Positions 1 to 64,000 of a stretch of DNA of 64,000 bases are shown here, piece by piece (within the stretch, counting starts at the first letter, position 1; every line of letters begins with the position of its first letter). The notes under the pieces were generated by a model, which was not told the DNA's origin, searched no databases, and was given only the letters and a program-made list of their open reading frames with translations. A program made the translations under genes and the position numbers. The DNA is from Pycnococcus provasolii (lineage: Eukaryota; Chlorophyta; Pseudoscourfieldiophyceae; Pseudoscourfieldiales; Pycnococcaceae), in the NCBI GenBank assembly GCA_938743325.2, contig OW568879.1, forward strand, positions 496,001 through 560,000, given 5' to 3'.

Positions 1-374
1 TGAGCGCCCTCCTCTGCGCGGTTGTTTGGTTGTTTATCTGCAGCATCGGCATGGCAGCAGCAGCAGCAGCAGCGTGTAAAGTTGTTGTGGCAGGGGGGGG
101 GAAGGGGCAACGGGAGGCGACGCGTCGTCTTTCTCAGGCCGGAGAAAAGCCCCGGGGGAGATATCTGGGCGAAGAAAGGGCACCGCCCCCTGCGATCCCC
201 CGCATTTTATCCACAGAGCAATCACCCGGCCGAGGAACCAGTTAGGGTTTTAACCGCAAATCCTCCCCGTGGATTTGGAAAGGAGGTTATCACCGGGAAT
301 TTTCTTTTTTCAACGCTCACCCCCCCTTCCCCCACCCCCCCCACCATCTATTTTGGACCAAACATATACACAGC
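1..374 (+). promoter_or_regulatory. Upstream region / probable 5' leader of the bHLH gene
   Basis: No gene is supported here. It holds a short CAG-type run (about 53-75) preceded by an ATG at 51, which would open a small upstream reading frame ending at 245 if the transcript reaches that far. A telomere-like TTAGGGTTTT motif lies at 242-251, about 125 bp before the start codon, and a C-rich tract at about 319-352. Confidence 0.45.
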
Positions 375-1425
375 ATGGCGGCCAACAACGAAGGAGCGGG
401 TGGCCAGGCGTTCTACGGCTGGAACTTCGACGTGTGCGAACTCTTCCGTGAGGATAACGACGACAGCTTTACTTCCTCGCTCGTGCACCAAGTCCTTGGA
501 TGCGAAGTGGAGGGAAGATTAAGTGGAGGGGCAAGCCACCAGGGGGGGCAACAACAACAGCCGCAGCACCAACAGCAGCCGCAGCACCAACAACACCAAC
601 ATCTCGAAATTAACACAGCTGCTGCACTGCATGTGCCTGCGCCTTCGCAAGCACCACCTCCGCCGCAACAACAACCAGCAGTCGTTGGACAACCTGCTGT
701 GGGCGTGCCCGTGCAACAGATAACAACACAGATGCCGCTTCCGATGAACCAGTTGTCGTCCGTGCACCCGCACGCCGCACAGGTGCATCTGCAACAGGCG
801 CAGCACCACGTTCCAGTCGCGTACCACATGGCGCTGCCGGAGCCGTCGAAGCCTGCTGCTGTGGCGACACCTGCGCTTGCCGTGACAAAGACAGAGCGTA
901 AAAGGAAAAACAAGGCGAACCGAGAGAAGGTTAGTTGCTAAAACCTTTGGTGGATATGAACGAAACTTCGACGAAGAGAACAAATACTAACACCTTTTTT
1001 CAAAATATTTCCCACCGACCCTCTTTGACTTACAGGTGCGCCGTGCGAAGATGAACGACAGGTTCGACGCACTTGCTGCGTTGGTGTGTCCGAAGGGTAA
1101 GCCCAAGGCTGAAGACGCGAAGCCCAAGGCTGAAGACGACGGAGATGACGACGACGACAACGAGGAGCAAGAAGCGGACAAGGGCACGGTATTGAGCACA
1201 GCGGTGACGACGATTGAAAAGCTGCGCGAGGAGAACACACAGCTTCGTGCTGACAACGAGCACCTGCGCAAAATCTGCCAGACGCAGACGACGAAGGGCA
1301 CAGCCGAGCTGGCGAACAACTGCCCCTCCGAACTTGCGGTGGACGGTTTCCTGAGCACTCTCGGCGTTGTGAATGACGACACCACCCAGATGGGCGTCGC
1401 GCCGTCTTTGGCGCCCGTAGCTTAG
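375..1425 (+). CDS. bHLH transcription factor (plant group IVc-like), two exons
   Basis: Coding exons are 375-929 and 1036-1425, giving 314 residues. The N-terminal 170 residues are rich in Gln, His and Pro, as in an activation region. The intron falls inside the basic region. The spliced product reads KANREKVRRAKMNDRFDALA, a typical bHLH basic region and first helix with the H/N-E-R DNA-contact spacing. Helix 2 (DKGTVLSTAVTTIEKL) follows and runs into a leucine-zipper-like stretch (LREENTQLRADNEHLRK). The loop between the helices is unusually long and acidic, about 35 residues with many Asp and Glu, and contains a short duplication (PKAED twice). Helix 2 and the zipper resemble the ILR3-type group IVc of plants, which act in metal and iron responses; that role is inference. 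ATG 375 is the first in-frame ATG. Confidence 0.85.
930..1035 (+). other. Spliceosomal intron (106 nt) in the bHLH gene
   Basis: The donor is GTTAGT at 930. A perfect TACTAAC branch-point heptamer lies at 985-991, followed by a pyrimidine run and an acceptor TTACAG ending at 1035. Removing it joins two frame-0 exons (555 nt and 390 nt) and rebuilds a continuous bHLH basic region, which is strong support. Confidence 0.9.
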
Positions 1426-1649
1426 CTGCGCTCGACGGTCGACTCGTGCCGTTTTTTAAAGAACATGGATCGCCATTGCCATTCTGGTTTCTCAAAAGTG
1501 GTTCTAGGGGGTATCCCCAACAATTTGGACTCGTGCCCCGCTGTTGTCTAGCTACCAACTACAATAGCTTGGGTGCCCCTCCCCTCCCCCTCCCCTCCTC
1601 CTCCCCCCCTGCCCCCCTCCTTCTCACTCCCCACTCCATACAACCAACC

Positions 1650-2132
1650 ATGGCGCTCGCTGTCAAACTCGCACGCACGCTCAACCTATGCCGTCCAGCG
1701 GCGGCGCTCGGACCAGCCGCAAACAACTTCGTGCGCAGCTACGACGCAAAGGTGGTGGAGCACTACGAAAAACCGCGCAACGTAGGCTCCTTCAAAAAGT
1801 CAGACCCCAACGTAGGCACGGGACTCGTCGGTGCGCCCGCGTGTGGTGACGTCATGAAGCTGCAAATCAAAGTGGACGACGACGGAAACATCGTCGACTC
1901 GTGCTTCAAGACGTTCGGGTGCGGTTCCGCAATCGCTTCCAGCAGTGTCGCCACAGAGTGGGTGAAGGGAAGGACCGTCGACAACGCGACGGAAATCAAA
2001 AACAGCCACATCGCCAAGGAGCTCAAACTTCCGCCCGTCAAGCTGCACTGCTCGATGCTCGCGGAGGATGCCATCAAGGCTGCCGTAGAAGACATCAAGC
2101 GTAAGCGTGCGGAACAGGCTGCGGGCAAGTAG
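1650..2132 (+). CDS. ISCU: Iron-sulfur cluster assembly scaffold ISCU, mitochondrial
   Basis: 160 residues, the usual length for eukaryotic ISCU. The first 30 residues (MALAVKLARTLNLCRPAAAL onward) form a basic, hydroxylated presequence fitting mitochondrial import. The mature domain starts at YDAKVVEHYEKPRNVGSF. All three cluster-binding cysteines are present (GAPACGDVMK, TFGCGSAIASSS, LHCSMLAEDA), as is the conserved Asp after the first Cys and the LPPVK motif recognised by the Hsp70/HscA chaperone. The protein assembles [2Fe-2S] clusters with the cysteine desulfurase and frataxin; that is family knowledge. ATG 1650 is the only ATG in this frame before the conserved domain. The gene is convergent with DXS. 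Confidence 0.97.
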   Translation: MALAVKLARTLNLCRPAAALGPAANNFVRSYDAKVVEHYEKPRNVGSFKKSDPNVGTGLVGAPACGDVMKLQIKVDDDGNIVDSCFKTFGCGSAIASSSVATEWVKGRTVDNATEIKNSHIAKELKLPPVKLHCSMLAEDAIKAAVEDIKRKRAEQAAGK

Positions 2133-2517
2133 AAACAACAAACGGGCTGACTAAGGTTAGCGCGCAAAAACGACGAAATAAATCAAATAAAAAGGGATCT
2201 TTGATGTCTCCCTTTGGTTTCGTTTTTTTGTTCTAAGATCGCTCTCATTCAGTAATGGAATGTACTTTTACTTCGTCCAACAGTCGGTCGTCCATTCACA
2301 CCACACACGTTCGCCAACCAGAACCCCTTTTTTCGTTTTGTTGGTGCCTACATACCTTTGAATTAACCCACAAAAACCTCTTCGTTTGTTTTGGTTACTA
2401 GTCTTCACAACCCTCTAGCAAGCAAACAAACAAACTAAATCACCTCCTCCGTGTATTCTCGCACGCAACAAACACACACAAAAGAAAATGACAAAAGTCG
2501 CTTTTTTTTCTTCCCAC
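2133..2517. other. Convergent 3' region between ISCU and DXS
   Basis: No coding potential seen. It holds AATAAA-like sequence at about 2174-2190 for ISCU and the left copy of a dispersed repeat (2233-2310). The rest is AT-rich with runs of T and ACACAC. Confidence 0.5.
2233..2310 (+). repeat. Dispersed short repeat, copy 1 (partner 48998-49078)
   Basis: The stretch starting CTAAGATCGCTCTCATTCAG and containing GTAATGG, TACTTCGTCCAAC and GTCCATTCACACC closely matches 48998-49078, with a few substitutions and small indels. Both copies lie just downstream of plus-strand genes (ISCU, prefoldin 4). A weaker match to CTCTTTCAGCAATGG lies at about 16867-16882. The nature of the repeat is unknown. 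Confidence 0.6.
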
Positions 2518-4896
2518 CTACGCAATTCCTTCGCGACCTTCGACGCTGCTTAAGCCGCCGCTCCGCTGGCCAGGTTCGAGCACAGCCATCGAATCACGCT
2601 CACGACCGAGCAGGTTCAGCGCCGTGCTCGCGACATGGCGTTCCGTAAGGCCCGCAAGCTCCATCTGATCCGCGGGTGCACCGTGCTCGATGAAGAAATC
2701 GGGCAAGCACATCGGGCGGACCTTCAGCTTGCCGTCCAAGAGTCCAGCCAAGCTCAGGTACTGGAGAACGTGACTGCAGAATCCTCCAATGCTTGCCTCC
2801 TCCGTGACAATCATCGCCTCGTGCTCCTTCGCAATCTGCGAGATCAGCTCCGTGTCAAGAGGCTTCATGAAGCGCGCATCCACAACCGTCGCAGACACGC
2901 CGTGATTTTCCTCCAGCATGTCAGCCGCTGCCATGCACTGGTTCACCATCGATCCGTACGCGAGCAGAGCGACATCCTTGCCCTGACGAACCACCCTTCC
3001 CTTGCCAATCTCAAGCACCTTGCCCTTACGTTCGTCGTCACCCGTGACACCCTCCGCCTCGAGGTCAACGCCGATGCCCGTGCCACGCGGGTAGCGGAAC
3101 GCGCTCGGACGATCGTCGATGGATGCGCATGTCGCAATGGCGTGCAGCAGCTCCGCCTCGTTGCTTGGCGCCATCAGAACGATATTCGGCAGGCATCCCA
3201 TGTACGCCGTGTCGAATGCTCCGACGTGCGTCGCGCCGTCGGCGCCGACGAGCCCGGCACGGTCCATCGCGAAGCGCACGGGCAGGTTCTGCAGGCACAC
3301 GTCGTGCACAACCTGGTCGTAGCCACGCTGCAGGAACGTCGAGTAAATTGCGCAGAACGGCTTGAGACCCTCGCACGCCAAGCCGGCGGCAAACGTCACG
3401 GCGTGCTGCTCGCAGATGCCGACGTCGAACGTTCGATCTGGGAACGTCTTCTCGAAGACGTTCATTCCCGTTCCCCCACCCATTGCTGCGTGCACACCAA
3501 TCACGCGGCTGTCCTCGCGCGCCTCGGCGACGAGGCCCTCGGCGAAGAACTGCGTGTAGCTCGGCGCGCCGCCCGTAGGCTTCTTCTGCTTGCCCGTCGA
3601 GACGTCGTACTTCGCCACGCCGTGCATCTTGTCCATGGCCGTCTCCGCAGGGCGGTATCCCTTACCCTTCGTCGTGATGATGTGAATCAAAACAGGACCG
3701 GAGCTCTCGGTGTTCTTCACCTCCTTCAGGATCGTGACGAGGTCGTCCATGTTATGACCGTCCACAGTCCCGATGTAGTACAGGCCGAGCTCCTCGAACA
3801 GCGTGGATCCCGTTCCAGAGATCATGCCGCGCGCGTACTCGTCAATCTTCGCGGTCATCTCCGGCACCTGTCCGGGCATCTGCTTGGTGACCGCCTTGGC
3901 CACCTCGCGGAGCTCGCGCAGAGGTCGGTTCGACTGCAGGCGAGCGAACGCGCTCGACAGCGCGCCGACGGGATCCTGGTTGCCGGCGTTGTACTGCGTT
4001 GGCAGCGACACCTGCTGATTGTCGTTGAGGATTATGATCATGTTCGTATCAAGGAATCCGGCGTTGTTCATCGCCTCGTACGCCATGCCTCCCGTGATGG
4101 CGCCGTCGCCAATCACGGCGATGCAGTGCCTGTCATTCGCGACACCCTTGAGCTCGTTCGCGACTGCCATGCCAAGCGCGGCGGAGATGGAAGTCGAGCT
4201 GTGTCCTGCGCCGAACGGGTCGTGTTCGCTCTCGCTGCGCAGCGTGAATCCGCTCAGTCCGTCCGTCTGCCTAATGGTGGGCATGCGATCACGTCGTCCC
4301 GTCAAGATTTTGTGCGGGTAACACTGGTGTCCAACATCGTAGATCATCTTGTCTTTCGGGCTGTCGAAGACGTGGTGCAGTGCGACGGTAAGCTCGCACA
4401 CGCCCAGCGAGGCGCCGAGGTGACCCCCCGTGTTGCTGACGTTCCAGATCACCTCCTGTCGCACTTCCTCTGCGAGCTGCGAGAGCTGCTGAATGTTGAA
4501 CGACTTTGTGTGCATGGGGTGGTTGACGGTATCGAGCAGAGGCGTCGGCGGCTTGACGAGAGGCTTCTTCTTATCCGGCTTCTCAGGAGATGTTGTTGTG
4601 GTCGTCGTTGTCATGGGTGAGATGTCCACCGACATCTTGGATGAGTCGCCCATGGACGGACGTGTCGTCGACTCTGGCGCTGCGCCGCTGTCCGAGCCGG
4701 ACGACGACTCGTCCTTCGAAGCTGCGCGGCAGACGAGTGCCTGTGGTTGGGATCGACTAACACGCCTGTGGTTCCTCAAGTTGGCGTGAGGCGCCTTTTG
4801 TCTTCTGGCCGAGCCCGCCGACGCGGACGTGCCCGCGCACGGCACAGGTCCGGTGCGCATTGCCGTGTGCGTGTTGATACCTAAAGGGACAGGCAT
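2518..4896 (-). CDS. DXS: 1-deoxy-D-xylulose-5-phosphate synthase, plastid
   Basis: First enzyme of the plastid MEP isoprenoid pathway: condenses pyruvate and glyceraldehyde 3-phosphate using thiamine diphosphate. From ATG 4896 the protein has 792 residues. About 60 N-terminal residues rich in Ala, Ser, Thr and Arg and poor in acids look like a transit peptide, followed by a Ser/Thr/Pro linker. The catalytic core shows [27 protein letters not shown], the ThDP/Mg motif [18 protein letters not shown] with the later NDN, the catalytic Glu in [15 protein letters not shown], and a normal transketolase C-terminal domain. An upstream in-frame ATG at 4989 would add 31 Pro/Ser-rich residues. I prefer 4896 because the peptide after it looks like a proper transit sequence. 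Convergent with ISCU and divergent from LeuRS. Confidence 0.97.
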
Positions 4897-5266
4897 GGCT
4901 GTGGTTGTGAGCGTGTGGCCGCGTGGGGCTGAGGGGGAGGAGGGGCGGTCGGTCGAGGGGGAAGGGAAGGACGAGGGGAGGGGCCCCAACGGAACCGACT
5001 GATGGCGGAGCCTCCCTCCCCCTCCCCTCCTCGGTGTGGAGTCGGATAAAACTCATCACAAGATTTTCTTGATCCGGAACGCGATTCTCTCGCGGAAAAA
5101 GCGAAAGAGCAAACCCCGAACAGGAAGTGAGTGACCCGGGCGGAGGGGGAGTCGGAGGGAACCCCCAACTGGAACTGGGCCTTCCCTTTTCCCTTCCCTG
5201 GTTCCTTCCTGTCTGCTGCGCCGCCACTCTTTCTTCCGCTGTGATCTCTCGTCGCCGGTTTCTCGC
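4897..5266. promoter_or_regulatory. Divergent promoter region between DXS and LeuRS
   Basis: 370 bp between two divergent start codons. Polypurine and polypyrimidine stretches dominate (about 4925-4980, 5010-5040, 5135-5210). No telomere-like motif is seen here. Confidence 0.5.
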
Positions 5267-8200
5267 ATGGGCAAGCAGGGCAACGCCGCAGAAGAAAAGG
5301 GCGCGTCCACCGGTGAGGAAAACACCGCGCGGCGTGACCAACTGCTCGAGATACAGACGTACGCACAGAGCAAGTGGGCGCAGGAAAAAATATTCGAAAG
5401 CAACGCGCCCACGAATGCCACCGCCAAACCAGCGCAAGCGGAGAAGTTCTTCGGGAACTTTCCGTACCCGTACATGAACGGCACGCTCCACCTCGGACAC
5501 GCCTTCTCCCTCTCCAAGCTGGAGTTCGCAAGCGCGTACCACCGCCTCTGCGGGAAAAACGTGCTCTTCCCGCAGGGATTTCACTGCACGGGTATGCCCA
5601 TCAAGGCGTGCGCGGACCGACTGCGCAACGAAATGCAGCAGTACGGCTGCCCGCCCGTCTTCCCGTCGGAGGAAGAGGAAGAGGCGGCGGCCGCTGCAAA
5701 GGAGGCGGAGGCGGCGGCACAAGGGAGCACACCCGCCGATCCCACCAAGTTCAAGGCGAAGAAGTCCAAGGCGGCGGCCAAGAAGGGTAAGGGGGCATAC
5801 CAGTGGCAAATTTTGCAGTCCAGCGGAATCCCAGACAGCGAAATTCCCAAGTTTGCCGACGCCAACTACTGGCTGCACTACTTTCCCCCGCTCGCGAAGA
5901 GAGATATCTCCGCCATGGGATGTGGCGTCGACTGGAGAAGATCGTTCATCACCACGCCCGTGAACCCGTACTACGACAAGTTTGTCAGGTGGCAGATGAA
6001 CAAACTGCGTGCCATGGGTAAAATCGTCAAGGACAAGCGATTCGCCGTCTATTCGCCCAAAGACGGCCAGCCGTGCGCTGATCACGACCGCGCGACGGGC
6101 GAGGGCGTGGGACCGCAGGAGTACGTGCTCGTGAAGATGAAACTCCTCGAGTTCCCTGGAAAGCTCGCACCACTTGCAGGTAAGAAAGTTTTCCTCGCGG
6201 CAGCGACGCTGCGACCCGAGACCATGTACGGGCAGACCAACTGCTGGGTGCTTCCCGACGGTGACTACGGCGCATTCGAAATGAAGAATGGCGACATTTT
6301 TGTCATCGCGGCGCGTGCAGCACGCAACCTGGCATACCAGGAGCAGACCAAGGAATTTGGCGTCGTCGACAAGATTATGGACCTCAAGGGAACCGACCTT
6401 CTCGGCCTCCCACTGAAGGCGCCGCGCGCGCACTACGAGAAGGTGTACACACTTCCCATGCTCTCGATTTCCATGGACAAGGGAACGGGCATTGTCACGA
6501 GCGTTCCCTCCGATTCGCCGGACGACTTCTGCTCGCTGCGCGATCTCAAGGAAAAGCCCGCGTTCCGCGAGAAGTACGGAATCAAGGACGAGATGATCAT
6601 GCCGTTCGAGGTAATTCCTATCATCAACATTCCGGAATTCGGCGATACGTCCGCTATCAAGGTGTGCGAGGAGCTCAAGATCAAGAGCGCGAACGACAAG
6701 GACAAGCTTGCCATCGCCAAGGATCGCACGTACCTGAAAGGATTCACGGAAGGCGTCATGCTCGTGGGTGCACACAAGGGCAAAAAGGTGAGCGATGCCA
6801 AGCCAATCATCAAGGGCGAGATGATCGCCGAGGGCGATGGCATCCTGTACTCCGAGCCTGAAAAAAAGGTGATGAGCCGTAGCGGTGACGAGTGCATCGT
6901 CGCGCTCACGGACCAGTGGTACATCACATACGGCGAGGAGAAGTGGAGAGAGGTCACCGAGAAACTGCTCGCCAACATGGAGACGTACCACTCGGAGGCA
7001 CGCAACTCGTTCGAGTACACGCTTGGATGGATGAAGCAGTGGGCCTGCAGCCGAAACTTTGGACTGGGATCGCGCCTGCCGTGGGACGAGGACGTTCTCG
7101 TGGAGAGCCTCAGCGACAGCACCATCTACATGGCGTACTACACGGTTGCCCACCTGCTGCACGCCGGGCACCTGTACGACTGCGAGGGCAGCAAGCTCGT
7201 CGATCCCAACCTGTGTGGCGACAAGTTCTGGGACTACGTCTTCCTTGGCGAGGGTGATCCCAAGGCGATTGGCATCTCGATGGACTTGCTCGCGAAGATG
7301 CGAGCGGAATTCAACTACTGGTATCCGTTCGACCTGCGCGTGAGCGGCAAGGACCTTATTCAGAACCACCTCACCTTCAGCCTGTATAATCACACTGCTA
7401 TCTTCCCGCTCAGCGAGTGCCCGCGATCGTTCCGCACGAATGGGCACCTGCTACTCAATGGCGAAAAGATGAGCAAGAACACCGGAAACTTCCTCACGCT
7501 GCGCCAGGCGATTGACAAGTACAGCTCTGATGCCATGCGACTGACGCTCGCGGACGCCAGTGACGGACTCGATGACGCCAACTTCGCGGAGGAGACGGCG
7601 AACGCTATCATCCTTCGCCTGACTCGTGAAATTACGTGGATCGAGGAGACGCTCGCCGCGGCAAACAAGGGGGCGTTCCGCGAGGGCGAGATGACATTCT
7701 ACGACCGCTGGTTCGTGAGTGCGGTAAGTAAGCGTATACTTGATGGCAAGGCGAACCTCGACGCTATGCTATTCCGCGAGGCGGTTAAGGATGTCTTCTT
7801 TGGGATGATCCTCGCTCGCGACGAGTACCGACTCGTCAGCGGCGGCACGCCCATGCACCGCGACGCGCTGATGTACTACATCGACGCTTGGACGCGCTCT
7901 ATCACGCCATTCGCGCCGCACTTCAGCGAGCACGTTTGGTCGCGCATGCTGAAACGAGGTAGTACCGTGACTTCGTCGGGATACCCCGAGGCACGCGCGA
8001 TCGACAATGCCCTGCTGCTCGGCTTCGACTACGTTAAGGCGAAGGTGATTGAGTGGCGCAAGGACATTGCGAAGCGCGAGAAGAAGGCGAAGGGTCCTCA
8101 GGACAAGGTCAAGGCCATTCTCCTTCAAGTTTCGCCAGAATTTAAGGGATGGCGTAAGACGGCGCTCGACGTGCTGAAGTCTCACTTCGACGCGTCGACG

Positions 8201-9859
8201 CGCAGCTTCCCCGAGAAAATCATGGACCTCGCGGTGGAACACCTTCGTGCGACATGCTTCCCGGAGCAGGTGGCGAACCAGGTGAAGGCGAAGGTGGGAA
8301 GCTTCGTGAAATTCCGCAGCGACATGGCGAGGAATGTAGGTGAGGCGGCGCTCGCGTCAAAGCTTCTCTTCTCGGAACTGGAAATGCTGCGTGCGAACGA
8401 GGCTTATCTGTGCTCCGCGCTGAAGATGGATGCGATCGTCATCATTCCCTACGCCGGCGATGCGGAGGAGGTGTGCCCCGAATCTCCTAAGGTTGATATG
8501 TTCGTCGGCCCGAAAGCGGCGGAGGCTGCGCGCACGGAATCACAGCTTGCGGCGAATCTTCCCTCTGCACCCGTGCCCGCGACGCTTCGCGTTGCGTCGG
8601 CGAACAGCGGCGATGCCGCCAGCGACGCCGTGCACATGTTCCTTGCGGGATGTGCTGAGAGCGTGAGATCTAAGGTTGCGTTGGATGCTTCGGGAGGTCC
8701 CGTCTCGGTCGTGCCGTCTAGCGGACCCGCCATTGCAAGCGTCGTCGCGGCGTTAAGGTACGCTGCCGCCGTGGAGCGGCATACGCTGTACACCGCGGCG
8801 CGTGCCGCAAGCCAAGGGGCAATGACTTCTGATCTCGTCGCTGTTAGCAAGCAGCTGTGCGACGCGGATGCATTTGAGGGGGAACTGCTCGACGCCATCG
8901 TGGCAAGCGGCGCGTTATCGCGCAGTGCCGATGCGGCGAGCCTAGACTCGCTCAGAGAGCTCATGCCAGCACCTCTGCCGGCGTACGGCGCGAAGGGTGT
9001 TGTTGACAAGGTTGGGGTGGGAGGATGCCTGCTCGCTTGCGTCCTTGATGCGTTGGCGAAGCGCAAGGTGGCGCTCGTCGAGCCCTTCGTGGCTTTTCAT
9101 GCAAATGTGACCAAGCAGAGCCAATTCACGTCTAAGGGCAAGGGTGGCGCCACTGCACCAGCACCTGCTGCTGCTAAGGGCGGCAAGGGTGGTGATAAGG
9201 CGGCTGGTGGAAAGGGCGGAAAGGGCGGTGGTGGCGGCGACTCGGGAAAGAAGGGACCGCCATCCGCCGAGGAGATTGCCGCACGGCAGGCTGCGAAGCA
9301 GGCGGAGATTGAGAAGAAGCTTATCAAGGATGTCACCAAGGAGGGTGGAAAGAAGGGTGTCGAGATCGAAGGTGCCGCGGACATGGGAGGACTCGAGTTC
9401 TTCTGCACCACGATGGAGAAGCCGGACGGCGAGCTGAAGTACCTCAAGATGTCCATGGACGCAATGAACGAGGTGCCTGACCCCGATGGCGAGGAGCGCC
9501 GTGGTGGATCGGGACACGTGGGCAAGATGCTCTTCTCCGCCGGAACGGAGGCGATGTCCATGGTCGCGTACGTGCCCAAGGACAAGCAGAACCGCATCAA
9601 CGCCACGGAGTGGCTGAAGAGCGTCTGCGCGGATGACGGTGTGAAGGGAGAGCTCCAGGCTGGAGGAGATGCTGGACTTGCGATGGCCGTCGCCAAGGCG
9701 AACCCCGACGCTGGCATGTTCACCATCAAAATGAAGGATGCCGCCATGGCGCACGGCTTTTCGTACCTGCGTGAGCGTGGATGCTTTCCGGAGGATACCG
9801 GCGACGACGACGACGACGACGGCGAATACGTGTACGGCGACGACGACTTCCCGAGTTAG
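5267..9859 (+). CDS. LARS1: Leucyl-tRNA synthetase, cytosolic type, with long C-terminal extension
   Basis: Class I synthetase of 1,530 residues; the eukaryotic and archaeal cytosolic enzyme is normally about 1,070-1,190. HIGH-type motif: NGTLHLGHAFS at about residue 73. KMSKS motif: LNGEKMSKNTGNF at about 730. Between them lies the editing (CP1) domain (RPETMYGQTNCWVL; GTGIVTSVPSDSPDD). The canonical part ends near residue 1,080. After it come about 200 residues of Ala-rich helical sequence, a Gly/Lys linker (about 1,290-1,330), a charged helix, and a compact last domain of about 140 residues (GGLEFFCTTMEKPDGE through GFSYLRERGCFPED), then an acidic tail of consecutive Asp. I do not recognise the last domain. 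It may be an appended tRNA- or protein-binding module. No N-terminal targeting peptide is evident. No intron. Confidence 0.95.
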   Translation: MGKQGNAAEEKGASTGEENTARRDQLLEIQTYAQSKWAQEKIFESNAPTNATAKPAQAEKFFGNFPYPYMNGTLHLGHAFSLSKLEFASAYHRLCGKNVLFPQGFHCTGMPIKACADRLRNEMQQYGCPPVFPSEEEEEAAAAAKEAEAAAQGSTPADPTKFKAKKSKAAAKKGKGAYQWQILQSSGIPDSEIPKFADANYWLHYFPPLAKRDISAMGCGVDWRRSFITTPVNPYYDKFVRWQMNKLRAMGKIVKDKRFAVYSPKDGQPCADHDRATGEGVGPQEYVLVKMKLLEFPGKLAPLAGKKVFLAAATLRPETMYGQTNCWVLPDGDYGAFEMKNGDIFVIAARAARNLAYQEQTKEFGVVDKIMDLKGTDLLGLPLKAPRAHYEKVYTLPMLSISMDKGTGIVTSVPSDSPDDFCSLRDLKEKPAFREKYGIKDEMIMPFEVIPIINIPEFGDTSAIKVCEELKIKSANDKDKLAIAKDRTYLKGFTEGVMLVGAHKGKKVSDAKPIIKGEMIAEGDGILYSEPEKKVMSRSGDECIVALTDQWYITYGEEKWREVTEKLLANMETYHSEARNSFEYTLGWMKQWACSRNFGLGSRLPWDEDVLVESLSDSTIYMAYYTVAHLLHAGHLYDCEGSKLVDPNLCGDKFWDYVFLGEGDPKAIGISMDLLAKMRAEFNYWYPFDLRVSGKDLIQNHLTFSLYNHTAIFPLSECPRSFRTNGHLLLNGEKMSKNTGNFLTLRQAIDKYSSDAMRLTLADASDGLDDANFAEETANAIILRLTREITWIEETLAAANKGAFREGEMTFYDRWFVSAVSKRILDGKANLDAMLFREAVKDVFFGMILARDEYRLVSGGTPMHRDALMYYIDAWTRSITPFAPHFSEHVWSRMLKRGSTVTSSGYPEARAIDNALLLGFDYVKAKVIEWRKDIAKREKKAKGPQDKVKAILLQVSPEFKGWRKTALDVLKSHFDASTRSFPEKIMDLAVEHLRATCFPEQVANQVKAKVGSFVKFRSDMARNVGEAALASKLLFSELEMLRANEAYLCSALKMDAIVIIPYAGDAEEVCPESPKVDMFVGPKAAEAARTESQLAANLPSAPVPATLRVASANSGDAASDAVHMFLAGCAESVRSKVALDASGGPVSVVPSSGPAIASVVAALRYAAAVERHTLYTAARAASQGAMTSDLVAVSKQLCDADAFEGELLDAIVASGALSRSADAASLDSLRELMPAPLPAYGAKGVVDKVGVGGCLLACVLDALAKRKVALVEPFVAFHANVTKQSQFTSKGKGGATAPAPAAAKGGKGGDKAAGGKGGKGGGGGDSGKKGPPSAEEIAARQAAKQAEIEKKLIKDVTKEGGKKGVEIEGAADMGGLEFFCTTMEKPDGELKYLKMSMDAMNEVPDPDGEERRGGSGHVGKMLFSAGTEAMSMVAYVPKDKQNRINATEWLKSVCADDGVKGELQAGGDAGLAMAVAKANPDAGMFTIKMKDAAMAHGFSYLRERGCFPEDTGDDDDDDGEYVYGDDDFPS

Positions 9860-9932
9860 ATGATCTTTTCTCCTTCTTATTAATTAGAATTTTCCAACAA
9901 GAATGAGCATTCTTAGCATCAACGGTAACCCC

Positions 9933-11738
9933 CTACCCACGCCTCGTCGAATCGACCCCTCTCATGACGCTCTCTCGACTTCCGGCGTAGTATTTCGCCA
10001 TTTCCCTTTGTACATCGGTTGAGTTACGGTCGGATGTCAGCATGTTGGACGGGATTGCCAATGACTTGGAATCTATGTATGCAGCACCGCCGTCCAACAT
10101 CGCCATCGCCGAGAAGGATTGTGCCTCGGTCGTTCGACGTGGTGAATGGGATGATGAACGCCACAAACCCGTGTCTCCGTACAGCATGGAGAGTGCGGCA
10201 CCTTCGAAGACGAGCGATCGCATATCAATGTCGTCGTTGCGGTAGTCGCACACATTTTCTTCCCAGCGTTCTGGAGGAGGTAGTCTAGAATTTTCTGCAC
10301 GAGCAGCAGCTGCTGTCTCCTCGCGGCGCTTGCGGTACCGTTCCACAATCGAATCGAAGTATGGCCTATCTGCATTGCGAATGGTGGGAGTTTCCGCAAC
10401 GATGCTATTTTGGATCTCCTCCTGAGGTCTCGAAAGGCGTCGGTTTGGCAGCGAGTCCAAATAGCGCATGGCAATCGGCTGCGGGTACTTCGCCAAATAC
10501 GTCAGGAACCACGAGTTCACAAGCTGCTGGGTGTGCATCAGCTGGTCTGTCCAGCTGAGCACATTGTACCCGCACTCGTTTACCTCGCGGAATGCGAGCG
10601 CAAATGGGTTCATGTCAACGAAGCAGTGTGTGCCACCCCTAAGCATCGCGAGTGCGCGCGTCGACGCATTGGGCGCGTGGCGCCACACCTCCAGACCGGC
10701 GAACGGGTGTGCGCGCTTATCTTCCGTGCCGACGACAACCAGCAGCGATCCGTCGTACGCCTCGTAGTCGTGCGTGGTGGTGAGAAGGTACGGCACGGAA
10801 GTGCGATGAGGCGTCGTCGGATCGCTCGAGCACAGGAACGGAGAGCAACCAGTTTCTTCGTCGAGCATGCTGATCCGATTCTTGCCCGCACGCGCCCATC
10901 GCGGGTTGCCGCACCTTTGGGAAGTAAAGCAGCAGTCCTGGAGTGCACCGCATACCGGTCCGAGCATGACGAGCGTTCGCACGTTGATCTTCTTAGCGCG
11001 TGGCATCGAGCCATCAAAAAAGTGCGCGGCAGGTCCACTCCCTCGCGTTGCCGCAGCGATGCGCTGCGCCTGTGCAGACCCCAGGCTGTGCCCCATCAGT
11101 CCAACGCGATCTAAATCAAGCCCGCCGTACGGCTGAAAGTAGTCATGGGCGGACACGTTGCCGAACGAACCCCACGTTGACGAGCTCTTGGCTCCTGCGA
11201 GCCACAGCATGATTTCCAGCAGATGTTCGTCCACGGGCGTATCCTCGCCGTCCGCGAGAGTCTGTCCAGTAACTTCGACGCCTGCTCGGCTTGCGACGAC
11301 GACAAAGCCGTGGCTGCAGAGCGCGTCTAGGGTGGTGATATAACCTCCTCGTCGTACGCTTAAGATGTCCGCCATCAGCCCCGCGGCGAACACGACGACG
11401 GGCATCGGGTACCTTTGGTAGGCGAGCGAATTCGTCGTGTCGCGCAAGTCGGCGTTAATCATCTGCGCCGTTCGTTCGATAGGTGTCAGTGCGGGCGTTT
11501 GCAGTGGCGTGAGAATGTAAGTTCCATAAGAGAGGCCTCGTGTTGCCCGTCCAACTTGAATTTCACGCTGGTCGCAGACGAACGGTCCCCGCAGGAGCGG
11601 GTACGGCACGGCTTGCTTGACGTTGCTCTGCTCTTGTGCGTGTGAAGGTGACATCACCGTTGCTGAGAGGATGACGAGCAGCACGGCAAGCACGATTGGA
11701 ATTTTGTCTGCGCATTTCTTCTTCGTTGTTGTCGTCAT
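9933..11738 (-). CDS. Secreted alpha/beta-hydrolase, chlorophyllase/lipase-like
   Basis: 601 residues from ATG 11738. The N terminus has a short basic stretch and a hydrophobic core (KIPIVLAVLLVILSATVMS) ending near HAQEQ, a clear signal peptide. The hydrolase core follows: PMPVVVFAAGL, the nucleophile elbow GLMGHSLGSAQ with Ser near residue 214, a candidate acid in VVVGTEDKRAHP (about 335) and the catalytic His in LRGGTHCFVD (about 369). Several Cys in the lid region (CGALQDCCFTSQRC) suggest disulfides in an exported protein. The spacing recalls the chlorophyllase / platelet-activating-factor acetylhydrolase / polyester hydrolase group; the substrate is unknown. The last 180 residues are hydrophilic and not recognised. 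The frame stays open upstream to 12506 but has no further ATG until it overlaps DDB1, so 11738 is chosen. Confidence 0.8.
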   Translation of the reverse strand: MTTTTKKKCADKIPIVLAVLLVILSATVMSPSHAQEQSNVKQAVPYPLLRGPFVCDQREIQVGRATRGLSYGTYILTPLQTPALTPIERTAQMINADLRDTTNSLAYQRYPMPVVVFAAGLMADILSVRRGGYITTLDALCSHGFVVVASRAGVEVTGQTLADGEDTPVDEHLLEIMLWLAGAKSSSTWGSFGNVSAHDYFQPYGGLDLDRVGLMGHSLGSAQAQRIAAATRGSGPAAHFFDGSMPRAKKINVRTLVMLGPVCGALQDCCFTSQRCGNPRWARAGKNRISMLDEETGCSPFLCSSDPTTPHRTSVPYLLTTTHDYEAYDGSLLVVVGTEDKRAHPFAGLEVWRHAPNASTRALAMLRGGTHCFVDMNPFALAFREVNECGYNVLSWTDQLMHTQQLVNSWFLTYLAKYPQPIAMRYLDSLPNRRLSRPQEEIQNSIVAETPTIRNADRPYFDSIVERYRKRREETAAAARAENSRLPPPERWEENVCDYRNDDIDMRSLVFEGAALSMLYGDTGLWRSSSHSPRRTTEAQSFSAMAMLDGGAAYIDSKSLAIPSNMLTSDRNSTDVQREMAKYYAGSRESVMRGVDSTRRG

Positions 11739-12458
11739 CCTTCTGAGGTGGTGGTGATGGTGGTGGTGGTGAAGTAGACGTAGAGAAGATAGACAAAGAG
11801 CCGTAGTGTTATGAGGACGAAACAGGCAAACACGACGAAAAGCACTGCGAGTGCGAATACTAATCCTGACGTCCGTCGTGACCGTTGCTTGGATACTAAG
11901 AGCTGTGCGTCGTTGTACACGTTCGCAATCCCGAGACGGCGCAGTGAGGCGACTGACGAGTCGTGTGGTTGGTATTGGCTCTTTTTCGCTATTATTCCTT
12001 GTGTTAGCGAGTGAGGAGTGGTACTCTTCATGTTGGTAGTTTGCGATACGGAGAGCATGTCTGAGGATGTTTGAGGAGACCGAGGTTTGGGAGAGGGGTC
12101 TGTCACAAAAGCACCTGGTACTGGATTTAACGCGAACAACCAACCAGAGGGGAGGGAAGGGGAGGGGCCCACCACCCGGTAACAAAGAAGAAACGCTCAG
12201 GAGAGAGAAGGAGAAGGAGAAGGAGAGGAGAAGAGCAGTGAAGAAGCCAAGAAGGGACTTTCCGAACAACGTCCCAGGGGGAGTCCCAGGGGGTGTTCGC
12301 GCAATTGTTCGGAGAGGCTCCCGAGTCCCGGACCGAACGCATGGACTACAGGGGGATCCCCCACCTTGGGTCGCAACCCCTGTTGTCGAACCGCATAACC
12401 CTAATCTCCCGTGCCCGCCGCCTCGCCCTCCCCCCACCACACCGGAGCAGTTCTCGCC
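11739..12458. promoter_or_regulatory. Divergent promoter region between the hydrolase and DDB1
   Basis: 720 bp with no supported gene. It contains a GAT/GGT microsatellite-like run next to the hydrolase start (about 11745-11772), a purine-rich GGAGA stretch at about 12198-12235, and a telomere-like ATAACCCTAATC motif at about 12395-12406, some 55 bp before the DDB1 start codon. Confidence 0.45.
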
Positions 12459-15400
12459 ATGTTCAGCTACGTGGCGACGGCGTCCAGGCCGTCCGCAGTC
12501 ACGCACTGCGTCCGCGCGCGATTCACGTCGCCGCAGGGATGGGACCTCATATTGGCGAAAAATACGAGGCTGGAAGTGCTCTCACTCACGACCGAGGGAC
12601 TCAAGCCAGTCCTGGACGTGCCCATACGAGGACGCATCGCGTCGTTAGACGTCATACGAACGTCGTCGACGTCCGCTGCTGCGGGTGGGGCCTCGAGTCA
12701 GGCAACTGCGTGCCCAGATGTCGTTCTTGTCATCACGGAACGGTACCGCTTCGCACTACTCGGCTACGACGCGCAGGCGCAGCAAATCATCACGCTCGCG
12801 TCCGGAGACGTCGGCGACGACGTCGGAAGACCGGCAGACTGCGGGCCGCTATGCTGCGTCGACGCCGATCTGAAGTGCATCGTCATGCACCTCTACGACG
12901 GACAGCTTAAGGTGATGCCCGTCGTCAGGCAACCGCCACCCGTGTCGTCGTCCGCATCAACCGCGACGGCGCCAGCGTGGGCTGCCAAGTTGCCCTTTCG
13001 CGTCGCGTCGCCGGCTTTCAACGTGCGCATCGAGGAACTCGACCTGGTGGACATGGTTCTGCTGCACGGCTACTCGTCGCCAACCATGGCTGTGCTGTAC
13101 GAAGACTCAAAGAAAAATAGGCACGTGCGCACGTACCAAATCCTCGTCGACACGCAGGATATCAGCGACGGGCCGTGGCGGCACACGATGTACGACCCCG
13201 ACGCCGCCATCCTCGTCGCGCTTCCCGTGCCCAAAAACACCGGCGGTGCAAGGCGTGGCGGCGACGGGTGCCTCGTCATCGGCGCGACCACCGTGCAGTA
13301 CGTCTCGGGCACGGAGGCGGCGTCGGTGCGCATGCGGCCAAGCTACATTATGTGCGTGGCGCCGATTGACGACGACGGATCTCGGCATCTCATGTGCGAC
13401 GCGTACGGCATGCTCAGCCTCATCACCGTCACGCGCGACGCGGGAAGCGGCAACGTGACGAAGCTGTCGATCGACGCCCTCGGTAACTGCACGCAGGCGA
13501 ACATGATTGCTTACCTGGACCGTGGTATCGTCTTCTGCGGGAGCGCGTGCGAGGATCACCAGCTCGTGCAGCTTCACTCAACGCCCGTGTCGGTTGACGC
13601 GGAGGGCCGGCGCGTGGGAGCGAACGCCGACGACTCGCATGTTCCAATGGAAACGCGCGAGAGCTTCGTGGAGGTGCTCGAGACGTTCCCGAATCTCGGG
13701 CCGATTCAGGATCTCTGCGTGGTGGACCGTGACGGGCAGGGGCAGGGGCAGGTGGTGACGTGCTCCGGCGTGATGGCGGGCGGGTCGCTGCGCATTGTGC
13801 GCAATGGCGTGGGCCTGCAGACGATGGCCTGCGTTGACCTGCCCGGCATACGCAACATGTGGAGCCTGCGCCGCGGTGGAGGCGGCACGGGCGCAGCCGC
13901 GATGGAGACCGAGGACGGCGCGTCAGCGGGTGATAGCGTGCTCGTGGTGAGCTTCGTTGGCGAGACGCGCGTGCTGAGCGTCGACGACGATGGCGCTCTC
14001 GGTGAGCTCGACGTTGACGACATTCCTGGCCTGGATCTGGAAAGCCAGACACTTCACTGCGGATGCATCGGGCGCGTCGAGCAGAGCACAGCTCCCTTGC
14101 TATGGATCATGGTGACCGCCTCCGCATGCCGCCTGCTGAACGCGGCGACCGGGGAACTCGTCGCCACATACAACGCCGAGGGCACGGCGCAGATCAACGT
14201 CGCGAGCCACAATGCGAGTGGGCAAGTTGTGCTTGGAATGGGAGGCGGCAAGCTTGTCGTGCTGCACGCCAGCGCGACCGGATGGACGGTACACAAGTCG
14301 TGTGTGTTTGGCGCGGAGATTGCAAGCGTTGATATCAGCCGGCGTCCGCCGCCACGGCAAGTTGCTCGCCGCATCGCGCGTGGCTCAGCTGCACCTGGTG
14401 GATCGACGCTCCACGCGCCGGAGCTTGCCGCTCCGTATTTCGTCGCAGGCCTGTGGAACCGCGAGGTGCACGTGCGCTCCGCTGCAGACCCCGAGCAAAG
14501 CTTGGCAATGCATGCGCTCGACGTGCCCCCCCACGTTCTTCCTCGCGACGTCCTGTGCTGCACACTTGGAATGGAGGAAGGTGCGGCAGTCACGGGCGGC
14601 GACATGGGTGGAGCATCTCACGATTCCGCCAGCCGCCTTTTCTGTGCGCTTGGAGATGGCCGACTCGCTAGCTGGGCTGTGACGGAGACGTGGCTACCCG
14701 AATCTTCCGCCGCCTCCGCCGGTTCCGACCTTTCCTGCGTCGCGCTGAGCGACTTCAAGGCAGTGGCGCTTGGCACACAGCCGTTGAAGCTCAGGGCATT
14801 CCGCGCGAAGGGCTCGACACACGTATTTGCATCCTCCGACCGTCCGGCAATCGTTCACGCGAGCGGACGTTCCGCCGGCGGCTCGGGAGGCTCTGGTGCC
14901 GTCGAGCATGCGAAGCTGCTGTACAGCGCGGTGAATGTGAAGGATGTGAGCTGCGCCTGCCCTTTCCACGTGCCAGGCGTTCTTGAGGATGGCATTTGCC
15001 TGAGCAACGAAGGCCAGCTGACGCTTGGACACGTTGACGAGGTTCGCAAGCTGCACATTCGCCGCGTTCCGCTGGGCGAGCAGCCGCGGCGCATTGCACA
15101 TGATTTGGAAAATCGCAGGTTCCTCGTGCTGACTGTGAAGCAGGAGAAGACGGCGCCGGCTGCAGCGGGCGGTGGGCCAAGCATTGCAGCAGCGGCTGGG
15201 AATGAGAACTTGGACGAACGGGCAGATCAGCCTGACATGTTCTACGAATCTGAGAGTTCGCACGTGCTGCTCTTCGACGAAGCGCGATTCGAAATTCTCG
15301 CGCGGTATACCCTGGAGCCGGCGGAGATGGTGCAGTGCTGCTGCGTGACGAAGTTCCCGTCTTCCGGACCTCCGGTCCCCGTGGAACCTCCCTCAGAAGC

Positions 15401-16760
15401 TTCGGGATCATCGTCTGCGACGCCGTTCGCGGGTGACGGCGCGACGATGGCCACCATGGCGACGGATGCGCCGTCGGAGGCGATGACGACGTACTACTGC
15501 GTAGGAACGACGTATATGAATGGCAACGAGCACGTTGCGAAGCGTGGGCGCATCCTCTTGTTCACCGCCGTATCGGATGCGAGCGGCGGCACGCGACTCG
15601 AGCTTCGTGCGGTGGGCCGCGTGAAGGGTGCGGTGTACACGCTTGAGCCGTTTTGCGGTGGCCTTCTGGCTGGTGTGAATGCACGCCTACAGCTTTTCCA
15701 GTGGGTTCCCAGGTTAGATTCCAACGCGCTTGGATCATCGGGGGCATCTGATAAGGCACCGCGTGGATTTGACGGCGACCTTCGCATGCTCGCGACGCAG
15801 CACGGATTCATTACTGTGCTGTCGACGTGGACGGATGGCGATCGCGTTTTGGTTGGCGACATGATGAAAAGTATTAGCCTAGTACAGCTTGTGAATGTGA
15901 AGGGAGCCAATGGCAGTGGCGCATCTGCGGCGGCGGCTGACGCAGGAGGAGGAGGTGGTGGTGGTGGTACAGGTGCAGGTGCAGGTGCGGGTGCAGGAGG
16001 AGGTGCAGGTGCAGGTGCAGGTGCTGCGCCTTCGTCCACGCGGCTGGTAAATGAGCACGCTTGGGTGTCCGAGCAGTCTGACGTTGCGATGAGAGAAGTG
16101 TGCCGAGACTATGGATCGATGTGGACAACCGCGTCGGCCACACTCGACAGTCGTCACTATCTTGCTTGTGAGAACATGTACAACTTGTACACATGCCGCC
16201 GCGACCCGAACGCCGTCACGGATGACGAGCGCCGTCGCCTGGAGTTTGTTGGCGGATTCCACCTAGGAGAGCACGTGAATCGCTTCCGCGAAGGTTCTCT
16301 CGTGATGCGTGCGAGTGCCGCGTCGTCGGGAAGCATTTCCAGCCTGACGCCCAAGCTCGTGTTTGGCTGCGTGAGCGGTATGCTTGGCGTAGTGGCGAGC
16401 GTGAACCACGACGAGTTTGCCGTCTTGAGCCGCCTTCAGGCTGCTGCCATTAAGGTGCTGCAGGGTGTTGGCGACATGCCGTACAACCCATGGCGCAAGT
16501 TTGTGACGTCGAGCCGTGCTGACGAGTGCCGCAACTTTATTGACGGCGACGTGGTGGAGAGCATCTTGGACATGTCTCGTGACGATGCGGAGCGCGTGTG
16601 GGCAGAGGCGACGGCTATGTACGGAAGAAATGGTGGCGGAGAGGCTGCCGCACCTGCCGCCGCGTCCGTGGGGGGAGCTAGCATGGAGCTTCCTACGGTG
16701 CTGTCGAGCGCGAGCGCAATGCTCAAGTACGTGGAGGAGGTGTCAAGACTGTGCCATTGA
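12459..16760 (+). CDS. DDB1: DNA damage-binding protein 1 (CUL4 ligase adaptor)
   Basis: 1,433 residues; animal and plant DDB1 are about 1,090-1,140. The start MFSYVATASRPSAVTHCV, then FTSPQGWDLILAKNTRLEVL, aligns with the first beta-propeller of DDB1. Further hallmarks are TFPNLGPIQDLCVVDRDGQG, then QVVTCSGVMAGGSLRIVRNG and VDLPGIRNMWSL, and a C terminus ending YVEEVSRLCH. The protein is built from three WD-type propellers and links CUL4 to substrate receptors (DCAFs) in a nuclear ubiquitin ligase. The extra length is in species-specific loops. The most striking is a Gly/Ala repeat near 15940-16025 (alternating GTGCAG units), with others rich in Ala, Ser and Gly. These loops probably leave the propeller core intact. 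Start 12459 matches the family start; the in-frame ATG at 12411 would add 16 residues with no counterpart. Confidence 0.95.
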   Translation: MFSYVATASRPSAVTHCVRARFTSPQGWDLILAKNTRLEVLSLTTEGLKPVLDVPIRGRIASLDVIRTSSTSAAAGGASSQATACPDVVLVITERYRFALLGYDAQAQQIITLASGDVGDDVGRPADCGPLCCVDADLKCIVMHLYDGQLKVMPVVRQPPPVSSSASTATAPAWAAKLPFRVASPAFNVRIEELDLVDMVLLHGYSSPTMAVLYEDSKKNRHVRTYQILVDTQDISDGPWRHTMYDPDAAILVALPVPKNTGGARRGGDGCLVIGATTVQYVSGTEAASVRMRPSYIMCVAPIDDDGSRHLMCDAYGMLSLITVTRDAGSGNVTKLSIDALGNCTQANMIAYLDRGIVFCGSACEDHQLVQLHSTPVSVDAEGRRVGANADDSHVPMETRESFVEVLETFPNLGPIQDLCVVDRDGQGQGQVVTCSGVMAGGSLRIVRNGVGLQTMACVDLPGIRNMWSLRRGGGGTGAAAMETEDGASAGDSVLVVSFVGETRVLSVDDDGALGELDVDDIPGLDLESQTLHCGCIGRVEQSTAPLLWIMVTASACRLLNAATGELVATYNAEGTAQINVASHNASGQVVLGMGGGKLVVLHASATGWTVHKSCVFGAEIASVDISRRPPPRQVARRIARGSAAPGGSTLHAPELAAPYFVAGLWNREVHVRSAADPEQSLAMHALDVPPHVLPRDVLCCTLGMEEGAAVTGGDMGGASHDSASRLFCALGDGRLASWAVTETWLPESSAASAGSDLSCVALSDFKAVALGTQPLKLRAFRAKGSTHVFASSDRPAIVHASGRSAGGSGGSGAVEHAKLLYSAVNVKDVSCACPFHVPGVLEDGICLSNEGQLTLGHVDEVRKLHIRRVPLGEQPRRIAHDLENRRFLVLTVKQEKTAPAAAGGGPSIAAAAGNENLDERADQPDMFYESESSHVLLFDEARFEILARYTLEPAEMVQCCCVTKFPSSGPPVPVEPPSEASGSSSATPFAGDGATMATMATDAPSEAMTTYYCVGTTYMNGNEHVAKRGRILLFTAVSDASGGTRLELRAVGRVKGAVYTLEPFCGGLLAGVNARLQLFQWVPRLDSNALGSSGASDKAPRGFDGDLRMLATQHGFITVLSTWTDGDRVLVGDMMKSISLVQLVNVKGANGSGASAAAADAGGGGGGGGTGAGAGAGAGGGAGAGAGAAPSSTRLVNEHAWVSEQSDVAMREVCRDYGSMWTTASATLDSRHYLACENMYNLYTCRRDPNAVTDDERRRLEFVGGFHLGEHVNRFREGSLVMRASAASSGSISSLTPKLVFGCVSGMLGVVASVNHDEFAVLSRLQAAAIKVLQGVGDMPYNPWRKFVTSSRADECRNFIDGDVVESILDMSRDDAERVWAEATAMYGRNGGGEAAAPAAASVGGASMELPTVLSSASAMLKYVEEVSRLCH

Positions 16761-17534
16761 TTTGATTTGATTGATTGGTAATTGAGATAAATACCTATCG
16801 TAATTAATCCCCCTCGTTTGTTTTGCCTCGCCTCTCCCATTTCACTTCCTCACCAGGGAGCAATCACTCTTTCAGCAATGGCCTTTCAGCAATGGCAGCA
16901 AATAAGTGTTGGTGTATGTGAATGTTTTGTGTTTACAACTAGATTTTCTCACAACTCACTAACACCCAAGTCCCACGTCAGCAGCTGTACCCTAGAGCGA
17001 TACACATAGCCATCCATTGAATCGTCCCCACCGTGCCGCTGTATCGACGACGAATGGATTGAGTTCGACATATGTGTGGCTGTCCAGCGATACCTTCAGC
17101 TTCGTAAAAAGCGATGGCGCATTGAGCATGATCTGCGCTGCTCCGTCAAGGAATTCATGCGTTCAGCTGAAGCACTCAACAACCCAACCGTTCTTGAGAC
17201 CCATGAGCAAAATGCACAAGCGCGTCGCCTCGGCCGACGCGAACGCGCCCTCCCCGCACTCGGCGCCGGCTACGTCGTCGTCGCAACGACGCGAAGCGCG
17301 TCGTCGACGGTGGTGCGATAATGCATTGCAATAGCACAATGAACTCCAACCGCGTGTCCGACCTCACGACCGGGATCCCAAAAAAATTCCCTCCGAAACC
17401 CTAAAATTCCCCGTTGTGATTATGTTAACTCAAAATCTCAAATTCTCGAACGGATCTACGAATTTTCCCCAAAGTCTAGTCGGCTTCGCTGTTGTTGACT
17501 TGTGTCCAGCCCTGACCCCGGCCAATCATTTTCA
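16761..17534. other. Intergenic region with coding-like remnant and repeat core
   Basis: 774 bp between DDB1 and the methyltransferase. It holds an ATG-less open stretch (17010-17321, separate entry), the sequence CGACCGGGATCCCAAAAA at 17367-17384 shared with 36817-36834, and a telomere-like GAAACCCTAAAATTCC motif at 17394-17409, about 130 bp before the methyltransferase start. Confidence 0.45.
17010..17321 (+). pseudogene. Coding-like fragment, no start codon, unknown origin
   Basis: An open stretch of 103 codons between a TAG at 17007 and a TAA at 17319. Its middle looks protein-like (DDEWIEFDICVAVQRYLQLR, then KKRWRIEHDLRCSVKEFMRS), with charged helical composition and GC-rich codons like the neighbouring genes. 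No ATG precedes the conserved-looking part and I recognise no family. It may be a terminal exon or a gene remnant. Chance openness cannot be excluded. Confidence 0.25.
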
Positions 17535-18584
17535 ATGTCGGGTTGTTCTGCTGATACCACACCGACCACGACAGCGACCACTCCTAAGTCGGCAAAGAGG
17601 CAACGTTCATACCGATCGGCTCTGCTGACTTCATTCCGTCGATCCAAAAAACATCAAGAAGAGCGTGACGACATTTCGCCAGAAACTACGACGATGACGA
17701 CGACAACAAGCACCACCATCACAAATGTTGATGAGACGACGAAGACGACGCAAGAACCAGGTACTGCTGACGGTGGTCCATCACTCAACGAGTGCGTCAC
17801 GGATATGGCAACGCGCGAGAAACGTGAGAAGGTGAGCAAGAGCTTCTTCCCAAATACCGGGTACAACTACGATCGATGTGTGGCATACGCGACGCTTGGT
17901 TTCGATGCGGAGTGGAAGCGACTGCTCTTGCGCCAAATTCCAACGTCTTCTAAGAACGTCCTCGAACTGGCGAGCGGCACCGCGATTGTCAGTAAGCGCA
18001 TCCTCAAGCGTTGTGGAGTGTTCACGACAAAGTTGACGTGTGTTGACATCACTGATGATTATGTCGATGTCGCCAAGGCGAAATTGGCTGCGCTCGAAGA
18101 GAAGGAAAATCAGAAGCGCAACAAGGGCAAGAAGGAGAAGGAGGAGGGCAAGATTGATGTCGCGTACGTCATCAAGAATGCGGAGGACATCACCGAGGAG
18201 GATCTCCAGAGTCGTGGACCATTCGACTGCGTCGTATCTTCCTACATTCCCAAGTACGTCGATGCTGAGAAGGTGATCAGTTCCATCGAGCCGCATCTGA
18301 CGGAAGGTGCCACGCTTGTTGTGCATGATTTTGACGTACCGTACGCAGGACCGTGTCGTTGGATTTGGCACGCTCACATGGACATCTGGGCATGGATGGG
18401 GCCGAAGATGTTCGGTAAGGAATGGGCAGCTTGCTTCGAGGCGAACCTGAAGGAACTCATCATCAAGAGTGACTGGGCGAAGGTCTGGTCGGACAAGCTG
18501 AAGGAGCGTGGCTGCTGGAGTGACGTGAAGATTCACAGGATCACGCTCGGTGGTGCGAGCCTCGTCACAGCCAAAAAGAATTGA
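17535..18584 (+). CDS. Class I SAM-dependent methyltransferase
   Basis: 349 residues from ATG 17535. The first 100 residues are Thr/Ser-rich and low complexity (a run of MTTTTSTTIT type). The catalytic domain begins at about residue 105 (FFPNTGYNYDRCVAYATLGF). SAM motif I is NVLELASGTAIVSK at about 141, the acidic motif II LTCVDITDDYVDVAKAKL at about 170, and motif IV FDCVVSSYIPKY at about 230. Helix and strand order fit the UbiE/COQ5-like class I fold. A lysine-rich insert (QKRNKGKKEKEEGK) sits between motifs II and III. The substrate cannot be told; LELASGT and the TLGFDAEWKR stretch suggest small-molecule or lipid methylation, which is inference. Convergent with LdpA. Confidence 0.75.
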   Translation: MSGCSADTTPTTTATTPKSAKRQRSYRSALLTSFRRSKKHQEERDDISPETTTMTTTTSTTITNVDETTKTTQEPGTADGGPSLNECVTDMATREKREKVSKSFFPNTGYNYDRCVAYATLGFDAEWKRLLLRQIPTSSKNVLELASGTAIVSKRILKRCGVFTTKLTCVDITDDYVDVAKAKLAALEEKENQKRNKGKKEKEEGKIDVAYVIKNAEDITEEDLQSRGPFDCVVSSYIPKYVDAEKVISSIEPHLTEGATLVVHDFDVPYAGPCRWIWHAHMDIWAWMGPKMFGKEWAACFEANLKELIIKSDWAKVWSDKLKERGCWSDVKIHRITLGGASLVTAKKN

Positions 18585-18800
18585 ACTGAACAACAAGGTG
18601 AGGTGACGAAGGTGAGACCATGCTGAGCTGTGCGTTGATGTTGCACATTAATTAGCTTTGGATGATGATGATCACGGCAGAGGGTGGGGATGATTGATTG
18701 AATGGTGTGAGGAAGGTGAATAGGTTTGGTGGACGGACTGTTGGAGAGATCCACAACATGTTACTAAGTGTCACTCCTCCAGTTCCTCCACGTCATGCCT

Positions 18801-19934
18801 CTATCTCCTCCTCCTCCACGAGTCCACCACATTGCCAGCAGCTTGCAGAGCCTCCGCCATCGCAGCCTCATCCTCCTCGATGCGCTCACAACTCGACGCA
18901 CCAAGCGCATCTTTCACAGCCTTGCGCGCGTACCCGCCAAATGCCACGCCGCCAAGGCGACTGATCAGCCCGTCGTGCTTTTCCACATACCGTCGCGTTG
19001 CATCGTTTGTGCCACCGGCAAGCTGCACGAAATGACCAGCTGGAATCAAGTTTCGATCAAAAGCCGTGCGCGCGAGCGAGACCGCGTCTCGCGCGGCACC
19101 ATGACCAACGTCACCCGTCATCGGCCTGCCATCGAGCTGCCAGACGCGCACCATGTCTGGCGATGCGTTGGCACTCAGAATGTCGTTCAGGCGTGGAATC
19201 AGCGGCAGGGCGGTCTCGGGCAGCGAAACGGCGAGCAATTTCAGGTGTTCGTGACATCCAAGATCCTGCCACATCTGCCTGATCGATTCGCCGTCATCTA
19301 AACCCGTCGTGTGTATCTCCAGGGCATCCACCGCATGGCTTCTGATCAGCTGAGCCGTGTCCGAGGCGGTGCGGCGGTACGACGCCGCCTCTATGAGGCC
19401 GTGCGGGCAGGCGGGGAAGCACCGACCGCAGCCGTAGCACTGCGCCTCGCTGACGCGAACGGACGTGGCCCCGACAGCCCGTTCGCTGGAAATAGCGTCC
19501 GCGGGGCACACGCGCACGCAAGGTTGCGTGCAGTCCGCGGGGCACATGGCAGCCTGCGTGAGCTGTGCCTTGCGAAAGTGCGGATCGGACTCGTCGTCGT
19601 TCACCGACACCATGAGCAGAGGTCGCGCGTGCACGCTTCCCGTGTCCATCGCCGCATTTATGCCCTCCACCGTCGCTCGAACGACGGACGGATTCGCCGC
19701 GACGTCGATGCAGTCAACGCCCACGCTCGCATAAATGAACGCAAGGTTACGAATCTGCGGCGCATCTTCGAACGACGCGCCTGCGATGAGCTTTACCCAC
19801 TGCGACTGCATGAGCCGGTCTAGGTATCGCAACTTCACGCCGCGAGCGTGAGCGCGGCGGGGCGGCGCGACGTCGTGAGAGGACCGACGGTTGCCGACGC
19901 GCGAGTTTCCCATGGCCGAAGCACCTGACGACAT
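18801..19934 (-). CDS. ldpA: LdpA-like bis-[4Fe-4S] protein, probably plastid
   Basis: 377 residues from ATG 19934. The first 45 residues (Ser/Arg-rich, no early acids) suit a plastid transit peptide. An upstream in-frame ATG at 20054 would add 40 hydrophobic residues. Two ferredoxin-type cysteine motifs are complete: CPADCTQPCVRVCPADAI (about residue 128) and CYGCGRCFPACPHGLIEA (about 164). Flanking segments (YLDRLMQSQWVKLIAGASFE; QLAGGTNDATRRYV; GVAFGGYARKAV) match the cyanobacterial LdpA family. In cyanobacteria LdpA senses redox state and tunes the circadian period; homologues occur in plastid-bearing eukaryotes. A plastid redox role here is inference. A single uninterrupted exon. It lies downstream of, and on the same strand as, myosin. 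Confidence 0.85.
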   Translation of the reverse strand: MSSGASAMGNSRVGNRRSSHDVAPPRRAHARGVKLRYLDRLMQSQWVKLIAGASFEDAPQIRNLAFIYASVGVDCIDVAANPSVVRATVEGINAAMDTGSVHARPLLMVSVNDDESDPHFRKAQLTQAAMCPADCTQPCVRVCPADAISSERAVGATSVRVSEAQCYGCGRCFPACPHGLIEAASYRRTASDTAQLIRSHAVDALEIHTTGLDDGESIRQMWQDLGCHEHLKLLAVSLPETALPLIPRLNDILSANASPDMVRVWQLDGRPMTGDVGHGAARDAVSLARTAFDRNLIPAGHFVQLAGGTNDATRRYVEKHDGLISRLGGVAFGGYARKAVKDALGASSCERIEEDEAAMAEALQAAGNVVDSWRRRR

Positions 19935-20243
19935 GTCTCGACTTTTTTTTGTGACTGGCAAGTGACTGGATAAAAAGCGAGCAAAAAGGAGGTCAAAAAG
20001 GGGAGAAGGGGAAAAGGAAAAAACAAAAATATCTCCCCTCACCGGCTCAACCATTCTTAGTTAGGGGATCAGCTATGATGATCCCTCGACTCATCAGGCC
20101 GAGATGTGAGACATGTACGTGCTCTGATACTTTTTAACAGGACAGCAACGATGGACGACGTGGTATAAGTACGAAAGAAAACAAAAGAGGCATTCATTAC
20201 ACTAAGCTTAGAAAGAAAGGTGCTGCTGCTGCGGCGGCGGCGG

Positions 20244-23200
20244 CTACGTCTGATTCTCCTTCCCCGTCGCCAGCGCCGCACTTGGGCTCGGTCGCGGGGC
20301 GCCCGCCGCATCCTTCGGGCTCGGTGTTGTTGCCGTGCCCACGTTCGTCTTCAAAAAGTCAAAGGAGGTGTTGTCGCTCAACAACTCGGGAGTTGGGAGC
20401 TTCTCCAGGCTGAGGTCGGGCATGTTCGTCGCGATCTCGTCCATGGTGAATGGCACGCTCATGTCGTCATCGAGCAAGAACGAGTTGGATCCGCTGTTAT
20501 CCTCTAGCATGAGCTGCTTCATTGAGCTCAAAACTTGCGTGCTCACCGTCTCCGTGCCGTACCGGTCGTCCCAGTACATGGTCGATATCCTGTACAGCTG
20601 TTGGATGCTCAGGCATGGGCACATGTCGCTGGTGATCTCCGCAAGGCTCTTGCGCGGCTTGTGATGCACGACCAGGAACGTCACAGCCTGCCGGATGTAC
20701 CTCATCTCATCCCAGCTATCGCCGAGCCACTGATTTCCAACACTGTGGATCCAGTGCTCCAATTCCGCGAGACCCGTCTTCACGTACTCGCCGTTCGAAA
20801 AGCTGCAGCACTCGCGGCGAAGCAGCAGTGCATTGAATAGCTGAACGTTGATGAAAGAGAACACCTGCTTGAACAGCTTCTGGATGAGGAACGAGCTCAC
20901 ATTATTCTTCTGCAGCGTGCGAAGCAATTCGTCGAGCACGTTCAGAATCGTATTCCAGCACGATGTGGCCGCTCCCATCTGGTGCTCATCATCATCCGCG
21001 CCGCCCGACGACTTGGGCGAGCCGATGCTGCCCTGACGCGCGAGAGGGTGATCGCCACCCGCACTTCCCGCGCCCCGAATTTGTCCGCGCGTCGCGCCGC
21101 CGCCAGCGCCGCCACCCTCCTTTCTGGGCTGCTGGATGCAGCTCGTGAGAAGCGGAGTCACTTCCTTCTTCACGTTGTCTCGAAGCATGCCATAAATTTT
21201 CTCCGCAAATGCTGCGAGCTGCTGCTTGAAGAGAAGTGCTGGGTACTTCGCCTCGACGCTGGCCATTCCAGCCGACGCGGTAACGCCGCCAATGCCAAAC
21301 GCGGCTAGCCCCGGAATCACAGGCGATGCTGCGGCACCACCAGGCGAAAGTGCGGTTGCCGCACTCCTATTTGCACCCCCAAAACTGCCAAATGCACGCT
21401 GCAGCATGTTGCTGGCTTGTGCGATGCTCGCTCGCCTCCTGTTGCCGTTCACCCCGCCGCCAGCACCCGATCCCGCACGCAGCGTGCGCTGCAGCAGGCA
21501 AAGAAGCGTGGTGGTGTTGGCAAGCCAGAACGATAGAACGTCGTTGTTCTCGTGGTACCCGTCAATCACCTGCCCCATCGTCTGAATGATCTTGTCGAAC
21601 ACGGATGTGCGGTCCGCGCTCAGCGAACCCCACTTCAGCAGGACGACGAACACGGTGCACGCTGCCACCGGGCGTCCCTGGCTAAAGCTGTTCTCCGACC
21701 TGAGCACGCTAAGCAGAGCCTTCTCGTCGCGCTCCGCACGCTCCTTCGCAACCTTCTCTTTCTTCGACTCAAGCTCGTTGATCTTGCCATTGATGTCGCT
21801 CTCCGTCATCGAAGACGCACGCGACGCGCGATTCGACTCCGGCGCGGCGGCCGGCGCGGGCGCCACCTTGGCGGGCGGCGGCGCGGCTGAGGCGGCGCGC
21901 AGCGCCTCCTGCTTCGCCTTGTCAATCTCCTCCATCAGCACCTTGTTCTCGCTCTCGAGGTTGGATAAGCGCGCCTGCAGCTCGTCGTGCGCACGCGCAA
22001 TCTTCTCGCGCGCAGCCTCCTTCTCCTCGATGGTCGCGCGAAGAGCGACCATCTCGCTCTCGTGCTCCTGGCGAACGCCCGAAATCTCCGCCTCATGATC
22101 CTCTTTCGCCCTTGCCAACGTCGTGGCGGCAGTCTCCTGCTCCGCCCTCACAGCCTCCTCAGCCATCGCACGAGCCTGCCCCTCCGTTTCAAGCTTCTGC
22201 TTCAACTCGAGCAGCTCCATGTCCTTCGCCGACAAGTTCTCCTTTTCAGCCTCGAGAGCCGCGCGGAGCGATCCCACTTCCCTCTTGTACTCCGTTGCCT
22301 CTGCCGCACTGTTGTGCGCCTCTTCGGCCTGGTGCTTGTACTCCTTCAACTTCGCCTTCAGGTCCTTGCGATCTTCCTGCATCTTTGCAATCGTCTCCTC
22401 CTGCTTCTTCACAGCCGCCTCGAGCTTCTCCTTCTCGTTGCGAATGTTGTTGACGTCTCGCGCCTCCAACCTGAGCTGCTTGAGCACCTTCCTCGCACCC
22501 TTTGCACGATAACGGCTCTGCAGGCGCACGATGCCATGCCGAGCCTTTAAGTACCGACGACGCTGAATCGCCATGCGACCCATGCTCTGCAGAAGTAGAA
22601 TTGACATATCGTAGCGCTCCGTCAACGCGGCAAGGCGCTTGCGGTAGCCGCGGTATCCCGCCTGAATCTTCTTCACAGCTCGCCTAGTGCGGCGGAATGC
22701 ACGACACGCGAGGAACATGCGAACACTGGCCTGAAGCTTCGTGGCAGCCTTGAGCTTGCGCAGCTCTCGTGCCCGCATGCGCGCGAGCATGCCCCTGCCT
22801 CCCGCCTGCAGCGTAACCACCGCCTCGCGCATGCGCAGGTAGAGGTCACGCGCCTTCTTGCGACGCCACTCGCGCGCTATCACAATCGCGGATTCTTGCA
22901 GCACCAACAGCCTCTGCTTGTCGAGAAGCGCCATCTGACCCGCACGCAGGAACACCTTCGTGAGGCCAATCTGAAATCCTTCCAGGCCAGCTTTTGCGCA
23001 CAACTTTTGGCTGATCGCGCGGTCGTCTATATTCTGCCGAAGCAGGTTTGGATCGATCATGTAGAAGCGATTGACGAATTCGGTGAAGAAACGTCGGCTC
23101 GGGTATCCCGCCTGAGAGATTCGCACAGCCTCGAGTACGCCGCCCGCTCGCAGCTGATTCAGCACGTTGCGCGACTCGAAAAGCATTGGAGCGGATGCCA

Positions 23201-25253
23201 CGTTCGGCTTGATGCATCGGACGTAGTGCGGGTCCATCTTCGACAGCGTTTCCATTAGGCTACCCAGCTGCTTCTTGAAGTTTGCCGACACACTGCTGAA
23301 CTTCATGGCGGATCGGCTGCCGCCCTTGGACTCTGCCTCGGGATCCGGCGCAAACAGGTTCGCAATGAACGGCCGCGTGCTCCGGCTGAGCATCGCCTGG
23401 TGCTCGAGAACAACGTAGTCCTTGTTCTTGTCCATGAAGTTGAACGCATCGTACGTCACCTTGCCAGCGTAGTGGTGCAGCGTGAAGCTCTCCCTCTTTG
23501 CCTTCTTCGGCCGTTCGAAGCGCTCATGCTTGCGGTCAAAGTCGTTGTAGAGTTTCTCCGCAAATTCCTTGAACGTCGCGCGAGGAAATCTGCACTGCTC
23601 GTCGAGAGCGGCGATGATGCCCGTCTTAGGTGCCTCGATGAGGTCCAGAATATCCTGGTTGTCTTTAAACGAGATGTACGACCAGTCAATCTGCTCGCGC
23701 TTGTATTCCTCCTGCTCCATTTTGAAGACGTGGCTATTGAAGTGCTGCTGCAGCTTCTCGTTTGCCAGGTTGATGCAGAATTGCTCAAAGTCGTTGACGG
23801 CAAAGCACTCGAAGCCGTAGATGTCGAGCAGTCCAACGAGTCCCTTCGCGTTGTCATCCTGCCCGATGCTAACGTTGATCTTTTGCACAATCCAGTCGAA
23901 CAGGCGCGAGTACAGCGTCTTGGATAGCGAGTCGCGCTTGTCGACGGATGCAGCCTCGCTAAGCTGCTTGGTGATGAGCCCATCGCGCGTCTCAATTGTA
24001 TTCGTGTGCAGCGACTTGCCGAGGATTGACGCCGCGGTTGTCGCATCGCCGCTGGCATCCTCGTCGCCGAAGATGCCGCGCAGTTCGCTATCGACGCCGA
24101 GTAGGTCCGCCGCGGCGTCGACGCTCTGCGAGCACGACGCGACGTCGACGCGACAGTCGTCGTCGCCACCCACGAACTTAACATTTCCGAGGTGCATGAC
24201 CGCGCACACGACGCGAAACAAGTCGAGCTGATCCTCCGTGGGAATGCCAACGTTATCCATCGCCTCGCGAAGTCTCACGTACTCCTCGGCGTTGTCCACT
24301 CCCTTGAGCGTGTGGCACTTGGAGGTTGCAACATACCCGAACGCCGCGCTGGCGTGCTGTGCATTCTCCGGCAGGTGCAGTGTCGCTCGCTCATCGGCAT
24401 CTGCGCCAGCAGCCACGAGGTAAAACACGTGGTACGACCGCTCCGGGTCGCTGATGCCGGTGACGCGCGACCTCTCGAGAAGGTATGTTCGGATCGCGGC
24501 GCCGGAGATGCACCCTTTGCCGTCGAACGTGATTTCGACAAACTTTCCAAATCGCGAGCTGTTGTCGTTGCGCACCGTCTTGGCATTCCCAAACGCTTCC
24601 AGGATGGGGTTGCTTTCCAGCACTTTTTGCTGCACCGGCTTCTCGCCGTCGACCTCGGCAGCTGCGGGTGCGCGCCCTCCCATAAAGGCTAGATAACTCA
24701 TGATCAGTTTCGTCGTCTCCGTCTTTCCCGCACCGCTCTCTCCGCTGACGAGAACGCTCTGCGGTCTCTTCACCTCTGCGGTGACCGCGCTCCTGTACGC
24801 GGCGTCTGCCACGGCGAAGACGTGCGGCGACAGCTCGCCAAACGGCACGCCCTTGTACTGCTGCATCATGTGGCTGTCGTACAGGTGCGGCAGCCGTCGG
24901 AACGGGTTTACTGCAATGAGGATGGAAGCTGTGTAGGTGTAAATGTCGTCGAGTTCGTATCTCTCTTCGAGGTTGCTGAGTACGCCCGGTTCGTGCAGGT
25001 ACGGCAGCTTCGTCATGTCCTCGACGCCTCCTCTCATGGGCGGGTTCTGCAGCGGGCAGTCTGCCGACGCCTTTGTGACGGTGGTTCCGTCGGCAAGCTG
25101 CAGCGTGACGTTCGATCCGTCGACGGCGGTAACTTCTGCCTTGCTCCATGTTATTTCGGAGGACTCGTCTTTGTTTTCGACCCACACGGTCGCGCCGATG
25201 CCGTGGACGTGGTCGAGCGGCAGGCCGGTCTTCTCGTTGATTAGGGGCGCCAT
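20244..25253 (-). CDS. Unconventional myosin, plant class XI type
   Basis: 1,669 residues in one exon. Order: N-terminal SH3-like domain (about 15-62, GATVWVENKDESSEITWSKA); motor about 75-770 with P-loop SGESGAGKTETTK (about 170), switch I NDNSSRFGKFVEI and switch II LLDIYGFECF; actin-binding region including HYVRCIKPNVASAPMLFESR; converter; six IQ motifs (about 780-930) for calmodulin-like light chains; a coiled coil (about 930-1,165, KEKLEAAVKKQEETIAKMQE onward) for dimerisation; and a globular tail with a DIL domain (about 1,400-1,600; WLGDSWDEMRYIRQAVTFLV). Plant class XI myosins drive organelle transport and cytoplasmic streaming along actin. The tail is longer than usual because of Gly/Ala/Ser-rich loops (for example around 21030-21110 and 21290-21450). 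Start 25253 fits the family N terminus. Confidence 0.96.
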   Translation of the reverse strand: MAPLINEKTGLPLDHVHGIGATVWVENKDESSEITWSKAEVTAVDGSNVTLQLADGTTVTKASADCPLQNPPMRGGVEDMTKLPYLHEPGVLSNLEERYELDDIYTYTASILIAVNPFRRLPHLYDSHMMQQYKGVPFGELSPHVFAVADAAYRSAVTAEVKRPQSVLVSGESGAGKTETTKLIMSYLAFMGGRAPAAAEVDGEKPVQQKVLESNPILEAFGNAKTVRNDNSSRFGKFVEITFDGKGCISGAAIRTYLLERSRVTGISDPERSYHVFYLVAAGADADERATLHLPENAQHASAAFGYVATSKCHTLKGVDNAEEYVRLREAMDNVGIPTEDQLDLFRVVCAVMHLGNVKFVGGDDDCRVDVASCSQSVDAAADLLGVDSELRGIFGDEDASGDATTAASILGKSLHTNTIETRDGLITKQLSEAASVDKRDSLSKTLYSRLFDWIVQKINVSIGQDDNAKGLVGLLDIYGFECFAVNDFEQFCINLANEKLQQHFNSHVFKMEQEEYKREQIDWSYISFKDNQDILDLIEAPKTGIIAALDEQCRFPRATFKEFAEKLYNDFDRKHERFERPKKAKRESFTLHHYAGKVTYDAFNFMDKNKDYVVLEHQAMLSRSTRPFIANLFAPDPEAESKGGSRSAMKFSSVSANFKKQLGSLMETLSKMDPHYVRCIKPNVASAPMLFESRNVLNQLRAGGVLEAVRISQAGYPSRRFFTEFVNRFYMIDPNLLRQNIDDRAISQKLCAKAGLEGFQIGLTKVFLRAGQMALLDKQRLLVLQESAIVIAREWRRKKARDLYLRMREAVVTLQAGGRGMLARMRARELRKLKAATKLQASVRMFLACRAFRRTRRAVKKIQAGYRGYRKRLAALTERYDMSILLLQSMGRMAIQRRRYLKARHGIVRLQSRYRAKGARKVLKQLRLEARDVNNIRNEKEKLEAAVKKQEETIAKMQEDRKDLKAKLKEYKHQAEEAHNSAAEATEYKREVGSLRAALEAEKENLSAKDMELLELKQKLETEGQARAMAEEAVRAEQETAATTLARAKEDHEAEISGVRQEHESEMVALRATIEEKEAAREKIARAHDELQARLSNLESENKVLMEEIDKAKQEALRAASAAPPPAKVAPAPAAAPESNRASRASSMTESDINGKINELESKKEKVAKERAERDEKALLSVLRSENSFSQGRPVAACTVFVVLLKWGSLSADRTSVFDKIIQTMGQVIDGYHENNDVLSFWLANTTTLLCLLQRTLRAGSGAGGGVNGNRRRASIAQASNMLQRAFGSFGGANRSAATALSPGGAAASPVIPGLAAFGIGGVTASAGMASVEAKYPALLFKQQLAAFAEKIYGMLRDNVKKEVTPLLTSCIQQPRKEGGGAGGGATRGQIRGAGSAGGDHPLARQGSIGSPKSSGGADDDEHQMGAATSCWNTILNVLDELLRTLQKNNVSSFLIQKLFKQVFSFINVQLFNALLLRRECCSFSNGEYVKTGLAELEHWIHSVGNQWLGDSWDEMRYIRQAVTFLVVHHKPRKSLAEITSDMCPCLSIQQLYRISTMYWDDRYGTETVSTQVLSSMKQLMLEDNSGSNSFLLDDDMSVPFTMDEIATNMPDLSLEKLPTPELLSDNTSFDFLKTNVGTATTPSPKDAAGAPRPSPSAALATGKENQT

Positions 25254-26012
25254 GGTTATGGGTTAGGCTAGTTGACTAATCGGTCAAGACGAACTGACTC
25301 AGTCAACCGACTCAACAGAACCAACCGCAGAGCAACCAGAACTAATCGCGCAACCGCAAAGGAATCAACGGAGCAATCACGACTAAGAGGGAGCCACGAC
25401 CGAGCACGTGAGATGAAGGAACACGAACACGACGAGGACGAGAGCCACGGCGCACTGGCGATGACCAACCAACCACGCCAACAACCAACCGCACCAACCA
25501 AGGACCGGTGGAGAAACGAACGACGGACGGAACAACAAACGTTTTGGAAAAGCACAGGAGAGAACAGCGGATGGGAGAACAGCGAGAGGGAAAAACCAAA
25601 CCAAGAACAGCACGCGCCAAATACCTGAGGGGCGAAGCAGATGCAGATGAAAAACAGATCAGCCGGGAAATACAAATACTGAAAAACTGTACTGCAAGGT
25701 AAGGGGGAACCTTCGGTAGGAATCCGAAGAAGGGGGACTCAAAAACAAGAACTCAACGGTCATTTCCCTTAAGAAGGAGAGTTTAGTTCTTTCGGGGTTG
25801 GGAAAAGAAATTCGGGGTGGAGTGAGTTCGAAGGGAAAGTTCAAAGAAGTTGCTATTAATATCCTAAGACTTAAGAGTATGTAGACTATACAAGACCATT
25901 CATGGTGTTCAGGTAAGTAACCTTACTTATCGTAGGATAAGTACGTGCTGGCTGGCTAACTGGCCAGTTGACGTTCCGAAACGTCAACAGAAGTGCAACC
26001 AGCAGTCAGTCG
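25254..26012. other. Region between myosin start and the VTT gene end
   Basis: 759 bp with no supported gene, holding the myosin promoter and the VTT 3' end. It has many short GACTCAGTCAACCGACTCAAC-like partial repeats near the myosin start (25270-25390) and a small inverted repeat, CTTCGGTAGGAATCCGAAG (25710-25728). It is AT-richer from 25640 to 25960. Confidence 0.4.
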
Positions 26013-27203
26013 TCAACGCATCAGCACGCCGCCACCGTCGCGCATTCGGCCCAACGAACGAACGAGCTTCGTGAGGCGCGCGCGAGCGCCCGCGGCGGTG
26101 CGGCGCACGGCGGCGAGGCTGCCTACAAACACTGGGGCGAGAAATATCATACCAATCACCGTCACGAACGCCAAGTTCCCCGGCGAGTACAGCTCGTTGA
26201 TCGAACGCAGGTCGCGAAGCCGTTCGCCGGCAGACACGGGAATCAGCTGCGTCACGCAAAGACCCACGATCGTGCTGACAGCGAAGATGCCGAACGGTAT
26301 GCCAATGATTGGCGACGCGATCGTCACAAACACGTTCGGAAAAATCGGCGTGCAGCGCAGGAAAAGCATGTACGACAGCAGGTTGTTGCGGTGCTTGTTG
26401 ATCTCCGTGTTGAAAAACACCATCTTCTCCGCGTACATCCAGTAGACGAGCGGCCGGCCGAGCGTGTAGCTGATGAAGTAGCAGAGCGAGCTGCCAAGCA
26501 CGCAGCAACTGACGACCGCCGCAAGTCCAAAAGCAAGGCCGTACAGCGAACCGGCCAACACGGAAAGGAAGATTCCACCAGGTATGGCGAACGTCTGCAT
26601 GAAGATGTATGTAGCGCAGAAGATGGCGAGTACGTCCGTGGGGTTGGTAACTTGGAAGTGGCTCATCACCTCGACGAGCTCCTTCACGTCATCTAAGTTT
26701 CTTGGCGGAAGTTTCACGTCTGTTTCAAACTTCGGCATGATGGATGCGTATATATTGTACAGAGTCAGGGTGCCCAACGCGAAGAGCGCTCCTATGCTTA
26801 GTAGCGTCCGCACGTTTGGCGGTCCAGGTGGAGGAAGCATAGCTCCCATCGTGACGGCGTTTGTCACAGCTCCGAGTCCGATGGCGTCGCTCACGTCAAC
26901 GGGGTAGCTTTCGGAGTAGCGTACACTGTGTCCGCCGTCGATTCGAACCTTGGACTTCGCCTGTGCGGTCGAGCTCGTCTGTCTGTCCGTCTGGTGATCG
27001 CCGTTCGAACCACCCCCTTTTTGGTCTGTGGCCTTGTAGCTCCACGCTGACCTCGCCGCCGACCCGGCCGTCGTCGTCGAAACCCCGCTGCCACTCGCCT
27101 CCATGTCGTCACCGATGGCGGTCGACGTGCCTGCTTGCATACGCGGCGAGAGGTGCGCGCGTTGGTTATCGTTTAAGTCGTACGTCGACTGGCCCGCGCC
27201 CAT
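26013..27203 (-). CDS. TMEM41/VTT-domain membrane protein
   Basis: 396 residues. A hydrophilic, low-complexity N-terminal 125 residues precede about six hydrophobic segments. The VTT (SNARE-associated/DedA) core is clear: MQTFAIPGGIFLSVLAGSLY, then GSSLCYFISYTLGRPLVYW, FLRCTPIFPNVFVTIASPII, and QLIPVSAGERLRDL. The FLR.TP.FPN motif is typical of TMEM41B/VMP1-type proteins, ER scramblases with roles in lipid mobilisation, lipoproteins and autophagy; the assignment to the TMEM41 branch is by motif likeness. The protein ends with a basic tail (RARLTKLVRSLGRMR). It is divergent from TAF13 with 658 bp between start codons. Confidence 0.88.
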   Translation of the reverse strand: MGAGQSTYDLNDNQRAHLSPRMQAGTSTAIGDDMEASGSGVSTTTAGSAARSAWSYKATDQKGGGSNGDHQTDRQTSSTAQAKSKVRIDGGHSVRYSESYPVDVSDAIGLGAVTNAVTMGAMLPPPGPPNVRTLLSIGALFALGTLTLYNIYASIMPKFETDVKLPPRNLDDVKELVEVMSHFQVTNPTDVLAIFCATYIFMQTFAIPGGIFLSVLAGSLYGLAFGLAAVVSCCVLGSSLCYFISYTLGRPLVYWMYAEKMVFFNTEINKHRNNLLSYMLFLRCTPIFPNVFVTIASPIIGIPFGIFAVSTIVGLCVTQLIPVSAGERLRDLRSINELYSPGNLAFVTVIGMIFLAPVFVGSLAAVRRTAAGARARLTKLVRSLGRMRDGGGVLMR

Positions 27204-27861
27204 CCTTCCTGTTTTGGATGAGAAGGTACGAGTGTAGGGGGAAGCTCAGGCACGTCAGGACGACGAGAGACTAGACTAGATGTATGAGGCCGCAAACCAA
27301 ACCACGAACGGATGGAAGTGCCACAAACCACAAACCACAAACCACCTTGAAAGGAGTCTTAAGAAGAGGCTTAAGCTGCTTACAAGCTGAGTGCTCAAGC
27401 TGCGAGAGGGCGAGCAAGAAGAGTGAAAGGGCCGAATGAAGCGCAGATTGGGAAAAGTTACCAATACAATGCAGGTAGTGGGTGGCACCAACCAGCCAAA
27501 CAAAACGCTGCTCGAGAGGCGAGAAGAGCGAGAAGAGCGAGAACGAGGGCTTCGAAGGATGACAATAATAATAGGCGTGGCCACCAATCCCGGCGCATAA
27601 ATACAAGAAGCAATGCGCATCCCATGCTAGCCTGGATCCCCAAACCAAACCAAACCAAACCAAACCAACTCTCCTCCCTCCCGAAAACCCGAAAATGCAA
27701 AGCTAAACTTAGATGCATTAGCGTTAGGGTTTTAGTTTAGGGCTAGGGTTACGAGAGGTTACTTCCTGGGGCGGCGCCCCCTCCCCCCTCTGCGTCTTTG
27801 TCATTTTCCGTGCGACGCCACCGGACCAGGTCGTCCACGGCACACAACTACCGTAGCAATA
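27204..27861. promoter_or_regulatory. Divergent promoter region VTT gene / TAF13, with CCAAA repeat and telo-box
   Basis: 658 bp. A CCAAA pentamer array (about 27640-27668) and a cluster of telomere-like motifs (TTAGGGTTTTAGTTTAGGG, then CTAGGGTTACG; 27723-27753) lie about 110-200 bp before the TAF13 start. Nothing coding is supported. Confidence 0.5.
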
Positions 27862-28293
27862 ATGTCGGCACCGCCGCCCCCGCCGCCATCAGCACAGCCA
27901 CCCGCCGGGTTGCCTGCACAGCAACAACACGCTGGGGGGACAAGCGCACAGCAGCAGCAGCAGCAGCAGCAACCACAAACAAACGACAGCCTATTCGCAA
28001 AGGACCTCAGGCTGATGATGTACGGGTTCGGCGACAGCAAACACCCACTTGACGCCACAGTCAGCCTCGTCGAGGACATCGTCGTCGAGTACATCACAGA
28101 CTTGGTGCACCGCGCAGCTCACCTCGCGCGAAAGAGAGGAGCACGCATGTCAAGGGAGGATGTCATGCACGTGCTTCGCAGAGACCCAAGGAAGTACGGA
28201 AGAGCACTGCACCTCTTGCAGACGCAGAGCGAGCAAAACGATGCTTTGAGGTCAGACCAAAAGTACCTTGCGCAAGGAGTGACGAGGAAGTAA
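27862..28293 (+). CDS. TAF13: TFIID subunit TAF13
   Basis: 143 residues. Residues 1-40 are Pro- then Gln-rich (a CAG run at about 27950-27970). The histone-fold domain follows: LFAKDLRLMMYGFGDSKHPL, then VSLVEDIVVEYITDLVHRAA and LARKRGARMSREDVMHVLRR with DPRKYGRALHLL. These are the signature blocks of TAF13, which pairs with TAF11 inside TFIID. Length fits the family apart from the Gln-rich start. ATG 27862 is the first in-frame ATG. It is the first of two TFIID subunits in the window (TAF4 at 59.3 kb). Convergent with the lactonase gene. Confidence 0.95.
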   Translation: MSAPPPPPPSAQPPAGLPAQQQHAGGTSAQQQQQQQQPQTNDSLFAKDLRLMMYGFGDSKHPLDATVSLVEDIVVEYITDLVHRAAHLARKRGARMSREDVMHVLRRDPRKYGRALHLLQTQSEQNDALRSDQKYLAQGVTRK

Positions 28294-28470
28294 CATACTA
28301 ACTATTCTATTCTGAAGAAAAAACAAATTTTGTCCCTGTTCGGATTTTTACAGCGAACCACACTCCACCCCCGACCCAACACATTCCAAATGTTTTTTGC
28401 CCTTGAACAAAGTATGAACACAAGGAGTTATACATGGCGATGACAGCACGGCACGCCCGCGGAATGCCAT

Positions 28471-29943
28471 TTATGCAGCTTTGGGCACACTCAGCGATAC
28501 CGCCGCACCCGTCGCCGGCTCGACAACCGACACGTGCGCAAACTGGGGGATCTGCATCTGGGGGATCATCGGCGACAAACTCATCGGGCTCGAGGCCTTG
28601 CACTGTTCCTGCGTAATGTTTGATGCGGGGATAAAGTTGTCGTGTAAGGGCGCACGCTCTTCTGCCGACGTGGGCACGGCATAGATGTAGTTCGGACTGG
28701 GCACGCTCAGGCTGTCAGCTGGAGTCAACCTTCCACTGCTCATGTCGACGAAGAACGACGATACGAGGTTGCTGTCCTGGTTTCCAACCAAAAGCAGGCG
28801 CCCGGATCGGTCGAAGTTGAAGTTGCGCGGGCACTTGCCTCCCGTGGGCTCGTAGTCAACGAGCGCGAGCATGCCAGAGTTGTCATCGACGCGGAACACG
28901 GCGAGCGTATCGTGCCCGCGGTTTGCGACGTACAGGAACTTGCCCGACGGGTGCAGGCGCACCTCGCTCGCGTGGCTTGCAGCCTTCCACACGCCGTCGG
29001 CGTTGATCGACCCGCATCCATCCCACTCGGGAGGGAGCGTGCTGATCACCTGCATCTCCTCGAGGATCGACTCGCTCTTCGACTCGCCGAAGCTGCTCAT
29101 CTCCACGGCGTGTCCCGACGGGTTGCCTTCTGCAAATGCGGCAATGTGCCGGTACTGTAGCACGGTCACGGAGCTCTCGAGCTCGTTCACAACGAACGCG
29201 CAACGCAGCGTGGGGTGGAAGACGAGGTGGCGTGGCCCGCGCCCGGCGACGAGGTCGACAGACGCGCGCAGGCGCATCGCACCCGCCACCATGTCGACAC
29301 GGTAGACGAACACCTTGTCCAGTCCAAGGTCGGAGACGAAGTGCAGGCGGCTGGCGTACGGTTCCGTGACGATGCAGTGGCTGTGCGGCCACCGCTGGCG
29401 GTACTGCCAGTGCTCCTCGCGCGTGGGGCGGTTGTTCTCGACGTAGCTGGCACCTGGCTGCATGTTGATTTCGCGAACACCGGAGATGTTCCCCTGTGCG
29501 TCGAGCTGCATGAGGTTCACCTTCGCGTCCCAGTAGTTGACGGCGAGCATGTACTGCATGCTCTGGTGTATGTTGAGGTAGCACGTCGACTTGCCTTGTG
29601 CGGACACGCGCCCGAGCACGCGCAGCTTGGATGCGTCTCCGTTGTCCATGGCAATGGCGACGACGTCTCCGTCCGCGTCGATGCGCTCGGTGGATGCGTA
29701 CAGCACGTTCTTGTGCGGGTGTTTGACGACAAACGCGGGGTTCGGTCCGACGTCGAGTGCGGACTTGAGCTGCAGTTTCCCTGTGGCTGCGTCGATGAGA
29801 ATACTTGAGAGTCCTCGTCCCATTTCTCCCTTGGGCGTGTGTGCGAGGATGGCGGCGTCGGTGTACGAGGACACCATGAAGGTGACATGTGAAGAGGTAG
29901 GTGATGAAGGTGACGAAGGCATGAGGTGGTCGGAAGACGTCAT
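28471..29943 (-). CDS. Lactonase-type seven-bladed beta-propeller protein (6-phosphogluconolactonase, YbhE family)
   Basis: 490 residues from ATG 29943; ATG 29979 would add 12. The repeated blades carry motifs of the bacterial Pgl/YbhE and fungal muconate-cyclase group: GPNPAFVVKHPHKNVLYAST, then WPHSHCIVTEPYASRLHFVS, DLGLDKVFVYRV, GRGPRHLVFHPTLRCAFVVN, ASEVRLHPSGKFLYVANRGH and KCPRNFNFDRSGRLLLVGNQ. YbhE hydrolyses 6-phosphogluconolactone in the oxidative pentose phosphate pathway, but many eukaryotic family members have untested substrates. It is longer than the typical 330-360 residues, with extra sequence after blade four and a 60-residue C-terminal tail. No transit peptide is convincing. 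Confidence 0.82.
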   Translation of the reverse strand: MTSSDHLMPSSPSSPTSSHVTFMVSSYTDAAILAHTPKGEMGRGLSSILIDAATGKLQLKSALDVGPNPAFVVKHPHKNVLYASTERIDADGDVVAIAMDNGDASKLRVLGRVSAQGKSTCYLNIHQSMQYMLAVNYWDAKVNLMQLDAQGNISGVREINMQPGASYVENNRPTREEHWQYRQRWPHSHCIVTEPYASRLHFVSDLGLDKVFVYRVDMVAGAMRLRASVDLVAGRGPRHLVFHPTLRCAFVVNELESSVTVLQYRHIAAFAEGNPSGHAVEMSSFGESKSESILEEMQVISTLPPEWDGCGSINADGVWKAASHASEVRLHPSGKFLYVANRGHDTLAVFRVDDNSGMLALVDYEPTGGKCPRNFNFDRSGRLLLVGNQDSNLVSSFFVDMSSGRLTPADSLSVPSPNYIYAVPTSAEERAPLHDNFIPASNITQEQCKASSPMSLSPMIPQMQIPQFAHVSVVEPATGAAVSLSVPKAA

Positions 29944-31651
29944 AGTAGAGAACTGCGGTGTGGAGTGTGGAGTGAGCATGAAGAAATAAGAATGATTATA
30001 GAGAGGGACTGAACACAAACAACAAGAATAGTTGGGGGAGAGGGGGAGGCTGACGTGTATCCATAACCGAACCAAATAACCAAACCAAACCTCGGGAATA
30101 TCAGATAGCAAAATATCAAATATCAAATATCAAATATAGGTGTGTGTGTATCCGCCCCGCCGCCACATGGACAACCACTCACTCACTCCACCTTCTTTTC
30201 ACCTGGGCCTGGGAGAGAAATGTGCTTAGGTCATGGCCTCCCCCCTCCTATCCCTCCCCTCCCTCGCCATGCTCCACTGCACTGCTCCACTACTTTACTC
30301 CAAGGTTAAGGTCGCGCGAGGCTCATACATGTGTGTTAAGTACGCACCTTATTATGTTAGGGAGCTGGGTTAGAGGTGGCTTAAGGTGTATATACGTGCG
30401 CGTAACGGAACGGTGAGGTGAGGTGAGCGAAGAAAAGAGAGAAGAGAGAAGATTTCGAGGAAGGAATGTTTGCTTGTGTAGAAGAACAGAAGAACCGGAA
30501 CCTTGTTGTTAGTCGCGTGCCGCCACCTCAGGGGACCACCTCAGGGGCACGAGCGGACGCGGTCCCGGTGGGGGAGGTCGACGTGGACGGATCTGCCCTA
30601 GGACGTAGTCGAGTTCAGAGGTACTAAGCGCAACGCAACTGACGTCCCGTCCGAATCTCATGACGCAGGGACCAATGATAAGGCGCATCGTGATGAGCAA
30701 CGTTGCTTTTTTCCCTGACGAAAAGAGAGCAAATATCAGGCAGAATCACGAAAAGGCACGCAAAAGGCACGCAAAGCAGGGTGGCGGCACGTCTTGGTAC
30801 AGTGACGTCTGCAAGGCAAGGGCTAACTACCGCCCGCAATGGTCCGCAAATCCGCAGTTCCTTCGTTACGACTCCCCTTCATTTCGGGCAACAACAACGG
30901 CTTGACAGTACCCGGTAGTTCTCCAGGGTGGCGTGCGCCCAAAATAATGAATCTCATCAGAACCTTGACGAACGAAGAAGCAAGATATCTTACCGGATGT
31001 GCCGTAGGAACTACAGTACGGGTAGCCGGGGAAGGTTAACATCGTAGGTACCCTACCTACAGCAGTGTCATTTTTACCGGCTCATGCCTCGTGCAGACTG
31101 CATGGCCAGCCTGCAGTCGAATGGGGTAAGTTCTTCGAGTTGCGAGTTGAAGGCGAGCCCTCTCTCTCTCCCAGGCAGCCAGGTCTCGCTCCAGGCTCGA
31201 AAGGCAGAAGTGATACCCGAGAAGGCTAAGAGGTGTGCCCGGCGAGCGAGGGACGAGGGTTGGGACTCACGCGTTTCCACAGGGCCAGAAGGGCAGATTT
31301 GGCTGTTAGATTGGGGCTCGTAACCCTAGCAAGACTCGCATACAGTAAACCCTAACCTCTTCCTGCCAGGTGCCAGCAGAGTTTCGCTTGTGCGCCATGT
31401 TCACGTTCATTCTCGCTCACTCTCAAGTGGCCACCTAGGTGGACTGTGTTGTGGTACTTTCAGATTTCAGATTGGATGGACCTGTAAGATATTGTTGCGT
31501 GTGTGCGTGAGTGCGTGCGTGCGAACTTTGAGTGTAGCGACCACCGGCCGACTGACGAGCGAGCAGACTCGCCGTGCCCGTTATTACTACTGCTACCCTT
31601 ACTGACCTGGTGGTTACCCCGAACGTACCCGGGTCGTACATTCAACGGACC
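29944..31651. other. 1.7-kb intergenic region between lactonase and TIR-like genes
   Basis: No gene I can support; open stretches are short and lack family-like sequence. It holds a CAAATAT microsatellite (about 30110-30137), an AACCAAA-type stretch (30060-30090), and two telomere-like motifs upstream of the TIR-like gene (GTAACCCTAGC at about 31321 and GTAAACCCTAACC at about 31345). A strong donor-like GGGGTAAGT at about 31124-31132 hints at an unannotated transcript. Confidence 0.4.
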
Positions 31652-34009
31652 ATGTCAATGTCGAGATCCAGAAGCGCGAAAATTCAAGCGGAACGTGATG
31701 TGTTTGAGAATAAATCGATAAGTCGCGTTGGCGTGTCAGGGACATTTCTCGAGGACTTCATGATGCGCGTGCTGCCTCAGTTTGGACTTACCAAAGAAGC
31801 CTTAAGCACGCCGAAGACACGCGAGCAGTGGCTGGAACGCTTAATGCCGGATTACAGCAAGCATCCAAGCGATGTGACGACGGTGCACGACGAACGGATG
31901 CATTTGACATTTGGCTACGACGTGGACGGAAAGGAGGTTGAGCTCGTTGAGCTCGGCGACGGCTTGCTGGCGCGCAAGAGCGACGTTGAACACGTGCGCA
32001 AGCTCGTGCGTCTGCCACGGTGCCGCAACAAAGATTGGGAACTCGTAGAGGCGGAGGTTGACCTGACAGAACTCCCGGCCGAGATTGATGCTGATACGCC
32101 ACTACGCGTGCGCGTAAAGGACGACTTTCGCTCTGAGTGGATGGACTTTCTCAACGCTCGCGAAGTCGCACTCGTCAAGACGTCGGATATCGTCGACTTC
32201 GTTGTCAAGTCTATCACGCAGTGGAAGAACGGCAGGCAGCTTGTCGCAACACTGAACGAGGAGTTTACGAAGAGCGAGCGCAAGACGTACGTTGAGCATG
32301 TCGCTGATGTGCACCCGAAAGGCCGCGAGTGGGTCGAGCAAAATTATCTCGGCGGCGGGCAGAAACTTGTCTTCGTTTCTCATGCATGGATGTCGTCGTT
32401 GACTGACCTCGTGGAAGCACTTCAAGATGATAGTGAGAGATTGCACGATACCGCAGCTTCATACTACATTGACATTTTGTGCAGAAATCAGTGGATTGTT
32501 AATTCAGAGGATACCGAAATGGAATTAGAAATTTTGGCATCTTCCGCGAATCGTTTTGTGATTGTGTTGTGTTCGCCATGGAATGCTTTATTAGTGCTTC
32601 GCAGAATCTGGTGTATGTTTGAAATCATGAATGCCATACGAGCAGACGTGCCAATCTCGGTGATAATGACTAATCGTGAGATACGCTCTGAACTGAAGCA
32701 ATATAAAGGTAGTCGCCGTAAAATCATCGCCCGTATCAACGAATCGGTTTCTCATTTTGATATTCGCAGGGCAGAAGCTACGTTTCGAGAAGATAAAAAA
32801 TACATTCTTGCTCTTGCAGCACAAAGATTGTGTGATAAGTTCGAATTAAGTGGGGGGGCAGAAGATGCACTGGATCGCTTCAATTTTATCGTTACAATGG
32901 CAGTGACCCAAGCTTTGAAGAACTTTTTTTTCGTGGATAGAGGAACTATTGATTACAGGGTGACAGTCTTGATCACAATTCCCACTTTGAGAATGCGAAT
33001 ATGGCGCACGGCTCATACGTATAATGCGGAACTCATCGCGCAGCTGGCAAAGACATTACATCGAATGAATATGCCAGGATACCCTAAACTTTATCGTGAG
33101 GCACTTGCTCAGAGGGCAGAGGTAGCAAGGCGCAAAACGCACCAGGAGAACTTCAAGGAATTCTGCCAGGCCAAGGGCGAGTGTGTTCCTCATCACACGA
33201 CTCAGCATCCTGATGTTTGTCGTGGCTTGTCAGTTGGGTACATCAAGAATCTTGCCCAAAAACATAGATTGGGCGGGTACAAGACGAAGCATGTTGTACG
33301 TGATTTCGTGAAGCCAAAAACAAAGGACGAGCAGAGTCGTTTCATCGATCTCAGCAGTGAACGCGAGAATGCGACGAATGTTGCTGAGGTGTTCATTTCT
33401 CACTGTTGGGAGGGTGACTTTCAAGATGTGCTTGATGGAATTCAAGAGCTCGGAGACGATCGTATCGTCTGGCTGGATATATTTTGCGTCAACCAACATG
33501 GCGATGGTTCAGACGATGCAAGAAAACAAAATAAGGACGACGTCGATAACTTTAAGGTCGTATTGAAGTCGTGCAGCAGCTTGCTTCTCATCATATCAAA
33601 GATTGTTCAGAATCGATGTAGTGTTGGCAGCTGCTTTGTTGGGATGTCGATCTGCCGAAAGAAATTGAAAGATCTGCCGAAAGAAATTGAAAAAAAGATC
33701 CCATTCTTCCGTATCTGGTGCCTAAATGAACTCTTCAATGCTCACATGTTCTATAAGGACAAGATCTTTATGTTGCCAGGCCGAAATCCGCCGTCAATTT
33801 TTAAAGAACTCTCCGAACTTGTTGATGTCGAAAGAGCTGAGGCGACGAAACAAAGCGACATACAGCTTGTGCAAGGGTGGATCAAGGATGCTTGTGGATT
33901 CGAAGAACTGAACCGAACCATCAAACGTGTGGTTGCGAATGTCGAATGGAATTCTGGTGACAGGATTTTTCAAAACATACGTGCATCATCGATAGACAAA
34001 AAGAGCTAA
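31652..34009 (+). CDS. Protein with two TIR-like (SHxW...WCxxE) modules
   Basis: 785 residues, one exon, starting at ATG 31652. The first 230 residues are soluble and not recognised. Module 1 (about 238-350) reads KLVFVSHAWMSSLTDLVEAL, then YYIDILCRNQW, VIVLCSPWNALLVLRRIWCM, then FEI. After a helical linker, module 2 (about 575-710) repeats the plan: AEVFISHCWEGDFQDVLDGI, then RIVWLDIFCVNQHGDG, LLLIISKI, and FFRIWCLNELFNAH. The order (strand plus SHxW, strand plus D-I-x-C-x-N-Q, strand, then R-I-W-C-x-x-E) resembles TIR domains; in plant TIRs the Glu after WC is the NAD-cleaving residue. So this may be a tandem TIR-type NADase or signalling protein; that is inference. No NB-ARC, LRR or membrane segment is seen. 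From about 32440 the gene becomes clearly more AT-rich than its 5' third. Confidence 0.7.
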   Translation: MSMSRSRSAKIQAERDVFENKSISRVGVSGTFLEDFMMRVLPQFGLTKEALSTPKTREQWLERLMPDYSKHPSDVTTVHDERMHLTFGYDVDGKEVELVELGDGLLARKSDVEHVRKLVRLPRCRNKDWELVEAEVDLTELPAEIDADTPLRVRVKDDFRSEWMDFLNAREVALVKTSDIVDFVVKSITQWKNGRQLVATLNEEFTKSERKTYVEHVADVHPKGREWVEQNYLGGGQKLVFVSHAWMSSLTDLVEALQDDSERLHDTAASYYIDILCRNQWIVNSEDTEMELEILASSANRFVIVLCSPWNALLVLRRIWCMFEIMNAIRADVPISVIMTNREIRSELKQYKGSRRKIIARINESVSHFDIRRAEATFREDKKYILALAAQRLCDKFELSGGAEDALDRFNFIVTMAVTQALKNFFFVDRGTIDYRVTVLITIPTLRMRIWRTAHTYNAELIAQLAKTLHRMNMPGYPKLYREALAQRAEVARRKTHQENFKEFCQAKGECVPHHTTQHPDVCRGLSVGYIKNLAQKHRLGGYKTKHVVRDFVKPKTKDEQSRFIDLSSERENATNVAEVFISHCWEGDFQDVLDGIQELGDDRIVWLDIFCVNQHGDGSDDARKQNKDDVDNFKVVLKSCSSLLLIISKIVQNRCSVGSCFVGMSICRKKLKDLPKEIEKKIPFFRIWCLNELFNAHMFYKDKIFMLPGRNPPSIFKELSELVDVERAEATKQSDIQLVQGWIKDACGFEELNRTIKRVVANVEWNSGDRIFQNIRASSIDKKS

Positions 34010-35021
34010 AGATGTAATAAATTTTTAGGCACACAGAGAGATGAAAATTGTATCATATATAATGAAATTTGTTTTTAATTATTGACGAAAAAGAGGGTGC
34101 GCTGAACCTCTTAGATGTATGGCAGTGTTCCCACTTCACTAGTACTAGGAAGGAACCCAAGCTTCCAAGCAGTTCAAAAGAGACGTTCAAACTCGAAAGA
34201 AACAGGCACACTGCACACACGTACCTATACACGTGTGTTGTCTCTTGACGTGGCAAACACACAAATATTAATCTTGGATCCAGCTCCACGTGGACTTTTG
34301 TTTGTACCAACAACAACTGTTGCAATCAAGGTTGCAAGAAATGGCAGGAAGGAGGTTGCGCAACACCACGGGTACTTTATACGGTAGGAAGCCAACTCTT
34401 TGCCAGCTCATGATAGGTTAGTAGGCTCCAGTGCTCAGGCTGGAGCTCTCGTGTCGTGTACGTCCTGACTCGGAGGACAACGACAAGAAGAAGAGTCGTT
34501 CCCGATGCAGCAGATTCGGACTCTCCCTCCTCGTCCTGTGCTGCAAGTCCAAGTGGTGTATGAGCAGGTGCCACCTCGGCTCGGCCAAGTGCCACTGTGG
34601 AGCTCCCCGTCCCCTCCAAGCAGGTGCTGCAAGTGGTGACCCGTGAGTGGTGAGAGTGCACCGCAAGTACTTGGGGAAGAAGGGCAAGTAGTGGACGAAA
34701 AGAAGAGTCGTTCCCGATGCAGCATAGTTACTGTACAGTAAGAGTAGTGCAAGAGTGCACTGCGAGAGTGTATCTCGTCGACGAAACAAGAGGCCACGCG
34801 CCCACTTGCATTATTCTTTCCCAGGACCCGTCACCCGTAGTCGGAGGGTTCCAGTGAGTCCGATCGCGCCTTTCGCCAACCACCATTCCAATTTCCACCA
34901 AGCTCTGCTCATTCTCATTCCCACCCTTCAGATCACTCCTCACTTCTCATTCTTCCCTTCTCTTGCACTCACTCACTCACTCTCTCTCCCTTGTGTGATA
35001 CTATACACACATACTCTTACT
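34010..35021. other. 1.0-kb intergenic region with a 25-bp direct repeat
   Basis: No supported gene. AT-rich to about 34390, then GC-richer. Two exact 25-bp copies beginning AAGAAGAGTCGTTCCCGATG lie at 34488-34512 and 34700-34724. CACTCACTCAC-type sequence (about 34967-34990) precedes the next gene. Confidence 0.45.
34488..34724. repeat. Pair of exact 25-bp direct repeats
   Basis: Copies at 34488-34512 and 34700-34724, offset 212 bp, both starting AAGAAGAGTCGTTCCCGATG and followed by CAGCA. The segment between is not recognised. They could mark a small insertion or a local duplication. Confidence 0.65.
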
Positions 35022-36191
35022 ATGTCTGTGTCTATGTCTTTCTCGAACTTCACTGCTTTATTTGCTCTTTCGCCGATTTGGAAACCTCGCACGTGGTTTT
35101 CTTCATCAGAGAAGAAGAAGCCAAGTCTTCAGAAAAATAATAATGTGGTGGTGAAATCATCGTCGAAGTCGTCGAAATGGATTCAGAAAGGATTGTTCAA
35201 GAACAAGTCGAAGAAAACTACTGCTGTGAGTGCTACTACAGATGAGGTGGTGCAAGATCAAAATCAAGACGGATCTGCTCCTGTGACTCCTCCACCACCT
35301 GCTTCTCCACCATCCGGCCTCATGCCACGCTCAGTGGTCAGTGCATCACCTACTACAACTACTTCTACTACTAACAACCAAAATCTGGATCAAGACGAAC
35401 AACCGGGTAGTGCGGTCCCGCCGCCGTGCTTCTCCCTGCGCAACTTCATCTTACGCTCACGCAAGAAGTCGTCGCGCAAAGTGCGTTTCGCAGACAATCA
35501 GTACTTCGATGACAGCACCACGAGTCCGGTGGATAAAACACGCAAGTACTCGACGAAAATGCTCAAAAAGGCCTGGGAGAAGGCCAGCAAAGAGCTCGAC
35601 TTCAGGTGGGTCGTGAACGTCACGCAAAGGGAGTGCTTCACCACGCACAAAGGCGAGTGCGACGATACGCTGGAACGGATCTTCCACGTACCGTATGCAC
35701 TCTCGCAGGATGTCGTCGACTTCATCGTCCCGTGGCCAAGCTATGTCCGTAAGACCGAAGCAAAGCTCAACGCCAGCGACGCGCCGCACGACCTTGCCCT
35801 CAAGACGATCGTCATGCGCAACCTCGGGAGGTGGTCGCCGACCGACGTGGTCCACCGCATCAACTGCTACAAGGATCTGGAATACCTCGTGGAGAGGTAC
35901 TGGGTGTGGATCGGCGAATGCACATGCATTGACGACGATTTGACCGCGACCGCGCTCGCCCTGAAGATCTACGGTGCGGAGAAGAACGCGGTGGTGGATA
36001 AACTCAGCCGCCACTGCATATCTATTCACGCGAACATGGACTTCTGGAATCATAACGCCGGCTTGCGTACGCTGCTCCGCGCCGTCGATCTTGACGAAGA
36101 GTACCACCGCGTGACGCCTGTCAAGAAAATCAAGTCGTGGAAAACAGACGACGTCGCGAGGTGCAGGCTCAACTTAGAAAGAATCAGGTAA
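35022..36191 (+). CDS. Unrecognised protein, Ser/Lys-rich N terminus
   Basis: 389 residues from ATG 35022. The first 210 residues are low complexity (Ser, Lys, Thr, Pro) with a basic patch (LRSRKKSSRKVRFADNQYF). Residues about 220-389 look like a folded domain with many aromatic and Cys residues: AWEKASKELDFRWVVNVTQR, then LERIFHVPYALSQDVVDFIV, INCYKDLEYLVERYWVWIGE and HANMDFWNHNAGLRTLLRAV. I know no family for it. The frame stops three bases into a consensus donor (AATCAG then GTAAGA at 36188). An acceptor CTACAG at 36284-36289 would remove 102 nt and change only the last few residues. It follows the TIR-like gene on the same strand, 1 kb away. Confidence 0.6.
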   Translation: MSVSMSFSNFTALFALSPIWKPRTWFSSSEKKKPSLQKNNNVVVKSSSKSSKWIQKGLFKNKSKKTTAVSATTDEVVQDQNQDGSAPVTPPPPASPPSGLMPRSVVSASPTTTTSTTNNQNLDQDEQPGSAVPPPCFSLRNFILRSRKKSSRKVRFADNQYFDDSTTSPVDKTRKYSTKMLKKAWEKASKELDFRWVVNVTQRECFTTHKGECDDTLERIFHVPYALSQDVVDFIVPWPSYVRKTEAKLNASDAPHDLALKTIVMRNLGRWSPTDVVHRINCYKDLEYLVERYWVWIGECTCIDDDLTATALALKIYGAEKNAVVDKLSRHCISIHANMDFWNHNAGLRTLLRAVDLDEEYHRVTPVKKIKSWKTDDVARCRLNLERIR

Positions 36192-37041
36192 GATGTCTCG
36201 CCTTTGCTTAGGCTTAGTTGCAATGTGGTGTCACATTTTTTGACGATGTGTGTGTGTGTCAGTGTGTGTGTGTCCATTTGTTGCTACAGAAAAATGTATC
36301 TATCTGTAATTACACACTTTTATTTTTATAACAACAAGTAACCTTAAGGTAAACTTCCCTGCCCTTAAGTTGTTGTACCTCCTTCTTGTTGTATCTCCAC
36401 TTTCTCGCACTTTTTTTCGCACGTGACGCACATCTGATTTTGTGTGATGGAGTTGTGGTAAGCCAAGCACGCGCCACGTTTCGTCTCAGGATTGCGCTCA
36501 CTTTCTGTTTGTTTCTTGCGGCAATATCGAACATGCCACGATATTTTCCGTCATTTGCTCCACCGAAGCGTCGAGCGGCTCTTGGACGTATTGTTTGAGC
36601 GCATCCCAATTCCCACACGTCCTTACTAGTTACTACTAACCATCGCAGTGGCCAAAAGCCTCCTTCTTTGATCCGTTGTACCTCCTTTGTTGTTGCTCTT
36701 GTCGAGGCGAGAGCGGTCCCGAAGCAAGCAAGTACTGCAAATATTCACTTGATTACGCGCTTGGCCGATATTGTCTTCGTGCGCCGCGCGCGCGTCAGCC
36801 GTGGTTGCACGACCGTCGACCGGGATCCCAAAAATTTCCCCATATCACGGACTATGGGATTCAATCCACAACGGATCCCCAAAAGCCGATTTAGGCTTCT
36901 CTCTGAGTTGCCCAGGGACGACGATGTGGTTTTTTTTGTGGCGATGGCGACGACAGTGACGACAACACGTTCCATTATTTTAAGAAAGAGAGTTCTTGTT
37001 TTATTACACATCTTGTTTTTCACTTGCTGGTTGGTGAATCT
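36192..37041. other. Intergenic region with repeat core
   Basis: No supported gene. GT microsatellite at about 36247-36273 and a T-rich stretch at about 36408-36420. A sequence with the core CGACCGGGATCCCAAAAA (36817-36834), extending to about 36900, resembles 17367-17384 and, inverted, about 49300-49376. Confidence 0.4.
36805..36900 (+). repeat. Dispersed CGGGATCC repeat, copy near DSS1
   Basis: Core TGCACGACCGTCGACCGGGA with CCCAAAAA following, then a stretch TCCACAACGGATCCCCAAAA with GCCGATTT. The minus strand of 49300-49376 has TGCACGACCGGGATCCCG and TCCACGACGGGTCCCCGATT in the same order. The copy at 17367 shares only the core. Family unknown. Confidence 0.5.
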
Positions 37042-37443
37042 TTACTTCATGGCCATGAGCTCCGCCCTTAGTTTCCTGCACAAAGGCGTGGTGTTGAGTT
37101 GTTTTGTTTGTGTGTGTGTGAAGCGTGTGAGCGTGTGAGTTATCGATCGTTATTCGCGTGAACGTTTTGTATATATATAAGTGTATTGTGACTGTACGTA
37201 CGCAGTGAAGTCGTCTCCTAAGTTACTTTCCCCTGCGGTGTCGTCATCCCAGTCGTCTTCCCAGAGTTGTTCTTCTTGCTTGAGGTCCTCGGGTGCGAGT
37301 TCGTGTGATTCGAACTCCTCGAATTCGTCATCTTCGTCAAGTACGTCCATCTCCGCGTTCGCTGCTGATTCAGGCTTGGAAGGTTTTTCAGCCTCTTCAG
37401 GCTTCGACGTTGTTTTCTTCGAAGCCGAAGAAGGGTTCGCCAT
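37042..37443 (-). CDS. SEM1: 26S proteasome subunit DSS1/SEM1, two exons
   Basis: Exons on the minus strand are 37443-37202 and 37075-37042, giving 91 residues. The acidic core EDDEFEEFESHELAPEDLKQ, then LWEDDWDDDTAGESNLGDDF, is the DSS1 signature, with the two acidic-aromatic blocks and WE/DDWDDD. Read without splicing, the C terminus would be an unrelated tail (TAYVQSQYTYIY). Removing the intron (donor GTACGT at 37201, acceptor TGCAG ending at 37076, 126 nt) gives GDDFTAKLRAELMAMK, the conserved helix of the family (compare DDFSNQLRAEL in animals). DSS1/SEM1 is a small disordered protein of the proteasome lid that also binds BRCA2-type and TREX-2 partners. It is divergent from CCT1. Confidence 0.92.
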
Positions 37444-37900
37444 GATGACTCTAACTTACAGAGTAAGGTAGTTTATTATATGGGAAGGAAAGAATGAAAC
37501 CGAAAACGAAAACGCGAAGAGGAAGAGGGCGGCAAAAACCCAAACCAAACTGGTCCCAAAGACAGGAAACCCAAAGACAGGAAACCCAAGGAGAGGAAAG
37601 GGGAGGAGGAAAAGAGGAGGAGGAAAAACCTAAAACCTAAAACCTAAAACCTAAAAGCCCAACGGCCTAACCCTAGCCCTAACCCTAATCCCGGGGGATT
37701 CTCGTAGGGTCCCCCACCTATTAAAATCTAGGGCTTTGTTCCATGTTCCAGCACTCTCTGAGAGTCGCCTACCCTACCAAGGTGAAAGAAAAAGCCGCGC
37801 CCCTTCCCTTCCCTTCCCCTTCCCTTCCCCTTCCCCCCTGTTTTGTTCTGGTTTCATTCTTCGCTCCTCTTTTTCGCTTGTGTGCTTGTGTTGTTTGATC
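37444..37900. promoter_or_regulatory. Divergent promoter region DSS1 / CCT1 with telomere-like repeats
   Basis: 457 bp. It contains two tandem copies of a 15-17-bp CCAAAGACAGGAAAC unit (about 37555-37590), four exact CCTAAAA heptamers (37629-37656) and a CCTAACCCTAGCCCTAACCC run (37666-37692), then a CCCTTCCCTTCCCC leader tract (37800-37835). The telomere-like motifs lie 210-270 bp before the CCT1 start and 185-250 bp before DSS1. Confidence 0.55.
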
Positions 37901-39553
37901 ATGGCGACGATGGCGATGCCCGGCATGGGCAACCAGGGCGCGCTGCAGCTCGGAGGTGACCGCGAGACGGGACAGGACGTCCGCACGCAAAACGTCACGG
38001 CGATCATGGCGATCGCGAACATCGTCAAGTCGTCCCTAGGACCCGTGGGACTCGACAAGATGCTCGTCGACGATATCGGGGATGTCACCATCACCAACGA
38101 CGGCGCGACCATTCTCAAACTGCTCGAGGTGCAGCACCCCGCCGCGAAGATCCTCGTAGAACTCGCTGAACTGCAGGACCAGGAGGTTGGCGACGGCACC
38201 ACGTCTGTCGTGATCCTCGCGGCGGAACTCCTGAAGCGGGCGAACGAACTCGTCAAGAATAAGATCCACCCCACGTCCGTCATCTCAGGGTACCGTCTCG
38301 CAATGCGGGAGGCGTGCAAGTACGTCGAAGAACACCTCGCCATACCCGTCGCCACACTCGGAAAGGACACCATTCGCAACGCCGCCATGACGTCCATGAG
38401 CAGCAAGATCATCGGCGCCGACGCGCCGTTCTTCGCTGACCTCGTCTGCCGCGCTTGCGAGATGGTGAAGGTGACGGACATCATGGGCATAAAGACTGTG
38501 TACCCCATCAAGTCCATCTCCATACTCAAGGCGCACGGAAAGAGCTGCCGCGAGTCGACGATCGTCGACGGATACGCACTCAACGTCGGCAAGGCGGGGC
38601 AGGGCATGCCCGCGGTTGTGAAGAACGCGAAAATTGCGTGCCTGGACATCAACCTGCAGAAGGCGAAGATGCAAATGGGAGTGCAGGTGCTCGTGAACGA
38701 CCCTAGGGAGCTAGAGCGCATTCGCGCGGAGGAGCTAGACGTCACGAAGCGGCGAATTGAGATGATCATCCAAGCTGGCGCGAACGTCATCTTCACCACC
38801 AAGGGCATCGACGACATGGCGCTGAAGTACTTCGTCGAGGCGAAGGCGATCGCATGCCGCCGCGTTCCCATGGACGACATGAAGCGAATTGCCAAGGCGA
38901 CGGGCGCGCAGATCGTCGTCACGCTCGCCGACTTGGACGGCAACGAGTCGTTTGACGCCGCGTGCCTGGGAACGGCGGAGGAGGTTTCGGAGGATCGCGT
39001 ATGCGACGACGAGATGATCATGATCCGAGGGTGCTCGTCGAGCCGCGCGGTGACGATGCTGCTGCGCGGTGCGAACGACTACATGCTCGACGAGATGGAT
39101 CGGTCAATCCACGATGCGCTGTGCATCGTCAAGCGCTCGCTGGAAAGCGGTCAGGTGGTTCCTGGCGGTGGCGCGGTGGAGTCGAGCCTCTCCATTTACC
39201 TCGAGACGCTCGCGACAACGCTAGGGTCTCGCGAGCAGCTTGCGATCGCGGAGTTCGCCGAGAGCCTTCTTGTGATCCCGAAGATTCTCAGCGTGAATGC
39301 CGCGAAGGACGCGACGGAGCTCGTCGCGAAGCTGCGCGCTTACCACCACACAAGTCAGGTGAAGCCTGACAAAAAGCATCTCGCGCACTACGGCCTCGAC
39401 CTCGTCGAGGGCGTCGTGCGGAATAACGTGGAGGCGGGTGTGCTGGAGCCGGCAATGGCGAAGGTGAAGGTTCTTCAGTTCGCGACGGAGGCGGCGATCA
39501 CCATCCTGCGTATCGACGACCTCATCAGGCTCGAAGCTAAGGAGGAGCAGTAA
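37901..39553 (+). CDS. CCT1: T-complex chaperonin subunit alpha (CCT1)
   Basis: 550 residues, matching the family length (545-560). Group II chaperonin subunit of the cytosolic TRiC/CCT ring that folds actin and tubulin. Motifs: ANIVKSSLGPVGLDKMLVDD, then GDVTITNDGATILK, EVGDGTTSVVILAAELL (ATPase, about residue 97) and VVPGGGAVESSLSIYLE near residue 415. The start MATMAMPGMGNQGAL leads directly into the conserved equatorial domain. The frame is open upstream to 37736 but encodes only a Pro/Phe-rich leader, so ATG 37901 is chosen. The alpha assignment rests on overall likeness of the GDRETGQDVRTQNVTA start to CCT1. Confidence 0.95.
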   Translation: MATMAMPGMGNQGALQLGGDRETGQDVRTQNVTAIMAIANIVKSSLGPVGLDKMLVDDIGDVTITNDGATILKLLEVQHPAAKILVELAELQDQEVGDGTTSVVILAAELLKRANELVKNKIHPTSVISGYRLAMREACKYVEEHLAIPVATLGKDTIRNAAMTSMSSKIIGADAPFFADLVCRACEMVKVTDIMGIKTVYPIKSISILKAHGKSCRESTIVDGYALNVGKAGQGMPAVVKNAKIACLDINLQKAKMQMGVQVLVNDPRELERIRAEELDVTKRRIEMIIQAGANVIFTTKGIDDMALKYFVEAKAIACRRVPMDDMKRIAKATGAQIVVTLADLDGNESFDAACLGTAEEVSEDRVCDDEMIMIRGCSSSRAVTMLLRGANDYMLDEMDRSIHDALCIVKRSLESGQVVPGGGAVESSLSIYLETLATTLGSREQLAIAEFAESLLVIPKILSVNAAKDATELVAKLRAYHHTSQVKPDKKHLAHYGLDLVEGVVRNNVEAGVLEPAMAKVKVLQFATEAAITILRIDDLIRLEAKEEQ

Positions 39554-39731
39554 GAGAGGGCGGCTTGAGAAGAAATGCTGCTAGCTCTGAAAATAACAAT
39601 CGTCGATGAAGTGGACCCAACACAGTAACGAAAGCACGAATATTTCTCTTTTTTTTCCCTATCGCACAAAAAAATAAATAAGAATTAAAGTACATTCCAC
39701 TACTGAAGGGAAGGGAGAAATCTTTGATCTC

Positions 39732-41471
39732 TCAAGCTATGACGGCGTACAGCTCGACGTCTTTCACCTGGAACTCGGGAGACGATGACAGGCTCGGACT
39801 GGCGAACGTCTCACAGTCACCGCTCGCGCCGCAGTTCAGGTCGCCATCGAGCCAGAGTGCTGGACGTCCACCTCCACCAATCGTCAGCGCATCTGCGGCA
39901 CCGTAGACGAACAGCTCATTCGTCGCGATGCCGGCATCGCGATGCCGTCCAGCCCACGAGTATGCGGAATCGTCATTGTCGTTGGTGAGGCGAAAGACAA
40001 ATGTCTCGCCAGTACCGTAGTACCGTGTAGAAATCTGCAGTGGCTCGGTAATGTACGCGCCAAAGATGGCGCCTCCGCAATCTTGCACGACGAGTGCCAC
40101 GGGAGCAACCTTCGATGCCGCGCGGTACAGACTTCCCAGCGAGAATCCGTGCGTGTGCGTGGCGTACAGCAGGCGCCATGTCGCATGTCGCCTTGTGGGT
40201 GGGAGCGCGCACGAAATCGCGTGTATGCTTTTCATGTCAAGCAGTGCCGCCTCCGCCGGTGCCGATGCTGGACGCCTTCCGTCCACGGTTTCACGCGCGG
40301 CTGCCGATGCAAGCCTCGGCGTGCTGCTGTTACCGTTGTGGTTGTTACTGAGCGCGATGTGCGTTGGCGGGTGCTTTCGCTCTTGCTCTTGCTTATCCTG
40401 AGAAGACGACGCCATCGTCGTTTCGCGCCAATTTTGTTGTTCAAGCGCCAGCTTTGTTTCGCGTAGGCTTTGTTTCTCGAGTTCGTCGCGAAGTTGCGCG
40501 GCGACGTGTGGCGTGGTGACGAGTCCCACGCTTTGAATGGGTGCATTTGGCCCACCTTGTTTCCAGATAACTTCCCACTGTTCCGTGGCTGTTGTTGCGT
40601 TGGTTGTACAGTCAACGGCATCCATGGTCATTTCGAAGCTGTCCCTATTCGACGGCGTTTGTGTGGCGTTTGGTTGTTTCGTGACGACGGCGGCGGCAGC
40701 TTTTTCCGCAAAGTCGTAGAGACCTCTGAGAAACCTCGACGAAGGCGGAGCGGAGGACGTGGATGACGATGGTGGTGATGATGGTGACGACGGCGACGGC
40801 GACGGCGACGGCGCTGTTGTTGTTGTGGATGAGGTTGCTGAAGTGGCGGTCTGTTTGATTCCAATGAGTTCCGACGGTGCGATGGCTGCACGCACGTCGC
40901 ACACCAGGAGAGCACCAGGCATGGTGACTGCAATGCCGTGCGGAACTTTACTATCCTGTTTGGCCAGGTTCGTGGCGGTGTATGAGGACCCTTGACTTAT
41001 GGCTGATGTTGTGTTTGAAGACGTCGAGTGAAGGCGAAAGACGCGTGCACCTTGTTGTGTTTGTGGTGTTGACTCCATCATTTTCTCCAAAGGATGTGAC
41101 GGTGGTTTGATGGTAGCGTCTGAACAAGCTTGAGAGTGAGTTTCCCGAGGAGGATGAGGATGAGGAGAACGTGCATCACCACCACCACCACCCCTCCCCT
41201 CCCCATTAACGTCAAATCCTGGATCCGACGGAAAAAGAGCGAGGAGCAGAGACGAAAGAGAATCATCATCAGGGAGAGAGTCATATCCTGGAGGTCCTGG
41301 AGGAGGAGTTATGGAATCTTCAAAGGAGGAGAAATAGCAGTACTCCACAAGAAGAAGCTTCCTTCTAAAACCGTCCAAACGAGTCCTCAAAGAAGAAAGA
41401 CCAGGAGGAGGACTGCCAGAAAGAAGAGGTGGCGGAGAGTCAAACGACGCGCCACATGAGGACTCCGACAT
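39732..41471 (-). CDS. TLDc-domain protein (OXR1/TLD family-like)
   Basis: 579 residues. The N-terminal 400 are low complexity: Pro-rich, then Ser/Thr-rich with a long Ser/Pro run (about 215-240), and a Gln/Glu helix (about 320-365). The C-terminal TLDc domain spans about 415-575: HATWRLLYATHTHGFSLGSL, then VALVVQDCGGAIFGAYITEP, YYGTGETFVFRL, GGGGRPALWLDGDLNCGASG and FQVKDVELYAV. These match the TLDc blocks of OXR1, NCOA7 and TBC1D24. In other eukaryotes TLDc proteins act in oxidative-stress protection and bind the V-ATPase. The flanking sequence gives no hint of location. It shares a 207-bp divergent promoter with MPP-alpha. Confidence 0.85.
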   Translation of the reverse strand: MSESSCGASFDSPPPLLSGSPPPGLSSLRTRLDGFRRKLLLVEYCYFSSFEDSITPPPGPPGYDSLPDDDSLSSLLLALFPSDPGFDVNGEGRGGGGGDARSPHPHPPRETHSQACSDATIKPPSHPLEKMMESTPQTQQGARVFRLHSTSSNTTSAISQGSSYTATNLAKQDSKVPHGIAVTMPGALLVCDVRAAIAPSELIGIKQTATSATSSTTTTAPSPSPSPSSPSSPPSSSTSSAPPSSRFLRGLYDFAEKAAAAVVTKQPNATQTPSNRDSFEMTMDAVDCTTNATTATEQWEVIWKQGGPNAPIQSVGLVTTPHVAAQLRDELEKQSLRETKLALEQQNWRETTMASSSQDKQEQERKHPPTHIALSNNHNGNSSTPRLASAAARETVDGRRPASAPAEAALLDMKSIHAISCALPPTRRHATWRLLYATHTHGFSLGSLYRAASKVAPVALVVQDCGGAIFGAYITEPLQISTRYYGTGETFVFRLTNDNDDSAYSWAGRHRDAGIATNELFVYGAADALTIGGGGRPALWLDGDLNCGASGDCETFASPSLSSSPEFQVKDVELYAVIA

Positions 41472-41678
41472 GACGAATACTTGCTCTCGTATAGGTAAAG
41501 TAGGTAGGGACTTCTTCGAGAGGAAGCGTCAGGCGAGGCGAGGCGACACCCCCCTGGGTTAGGGTTTCAAGGGGAGGGACAACAACAAACTAGGGTTACG
41601 GTTAGGTTCGTGGGGACGAACTGTCCTGGGCCCGTCAGTCGTCTTTGTGTTTAGGTCTGGGGTTTTTGCACTCCAATA
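41472..41678. promoter_or_regulatory. Divergent promoter TLDc gene / MPP-alpha with telo-box motifs
   Basis: Only 207 bp separate the two start codons. GGGTTAGGGTTTC (41554-41566) and CTAGGGTTACGGTTAGG (41590-41606) lie centrally, roughly 80-135 bp from either start. Confidence 0.55.
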
Positions 41679-43208
41679 ATGTTCGTGCCGCCCGCCATGG
41701 CCATGCCGCTCGCACGCGCCTTCGGGTCCCTCGTGGGTCCCTTGTGCGCCATGACAGCGAGACGGAATCTCGCGCCTGTCGCAGTCGGATTCGCGTCATC
41801 CGCGTCCGAACTCGTCCCGTCCATCGCGCCGGGCGTGTCCTCGCAGCCGTCCATGCTCACGCCCATGCCTGGCGTGCCCACCCCACCCGCGTACGTGCCG
41901 CCCGCGACAACACCCGCCACGGAGACCGCGACGCTCCCGAACGGCGTGCGCATCGCTACCGAAAACACAGACGGACCCATGATTGCCGCGGGCATATACG
42001 CAGACGTCGGATCCATGCACGAAGCGCCGTACCAGTCAGGAGCGTGCCACCTCCTCGAAAAGCTCGCGTTCAAGTCCACCGCGAACCGCACGCACTTCAG
42101 GTTCGTGCGCGAGATGGAGGCGATCGGCGTCGGCATGGCGGCGGCAGCCTCGCGAGAACAGCTCGTCTTTCACGCCGACGCGCTGCGCGCTTTCACGCCG
42201 GAAGTCGTCGAGATGCTCGCTGATGCCGTCGTGAACCCCGCATTCTTGCCGTGGGAAATCACCGCGGAGGTGGAGAAGATGAAGCTCGAGCTTGACGACC
42301 TCGACAAGAACCCGCACCAGCAGATCATCGAGGGCGCGCACATGGCCGCCTTCACTGGAGGACTCGACAAGCCGCTCGTCGCGCCCAGGCACCAGCTCGA
42401 CGTGCTCGCCAAGCACCCGGAAATTGTCGCGGAGTTCTACCAAACCAACATGTGCGGAAAGCGCATCGCGTTCGCAGCCTCCGGTGCGTCCGCGGGCGAA
42501 ATGGCGCGCCTGCTCGAGCCCACGCTCGGCGCGCTGCCTGCTGGTAACCCCACACCCGCGGACGGAAGCGCGTACGTCGGCGGTGAAGTTAAAACGAACG
42601 CCGTGGGCATGGGTGCGAATGTCATGCTCGCGTTCGGATGCCCCGGATGGCGCGACGTCAAGGGATCCGTCGGCGTGACGGTGCTCAACGTGCTCATGGG
42701 AGGTGGAGGGTCGTTCAGCTCCGGCGGGCCGGGCAAGGGAATGCACAGCAGGCTGTACAAGCGCGTGTTGCAGAAGAACGCGTCGATTGTCAACTGCAGC
42801 TTCGTCAACTCCATGTTCAACACGACTGGATTCGCAGGCATCCTCATCTCCTCGGGCGAAACGCCGGCGTCGCATCTCGTCGACATCGCATCGGCAGAGC
42901 TGCTGGAGCTCGCAAAGCCCGGTGCGCTGACGGAGGAGGAGGTGGCGCGTGCCAAGGCCTCCGCCATCTCGGCCGTGCTGTTCAACCTGGAGTCCAAGTC
43001 GATCGCGGCGGAGGATATCGGACGGCAAGTGCTGACGTACGGCGCGAAGAAGGACCTGAAGGAGTACGTTGACGCGGTGAATGCTCTCACGCCCAAGGCG
43101 CTGCAGGAACTCGCGGCGTCGATGATGAAGTCGACGCCGACTCTTGTCTCGTACGGCGACGTCGCGGACATGCCGCGCCTGTCGATGATTGAGAGCCGCT
43201 TCAAGTAA
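41679..43208 (+). CDS. MPPA: Mitochondrial processing peptidase alpha subunit
   Basis: 509 residues. About 60 N-terminal residues with Arg and Ala and no early acids form a mitochondrial presequence. The M16 domain begins near TETATLPNGVRIATENTDG. The zinc site of catalytic subunits (HxxEH) is replaced by CHLLEKLAFKST (about residue 123), as expected for the non-catalytic alpha subunit. The substrate-gripping glycine-rich loop is present: MGGGGSFSSGGPGKGMHSRL at about 340-358. With MPP-beta it removes presequences of imported proteins; in plants it is part of the cytochrome bc1 complex. ATG 41679 is the first ATG. Confidence 0.94.
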   Translation: MFVPPAMAMPLARAFGSLVGPLCAMTARRNLAPVAVGFASSASELVPSIAPGVSSQPSMLTPMPGVPTPPAYVPPATTPATETATLPNGVRIATENTDGPMIAAGIYADVGSMHEAPYQSGACHLLEKLAFKSTANRTHFRFVREMEAIGVGMAAAASREQLVFHADALRAFTPEVVEMLADAVVNPAFLPWEITAEVEKMKLELDDLDKNPHQQIIEGAHMAAFTGGLDKPLVAPRHQLDVLAKHPEIVAEFYQTNMCGKRIAFAASGASAGEMARLLEPTLGALPAGNPTPADGSAYVGGEVKTNAVGMGANVMLAFGCPGWRDVKGSVGVTVLNVLMGGGGSFSSGGPGKGMHSRLYKRVLQKNASIVNCSFVNSMFNTTGFAGILISSGETPASHLVDIASAELLELAKPGALTEEEVARAKASAISAVLFNLESKSIAAEDIGRQVLTYGAKKDLKEYVDAVNALTPKALQELAASMMKSTPTLVSYGDVADMPRLSMIESRFK

Positions 43209-43394
43209 GTTTGGACATATGATGACGCGCAGTGGAGTAGAGAGCCTTGGGTTTTTGTTGGGGGAAATGGATTGGAAGAGGACTCTGTGTAAAAATTGGA
43301 TGAAAAAAAACAGAACAAAAAAAATTTTCAAAAACACATTATGCTACGGGGCAACGTCACGCAAATCATCAAGTCTTCCAAGGGTGTTGTTGCT

Positions 43395-44891
43395 TCAGTC
43401 ACTGTCACTGTCACCGCCGCCGCCACCTCCACCCTTGCCTTTCTTTCCCTTGCCTTTCTTACCGCCACCGCCCTTGCCACCACCTCGCGCTGATGTCTTG
43501 CTAACAATGTTGAGGATATCTTTCACCTTGCTACCCTCTCCTGCCGTCACCTTTTTCAACTTCGGCTCTTTCCACGGATTTCCCCCCATCTGCAGCTCCT
43601 TAAGCTTCTTCAGGTTGGACAGCTCGAGCGGTGCGAATTCGAGCTTGTTGTTCGAAACGTTGAGGTGCGTGAGGCTTCCTGCGCACTTCTCAATCGACCC
43701 ATCTAAATCAGCCAGCACGTTCTCCGCAAGATTGATGATGGTAATTCGCTTCTTGTTGTCGAAAAAGCCGTCCGGCAGCGCAGCTATTTGGTTGCCGCTT
43801 GCATTCAGCACGGACAGCTCCTCGCACGCGACGAGAGCCGAGAGGTCCGAGATGCCGTTACGTCGAATGTTGATTGACTCCAGCTTCGCAAGATTTGCAA
43901 TGCTTGCCGGCAGCTCCACAACCTTGTTTCCCTCACAAGAGAAGTTCTTCAGCATCGCGAGGCTGCCAATTTCATCGGGAAGAACCTCCAAACCGCAGCT
44001 GGAGATGTCGAGTGTAAGCAGCGAGGCGAGGCGAGAGACACCGCCAAGCTTCGTGCCATCGAGACCACCCTCCGATCGAATCGTGAGCATGTTCACGAGT
44101 GGGCACCACCAAAGTGCCGGGTCCACCGTTCCAGCGGGCACGCCGTCGGAGCCGGTTCCGGCGTTGGCTATGGTGACCTCGCGCTGCTTCTTCTCGAGGG
44201 CTGCACGCACCTCAGGCGTCGTCGGCTCTGGCGCTTTCTCGTCAGCCGCGGGAGCAGCACCGGATGTCGCGTTGTCGCCGCCTGCAGCTGCCGCAGACGA
44301 GGACGTTGCGCCAGACTTGTTGTCGTTTATTGTGAGCGCCGCTGCGCGCGCAGCGAGGCCGCCATTTCTCCTAGCAAGCAGCTCTCTCTTTTCTCTCCTG
44401 CTGAGTCCGACCATCTCCTCATCCTCCTCCTCTTCCTCCTCCTCCTCGTCGTCGTCGTTCCTGTCAATTTCCTCGACGACTGCCCTGTTTCCGCTGGCCA
44501 CCGCGACGTCGCGCGCCGTTTTCCCCCTGTTATCCTTGGCTGTGAGTGATGCGCCTTCCTCCTTGAGGAGCTCGACGATAGCCGCGTGTCCTTTGTTGGC
44601 GGCGTAGTGGAGTGCAGTTCGTCCTTCGTCGTCGGCAGCGTCGAGCGCGTCTGCGCGGTCTTGTTTGGATCGTATGCCGTGAAGAGCTTCTAATAGGTAC
44701 CCCATGGCGCGTCGCTTGCCGAGCATGGCTGCGTGCATGAGCGGCGTGAGTGAGGCATCGTCGCGCGTGGTAAGCGTGAGTCCCCCGTGTCTGAGCGACC
44801 ACCGGATGGTGTCCCCCTTTTCGTTCTTGATGCTTGAGAAGAACGCCGCCTTCTTCGACGCCGCGTTCTGACCGCTGCGGCTGGGCGCCAT
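43395..44891 (-). CDS. Ankyrin-repeat plus leucine-rich-repeat protein
   Basis: 498 residues. Ankyrin repeats at about 45-145 (ASLTPLMHAAMLGKRRAMGY; EGRTALHYAANKGHAAIVEL; DNRGKTARDVAVASGNRAVV). An unbroken acidic stretch follows at about 147-160, then a basic Ala/Arg region. Leucine-rich repeats run from about 265 to 420 (LLTLDISSCGLEVLPDEIGS; LTHLNVSNNKLEFAPLELSN). After a cap-like NPWKEPKLKKV comes a Gly/Lys-rich tail (GGGKKGKGKKGKGGGGG) ending DSDSD. The LRR-to-tail transition recalls the N-terminal half of LRRC47-type proteins, but their B3/B4 domain is absent; a link is tentative. It is probably a scaffold. ATG 44891 is the first in frame. Confidence 0.8.
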   Translation of the reverse strand: MAPSRSGQNAASKKAAFFSSIKNEKGDTIRWSLRHGGLTLTTRDDASLTPLMHAAMLGKRRAMGYLLEALHGIRSKQDRADALDAADDEGRTALHYAANKGHAAIVELLKEEGASLTAKDNRGKTARDVAVASGNRAVVEEIDRNDDDEEEEEEEEDEEMVGLSRREKRELLARRNGGLAARAAALTINDNKSGATSSSAAAAGGDNATSGAAPAADEKAPEPTTPEVRAALEKKQREVTIANAGTGSDGVPAGTVDPALWWCPLVNMLTIRSEGGLDGTKLGGVSRLASLLTLDISSCGLEVLPDEIGSLAMLKNFSCEGNKVVELPASIANLAKLESINIRRNGISDLSALVACEELSVLNASGNQIAALPDGFFDNKKRITIINLAENVLADLDGSIEKCAGSLTHLNVSNNKLEFAPLELSNLKKLKELQMGGNPWKEPKLKKVTAGEGSKVKDILNIVSKTSARGGGKGGGGKKGKGKKGKGGGGGGGDSDSD

Positions 44892-44993
44892 GGAAAGAAT
44901 ATCCGTGCGGGAACACGAAGGGAGGACGAGGCCCCGGGGGTAGTTTTGGTATGGCGGCTGATGAAGAACGAGAGAGAGAGAAGAAGGCGATTA

Positions 44994-45029
44994 CAAGGGC
45001 ATATCAACCCATGGGTTGATATGCCCTTG
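44994..45029. repeat. 36-bp perfect palindrome flanked by direct repeat GGCGATTA
   Basis: Each half reads CAAGGGCATATCAACCCA from the outside inward; the axis lies between 45011 and 45012. It has no mismatch and no spacer. GGCGATTA occurs at 44986-44993 and again at 45029-45036, sharing the last palindrome base, so the palindrome is bracketed by a 7-8-bp direct repeat as if inserted. It lies between the divergent ankyrin-LRR and F-box genes. Confidence 0.85.
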
Positions 45030-45109
45030 GCGATTATGCAATTGGGGGTTTGTATGCAGGCTCGTGACTTCGCATTATTCGGGGTTCGGCTGGCCACATT
45101 CGTTCATGT

Positions 45110-45943
45110 ATGTCGCCCTCCCCACCTTCACCTGACTGGTCGTCGCTACCAGCGTGTTGCGTATGCTCTATCGCACGCGCACTCGTCTGCTCTGACTCGT
45201 GCGACCTGTTGAACGAGCTTTGCGCTTCTGACTTGCGGGCTAGGGTTAGGTCGCTCCTTGCCATGCTCGCTGTGTGCCGCACGTGGAAGCTCGCACTCGG
45301 AGGGGAAGAGCCGTGGCTCGATGCGTATCTAACATTAGAGAATAATTGTGGACTTGCCTTGCCGCAAGGCCCATTCGCGCGAATGCGACGCACGGAGTGG
45401 CTCAGCCGCGGCATTGTCACGGACACGACGGGACGGCGCACGACGGCACCTGGATACGACGGCGCCGAGTGGAAAGACATGTTGGTCGAGCGCATTCGAG
45501 ACTTGGAGCGCACTTGCATCACAAGCGACGAGCTCTGTAATGGCGAATGGTTCTTCCATTTCAAGGAAGGCGCAGGGCCTTGGTGGTGCGACCGTGACCC
45601 GTATTGGGTCAGCGGCGAGGACTTGAACGCAAGCCTTCGCGTCGTGTTTACGGACAATTCGTGCTCGGATGAAAAGGCACTGCGCAGGGAGGTGCGTGTG
45701 GTGAGCGCGCACAACCCGTTTGAGGAGGACATTGGCGACGCGGGCATACGTTGGCGTTTTGTCACGAAGAGCAATCGTAAAGCCGCGCAGGATAGAGGCT
45801 GTTTTATACGCGACTGGCCCGTCGGTCCGACGCTCCAGGTGTCGCGAAGTGCGCTTGATGGCGCTTGGGTGATTGAGAACGCGTGGGTATTTTACACGCC
45901 CGTTCCTTCGAAGGAAACCGCTTCGTTCGAGCGTAGAAGTTGA
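45110..45943 (+). CDS. F-box protein, plant type
   Basis: 277 residues. An F-box-like helix set opens the protein (PDWSSLPACCVCSIARALVC, then LLAMLAVCRTWKLAL), expected to bind SKP1 in an SCF ubiquitin ligase. The rest resembles a group of plant F-box proteins with aromatic-rich beta structure: GEWFFHFKEGAGPWWCDRDP, then WRFVTKSN and SALDGAWVIENAWVFYTPV. The target is unknown. ATG 45110 is chosen because it includes the F-box; an internal ATG at 45263 would remove it. A telomere-like CTAGGGTTAGG lies inside the reading frame at about 45240. Its upstream region holds the 36-bp palindrome. Confidence 0.7.
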   Translation: MSPSPPSPDWSSLPACCVCSIARALVCSDSCDLLNELCASDLRARVRSLLAMLAVCRTWKLALGGEEPWLDAYLTLENNCGLALPQGPFARMRRTEWLSRGIVTDTTGRRTTAPGYDGAEWKDMLVERIRDLERTCITSDELCNGEWFFHFKEGAGPWWCDRDPYWVSGEDLNASLRVVFTDNSCSDEKALRREVRVVSAHNPFEEDIGDAGIRWRFVTKSNRKAAQDRGCFIRDWPVGPTLQVSRSALDGAWVIENAWVFYTPVPSKETASFERRS

Positions 45944-46385
45944 CCGCTGGATCGCTTTCTTCATACATGTGTGCGTGTGTGGACGAATGAAAATTAAATG
46001 ACAACCTACCTTTAAGAAAGCTCAAGCAAAGACTGACTGAGGAAAAACACCTGAGATGATATCAGAACGCATATGTGACAATTCACACTCACATACTGTA
46101 ATAAACACTTTGAATGCTCAACGCCAAACCCAACCCCCAAACCAAACCCCCAAACCAAACCCCCAAATGAAAACCCAACCCCCAAATGAAAACCAACCAA
46201 ACCCCCAAACCAAACCCCAGATAAAACCAACCAACCCGACCGCCGCCATTTACAAACCCCCAGCCGAACCGGTATCCCCCGGGACCCCCTCTTTATGAGT
46301 TTCGAGCCATACAACCTCCCCCGGTCTTATCCACCTCTCTTTATTTCCTCCAGAGCCTTCATTCTCGCCCAACAAACTACCGAAG
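45944..46385. other. Region between F-box gene and bL27, with CCAAA-rich repeat
   Basis: 442 bp with no supported gene. Its main feature is the imperfect repeat at 46124-46237 (separate entry). Confidence 0.45.
46124..46237 (+). repeat. Imperfect CCCCCAAACCAAA tandem repeat
   Basis: Alternating CCCCCAAACCAAA and CCCCCAAATGAAAA units over about 114 bp, 150 bp upstream of the bL27 start. Shorter CCAAA arrays occur at 27640-27668 and near 30070 and 37540, so the motif recurs in intergenic DNA here. The C-rich strand consists of runs of five C separated by A-rich spacers. Confidence 0.7.
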
Positions 46386-46814
46386 ATGCTCTCCATGTCC
46401 CCCCTCCTCGCTCGCCCTTCTTCTCGCCTCATGCCTCAGGTGCAGTGCGCGCACAAGAAGGGAAGTGGAAGCACGAAGAATGGACGAGACAGTAACGCGC
46501 AGCGAATGGGCGTGAAGGTGTACGGAAACCAAGCCGTCAAAGCGGGAGGGATCATCATCAGGCAGCGTGGTACATCCTTCCACCCCGGAAACAACGTCGG
46601 TCTCGGTAAGGACTACACCATCTACTCGCTCATCGAGGGGAAGGTGTGCTTCGAGGACAACACACATAAGCGAGGCACGAAGAGAGTCTCCGTGTACCCC
46701 AATGGAGACGACGCGCCCGGAAATGGCTCCAAGCAAAACGCGGAATTCGTCAAGGGCAAGTACTTCGCCAAACGAGAGGCGGCGCGTCAGGCGGCGGCGG
46801 CGAGCGCGGAGTAA
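46386..46814 (+). CDS. RPL27: Organellar 50S ribosomal protein L27 (bL27)
   Basis: 142 residues. A presequence of about 20 residues ([20 protein letters not shown]) precedes the mature start [20 protein letters not shown]. The conserved core follows: [20 protein letters not shown], then [20 protein letters not shown] and IEGKVCFE. bL27's flexible N terminus reaches the peptidyl-transferase centre of bacterial-type ribosomes, so this is a nuclear gene for a plastid or mitochondrial ribosome. The short presequence and long C-terminal extension (about 30 residues, ending AAAASAE) do not settle which organelle. Convergent with the next gene. Confidence 0.95.
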
Positions 46815-47044
46815 ACGCGCGGTCCCTGCAGTCGCACGACGCGAATGAAGAGGAATCTTCTGTCGTTTGTGTAACCTGCTTGGATTTTGAGGAAATGCAA
46901 CATTTTTGTTAGGAAGAAATAGACTCTTCCTCATATACATACACTCTTCGTCGTGCTCCCTTTTAGTAGTTAGAAACCAAAAAAAAGAAAAGGTACCGTA
47001 CATACAACAAGCTACATACAAAAGTTACAAAAGGTGAGAGCTGT

Positions 47045-48355
47045 TTACGCGGTGTAGCGTTCTGGGGCGTTGCGCTTTCTGCCGACGTTCACAAGAGTAT
47101 CCCAGTCGTGGCCAGGTTTGATGGAATGCATCGCATCGGCGAAGGTGCACGTAGGACCGACGCCACCGTGACGCGCCACAGCCCAGAACGTCGCAGGACT
47201 CGCGAGCGCGAGACGGCGTGGAGCAAATGCGGCGTCGTTCTTCTTCCCAGGGTCCTCCTCCGCCGCCACAGCCTCCAGCGCTCCCGCTATGAGAGCCGCG
47301 AGCACTTCCTTCGTGGGGATGTCGAGCACCACGTCCTCCTCCGCCGCACGCCTTCCCGGTGCTGTAAAGTGCACGACGAGCTTGCCATCCATACGCCGTG
47401 TTGTCTCGTAGCGTCCTGCGAGCGCAGAGGCGAGTCGACGCTCTGCACGATTCTCCTCCTCCAGCTCCGCGCGCATGTCACGCATCGCCGCGCGAAGCCG
47501 CTTGCCAGCCGCCCCTGATGCCGAACTATTATCAAGCGCAAATGCCGCCCCACCGCTTGCAGCCGCAAGGATGTCGACCGTTGCGACTGTTCTTGCCGTC
47601 TCGTACGCCGAATCGGGTGCGCCGCCGAGCATCAGGTCCGCCGCTTTGTCTAGCCGCTTTGCTGCCGCTGCGGCTGCCGCTGCAGATGCTCGCGGACGAG
47701 CTGGTGGTGGTGCTTCCTCCTGTTCCTCCGGTGCGTCTGCCGCCGCCTCCTCCGCCTCCGCCGCAGTCCCGAGTCTGTTTCCCGTCCCCGTGGCGCGCCA
47801 GCGCACGCGCTTGTTGGCCTTCGTAGGTTCCTGTTGCGCCGCCGGTGTGCTTCGTTTCAAGGAGGCGTTTTCGCCGTTCGTCATCGTCTCCGGCGTCGGT
47901 GTTGTTGTTGTTGTTGGCAACGAGCCCAATTTTTGTCCCGCTCCAGGTGCCTTCCATCTCTGTGATTTCTTTGACGTCGTTGCGGACGGCGGTGGAGTCG
48001 TCGCCTCGGTCGCCGGTGTCGCGCCGTCAGCCGCATGGTTCTTTTCCTCCTCCACGGCTCGTTCGACGGTGAGCACGTCGTGGTTCTGCAGACCCGCCAC
48101 CTTGACTGTGACAGCGCCTTGCTGCGGCGTGAGTAGAGCGGCGTCAAGTTTGCGCGGTGGGAACCCGTGTTTGAGCACAAGGCGTGCGCGTGCGACGCGT
48201 AGGGCGGTGCAGCACATGTCGACGAGCTCGTTGAGCGTCGTGGCGTCCCCCATCGGCAGGTTCAGCGTGACGACTGCCCCTCCTCCCCCTTTCGCGTTCG
48301 GCGGGTTGCGCGCGCGTAGCGTCCAGGGCATAGATGCAGACGCGCTACTGGCCAT
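47045..48355 (-). CDS. Unrecognised protein with UBX-like N terminus and conserved C-terminal block
   Basis: 436 residues. The N-terminal 85 residues look like a ubiquitin-like/UBX-L fold (VVTLNLPMGDATTLNELVDM, then ARLVLKHGFPPRKLDAALL), similar in layout to the start of OTU1/YOD1. The middle (about 100-250) is low complexity, with two related short segments (SQRWKAPGAGQKLGS and RVRWRATGTGNRLGT) that may be a repeated binding motif. The C-terminal 150 residues are helical and end with SPATFWAVARHGGVGPTCTF, then IKPGHDWDTLVNVGRKRNAP and ERYTA, which looks conserved. No catalytic OTU Cys/His motif is seen. A ubiquitin or p97-linked role is only inference. Divergent from prefoldin 4 (257 bp). 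Confidence 0.65.
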   Translation of the reverse strand: MASSASASMPWTLRARNPPNAKGGGGAVVTLNLPMGDATTLNELVDMCCTALRVARARLVLKHGFPPRKLDAALLTPQQGAVTVKVAGLQNHDVLTVERAVEEEKNHAADGATPATEATTPPPSATTSKKSQRWKAPGAGQKLGSLPTTTTTPTPETMTNGENASLKRSTPAAQQEPTKANKRVRWRATGTGNRLGTAAEAEEAAADAPEEQEEAPPPARPRASAAAAAAAAKRLDKAADLMLGGAPDSAYETARTVATVDILAAASGGAAFALDNSSASGAAGKRLRAAMRDMRAELEEENRAERRLASALAGRYETTRRMDGKLVVHFTAPGRRAAEEDVVLDIPTKEVLAALIAGALEAVAAEEDPGKKNDAAFAPRRLALASPATFWAVARHGGVGPTCTFADAMHSIKPGHDWDTLVNVGRKRNAPERYTA

Positions 48356-48612
48356 GCTTCTAAGAGTACCCTAGGGAGAGCTGCGGAATCGAAAATGACA
48401 TAACTGGACAAACCCCTAACAGTAAAAAATTATCTAACCCCTAACTACATTTGTTGTTCTTTTTTAGGGTTTGGACTTGCCATTTTTTTGTAGTTTTTGT
48501 TTCCGCGTCCTGCTCGTCATTTTTCTTTTCTCCCAGGAAAAAAAACAACCTTGCACTCAGCAGTCAGACTTTTGCGTTTTGCGTTTTCGCAGTTGTTAAC
48601 AGTACGTGCTTG
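48356..48612. promoter_or_regulatory. Divergent promoter region, UBX-like gene / prefoldin 4
   Basis: 257 bp containing two ACCCCTAAC/ACCCCTAACTAC motifs (about 48412-48445) and TTTTTAGGGTTTGG (48461-48474), telomere-like in both orientations, then a T-rich leader. Confidence 0.45.
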
Positions 48613-48978
48613 ATGAGCGAGGTTGTGGTGACGAAAGATGACCAGGCGTCGATCAACTTGTTCGGGCGCCTCAACAACAGGTACCACGAAGCGTCGAACG
48701 AACTCGCGTCCCTGAAGAAGAAACTTGAAGACCTCGAGGAGGCGTCTAACGAAATCATGATCTCTGACGAAGATAACACCAAGTACCTGCTCGGAGAAGT
48801 CTTCGTGCGCGTCGAAAACGACGAAGCAGACGAGCTCATCGACAACGAAACGGAACGATCCAAAGCGGAGATCGAGAAACTTCACGAGGAAATGAACCAG
48901 GCAAAGTCGAAAATGGAAGAACTCAAAGTCGTTCTCTACGCCAAGTTTGGAAATAATATCAACCTGGAAGAGGACTAA
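48613..48978 (+). CDS. PFDN4: Prefoldin subunit 4
   Basis: 121 residues, the normal beta-class prefoldin size. Two coiled-coil helices flank a short beta hairpin: VTKDDQASINLFGRLNNRYH, then LASLKKKLEDLEEASNEIMI, YLLGEVFVRVENDEADELID, and a C-terminal helix ending LKVVLYAKFGNNINLEED. These blocks are diagnostic of PFDN4. Prefoldin hands nascent actin and tubulin to the CCT chaperonin, of which CCT1 is 9 kb away (not evidence of an operon). The frame is open upstream to 48451 but ATG 48613 gives the conserved start MSEVVVTKDDQ. Confidence 0.95.
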   Translation: MSEVVVTKDDQASINLFGRLNNRYHEASNELASLKKKLEDLEEASNEIMISDEDNTKYLLGEVFVRVENDEADELIDNETERSKAEIEKLHEEMNQAKSKMEELKVVLYAKFGNNINLEED

Positions 48979-48997
48979 GACTGCGATCGTTCAAGCG

Positions 48998-49078
48998 CTA
49001 AGACCGCTCTTTCAGTAATGGTGTGTACTTTACTTTGTCCAACGGTATCGTCCATTGACACCACTCACACTCACATGT
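48998..49078 (+). repeat. Dispersed short repeat, copy 2 (partner 2233-2310)
   Basis: Begins CTAAGACCGCTCTTTCAG and continues with GTAATGG, TTACTTTGTCCAACGG and CGTCCATTGACACCACTCAC, matching copy 1 with small differences. It starts 20 bp after the prefoldin 4 stop codon. Confidence 0.6.
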
Positions 49079-49299
49079 CGTTTTGCGCTGGCGTCCGGCG
49101 TAAGAGCTCCACTTGGCGCTTGTTGTCGCTGTTGTCGTCACCATCGCCACGCACCACCAGCTTGCTAGATAAGCGGTCGCACCGTACGCGTCGTCGGGAA
49201 GTAGTGCGACGCGCGCGCGTCAACTTGCTGCGCTCCACCGAACGAGTGTGTCACATGCTGGACCAAACAGTCTAAAAATAGTCTGTGTCGTGAGAGAAG

Positions 49300-49376
49300 C
49301 TAGGAAATCGGGGACCCGTCGTGGACTGGAAAATCGGTCTCTCACAAAAGTGACCACTCGGGATCCCGGTCGTGCA
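49300..49376 (-). repeat. Dispersed CGGGATCC repeat, inverted copy
   Basis: On the minus strand it reads TGCACGACCGGGATCCCG, then after about 37 bp TCCACGACGGGTCCCCGATT. These two blocks appear in the same order at 36805-36900 on the plus strand. Confidence 0.45.
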
Positions 49377-49451
49377 CACTGCACAAAAGCACGTGACAAT
49401 GTTGGCATATATGCGAATCGTGCAATCCAGTCTTCCTCCGGTCGAAGATGA

Positions 49452-49721
49452 AACTTCGGCCAGTGGTCATCACGGCTGACAGCAGGTGCCAGGTGGTTTT
49501 ATCGCAGCGCAACCGAGCTCACGCACGAGCGCAATAGGCTGCGCGAGAGGGCGCGGTATGCTGCGAGCCGATCGGAGGAACAAATGCATGTCTACATGAA
49601 CGTGCCGTTCATGCCGTTAGCGTGGTTGTGGATGTTTCTCACGCGCGTCACGTTTCCGTTGATATACGCCATCAACGAGATATGGAGGCAGCCAAAATTA
49701 AGGAACAACTTGCGAAAGTAA
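49452..49721 (+). pseudogene. Coding-like fragment with one membrane segment
   Basis: 89 codons open from just after a TGA (49449) to a TAA (49719). The translation looks protein-like: a charged helix (TELTHERNRLRERARYAASR) then a hydrophobic segment (MPLAWLWMFLTRVTFPLIYA) and a short polar tail (NEIWRQPKLRNNLRK). The only in-frame ATGs lie in the second half. It may be a last exon or a remnant of a membrane protein gene. No family recognised. Confidence 0.3.
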
Positions 49722-50151
49722 TCAAAGTATGGCTATGATGCCCATAAGGTGGAGATCGTGTTGCAATGTGGGAAGCATGAATTGGACATGTATGAAAGGA
49801 AATTCATTGCTGTCTATGATTGCAAAAAAAAAGGACTAAACTGCACGGACGGTGGGAGTCGTATTGCAGGCGGAGTGTGGAAGGCGAGTGCTGAGCAAAA
49901 AGAAAACATTTGAGCCCAAAGAAAAAAGGCAGCCCAAACAAAGCATCCAAGATGCACCGACAAAGGGCAGATTTCTCATTTCTCTGTTTATTTGTTACAA
50001 AAGCTTGCCATGGCAAGAAGAGTGGTTGCTATAGTTGGTTGATTGCATTGTTGTGTGCGGCACACATGGCCTCGCCTCGAAAATAGGCGGTTGGCCGGCC
50101 GCACATCATAAATAGAAATTACGTCGTTGAAGCGAGCAGTGCAATCTAACC

Positions 50152-51753
50152 CTAAAAAAGCAACCAAGAAAGCAAAAGGACCATCGTCGAAAGCAACGAA
50201 TGCGTCGCGTGTGCAGCACTCTTGACCTCGTTGAGCTGAGGGTACTCGAGCTCTAACGTGATGTCGCCCGTGGTGATAGCCTCCGCGTTGATGATCTGCA
50301 CAGCCTTCGAGCTGTTGAACACGGCGTCATTGTCTGCACAGATCTTTCCCGTCTTGTACATTTTCATCTTGTTAGCCTGAGACACGAAGTCGTCGTGGGG
50401 ATTCACGCCCTTGCCAAGAAGTGTTGAGAACGCGGCATTTCTCACGTCCGCTGCGCCAATTCTACCACCCGGAGGTGCCGGCGCACTGCCACCTGAGGCC
50501 AAGATCGGAGCACCCGGCGGTGGCGCCATCACCTTTAAGATGGCGTTGCCCGCGGCACTAAGCATCTTGTACGAGCCCGCAAAGTCGTAGCAACTCATGA
50601 CGCGCATGAACGTGTGGCCCACCTTGATTTTGTGGTAGATGTTGCCACCCGTGACGCGGTCGAGCGTGATGGCTGGGAAGCCGCCATTCTCCGCGCCTTT
50701 GCTGTCCACCGTCAGGTTACCCTCCTCGTTGTCGCACACGAGCTCCACCCACGTGCGATCGCCCTCCCCGGGCATGCGCCTCGTGACGTTGCGGCAGAGC
50801 GTCTTCGCCGCCTCCGACTCGGGCGACGGCGGCGCGGGGTACATCGTCAAATTCTTCCCGTCGATCAAACCGCCGTCACCGCGAATCAGCAATAGCAGGT
50901 AGTGGCTCGTGCTGTTCGCGATCGTGATTGTGCCGACGGAGCTGTTGAGGTTTGCGCGGTACGCGGAAAGGCCGTCGGCGGAGATTGGTCCCTTGTCGTT
51001 CATCAGCGTGACGGTGTCGAACGTCCCGCCAGCCAGTCCCGTCGAGTGGATGGAGCCTTTCGTGACGTTCACCTTCATCTTCGTCTCGTCCAGCAGACAC
51101 GCGGTGGGTATCACAACCTCGATGTCAGAGCGCGCGCACGAAACCTCGCCGTAGCTGCTTTCGGACGTCGACGAGTACAGAAGCACGTCCGTGTACGCCT
51201 TGCGCTCGAATCGCTTCGTCTCGTCGTCGTAGATTTCGCGGTACTCGGTATCTATTGAAAACTTCGTCATGCGCTTGAGCAGGCCCTTGTTGCGCGCTCG
51301 GTTGCGCACCTTGAACACGATTGTGTCAAGCTCAGGGTCCGGGTCGGCGATGATCTTATACGTGCCGTACTCCTGCTCAAGTGTCAGCTGGTCAATCTGC
51401 CCAGCGCGCGCGTACACGATTTTCGTTCCACGCGTGAACACGACATCTTTCTGGCTTTCGATGTCGATTCGGTATCTGAACTCTTCCTCGAGCTCGTAGC
51501 GCGGGAAGCGGCAGCTTTCCGCTTGCTCGAGCATCACGGCGCCGACGAGGAGGAGAACGAATACTCCAAGGCCAAGAAAGTTCAGGAATCGCCTGAGGAA
51601 CCTTTGGAATCTCTTTTTGGACATTTCCAGCGCCGCCTGAGCCGCCTCGAACTTGCGCCGAGCCTCCATGGCGCGCGTGTACGCCGTGTCCTCGAGCAGA
51701 GGTTCCTGCAGGTCCTCCGGCTTCGCCTCCTTCTTCGCCTTTTTGCGAAACAT
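50152..51753 (-). CDS. Unrecognised membrane-anchored protein with hydrophobic C-terminal tail
   Basis: 533 residues from ATG 51753. The N terminus is basic and helical (MFRKKAKKEAKPEDL; then RFQRFLRRFLNF), followed by one transmembrane segment at about 59-75 (LGLGVFVLLLVGAVMLEQA), suggesting a type II signal anchor. The large remainder is predicted outside the cytosol, mostly beta-like, with several N-glycosylation sequons (ANLNSSVG, ANSTSHY, GKNLTMY, GNLTVDS). The protein ends with a small-residue stretch and a hydrophobic tail (SLLSTMVLLLSWLLF), which resembles a GPI-attachment signal. An unusual double anchor is possible. The repeated beta blocks (SIHSTGLAGGTFDTVTLMND; VGTITIANSTSHYLLLLIRG) resemble putative adhesin (DUF4097-like) repeats; that is tentative. 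Confidence 0.6.
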   Translation of the reverse strand: MFRKKAKKEAKPEDLQEPLLEDTAYTRAMEARRKFEAAQAALEMSKKRFQRFLRRFLNFLGLGVFVLLLVGAVMLEQAESCRFPRYELEEEFRYRIDIESQKDVVFTRGTKIVYARAGQIDQLTLEQEYGTYKIIADPDPELDTIVFKVRNRARNKGLLKRMTKFSIDTEYREIYDDETKRFERKAYTDVLLYSSTSESSYGEVSCARSDIEVVIPTACLLDETKMKVNVTKGSIHSTGLAGGTFDTVTLMNDKGPISADGLSAYRANLNSSVGTITIANSTSHYLLLLIRGDGGLIDGKNLTMYPAPPSPESEAAKTLCRNVTRRMPGEGDRTWVELVCDNEEGNLTVDSKGAENGGFPAITLDRVTGGNIYHKIKVGHTFMRVMSCYDFAGSYKMLSAAGNAILKVMAPPPGAPILASGGSAPAPPGGRIGAADVRNAAFSTLLGKGVNPHDDFVSQANKMKMYKTGKICADNDAVFNSSKAVQIINAEAITTGDITLELEYPQLNEVKSAAHATHSLLSTMVLLLSWLLF

Positions 51754-52604
51754 TATCAAAAGTCGTCACGTCACTCTCGTAATAATGCCAAACCTTAACC
51801 ACCTTAAGACACCTCACCGAACCTAACACCTTCCTCGAGCAAGCAAGTCTCCACTCAAGCAAGAAGTTCAACGCCGAGACCAACCAGCCGCTGGACGGCT
51901 TATTCGTCCTTAGACTATGTAAGCCGCGCACTAGCCTTAGGAAGTATGTACGCAGTACGGGTGAATACACACACACCGCGTGTATTCGCGAAACAAAGAA
52001 ACACACTGAACAAACGTGGCCAACGGGAACAAACCAAAACCAAAGAAACACCGGGTCCCACGAGGAAAAATAAAATAGTTAAAATACACTTCCGGGGACC
52101 CGCGTTTGGTTTCCATAATGGTTGGTTGGGTCGACGAGTACCACCCAACCCAGGCGGCCAGAACAGGCGGCGAGGTGGTTGGTTTCATACGGCCGTCTAA
52201 GGTAAATGAGGCCACGCTGCATTTATTTCCTCCCTGTTATTTCTCGACCTGTACATAGCGGAGTTCTCCCAGAGACCTTTACCTTTAGCAAAGTTTGCCT
52301 TTGTGATGTGTACTTTTTAGTGTGCACTCATTTCGACGACCATAGTCTATGGTAGCCCGAGGGAGGGGACTGCCAGAGGGTTAGGGTTAGGGTTAGGGTT
52401 AGGGTTAGGCCCCGGGGGTCTCTTCTCCTCTGTCAGTCTGTTGAAAGTTGAAAGGACAATAGGGTAGTGCCACGTCTGGTGACCCGGGTCTGTCACATTT
52501 AACAACTCCACGCCCTGCTCGTCGCTCAATCATTGCACGCTTTCTTCTTTTATTGGTGGTCCCATCACTCCACTCAAGGAGAAGTCGCAACACTGTGTTG
52601 TGCC
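51754..52604. other. Intergenic region with interstitial telomere repeats
   Basis: 851 bp. No gene supported. It holds the upstream region of the minus-strand membrane protein gene, AT-rich sequence around 52200-52330, and a GGGTTA array at 52378-52409. Confidence 0.45.
52378..52409 (+). repeat. Interstitial telomere-type array (GGGTTA)5
   Basis: Five perfect GGGTTA units plus GG, 196 bp before the start codon of the transposon-split gene. The G-rich strand is the plus strand. Confidence 0.9.
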
Positions 52605-53612
52605 ATGCGTCCACCTCCGAAGAAGAAACTCAAGCAGCAAGCTGTCACGGCGCCGCCTCCACCGCCACCGGAACAGTCCTTGCCGGCGCAGACGCACGTC
52701 GATGCGAGTGCCGCCTCGATTGGTGCGTCTCATGGAGACTCATTGCGAGCAGCGCGTCTTCCCATGGATGTTTGGCGCAACGTCATGGGCAGGCTACCGG
52801 ACCTAAGCCTCGTCGTAATGGCGTGGCTCGGTGACTCGACCGCGCGCGCGGCGGCGAAGATGGAGATGAAGGAGCGGCGTGCGTCGTCGTCCACAGCGTC
52901 CACCTCGGAGGACAACAAGAGTTTGGTGCACAAGCTTGCGAATCGTACTTGCGATGGTTGTGGAAAGATACACAGCTCAAAGGAAGGGACGTACCTCGTT
53001 CATTTCGACCGCGTTGGCCTCGACGACGAGGAGGCGCCGACAAAGATGGTGCGATTTTGCAAAGCTGGGCGCTACGAGCACGGCGACACGGGTAACCCGC
53101 TATGCCGTCTTCGATACAAGACAGAGGCGGCGAAGCTGTACGGGTTTGGAGTTGTGAAGGATGTGCTAGACGACGTGCAGGCGATAGATGTGGTTTATAA
53201 GGCAAATCCACACTACAAAAGCGCCGCGCCTTCCACTCTAATCAACGACGCGATGGGCCAACTTCTAGGTGACCAGTGGGTGGCTTGTGGTCGACGCGTG
53301 GCCAACATGAACACCACAGGTCTCGTCGCCGAACGGCAGGCGATGTGTCGTCGGATACGACGACATCGTCTCATCGTGAATGCACTTGAGTATGAGTATG
53401 AGTCGCACCCAAGCACCGCCGCCTATCGAAAAGAGAAGGAGGAGGAGAAGAAAGAGAAGGAGGACAAGAAGCGTGCGGCGGCGGGCAAACGCCTCGCGCA
53501 CGTCAAGGCGCAGGTGGAAAGTGGCGAGCTCAGTCTCGAGGATGGCACGCTCGAAGATCCACTGCTTTTGAAGAGGCTCGAGGGTGTATCATACAGCCGC
53601 GCGCTTGAGGTG

Positions 53613-53622
53613 GCCAAGCAAC
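53613..53622 (+). repeat. Target-site duplication, left copy
   Basis: GCCAAGCAAC, identical to 58578-58587. Ten bp is within the 8-11 bp range known for Mutator-like elements. GCCAAGC also occurs elsewhere in this host gene (about 58602), so a chance match of part of it is possible, but reading-frame continuity supports a true duplication. Confidence 0.75.
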
Positions 53623-53631
53623 GGAATAATT

Positions 53632-53645
53632 CACTAAACCCCGCT
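53632..53645 (+). repeat. MULE left inverted motif
   Basis: CACTAAACCCCGCT, followed by ATTTTGGGGATTCGACCCCG. The right end read on the minus strand gives CACTAAACCCCGCTTTTTTT, then GGCACTCGACCCCGCT. Confidence 0.85.
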
Positions 53646-54087
53646 ATTTTGGGGATTCGACCCCGTTGGGCTTGGCGGGGTCATTTTCCTAAAACGGGCC
53701 CTCAGGTCCACGGGGTCAGGCAAGTCGAGGGTCACCACTTTAAGGGAAATGACCCCACCCATAGGCCATCTACTGGGGAATAGAGACACGATGCGTTGTT
53801 ACCTTAAATAGCGGGGTGGGGGCTATTGACGGGGTAGGAAAGGCAAGCAAGTTCCCGCCTTGCCTCACCACGAATCGAAGTAAGTCCCCGTCGGCGCCGC
53901 CTCTCCTCCTCTTAAGACGACGTCCTCCCTTCTCCCTAGGAAGGTAGCCCTTCTTGTTACCTCAAATAGCGGGGTAACAAATAGCGGGGTCCCCTCCCTA
54001 CTACGTGAAACGCGTCAACACAGACACGTCGGTCCGAGTAGGCCGGGGCCGGCCTCGTCTTAACGGAGCTCGCCTTCACTCCTCATC

Positions 54088-54806
54088 CTTAAGGGAACTC
54101 GCTCGCCTTCGCTGGCTGCTGGCTGCTGCTGCTGCCTCAACCGGCCACGTCTGCCGAAGAAGAGGAGCTGCTTCATCCTCATCCTCAAGGGAACTCGCTC
54201 GCCTTCGCTGGCTGCTGGCTGCTGCTGCTGCCTCAACCGGCCACGTCTGCCGAAGAAGAGGAGCTGCTTCATCCTCATCCTCAAGGGAACTCGCTCGCCT
54301 TCGCTGGCTGCTGGCTGCTGCTGCTGCCTCAACCGGCCACGTCTGCCGAAGAAGAGGAGCTGCTTCATCCTCATCCTCAAGGGAACTCGCTCGCCTTCGC
54401 TGGCTGCTGGCTGCTGCTGCCTCAACCGGCCACGTCTGCCGAAGAAGAGGAGCTGCTTCATCCTCAACACGTCTGCCGAAGAAGAGGAGCTGCTTCATCC
54501 TCAACACGTCTGCCGAAGAAGAGGAGCTGCTTCATCCTCAAGAACATCGCTGGCTGCTGCTGCTGCCTCAACCGGCCACGTCTGCCGAAGAAGAGGAGCT
54601 GCTTCATCCTCAACACGTCTGCCGAAGAAGAGGAGCTGCTTCATCCTCAAGAACATCGCTGGCTGCGGCTGCTGCTGCTGCCTCAACCGGCCACGTCTGC
54701 CGAAGAAGAGGAGCTGCTTCATCCTCAACACGTCTGCCGAAGAAGAGGAGCTGCTTCATCCTCATCCTCAAGGGAACTCGCTCGCCTTCGCTGGCTGCTG
54801 GCTGCT
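54088..54806. repeat. Minisatellite with 96-bp unit inside the MULE
   Basis: Units starting CTCGCTCGCCTTCGCTGGCT recur at 54098, 54194, 54290 and 54386, exactly 96 bp apart. Each ends with the block CACGTCTGCCGAAGAAGAGG and AGCTGCTTCATCCTCA. After 54460 the long unit breaks into shorter units built mostly from that block (about 36 bp and 90 bp), ending with one more CTCGCTCGCC unit near 54778. Because 96 is a multiple of three, both strands stay open for long stretches. No ATG or protein-like feature supports a gene. Confidence 0.9.
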
Positions 54807-55154
54807 TGACAGAGCTCGTGATATGTTGAATGCATCTCCTCCTGAGCATGACGAAAGTGTTGTCGAACGTTATGACGAGCCGCGTTCCGTGGTATACACA
54901 TGCCACGGGAGTGCGCATCCTCAACGTTTAAACGCAGCAGTGCACACATGGTTGACATGCGACGGCCCGCTGAATGCTGAGAATGAGAATGCTGAGAATG
55001 AGATGTAGTCTCAGCAAGAACAAGATGCCAAGATTTCTACGCGTTCGCGTGATAAGGGGGGCGGGAGGGAGAGTGTGGGAGGGAGAGTATAACGAAAATA
55101 ATCATGAACAATCATTAACGTCCATACGCCACATCACGCCACAGGTGAAGAACG

Positions 55155-57953
55155 ATGCCTTCCTTCATTACGACACCAACAAAGAAAGAGTTGGAAGTTT
55201 TGAAGACTTTGAGGGACAATGGGTTGATCGACGAGGCAACGTGGGCTAAACTCGTAAGTTCTGCGGTCTTTCCGGATCCGCATCCGGATCCGGATGTTAA
55301 CGCAGCGCATCAAGGATCGCAGAAAACCGTGACGAAATGCATGTCGCCTCGAGGTGGATCTGGATGTGGATCTGGCGGAGGAGCTCGAGGAGGTGGAGAT
55401 GCTGCTGCTTTGGCTGGAGCTGCTGGAGCTGGAGCTGCACCCTCCAAGGAAGAAGACACATTCCTCCTGCCTGGAGGAGGGGGCATATGTGGAGCGGTTA
55501 ACCCTAACGCTGGAGCTGCTGGAGCTGGAGCTGCTGGAGCTGCTGGAGGAGGAGGTGGTGGAGGAGCTGGTGGAGAAGAAGAAGCTCGAGAAGGTGGAGC
55601 TGGAGAAGGCTGTCCAAGCACGTCAACGGCACGTGCTCTTGCTCTTGAAGAACGTGTGTTGCAACGAAGTGCGACGACTCGAAACATCATAAAATATTCA
55701 GATATTCCGATATTCAGCCATGTTGAGGAAGACAAAGTCAAAAGATTATGTACAGCACCCTCCGGACAAGGACAATACACGTGGGAATCTGGAGGTGGAA
55801 AGGGGAGGCACACGCGATATCGGTGTCGCACACACGAGGATTGCAACTCCTACAGAATCATAAAGTTCGTGCCGGACGAAGGCAAATGGGTTTGTCGCCA
55901 AGGCGGCACGCACACGTGCACACCTGCAGAAGTGAAAAGAGGGATCGCGAATCCGAGCTTGAAAGAAAAGGTGGTAAGCGCCGCCATGGGTGGTAACAAG
56001 CCGGCGAGGATAGTGTGCGGTCTCGAGACAGAGTTGAAAAATGTGGGCCAAGTCTTACCGGAAGGCTTCCAAAAACAGGTGCAAAATGTGAAGCGGGGTC
56101 TGAAGCGAAAGAACCGCGGCCCTACGCTCATAGAATCGGTTGCAGACCTCGAGGAATGGGCGACTTCTCATCTGCTCTACGATAGTGCGGACGCTTCCCG
56201 ATTTGCCGAGATGGCGCCAGAAGGCTTGAGAATGGTAGGCGCTTGTGTTGGTCGTGGTGGTGGTGCTCGTGCTGGTGCTCGTGCGGGTCCTCGTGCTGCC
56301 GCCCTTCCGCTTCCGCCTGCCGCCAATCCGCCCGCCGTTCCGTCCCCCGTTCCGTCTGAATTGCCGATACCCCCTCCACCGCCCCCTCCGGAAGAGCTTG
56401 AAGGCTTGAGAATGCTAGGTACCGCTCGTGCGACTCGTGCGAATCGTGCGAATCGTGCGACTCGAGCGACTCGTGCGCCTTCGCCTGAGTTGCCGGTGGC
56501 AAACCTCCCGGCGTCGGCGCCAGTCTTGACATTGACACAAGGCTTCAGGCGGAACGGCGAATTCGGATTGGCGGTGCCCCCTCCACCGCCCCCTCCACCG
56601 CCCCCTCCGGAAGAGTTCGAAAAGCTTCATGAAGTATTCAAACAGTACGACGACTCTGAGTTGTTCACGTTGGGTCGGCGAGATAAGGAGTCAGAAATTG
56701 GGGTCATAGTGTCTTGCAAGCAGCTCCTACGGAACGTAGAGGCAATGCACCGAGGCAACCTTCCGCAACATGTGGTTTGCGATGGGACATTCAAATTAGT
56801 TTTCGGGGAGTGGGTTATATATGTGGTTGGGTGCATAGCGCACAGAATGAACGGATCGACGCTAGTGCATACATTTCGCCCGTTTCTGTTTCATATGACG
56901 AAAACCGAGAACGGTCCAGCAATTGAATTCGTTTTAACTACGTTGAAGGCTGTCGCGAAAGATATCTTTGGTTTTGAATTGAAACCGATTGTCGTCATTG
57001 GTGATCGAAGTCTAAGTTTGTACAACGCTATCCAAAAGGTGTTCCCGTCGGCGAGATGGGTGAATTGTTATGTCCACTTGAGCAGAAAAGGGAAAACTGA
57101 ATATTTGAAAAAGTATCACGTGAAGGCAGAGAATAAGGACGAAGTATGCGCGGCGATTGATCTTTTGCATCGTTGCTCAACGTTGGAAATGTTTAGATGC
57201 TTCATGTCAATAGTTGTCTTGGTATTGGAGCGCCTGGGCGAGAGAGAGTATGCGAAGTGGTTGCGCGAGGAGTACGGTAAGGAGCCCTTCGAATATTGGT
57301 ACGTGACTGCGACTGGAGTGGTGGGGCTAAGATCCGACAACCAAGCCGAAGAGGCTTATAACAAGACAGTGAAGGCGTACAAATGGTTGGGCGGACTCCG
57401 ACAGCCGGCCGACTCCGTCTTGAACGACGCGTTTCCGAGACTCTTCCAAGCAGATGTGCGCGAGCGCGGCGCTCACGTTCGAATGGGGCTAATGCCCACA
57501 CCGGTGGACGCTGCTGAGTCGGTGCATAGGGCGGCTAGCTTAATATCCGTGAAGAAGTTGTATCGCGTCGACAACGACGTGTTGTACATGAACACGAGTT
57601 CATTCGGGGAGTACGCAATGTCTTCACAGCGTGTCAAGAACTTCGAGAACGCACGCGCGGGAAGACTCGACCCCGTAAAAGCATCGAAGCTCTCAATAGC
57701 GGAGCTCACGTGGTTGTACGCATCCGTGCACCGTGTCGCACCAGTTGAAAAGTGCAACGAGGTGGTGTTCGCTCGACGTCCAATGGTGTGCACGTGTCAT
57801 AGGTGCTGGCACATGGAAACGTGCTCGCACTGTGCGAGCTACGAGCACATTGTTTTAAAGGAACGAGATCTCGTTAAGGAGACCGAGCCTCTCCCAAGAA
57901 ACAATCGGGCGGGTGCGCCTAAGAAGAGCAAGGGGGCGTTGAGTAAGCAGTGA
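55155..57953 (+). CDS. MULE transposase
   Basis: 932 residues, one open frame. Residues 60-165 are Gly/Ala-rich low complexity. A FLYWCH/WRKY-GCM1-like zinc-binding region lies at about 205-260 (GRHTRYRCRTHEDCNSYRII; WVCRQGGTHTC), expected to bind the element ends. A Pro-rich middle follows (about 370-490), including runs of nine or more Pro and a repeated EELEGLRMLG/EEFEKLHEV motif. The DDE catalytic domain shows D in VVCDGTFKLVFGEWVIYVVG (about 541), D in IVVIGDRSLSLYNAIQKVFP (about 615) and E in RSDNQAEEAYNKTVK (about 731). A SWIM zinc finger is near 876 (VCTCHRCWHMETCSHC). Domain order matches MULE transposases of plants and algae. All key residues are visible, so it looks capable of function. 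Confidence 0.9.
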   Translation: MPSFITTPTKKELEVLKTLRDNGLIDEATWAKLVSSAVFPDPHPDPDVNAAHQGSQKTVTKCMSPRGGSGCGSGGGARGGGDAAALAGAAGAGAAPSKEEDTFLLPGGGGICGAVNPNAGAAGAGAAGAAGGGGGGGAGGEEEAREGGAGEGCPSTSTARALALEERVLQRSATTRNIIKYSDIPIFSHVEEDKVKRLCTAPSGQGQYTWESGGGKGRHTRYRCRTHEDCNSYRIIKFVPDEGKWVCRQGGTHTCTPAEVKRGIANPSLKEKVVSAAMGGNKPARIVCGLETELKNVGQVLPEGFQKQVQNVKRGLKRKNRGPTLIESVADLEEWATSHLLYDSADASRFAEMAPEGLRMVGACVGRGGGARAGARAGPRAAALPLPPAANPPAVPSPVPSELPIPPPPPPPEELEGLRMLGTARATRANRANRATRATRAPSPELPVANLPASAPVLTLTQGFRRNGEFGLAVPPPPPPPPPPPEEFEKLHEVFKQYDDSELFTLGRRDKESEIGVIVSCKQLLRNVEAMHRGNLPQHVVCDGTFKLVFGEWVIYVVGCIAHRMNGSTLVHTFRPFLFHMTKTENGPAIEFVLTTLKAVAKDIFGFELKPIVVIGDRSLSLYNAIQKVFPSARWVNCYVHLSRKGKTEYLKKYHVKAENKDEVCAAIDLLHRCSTLEMFRCFMSIVVLVLERLGEREYAKWLREEYGKEPFEYWYVTATGVVGLRSDNQAEEAYNKTVKAYKWLGGLRQPADSVLNDAFPRLFQADVRERGAHVRMGLMPTPVDAAESVHRAASLISVKKLYRVDNDVLYMNTSSFGEYAMSSQRVKNFENARAGRLDPVKASKLSIAELTWLYASVHRVAPVEKCNEVVFARRPMVCTCHRCWHMETCSHCASYEHIVLKERDLVKETEPLPRNNRAGAPKKSKGALSKQ

Positions 57954-58363
57954 TTGTAATGGAATTCACGTTTGGTTTGATGTATCACATATGTGCGACC
58001 CGTAAGATCAGATGTCAAAGAACATGTGATAGCTACTCATAGTGGCGAACTCTTAGTGGCGATAGTACGTAAGTGCCTATTTGTACCGGGACACCCGTCT
58101 GTCAATTACAAATTTGAATTCAGCACTCGAAAGTTTCGATAGTTCAAGGTTCGATTCTTGAAGAAACCAATCTCTTCCCAATCTCTTCACAAAATTAGTA
58201 CTGACAACTCCTTCACCAAATACACACACGTCATAAATAAACGAAAAACAAATACATAATACACACACAAACAAATAAAACAATACAAAGAACAGGTAGC
58301 TAAACAGTACTAGTACTACACAGCTCTGTATCACACACTCTGTAAAAACAACTTTTTTTTTTC

Positions 58364-58411
58364 GGGTTAGGGTTAGGGTTAGGGTTAGGGTTAGGGTTAG
58401 GGTTAGGGTTA
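58364..58411 (+). repeat. Interstitial telomere-type array (GGGTTA)8 inside the MULE
   Basis: Eight perfect GGGTTA units following TTTTTTTTTTTC and ending at ACTGCAGCGGGG. It lies 166 bp inside the right edge of the element, same strand orientation as the arrays at 52378 and 59201. Confidence 0.93.
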
Positions 58412-58560
58412 CTGCAGCGGGGACCCCGCTAAAGGTTAGCGGGGTCCCCGCTAACCCCGCTAAAGCTGAGCGGGGTCCCCGCTAACCCCGCTCACCCCGC
58501 TCCAGCGGGGTCCAAGACACCCCACTCCACTTAGCGGGGTCGAGTGCCAAAAAAAGCGGG
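58412..58560. repeat. Subterminal AGCGGGGT clusters and hairpins at the MULE right end
   Basis: At least nine AGCGGGG/CCCCGCT motifs in 150 bp in both orientations, forming short perfect hairpins such as AGCGGGGTCCCCGCT (twice, each followed by AACCCCGCT). The left end has related motifs at about 53680, 53805-53832 and 53965-53990 (AAATAGCGGGGT). Clustered subterminal motifs are often transposase-binding sites; that use is inference. Confidence 0.8.
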
Positions 58561-58577
58561 GTTTAGTGCTCCCACCC

Positions 58578-58587
58578 GCCAAGCAAC
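58578..58587 (+). repeat. Target-site duplication, right copy
   Basis: GCCAAGCAAC, identical to 53613-53622 and in the same codon phase of the host frame. Confidence 0.75.
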
Positions 58588-58636
58588 TGTCTGCTGAGCG
58601 TCAAGCCAAGCGTGAGGCAATCGCACGAGAGGAAGC

Positions 58637-58744
58637 AGCAACGGCACGTCGTGCCGCGGCTGAGTCACGTCGTGCTGCGGCTGCAAGCGAAGCAACGGCA
58701 CGTCGTGCCGCGGCTGAGTCACGTCGTGCTGCGGCTGCAAGCGA
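58637..58744 (+). repeat. Exact 54-bp tandem duplication in the host gene
   Basis: Copies at 58637-58690 and 58691-58744 are identical and begin AGCAACGGCACGTCGTGCCG. Each encodes 18 residues (TARRAAAESRRAAAASEA in phase), so the frame is kept. Confidence 0.9.
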
Positions 58745-58985
58745 AGATAGTCAAGACCCGCGGGATGTGCGCGATTTTCGCGTCTCACTCGCGAAGGAGA
58801 CTGGCTTTTGCGTGTGCATGAACACGCCATCGGTGGTGTGCGCGAATGGAGGGTGCAAGACGTGCTGCAAGGAGTTCCAGGCACGTCACCCGACGTTCAC
58901 GTGTCAACGCCATCCAGTTCGTATGACTACGGGTACCACGCCTAGTGACGCACTATTCGCGTGGTATGAAAGGAACAAGCTGTGA

Positions 58986-59315
58986 GAGAACGATGTGTGT
59001 GCAAGAAGAAGATAAGCGTTTTGAAAGCATAAAGGTACTGTTTTTTCTAATAGGATGATGTATGTTGTTACAAACCTGACAAGTAGTTACAGTATGTACG
59101 TAAATAATCGCTATGTTACTAACTTCCCAGTGTTCGTTTCAGTTGTGTGATTGGTTGGTTGGTTCCCTGCCTGGGTCAGGAAGTCAGGGTGGATCTGTCC
59201 GGGTTCGGGTTCGGGTTAGGGTTAGGGTTACAACTAGGGTTAGGGCTCTCGTCCTTTTCTTTTCGGCCTGCTTTGTTCGTCGTGTGTCGTGTGAGTCTTC
59301 TTTCCGCTGCTGCTC
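58986..59315. promoter_or_regulatory. TAF4 upstream region with telomere-like array
   Basis: 330 bp. AT-rich at first, then a telomere-like array at 59201-59246 within 70-115 bp of the TAF4 start. Nothing else recognised. Confidence 0.5.
59201..59246 (+). repeat. Interstitial telomere-type array upstream of TAF4
   Basis: Two GGGTTC variants, three GGGTTA units, then CAACTAGGGTTAGGG. Confidence 0.9.
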
Positions 59316-61208
59316 ATGGCGGGCCCATCCGGCGGCGGCGGTGGCGGTGGCGGTGGCGGTGGCGGCAACGCGCCTGCGTCCCACCCCCCTGGTGGACCTG
59401 GCTGGCTGTTGGGTGGTGGTGCAGGTGCTGCTGGTGGTGGTGGTGCTGGGTCTCAGGGTGGTGGTGGTGGGTCTCAGGCGCAGGTTCCTGTGGTGGGGTC
59501 TTACCCTGTGGGGGCTCCGGGGCCGATGGTGCACTCCGCACACGCATACCAGCAGGCGCAGGCGCGTGCACAGGCAGCGGCGGCGCAGCAGCAGCAGCAG
59601 CAGCAGCAGCATCACGGTCACGCCGGCATGGTGAGCTCACCACCCCAGCTGCAGCAAAGACAAGCCGCGCAACAACATAAGCTGAAATTTCCAGAGCTCT
59701 TCGCGAGGCTAGAATCGTGCCCCGCTGTCGTTCAAGGCAACCCGAGGACCAGACAAGAGCTCGCGGAACTTAAGGGGAAGTACGTTCAAATTCTTCAAGC
59801 AGGTCAAATGAGCAAGCAGGACCTCATGAAATGTGTGAGGCAGATTGTAGGCGACAACGCTTTGAAGCAGGCTTTGAACAGTCTTCACCGTGACCACTTG
59901 ATGCAGTCACACCAGCAGCAGCAGCACCAGCAGCACCAGCAGCACCAGCAGCAAGTGGCACCACAGCCGACACCGGCGCTGGGTGGTGGTGGGGCGGATC
60001 TTCTCGATGACCTACTTGCTGAACCACAGCCTGCTCAAGCCCCAGCTGCGGCACCTCAACCTCAGCCTCAGCCTCCGGCACCCCCACAGCCAGCGGCTGT
60101 GCCTCCTGCGCGTGTTAGTACGCCTGCACCTGCAAATCTGACCCCAGAGGAGAAGGAGGAGAGAGAGCGGATACGCAAAGAAAATAAGAACAAGCGCGCG
60201 AGAGAAAGACGTGCGGAGAAAAAGAGGCAAAACGAGGGCGGAGCGCCCGTGACAGCGCCAACGCCGCCGCCGGATGCCCCCCAGAATGATGGAAATGCAC
60301 CAACACCGAACCCGCCGCAGGCTGCTGTGGTGGGTCAAAAGCGAAAGGCGGACGAAATATCGGCGGAGGATGCAAGTCTCGACAACATCATGGGCACACA
60401 AGGAGGAGAGGAGCAGGAGAGGCAGGCGCTGCTTGCCTCCATCCAAGCAGACGGTGGAAACTTGCCAGCAGCCTCTACAACGTACGGTGCCGTGCGTGAC
60501 GGTGCGAATGCCTGCGAACTTGACGCGCTGTGTAAGATAACGGCGCGCGCGTGCGAGGTGCACAAGCTCGGCAGCGGCGCGGCTGCGCGCGCCGTGCGAT
60601 GTGTGGATCTAGCGGTGGAAATGCAGATGAAGCAGCTGCTGCGCAGGCTCGTGAGCTTCCGCGACCAGCGTATTGGCGCTCAGCGCGTCAAGGCGCGTCT
60701 CGACGCCATGCTGTCGGGTACCCCCGCCGCCGCATCGGACGGCGCGTCCGCGTCTGCGTCCACGTCCGTGCCTGCGGGCTTTGACGCGCGCGTGCGAGAG
60801 CGTGTACGCACGTATAACGCGGCATGCTCCGCAACTCTCGCAGCGCAGCGCGCTGAAGAGCGCGAGATGCTGCTTCGTGCTGCGCAGGAAGCTGGGGGAA
60901 ACCTCGACGAAAAGTCGGGCGCCTTCTGGGAGAAGGTGAGGCGCGAACAGCACGAGGCTGAGGCGACAAAGCGTGCGGCTGCGGCTAACGAGGCTGCTGC
61001 TGCTGCGTTGGGCGGTAGTGGCATTGCGGCACGCTGGGCAGCATGGACCGACACCACAAAAGCAACAACGCCAGCTGAGGTGCAATATGGTGCACCTCAG
61101 GAGGGTAAGGCTTCCTCGCTGCTCACCTCGCGTGATGTGCTCGCTCTGATTGAACGCGAGCACGGCCTTTGGCCCATCAGCGCACGTGCCGCTGCAACGT
61201 CGTGGTGA
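59316..61208 (+). CDS. TAF4: TFIID subunit TAF4
   Basis: 630 residues. It starts with a Gly-rich stretch (a run of 12 Gly) and a Gln run (about 90-98), then an RST domain at about 122-190 (KLKFPELFARLESCPAVVQG; GQMSKQDLMKCVRQIVGDNA), placed near the N terminus as in plant TAF4. Gln/His and Pro/Ala linkers follow, then a basic helix (EEKEERERIRKENKNKRARE) and a nuclear-localisation-like GQKRKADE. The C-terminal TAF4 domain begins near residue 395 (ANACELDALCKITARACEVH; EMQMKQLLRRLVSFRDQRIG) and ends with LLTSRDVLALIEREHGLWPI. TAF4 pairs with TAF12 and scaffolds TFIID. A telomere-like array lies just upstream. ATG 59316 gives the full frame. Confidence 0.88.
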   Translation: MAGPSGGGGGGGGGGGGNAPASHPPGGPGWLLGGGAGAAGGGGAGSQGGGGGSQAQVPVVGSYPVGAPGPMVHSAHAYQQAQARAQAAAAQQQQQQQQHHGHAGMVSSPPQLQQRQAAQQHKLKFPELFARLESCPAVVQGNPRTRQELAELKGKYVQILQAGQMSKQDLMKCVRQIVGDNALKQALNSLHRDHLMQSHQQQQHQQHQQHQQQVAPQPTPALGGGGADLLDDLLAEPQPAQAPAAAPQPQPQPPAPPQPAAVPPARVSTPAPANLTPEEKEERERIRKENKNKRARERRAEKKRQNEGGAPVTAPTPPPDAPQNDGNAPTPNPPQAAVVGQKRKADEISAEDASLDNIMGTQGGEEQERQALLASIQADGGNLPAASTTYGAVRDGANACELDALCKITARACEVHKLGSGAAARAVRCVDLAVEMQMKQLLRRLVSFRDQRIGAQRVKARLDAMLSGTPAAASDGASASASTSVPAGFDARVRERVRTYNAACSATLAAQRAEEREMLLRAAQEAGGNLDEKSGAFWEKVRREQHEAEATKRAAAANEAAAAALGGSGIAARWAAWTDTTKATTPAEVQYGAPQEGKASSLLTSRDVLALIEREHGLWPISARAAATSW

Positions 61209-61384
61209 CCAGAAGTTGTGTATTCTCAACTTTGTTCAAAAACTTTTTCAAAAGTGTTTTGTTTTACTTTTTGTTCAAAATCTCCATGTTTCCTGTGTTC
61301 CTTCACGAGCACCCCCTTTTCTATTTATCGTTTAAAAACAAAAACCGACACGAAGACGCACGTTTTTTTTCTCCATCATCTTGC

Positions 61385-62149
61385 TTAGTGCGTGCTCTCC
61401 TTCACCTTCTTAAGGTGCTCCACCTTCTCCTCGGCAGCCTCGTCTGCGGCACCAGCGGCGTCATCCGCCGCGTTGGCTGCGGAGTCGGCGGAGGCGTCCG
61501 CCGCCTCCGTCGCCTCGTCCGCCTTCTCAACCGCCTTCTCCGCCTCCTCCTCCGCCTCCTCCACCTTGCCCTCCTCGATCGCCTCGACAACCTTCTCGGC
61601 CGCCTCAGCCGCTTCCTCCGCCTTGTCAGCAGACTCCTCCGCCTGCTCGGCGGCCGCCTCGGCGTTGTCCTGGGCCTCCTCCGCCTGCTCGGCGACGACG
61701 GTGTCAGTGTTCTCCTCGCTTTGCTGGGCGGCGTCGGCGGCGTTGTCCGCGGCGTCGTTCGCCTTTTCGGCCGCCTCTTCCGCCTGTTCCATCGCTTCCT
61801 CCGCCTTCTCCACAGCCTCGAGGGCGTCCTTCTCCGCCTCGTTGTCGTCCCCGGACGCGAGCGCGTCCGCCGCCTTCTCCGCCGCCTCCGCGGCCGCGGC
61901 GGCGTCGTCCCCGGCCTGTTCGGCGGCGTCCTCCGCCTTGACGGCATCCTTCATGGAGTCATCTGCGGCAAGTTCTTCACGTGCGGCATCTTCCGCTTTC
62001 GTCGCTTCGGTGACAGCGAATTCGTACTTTTTCGACTCGACACCTCCACGCGGCGACACCTTAAGTGCACGCGCAGCAGAGACCCCGGGAAGGGAAAGTG
62101 AAAGGGCGAAGACGAGAGCGATCACAACAAGAACACGAGTGGACATCAT
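61385..62149 (-). CDS. Secreted Ala/Glu/Asp-rich helical repeat protein
   Basis: 254 residues. A clear signal peptide opens the protein (STRVLVVIALVFALSLSLPG, cleavage near VSAARA). The remaining 220 residues are almost only Ala, Glu, Asp, Lys and a few Ser, Val and Asn, in heptad-like units such as AAEAAEKAADALASGDDNEA and AEEAMEQAEEAAEKANDAAD, with no Cys and few aromatics. The pattern predicts a long, strongly acidic single helix or coiled coil, likely exported or vacuolar. It resembles in composition LEA-like or antifreeze-type Ala-rich proteins, but there is no sequence basis for a specific family. ATG 62149 is followed at once by a second ATG (62146); either gives the same signal peptide. 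Confidence 0.7.
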   Translation of the reverse strand: MMSTRVLVVIALVFALSLSLPGVSAARALKVSPRGGVESKKYEFAVTEATKAEDAAREELAADDSMKDAVKAEDAAEQAGDDAAAAAEAAEKAADALASGDDNEAEKDALEAVEKAEEAMEQAEEAAEKANDAADNAADAAQQSEENTDTVVAEQAEEAQDNAEAAAEQAEESADKAEEAAEAAEKVVEAIEEGKVEEAEEEAEKAVEKADEATEAADASADSAANAADDAAGAADEAAEEKVEHLKKVKESTH

Positions 62150-62784
62150 GGTTGAAGATGGGAATGATCGGGCCGCGAGTGGGATGGAGGAGGTTGGGAG
62201 GGGGATGGCCGATGGAGCCTCGAGGTTTTCGGGATGGAGAAACGCGCGCCCCTTCCCCTTCGAAGCCCTTCCCCTTCTCGTTGAGGTTGAGGAGAGCTTG
62301 AGGTGGTTGTGCGTGGCATGGATGGACCTTGCAAGCGGGGGAGCTCGTCGTTACTGTACACTGCATCTGCAAGCTCGGACCTGATCGCGACCTGTAGACT
62401 CGCTTTAGCCGTCCCCGTTGAGCCGCCCACCTACCGAGCGCCAGCCGCTTCAGCCTGTGCAGTCAGTGTGGTTGGTGTGGTGTGCACCTGCCGACGGTCG
62501 AATCATCAAACACACCCGGCTATGACGGCAACTGAACCCGCGGGGTTCCTTCCTCACTACAGTACTCTGTCACTCACAGTCACGGGTTCCTTTGGGTTCC
62601 CTTGCAAACCCGAACCACTTCGCACTCGAAAGGGCTTCCGTCCACGAACGTGACTCACGGACGTTGACGTGAATGATGAGCGTGCGATGCCTGGATAAAG
62701 AGCTGTATTGTGGCGTACGCATGCTTCCAGAAAGAAGGGAGGGGCTTTCAAAGTTTACAATCTCTCTTAACAATACGAAATCTT
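62150..62784. other. Intergenic region between the secreted protein gene and the ABC1 kinase gene
   Basis: 635 bp containing the upstream region of the secreted protein gene and the 3' end of the kinase gene. GGGTTCC-type repeats occur around 62535-62600 (GCGGGGTTCCTTCC, GGGTTCCTTTGGGTTCCC). No gene supported. Confidence 0.4.
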
Positions 62785-64000
62785 TCATGCAGGAGCGGGC
62801 GTGAGCGCGTCATGCTGCTGCCCACGCCGACGCCCAAGCCCATGCAAAATTCGCCGCAAGCCACGCGCCACGGAGTTCACCGCCGACAGAGCAGCAGCCT
62901 TCACGAGGCGTCCGAGCAGCCATGCGTCGCTGAACACGGCCCATGCTCCCTTCAGCATTGTGGGAAGCACCGAGAAGATTCCCCCGCCAGCACCGGAGCG
63001 TGCAAATCCAATCAGCTGCCAGAGACGCGCCCAGTCGAGTTCCCCCGGTGCGATGGCATTGACGTCGTCGTCGTCGTCGTCCGCCGCCGAGTTGGGACTT
63101 TTGACCAGAACATCCGCCAGGCGGCGCGTGTACAGCTTGTCCGTCAGAAGCATACGAGCGACGTGCGGGTATGCGACGTTCAGGAAGCGAAACTTTGGGT
63201 CAAGCTGCATGCAGATTCCCTCCTGCGTCAGCAGCGTGCGTATGATGATCGCGAATCGCTCCGGAACGCGCAGAGGATAGTCGTACATCAGCTTGGAGAA
63301 CTGGTCGGTGATTTTCCGGAAGCTGAAGTCCTCCGCGAGTGCGCCGGCGTCGAAGCGCCCTTGTCCAGCCACCTCGATCCAGACGCGGCGCAGGGCGTCG
63401 GAGACGCGCTGACGCACCTCCTCGTCGTCCGACAAGAAGCCGAGCTCCTGCAGCGCCTTCGTCAGCCTGACGTAGTCCTCGTTCATACACCCGATGAGCG
63501 CGTCCAGCAGCGCACTCTGGTCCTCCTTGGACAGCTCGCTGACGTTGCCAAAGTCGATGTACGCGATGCCGTTGTCGCGCATCGCAAACACATTCCCCGG
63601 ATGCGGGTCGCCGTGGAAGAGCCCGTACTCGAGCAGCTGCGTCATGCCGGCGCGCACGCCCGTGGAGATGAACCGGTCGACGTCAATCGCCGCGTCGCGC
63701 ACGGCGGCAACGTCCGTGAGCCTCACGCCGTCGACCCACGACATGATCAGCACGCGTGGCGAGTTGCACTGCGGGAACGGCAGGCTGGGTATGACCACCT
63801 CGCCGTCGTGCTCGAAGTTCGCCTGAAATGCTGCGAGAGATCGCGCCTCGGCATTGAAGTCGAGCTCGCGCAGCAGCGACCGTCCAAACTCGTCGACGAC
63901 GACGCTCGCCTCGCATCCGAGCCTTGCCCTGGACGCGCCGTCGAGCCACCGCACGGCGGCGTAGCGAAAGAGCCACAGGTCTCTGAGTATGGTTGATCGC
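62785..64000 (-). CDS. ABC1/UbiB-type atypical kinase (5' part outside window)
   Basis: The frame is open to the right edge, so about 405 C-terminal residues are visible. The edge residues (ILRDLWLFRYAAVRWL) match the segment that follows the VQRPG block in ABC1 kinases. Visible kinase parts: ELDFNAEARSLAAFQANF (the E-x-D/N-x-x-x-E-A region), VLIMSWVDGVRL, the catalytic GLFHGDPHPGNVFAM, and the metal-binding YIDFGNVSEL. The unique KxGQ N-terminal motif would lie outside. Two C-terminal hydrophobic stretches (about 315-370) could associate with membranes. ABC1K/COQ8 proteins support quinone biosynthesis and prenyl-lipid metabolism in mitochondria and plastids; which branch this belongs to cannot be told without the N terminus. 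An Asp run lies near the C terminus (63061-63080). Confidence 0.93.
   Translation of the reverse strand, partial: RSTILRDLWLFRYAAVRWLDGASRARLGCEASVVVDEFGRSLLRELDFNAEARSLAAFQANFEHDGEVVIPSLPFPQCNSPRVLIMSWVDGVRLTDVAAVRDAAIDVDRFISTGVRAGMTQLLEYGLFHGDPHPGNVFAMRDNGIAYIDFGNVSELSKEDQSALLDALIGCMNEDYVRLTKALQELGFLSDDEEVRQRVSDALRRVWIEVAGQGRFDAGALAEDFSFRKITDQFSKLMYDYPLRVPERFAIIIRTLLTQEGICMQLDPKFRFLNVAYPHVARMLLTDKLYTRRLADVLVKSPNSAADDDDDDVNAIAPGELDWARLWQLIGFARSGAGGGIFSVLPTMLKGAWAVFSDAWLLGRLVKAAALSAVNSVARGLRRILHGLGRRRGQQHDALTPAPA

Follow-up and report, generated by a model that had tools for sequence, protein, structure and literature searches.

According to one published account, MULE duplications are 8–11 bp long and MULE inverted repeats range from long to absent, with non-TIR MULEs being an accepted group (PMC6446971). 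The described system closest to the one reported here is Tm1, a Mutator/Foldback MULE of root-knot nematodes, in which asymmetric 7-bp tips lie outside the inverted repeat; the description of Tm1 calls such tips unusual but also records them in other MULEs whose repeats are sub-terminal (PMC3169594). Here we describe an element of the green alga Pycnococcus provasolii that is very probably a complete MULE DNA transposon, and the only one of the copies found in the assembly whose transposase frame is full length. None of the titles and abstracts listed in our literature searches dealt with this element. The assembly of P. provasolii CCAP190/2, ucPycProv1.2, is described as 32.2 Mb in 44 chromosomal scaffolds (PMC11130579), and the genome searched in this study comprised 32,333,900 bases in 46 contigs (labelled C1, C2, and so on), with the element on C19.

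Results

The element occupies positions 53623–58577 (4955 bp) of the 64-kb window, i.e. the whole stretch of C19 that was analyzed, as read directly from the sequence. It is flanked by a target site duplication, GCCAAGCAAC, whose left copy (53613–53622, forward strand) and right copy (58578–58587, forward strand) agree at 10 out of 10 positions, exactly as an earlier note on this DNA had claimed. The 14-bp inverted motif that the same note had pointed out is likewise in place, with CACTAAACCCCGCT at 53632–53645 and its reverse complement at 58555–58568, in both cases exactly 9 bp in from the edge. We found that the inverted repeat is longer than these 14 bp and extends over element bases 10–43 at both ends, with a left arm at 53632–53665 (forward strand; its first 14 bases are CACTAAACCCCGCT exactly) and a right arm at 58535–58568 (reverse strand) that align in register and gap-free, with 30 of 34 positions matching. 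When the letters of the two 60-bp ends were shuffled 20,000 times, a run of 14 in register never occurred (longest run, 9), and we rejected a chance pairing of motif and duplication because the other copies described below speak against it. The repeat is therefore not placed directly inside the duplication, as is usual for MULEs, but sub-terminally, 9 bp in from each edge. The tips outside it, GGAATAATT on the left (53623–53631, forward strand) and GGGTGGGAG on the right (58569–58577, reverse strand, reading inward), match each other at only 2 of 9 positions, namely the first two bases, GG.

Between the two ends lie tandem arrays with units of 96, 37, and 115 bp (54065–54764; Tandem Repeats Finder), whose sequence is also present in copies B and C of the family, followed by the transposase frame (55155–57953, forward strand) and a telomere-type (GGGTTA)8 array (58364–58411, forward strand; 8.0 copies with 100% match in Tandem Repeats Finder) that recurs in copies C, D, and I. 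We considered this last array as a special feature and rejected it, given that such arrays are frequent inside C1 and also occur near copies H, M, and N. Genome-wide, the GGGTTA 24-mer has 1919 forward and 1916 reverse overlapping matches, telomeres included, and on C1, the one contig for which the places were listed, many are away from the contig end. Next to the right edge (58416–58561), the inverted-repeat core CCCCGCT is repeated in both orientations. This motif is found 17 times in the element vs 5 times in the window outside it (59,045 bp), and 12 of the 17 fall within the last 162 bp; the same region could fold on itself, since single-strand DNA folding of 58412–58577 returned a strong fold-back (z = –8.9). 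The right-end array looks like a one-sided set of putative transposase sites.

The 932-residue transposase frame claimed in the earlier note is present, and its three candidate acids occur in DDE order (D543, D617, and E733), with catalytic roles that are predicted. D543 and D617 fall inside the match to the MULE profile (PF10551, residues 541–643), and E733 sits in a QxxExYN stretch that is also kept in a divergent relative (C6:407432); we assign it from this one relative and from what we take to be the usual MULE pattern. Against a cut-off of 27.6, PF10551 scored 24.4 bits in one search, 26.3 bits (E 1e-5) with residues 501–932, and 29.2 bits, above the cut-off, in a six-frame search of the genome, while PF00872 (Transposase_mut) scored 20.0 bits with residues 501–932 (cut-off 21; E 3.5e-4). 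The transposase thus appears to be a borderline match to both profiles, lying around and not clearly above the Pfam cut-off. A CxCx8CxH motif starts at residue 879 near the C-terminus, where the likeness to a SWIM finger was judged by eye only, and an N-terminal Cys/His cluster at about residues 222–255 was labelled a finger in the same way; Pfam profile searches gave no SWIM, FLYWCH, or FAR1 match in the transposase. Zinc fingers of these or other types, such as CCHC, are common among MULEs without being universal. A PDB sequence search gave a best E of 0.045, with matches chiefly in low-complexity parts, and the structure model was uninformative on the fold (mean pLDDT 33).

Among 5.8 billion proteins, a first search with the transposase gave no hit at E 0.001 (7978 scored candidates), and a second with residues 500–932 gave two (7023 scored candidates), both in Pseudoscourfieldia marina. 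These hits, P0001 and P0002, are identical to the transposase at 345 of 348 and 251 of 272 residues, respectively. In both gene models, unrelated sequence is joined to the transposase tail. The name given to P0001 is retrovirus-related Pol polyprotein, and judged by eye this protein starts in a Copia-like way. P. provasolii and P. marina are reported to have identical 18S rRNA (PMC11130579), and taken together with the near-identical P. marina piece, this means that a comparison of strains could date insertions.

To delimit the family, we used the element as a DNA query, which returned 45 genome matches, and we retained those containing one of the element's ends or internal sequence that is unique, setting aside those with simple, tandem, or low-complexity sequence only. 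In this search, which made no use of the tip pattern, homology begins exactly at element base 1 on C17, C19, C6, C29, C10, C24, and C43, and ends exactly at base 4955 on C19, C30, C24, and C5. The 14-mer with at most one mismatch occurs at 16 places in the genome vs 6 for the reversed pattern. Fourteen of these are exact, of which eight carry the left tip, five the right tip (this element counted), and one neither (C7:683005). Searching for tip and 14-mer together, with up to three mismatches, recovered the same eight left and five right ends and nothing for the reversed patterns. The left tip is identical in 7 out of 8 left ends, with one mismatch in the eighth, and the right tip in 4 out of 5 right ends, with two mismatches in the fifth. 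The earlier note had proposed such a genome search for the motif 9 bp from element edges, and had counted a lack of any other copy against its own reading; the search returned the same edges, and the copies found go against that refutation. At the place on C7 (683005–683018), the exact 14-mer is followed by eight T, as in the right ends of the family, and the outer sequence differs. Homology to the element is otherwise limited there to the telomere-type repeat, and the place is perhaps a relic end with another tip, or chance.

Both ends are present in 3 of the 10 end-bearing copies: the window element, copy I on C24 (367 bp, internally deleted, with GTTAGAGTGT on both sides at 10 out of 10 positions), and copy C near the start of C19 (2.4 kb, deleted, with flanks ATAATAAAA and ATAATAAAC matching at 8 out of 9). 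Target site duplications in the 8–11 bp range of MULEs are thus found at the window element and copy I (10 bp each) and, at 8 out of 9, at copy C. The remaining copies have a left end only (five) or a right end only (two), and within about 9 kb of these seven, neither a partner end nor a convincing duplication was found. Two candidate duplications, an exact 10-mer lying 9 kb downstream of copy H and an exact GC-rich 9-mer at copy E, were taken as chance, as neither adjoins anything like a right end. The deletion joints share 1–9 bp (4 in copy D, 1 in F, 2 in C, and 9 in I). Near-identical pieces occur on C30 (364/365), C6 (308/309), and C28 (259/259), and these identities of 99.7–100%, along with the P. 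marina piece of 345/348, would suggest recent activity. Other stretches are less similar (91% on C17, 92% on C10, and 97–98% on C19), which indicates that not all copies are young. In addition, we observed three mosaic loci, on C28 (about 529666–530180), C6, and C30, in which near-identical element pieces are joined together or to unrelated DNA, as if captured during break repair.

We then compared 11 other ends with those of the window element as reference, using up to 243 bp per end. Substitutions were found at 3 of 99 sites in the tips, 0 of 374 in the inverted repeat, and 59 of 1549 further in; the left arm has no substitution in the seven other left ends, and the right arm none in the four other right ends, with one indel in copy C. 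The corresponding Fisher p-values (tip vs repeat, 0.009; tip vs inner, 1.0; repeat vs inner, 5e-6) are nominal, as many of the inner differences go back to common descent and a single divergent copy (K) accounts for two of the three changes in the tips. It is safe to state that each end has its own tip, which is inherited, and that constraint is stronger on the inverted repeat, while free drift of the tips beyond the first GG is at most a possibility. The suggestion in the earlier note that the tips are under little constraint is therefore borne out insofar as they vary more than the repeat, but it has to be set against their end-specificity and inheritance and the one copy behind most of the changes. 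Similarly, the outer 9 bp, which the note had called unusual, are indeed mismatched at 7 of 9 positions, but tips of this kind have already been described in other MULEs, as in Tm1.

The genome also contains a second MULE family. PF10551 has 15 matches genome-wide, 13 of them over the cut-off, and the second family, L071 (read at C6:966300–971300), has four near-identical copies of about 3.03 kb. In the one copy that was read, a 10-bp duplication, GGTGGGCGAG, and a MULE transposase are present as they are here, whereas perfect 67-bp inverted repeats reach the edge instead of lying sub-terminally; hardly any alignment is obtained between the two transposases (30 residues, E 0.016). Since the repeats of L071 reach the edge, offset tips are no rule for the MULEs of this genome. 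The L071 end, GAGAAATGGCCAGATTATAGG, aligns closely with the TIR primer GAGATAATTGCCATTATAGAC given for maize MuDR (PMC2563033), and none of 20,000 shuffles aligned as well. It may represent terminal sequence that a prasinophyte and maize have both retained, with one known element compared. We rejected a likeness of our element to the same primer (PMC2563033): for the left end, 1474 of 20,000 shuffles were as good, and for the left tip alone, which matches MuDR at 7 of 9 positions by eye, 2149 of 100,000.

Alternative explanations

One could argue that the 14-bp motif marks the true ends and that the 9-bp tips and the 10-bp repeat are flanking DNA, brought together by chance or by an older event. 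A typical MULE duplication is described as lying directly outside the inverted repeat (PMC6446971), the left and right tips do not match each other, and 1 of the 14 exact 14-mers (C7:683005) has neither tip. However, the tips are common to copies in unrelated flanks, the alignment search halts at these outer edges as well, and precisely there copy I is flanked by a 10-bp duplication of its own, so that we regard this explanation as extremely improbable. A different question is whether the element is a dead relic, its transposase frame having stayed open simply because it inserted recently. The full-length transposase is found only at 53623–58577, the other four of the five protein matches in the genome being pieces; all further copies that were found carry deletions or breaks, and much of the transposase protein is low-complexity sequence. 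On the other hand, the full 932-aa frame is there and is the only one of the three forward frames with a positive codon-usage score, the acids with predicted catalytic roles are present, and the duplication is perfect. We consider a dead relic quite possible, although somewhat short of probable.

The third alternative concerns the flanks. When these are joined with one copy of GCCAAGCAAC, they encode 471 residues and a stop, the left part of the frame covering 52605–53622 (339 codons plus 1 base, forward strand) and the right part 58588–58985 up to the stop codon (forward strand); in place, the left part runs on into the element to a stop at 53783. A paralogue of this frame, 57% identical over residues 58–235, is located at C34:96912–97400. 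The element is inserted into an open frame, and insertion into a host gene is plausible from the coding score of the left part. It might instead be that the flanks are separate genes or partly non-coding, with no gene interrupted and the 472-codon frame a product of chance. The continuity across the insertion stressed in the earlier note is real, in that the joined frame exists, but it is weak evidence alone because insert and repeat together (4965 bp) are divisible by 3 and because, at 17% of random positions in the window, at least 134 codons pass without a stop, the actual right-hand run being 132. Moreover, in a codon-usage test the right half has a weak score (–10.7), another frame is ahead in its first 53 codons (2.8 vs –8.9), and the match on C34, the only other one to the joined frame in the genome, stops short of the junction. 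Against this, the left half is strongly coding right up to the insertion (+120, scored from 52614; +48 for the last 80 codons), and across the whole right half the joined frame outscores the other five. Separate genes or partly non-coding flanks are rather unlikely in our view, and a position of the element inside a host gene is probable from the clearly coding left half, though less so from the weakly scoring right half.

Discussion

Our findings support the proposal of the earlier note that this is a complete MULE flanked by a 10-bp target duplication, in that its edges are shared by other copies, copy I has a duplication of its own, and the protein matches the MULE and Transposase_mut profiles. 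For such an element, we propose that the transposase would bind the 34-bp subterminal inverted repeats, and perhaps also the core-motif array by the right end. Cuts would fall 9 bp outside the repeat, at edges starting with GG at both ends, and insertion would take place at staggered cuts 10 bp apart that host repair turns into the duplication. In maize, work on Mutator has led to a model in which incomplete gap repair gives rise to deleted copies. The deleted copies seen here could be products of the same process, and those with two ends could be mobilized by the transposase of the whole copy. A more speculative idea, and in our judgment a rather improbable one, is that the two ends are functionally different: the end-specific tip and the one-sided motif and telomere-type array might let the transposase load first on one of the ends and place its cuts a set distance away from the 34-bp repeat, in which case the tip would hardly matter except for GG.

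With this element, a prasinophyte green alga gains a MULE family for which several copies agree on the edges. A source element that is potentially complete, together with a 367-bp derivative, hints at which end sequences may be sufficient for movement, and the end-specific tips would make it possible to ask whether distance or sequence determines where MULE transposases cut.

The element belongs to the same class of MULE transposases as maize MuDR, and its duplication to the same 8–11 bp class (PMC6446971). In its sub-terminal inverted repeat it resembles Jittery and Phantom-type MULEs, which we know through their description in the Tm1 paper (PMC3169594), and the shared, end-specific, non-inverted outer tips expected of such sub-TIR MULEs are found here at eight left and five right ends. 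Likened by description and not by sequence, it is closest to Tm1 as portrayed in PMC3169594: both have short asymmetric motifs outside the inverted repeat that differ at each end, one transposase-bearing copy with many shorter derivatives, and repeated motifs near the ends. In contrast, the tips and duplications of Tm1 are 7 and 9 bp long, compared with 9 and 10 bp here, and Tm1 has a FLYWCH finger that finds no counterpart in our profile matches (PMC3169594). Given that tips of the Tm1 type had already been described, this element is a new MULE family of a known kind, the one with sub-terminal repeats.
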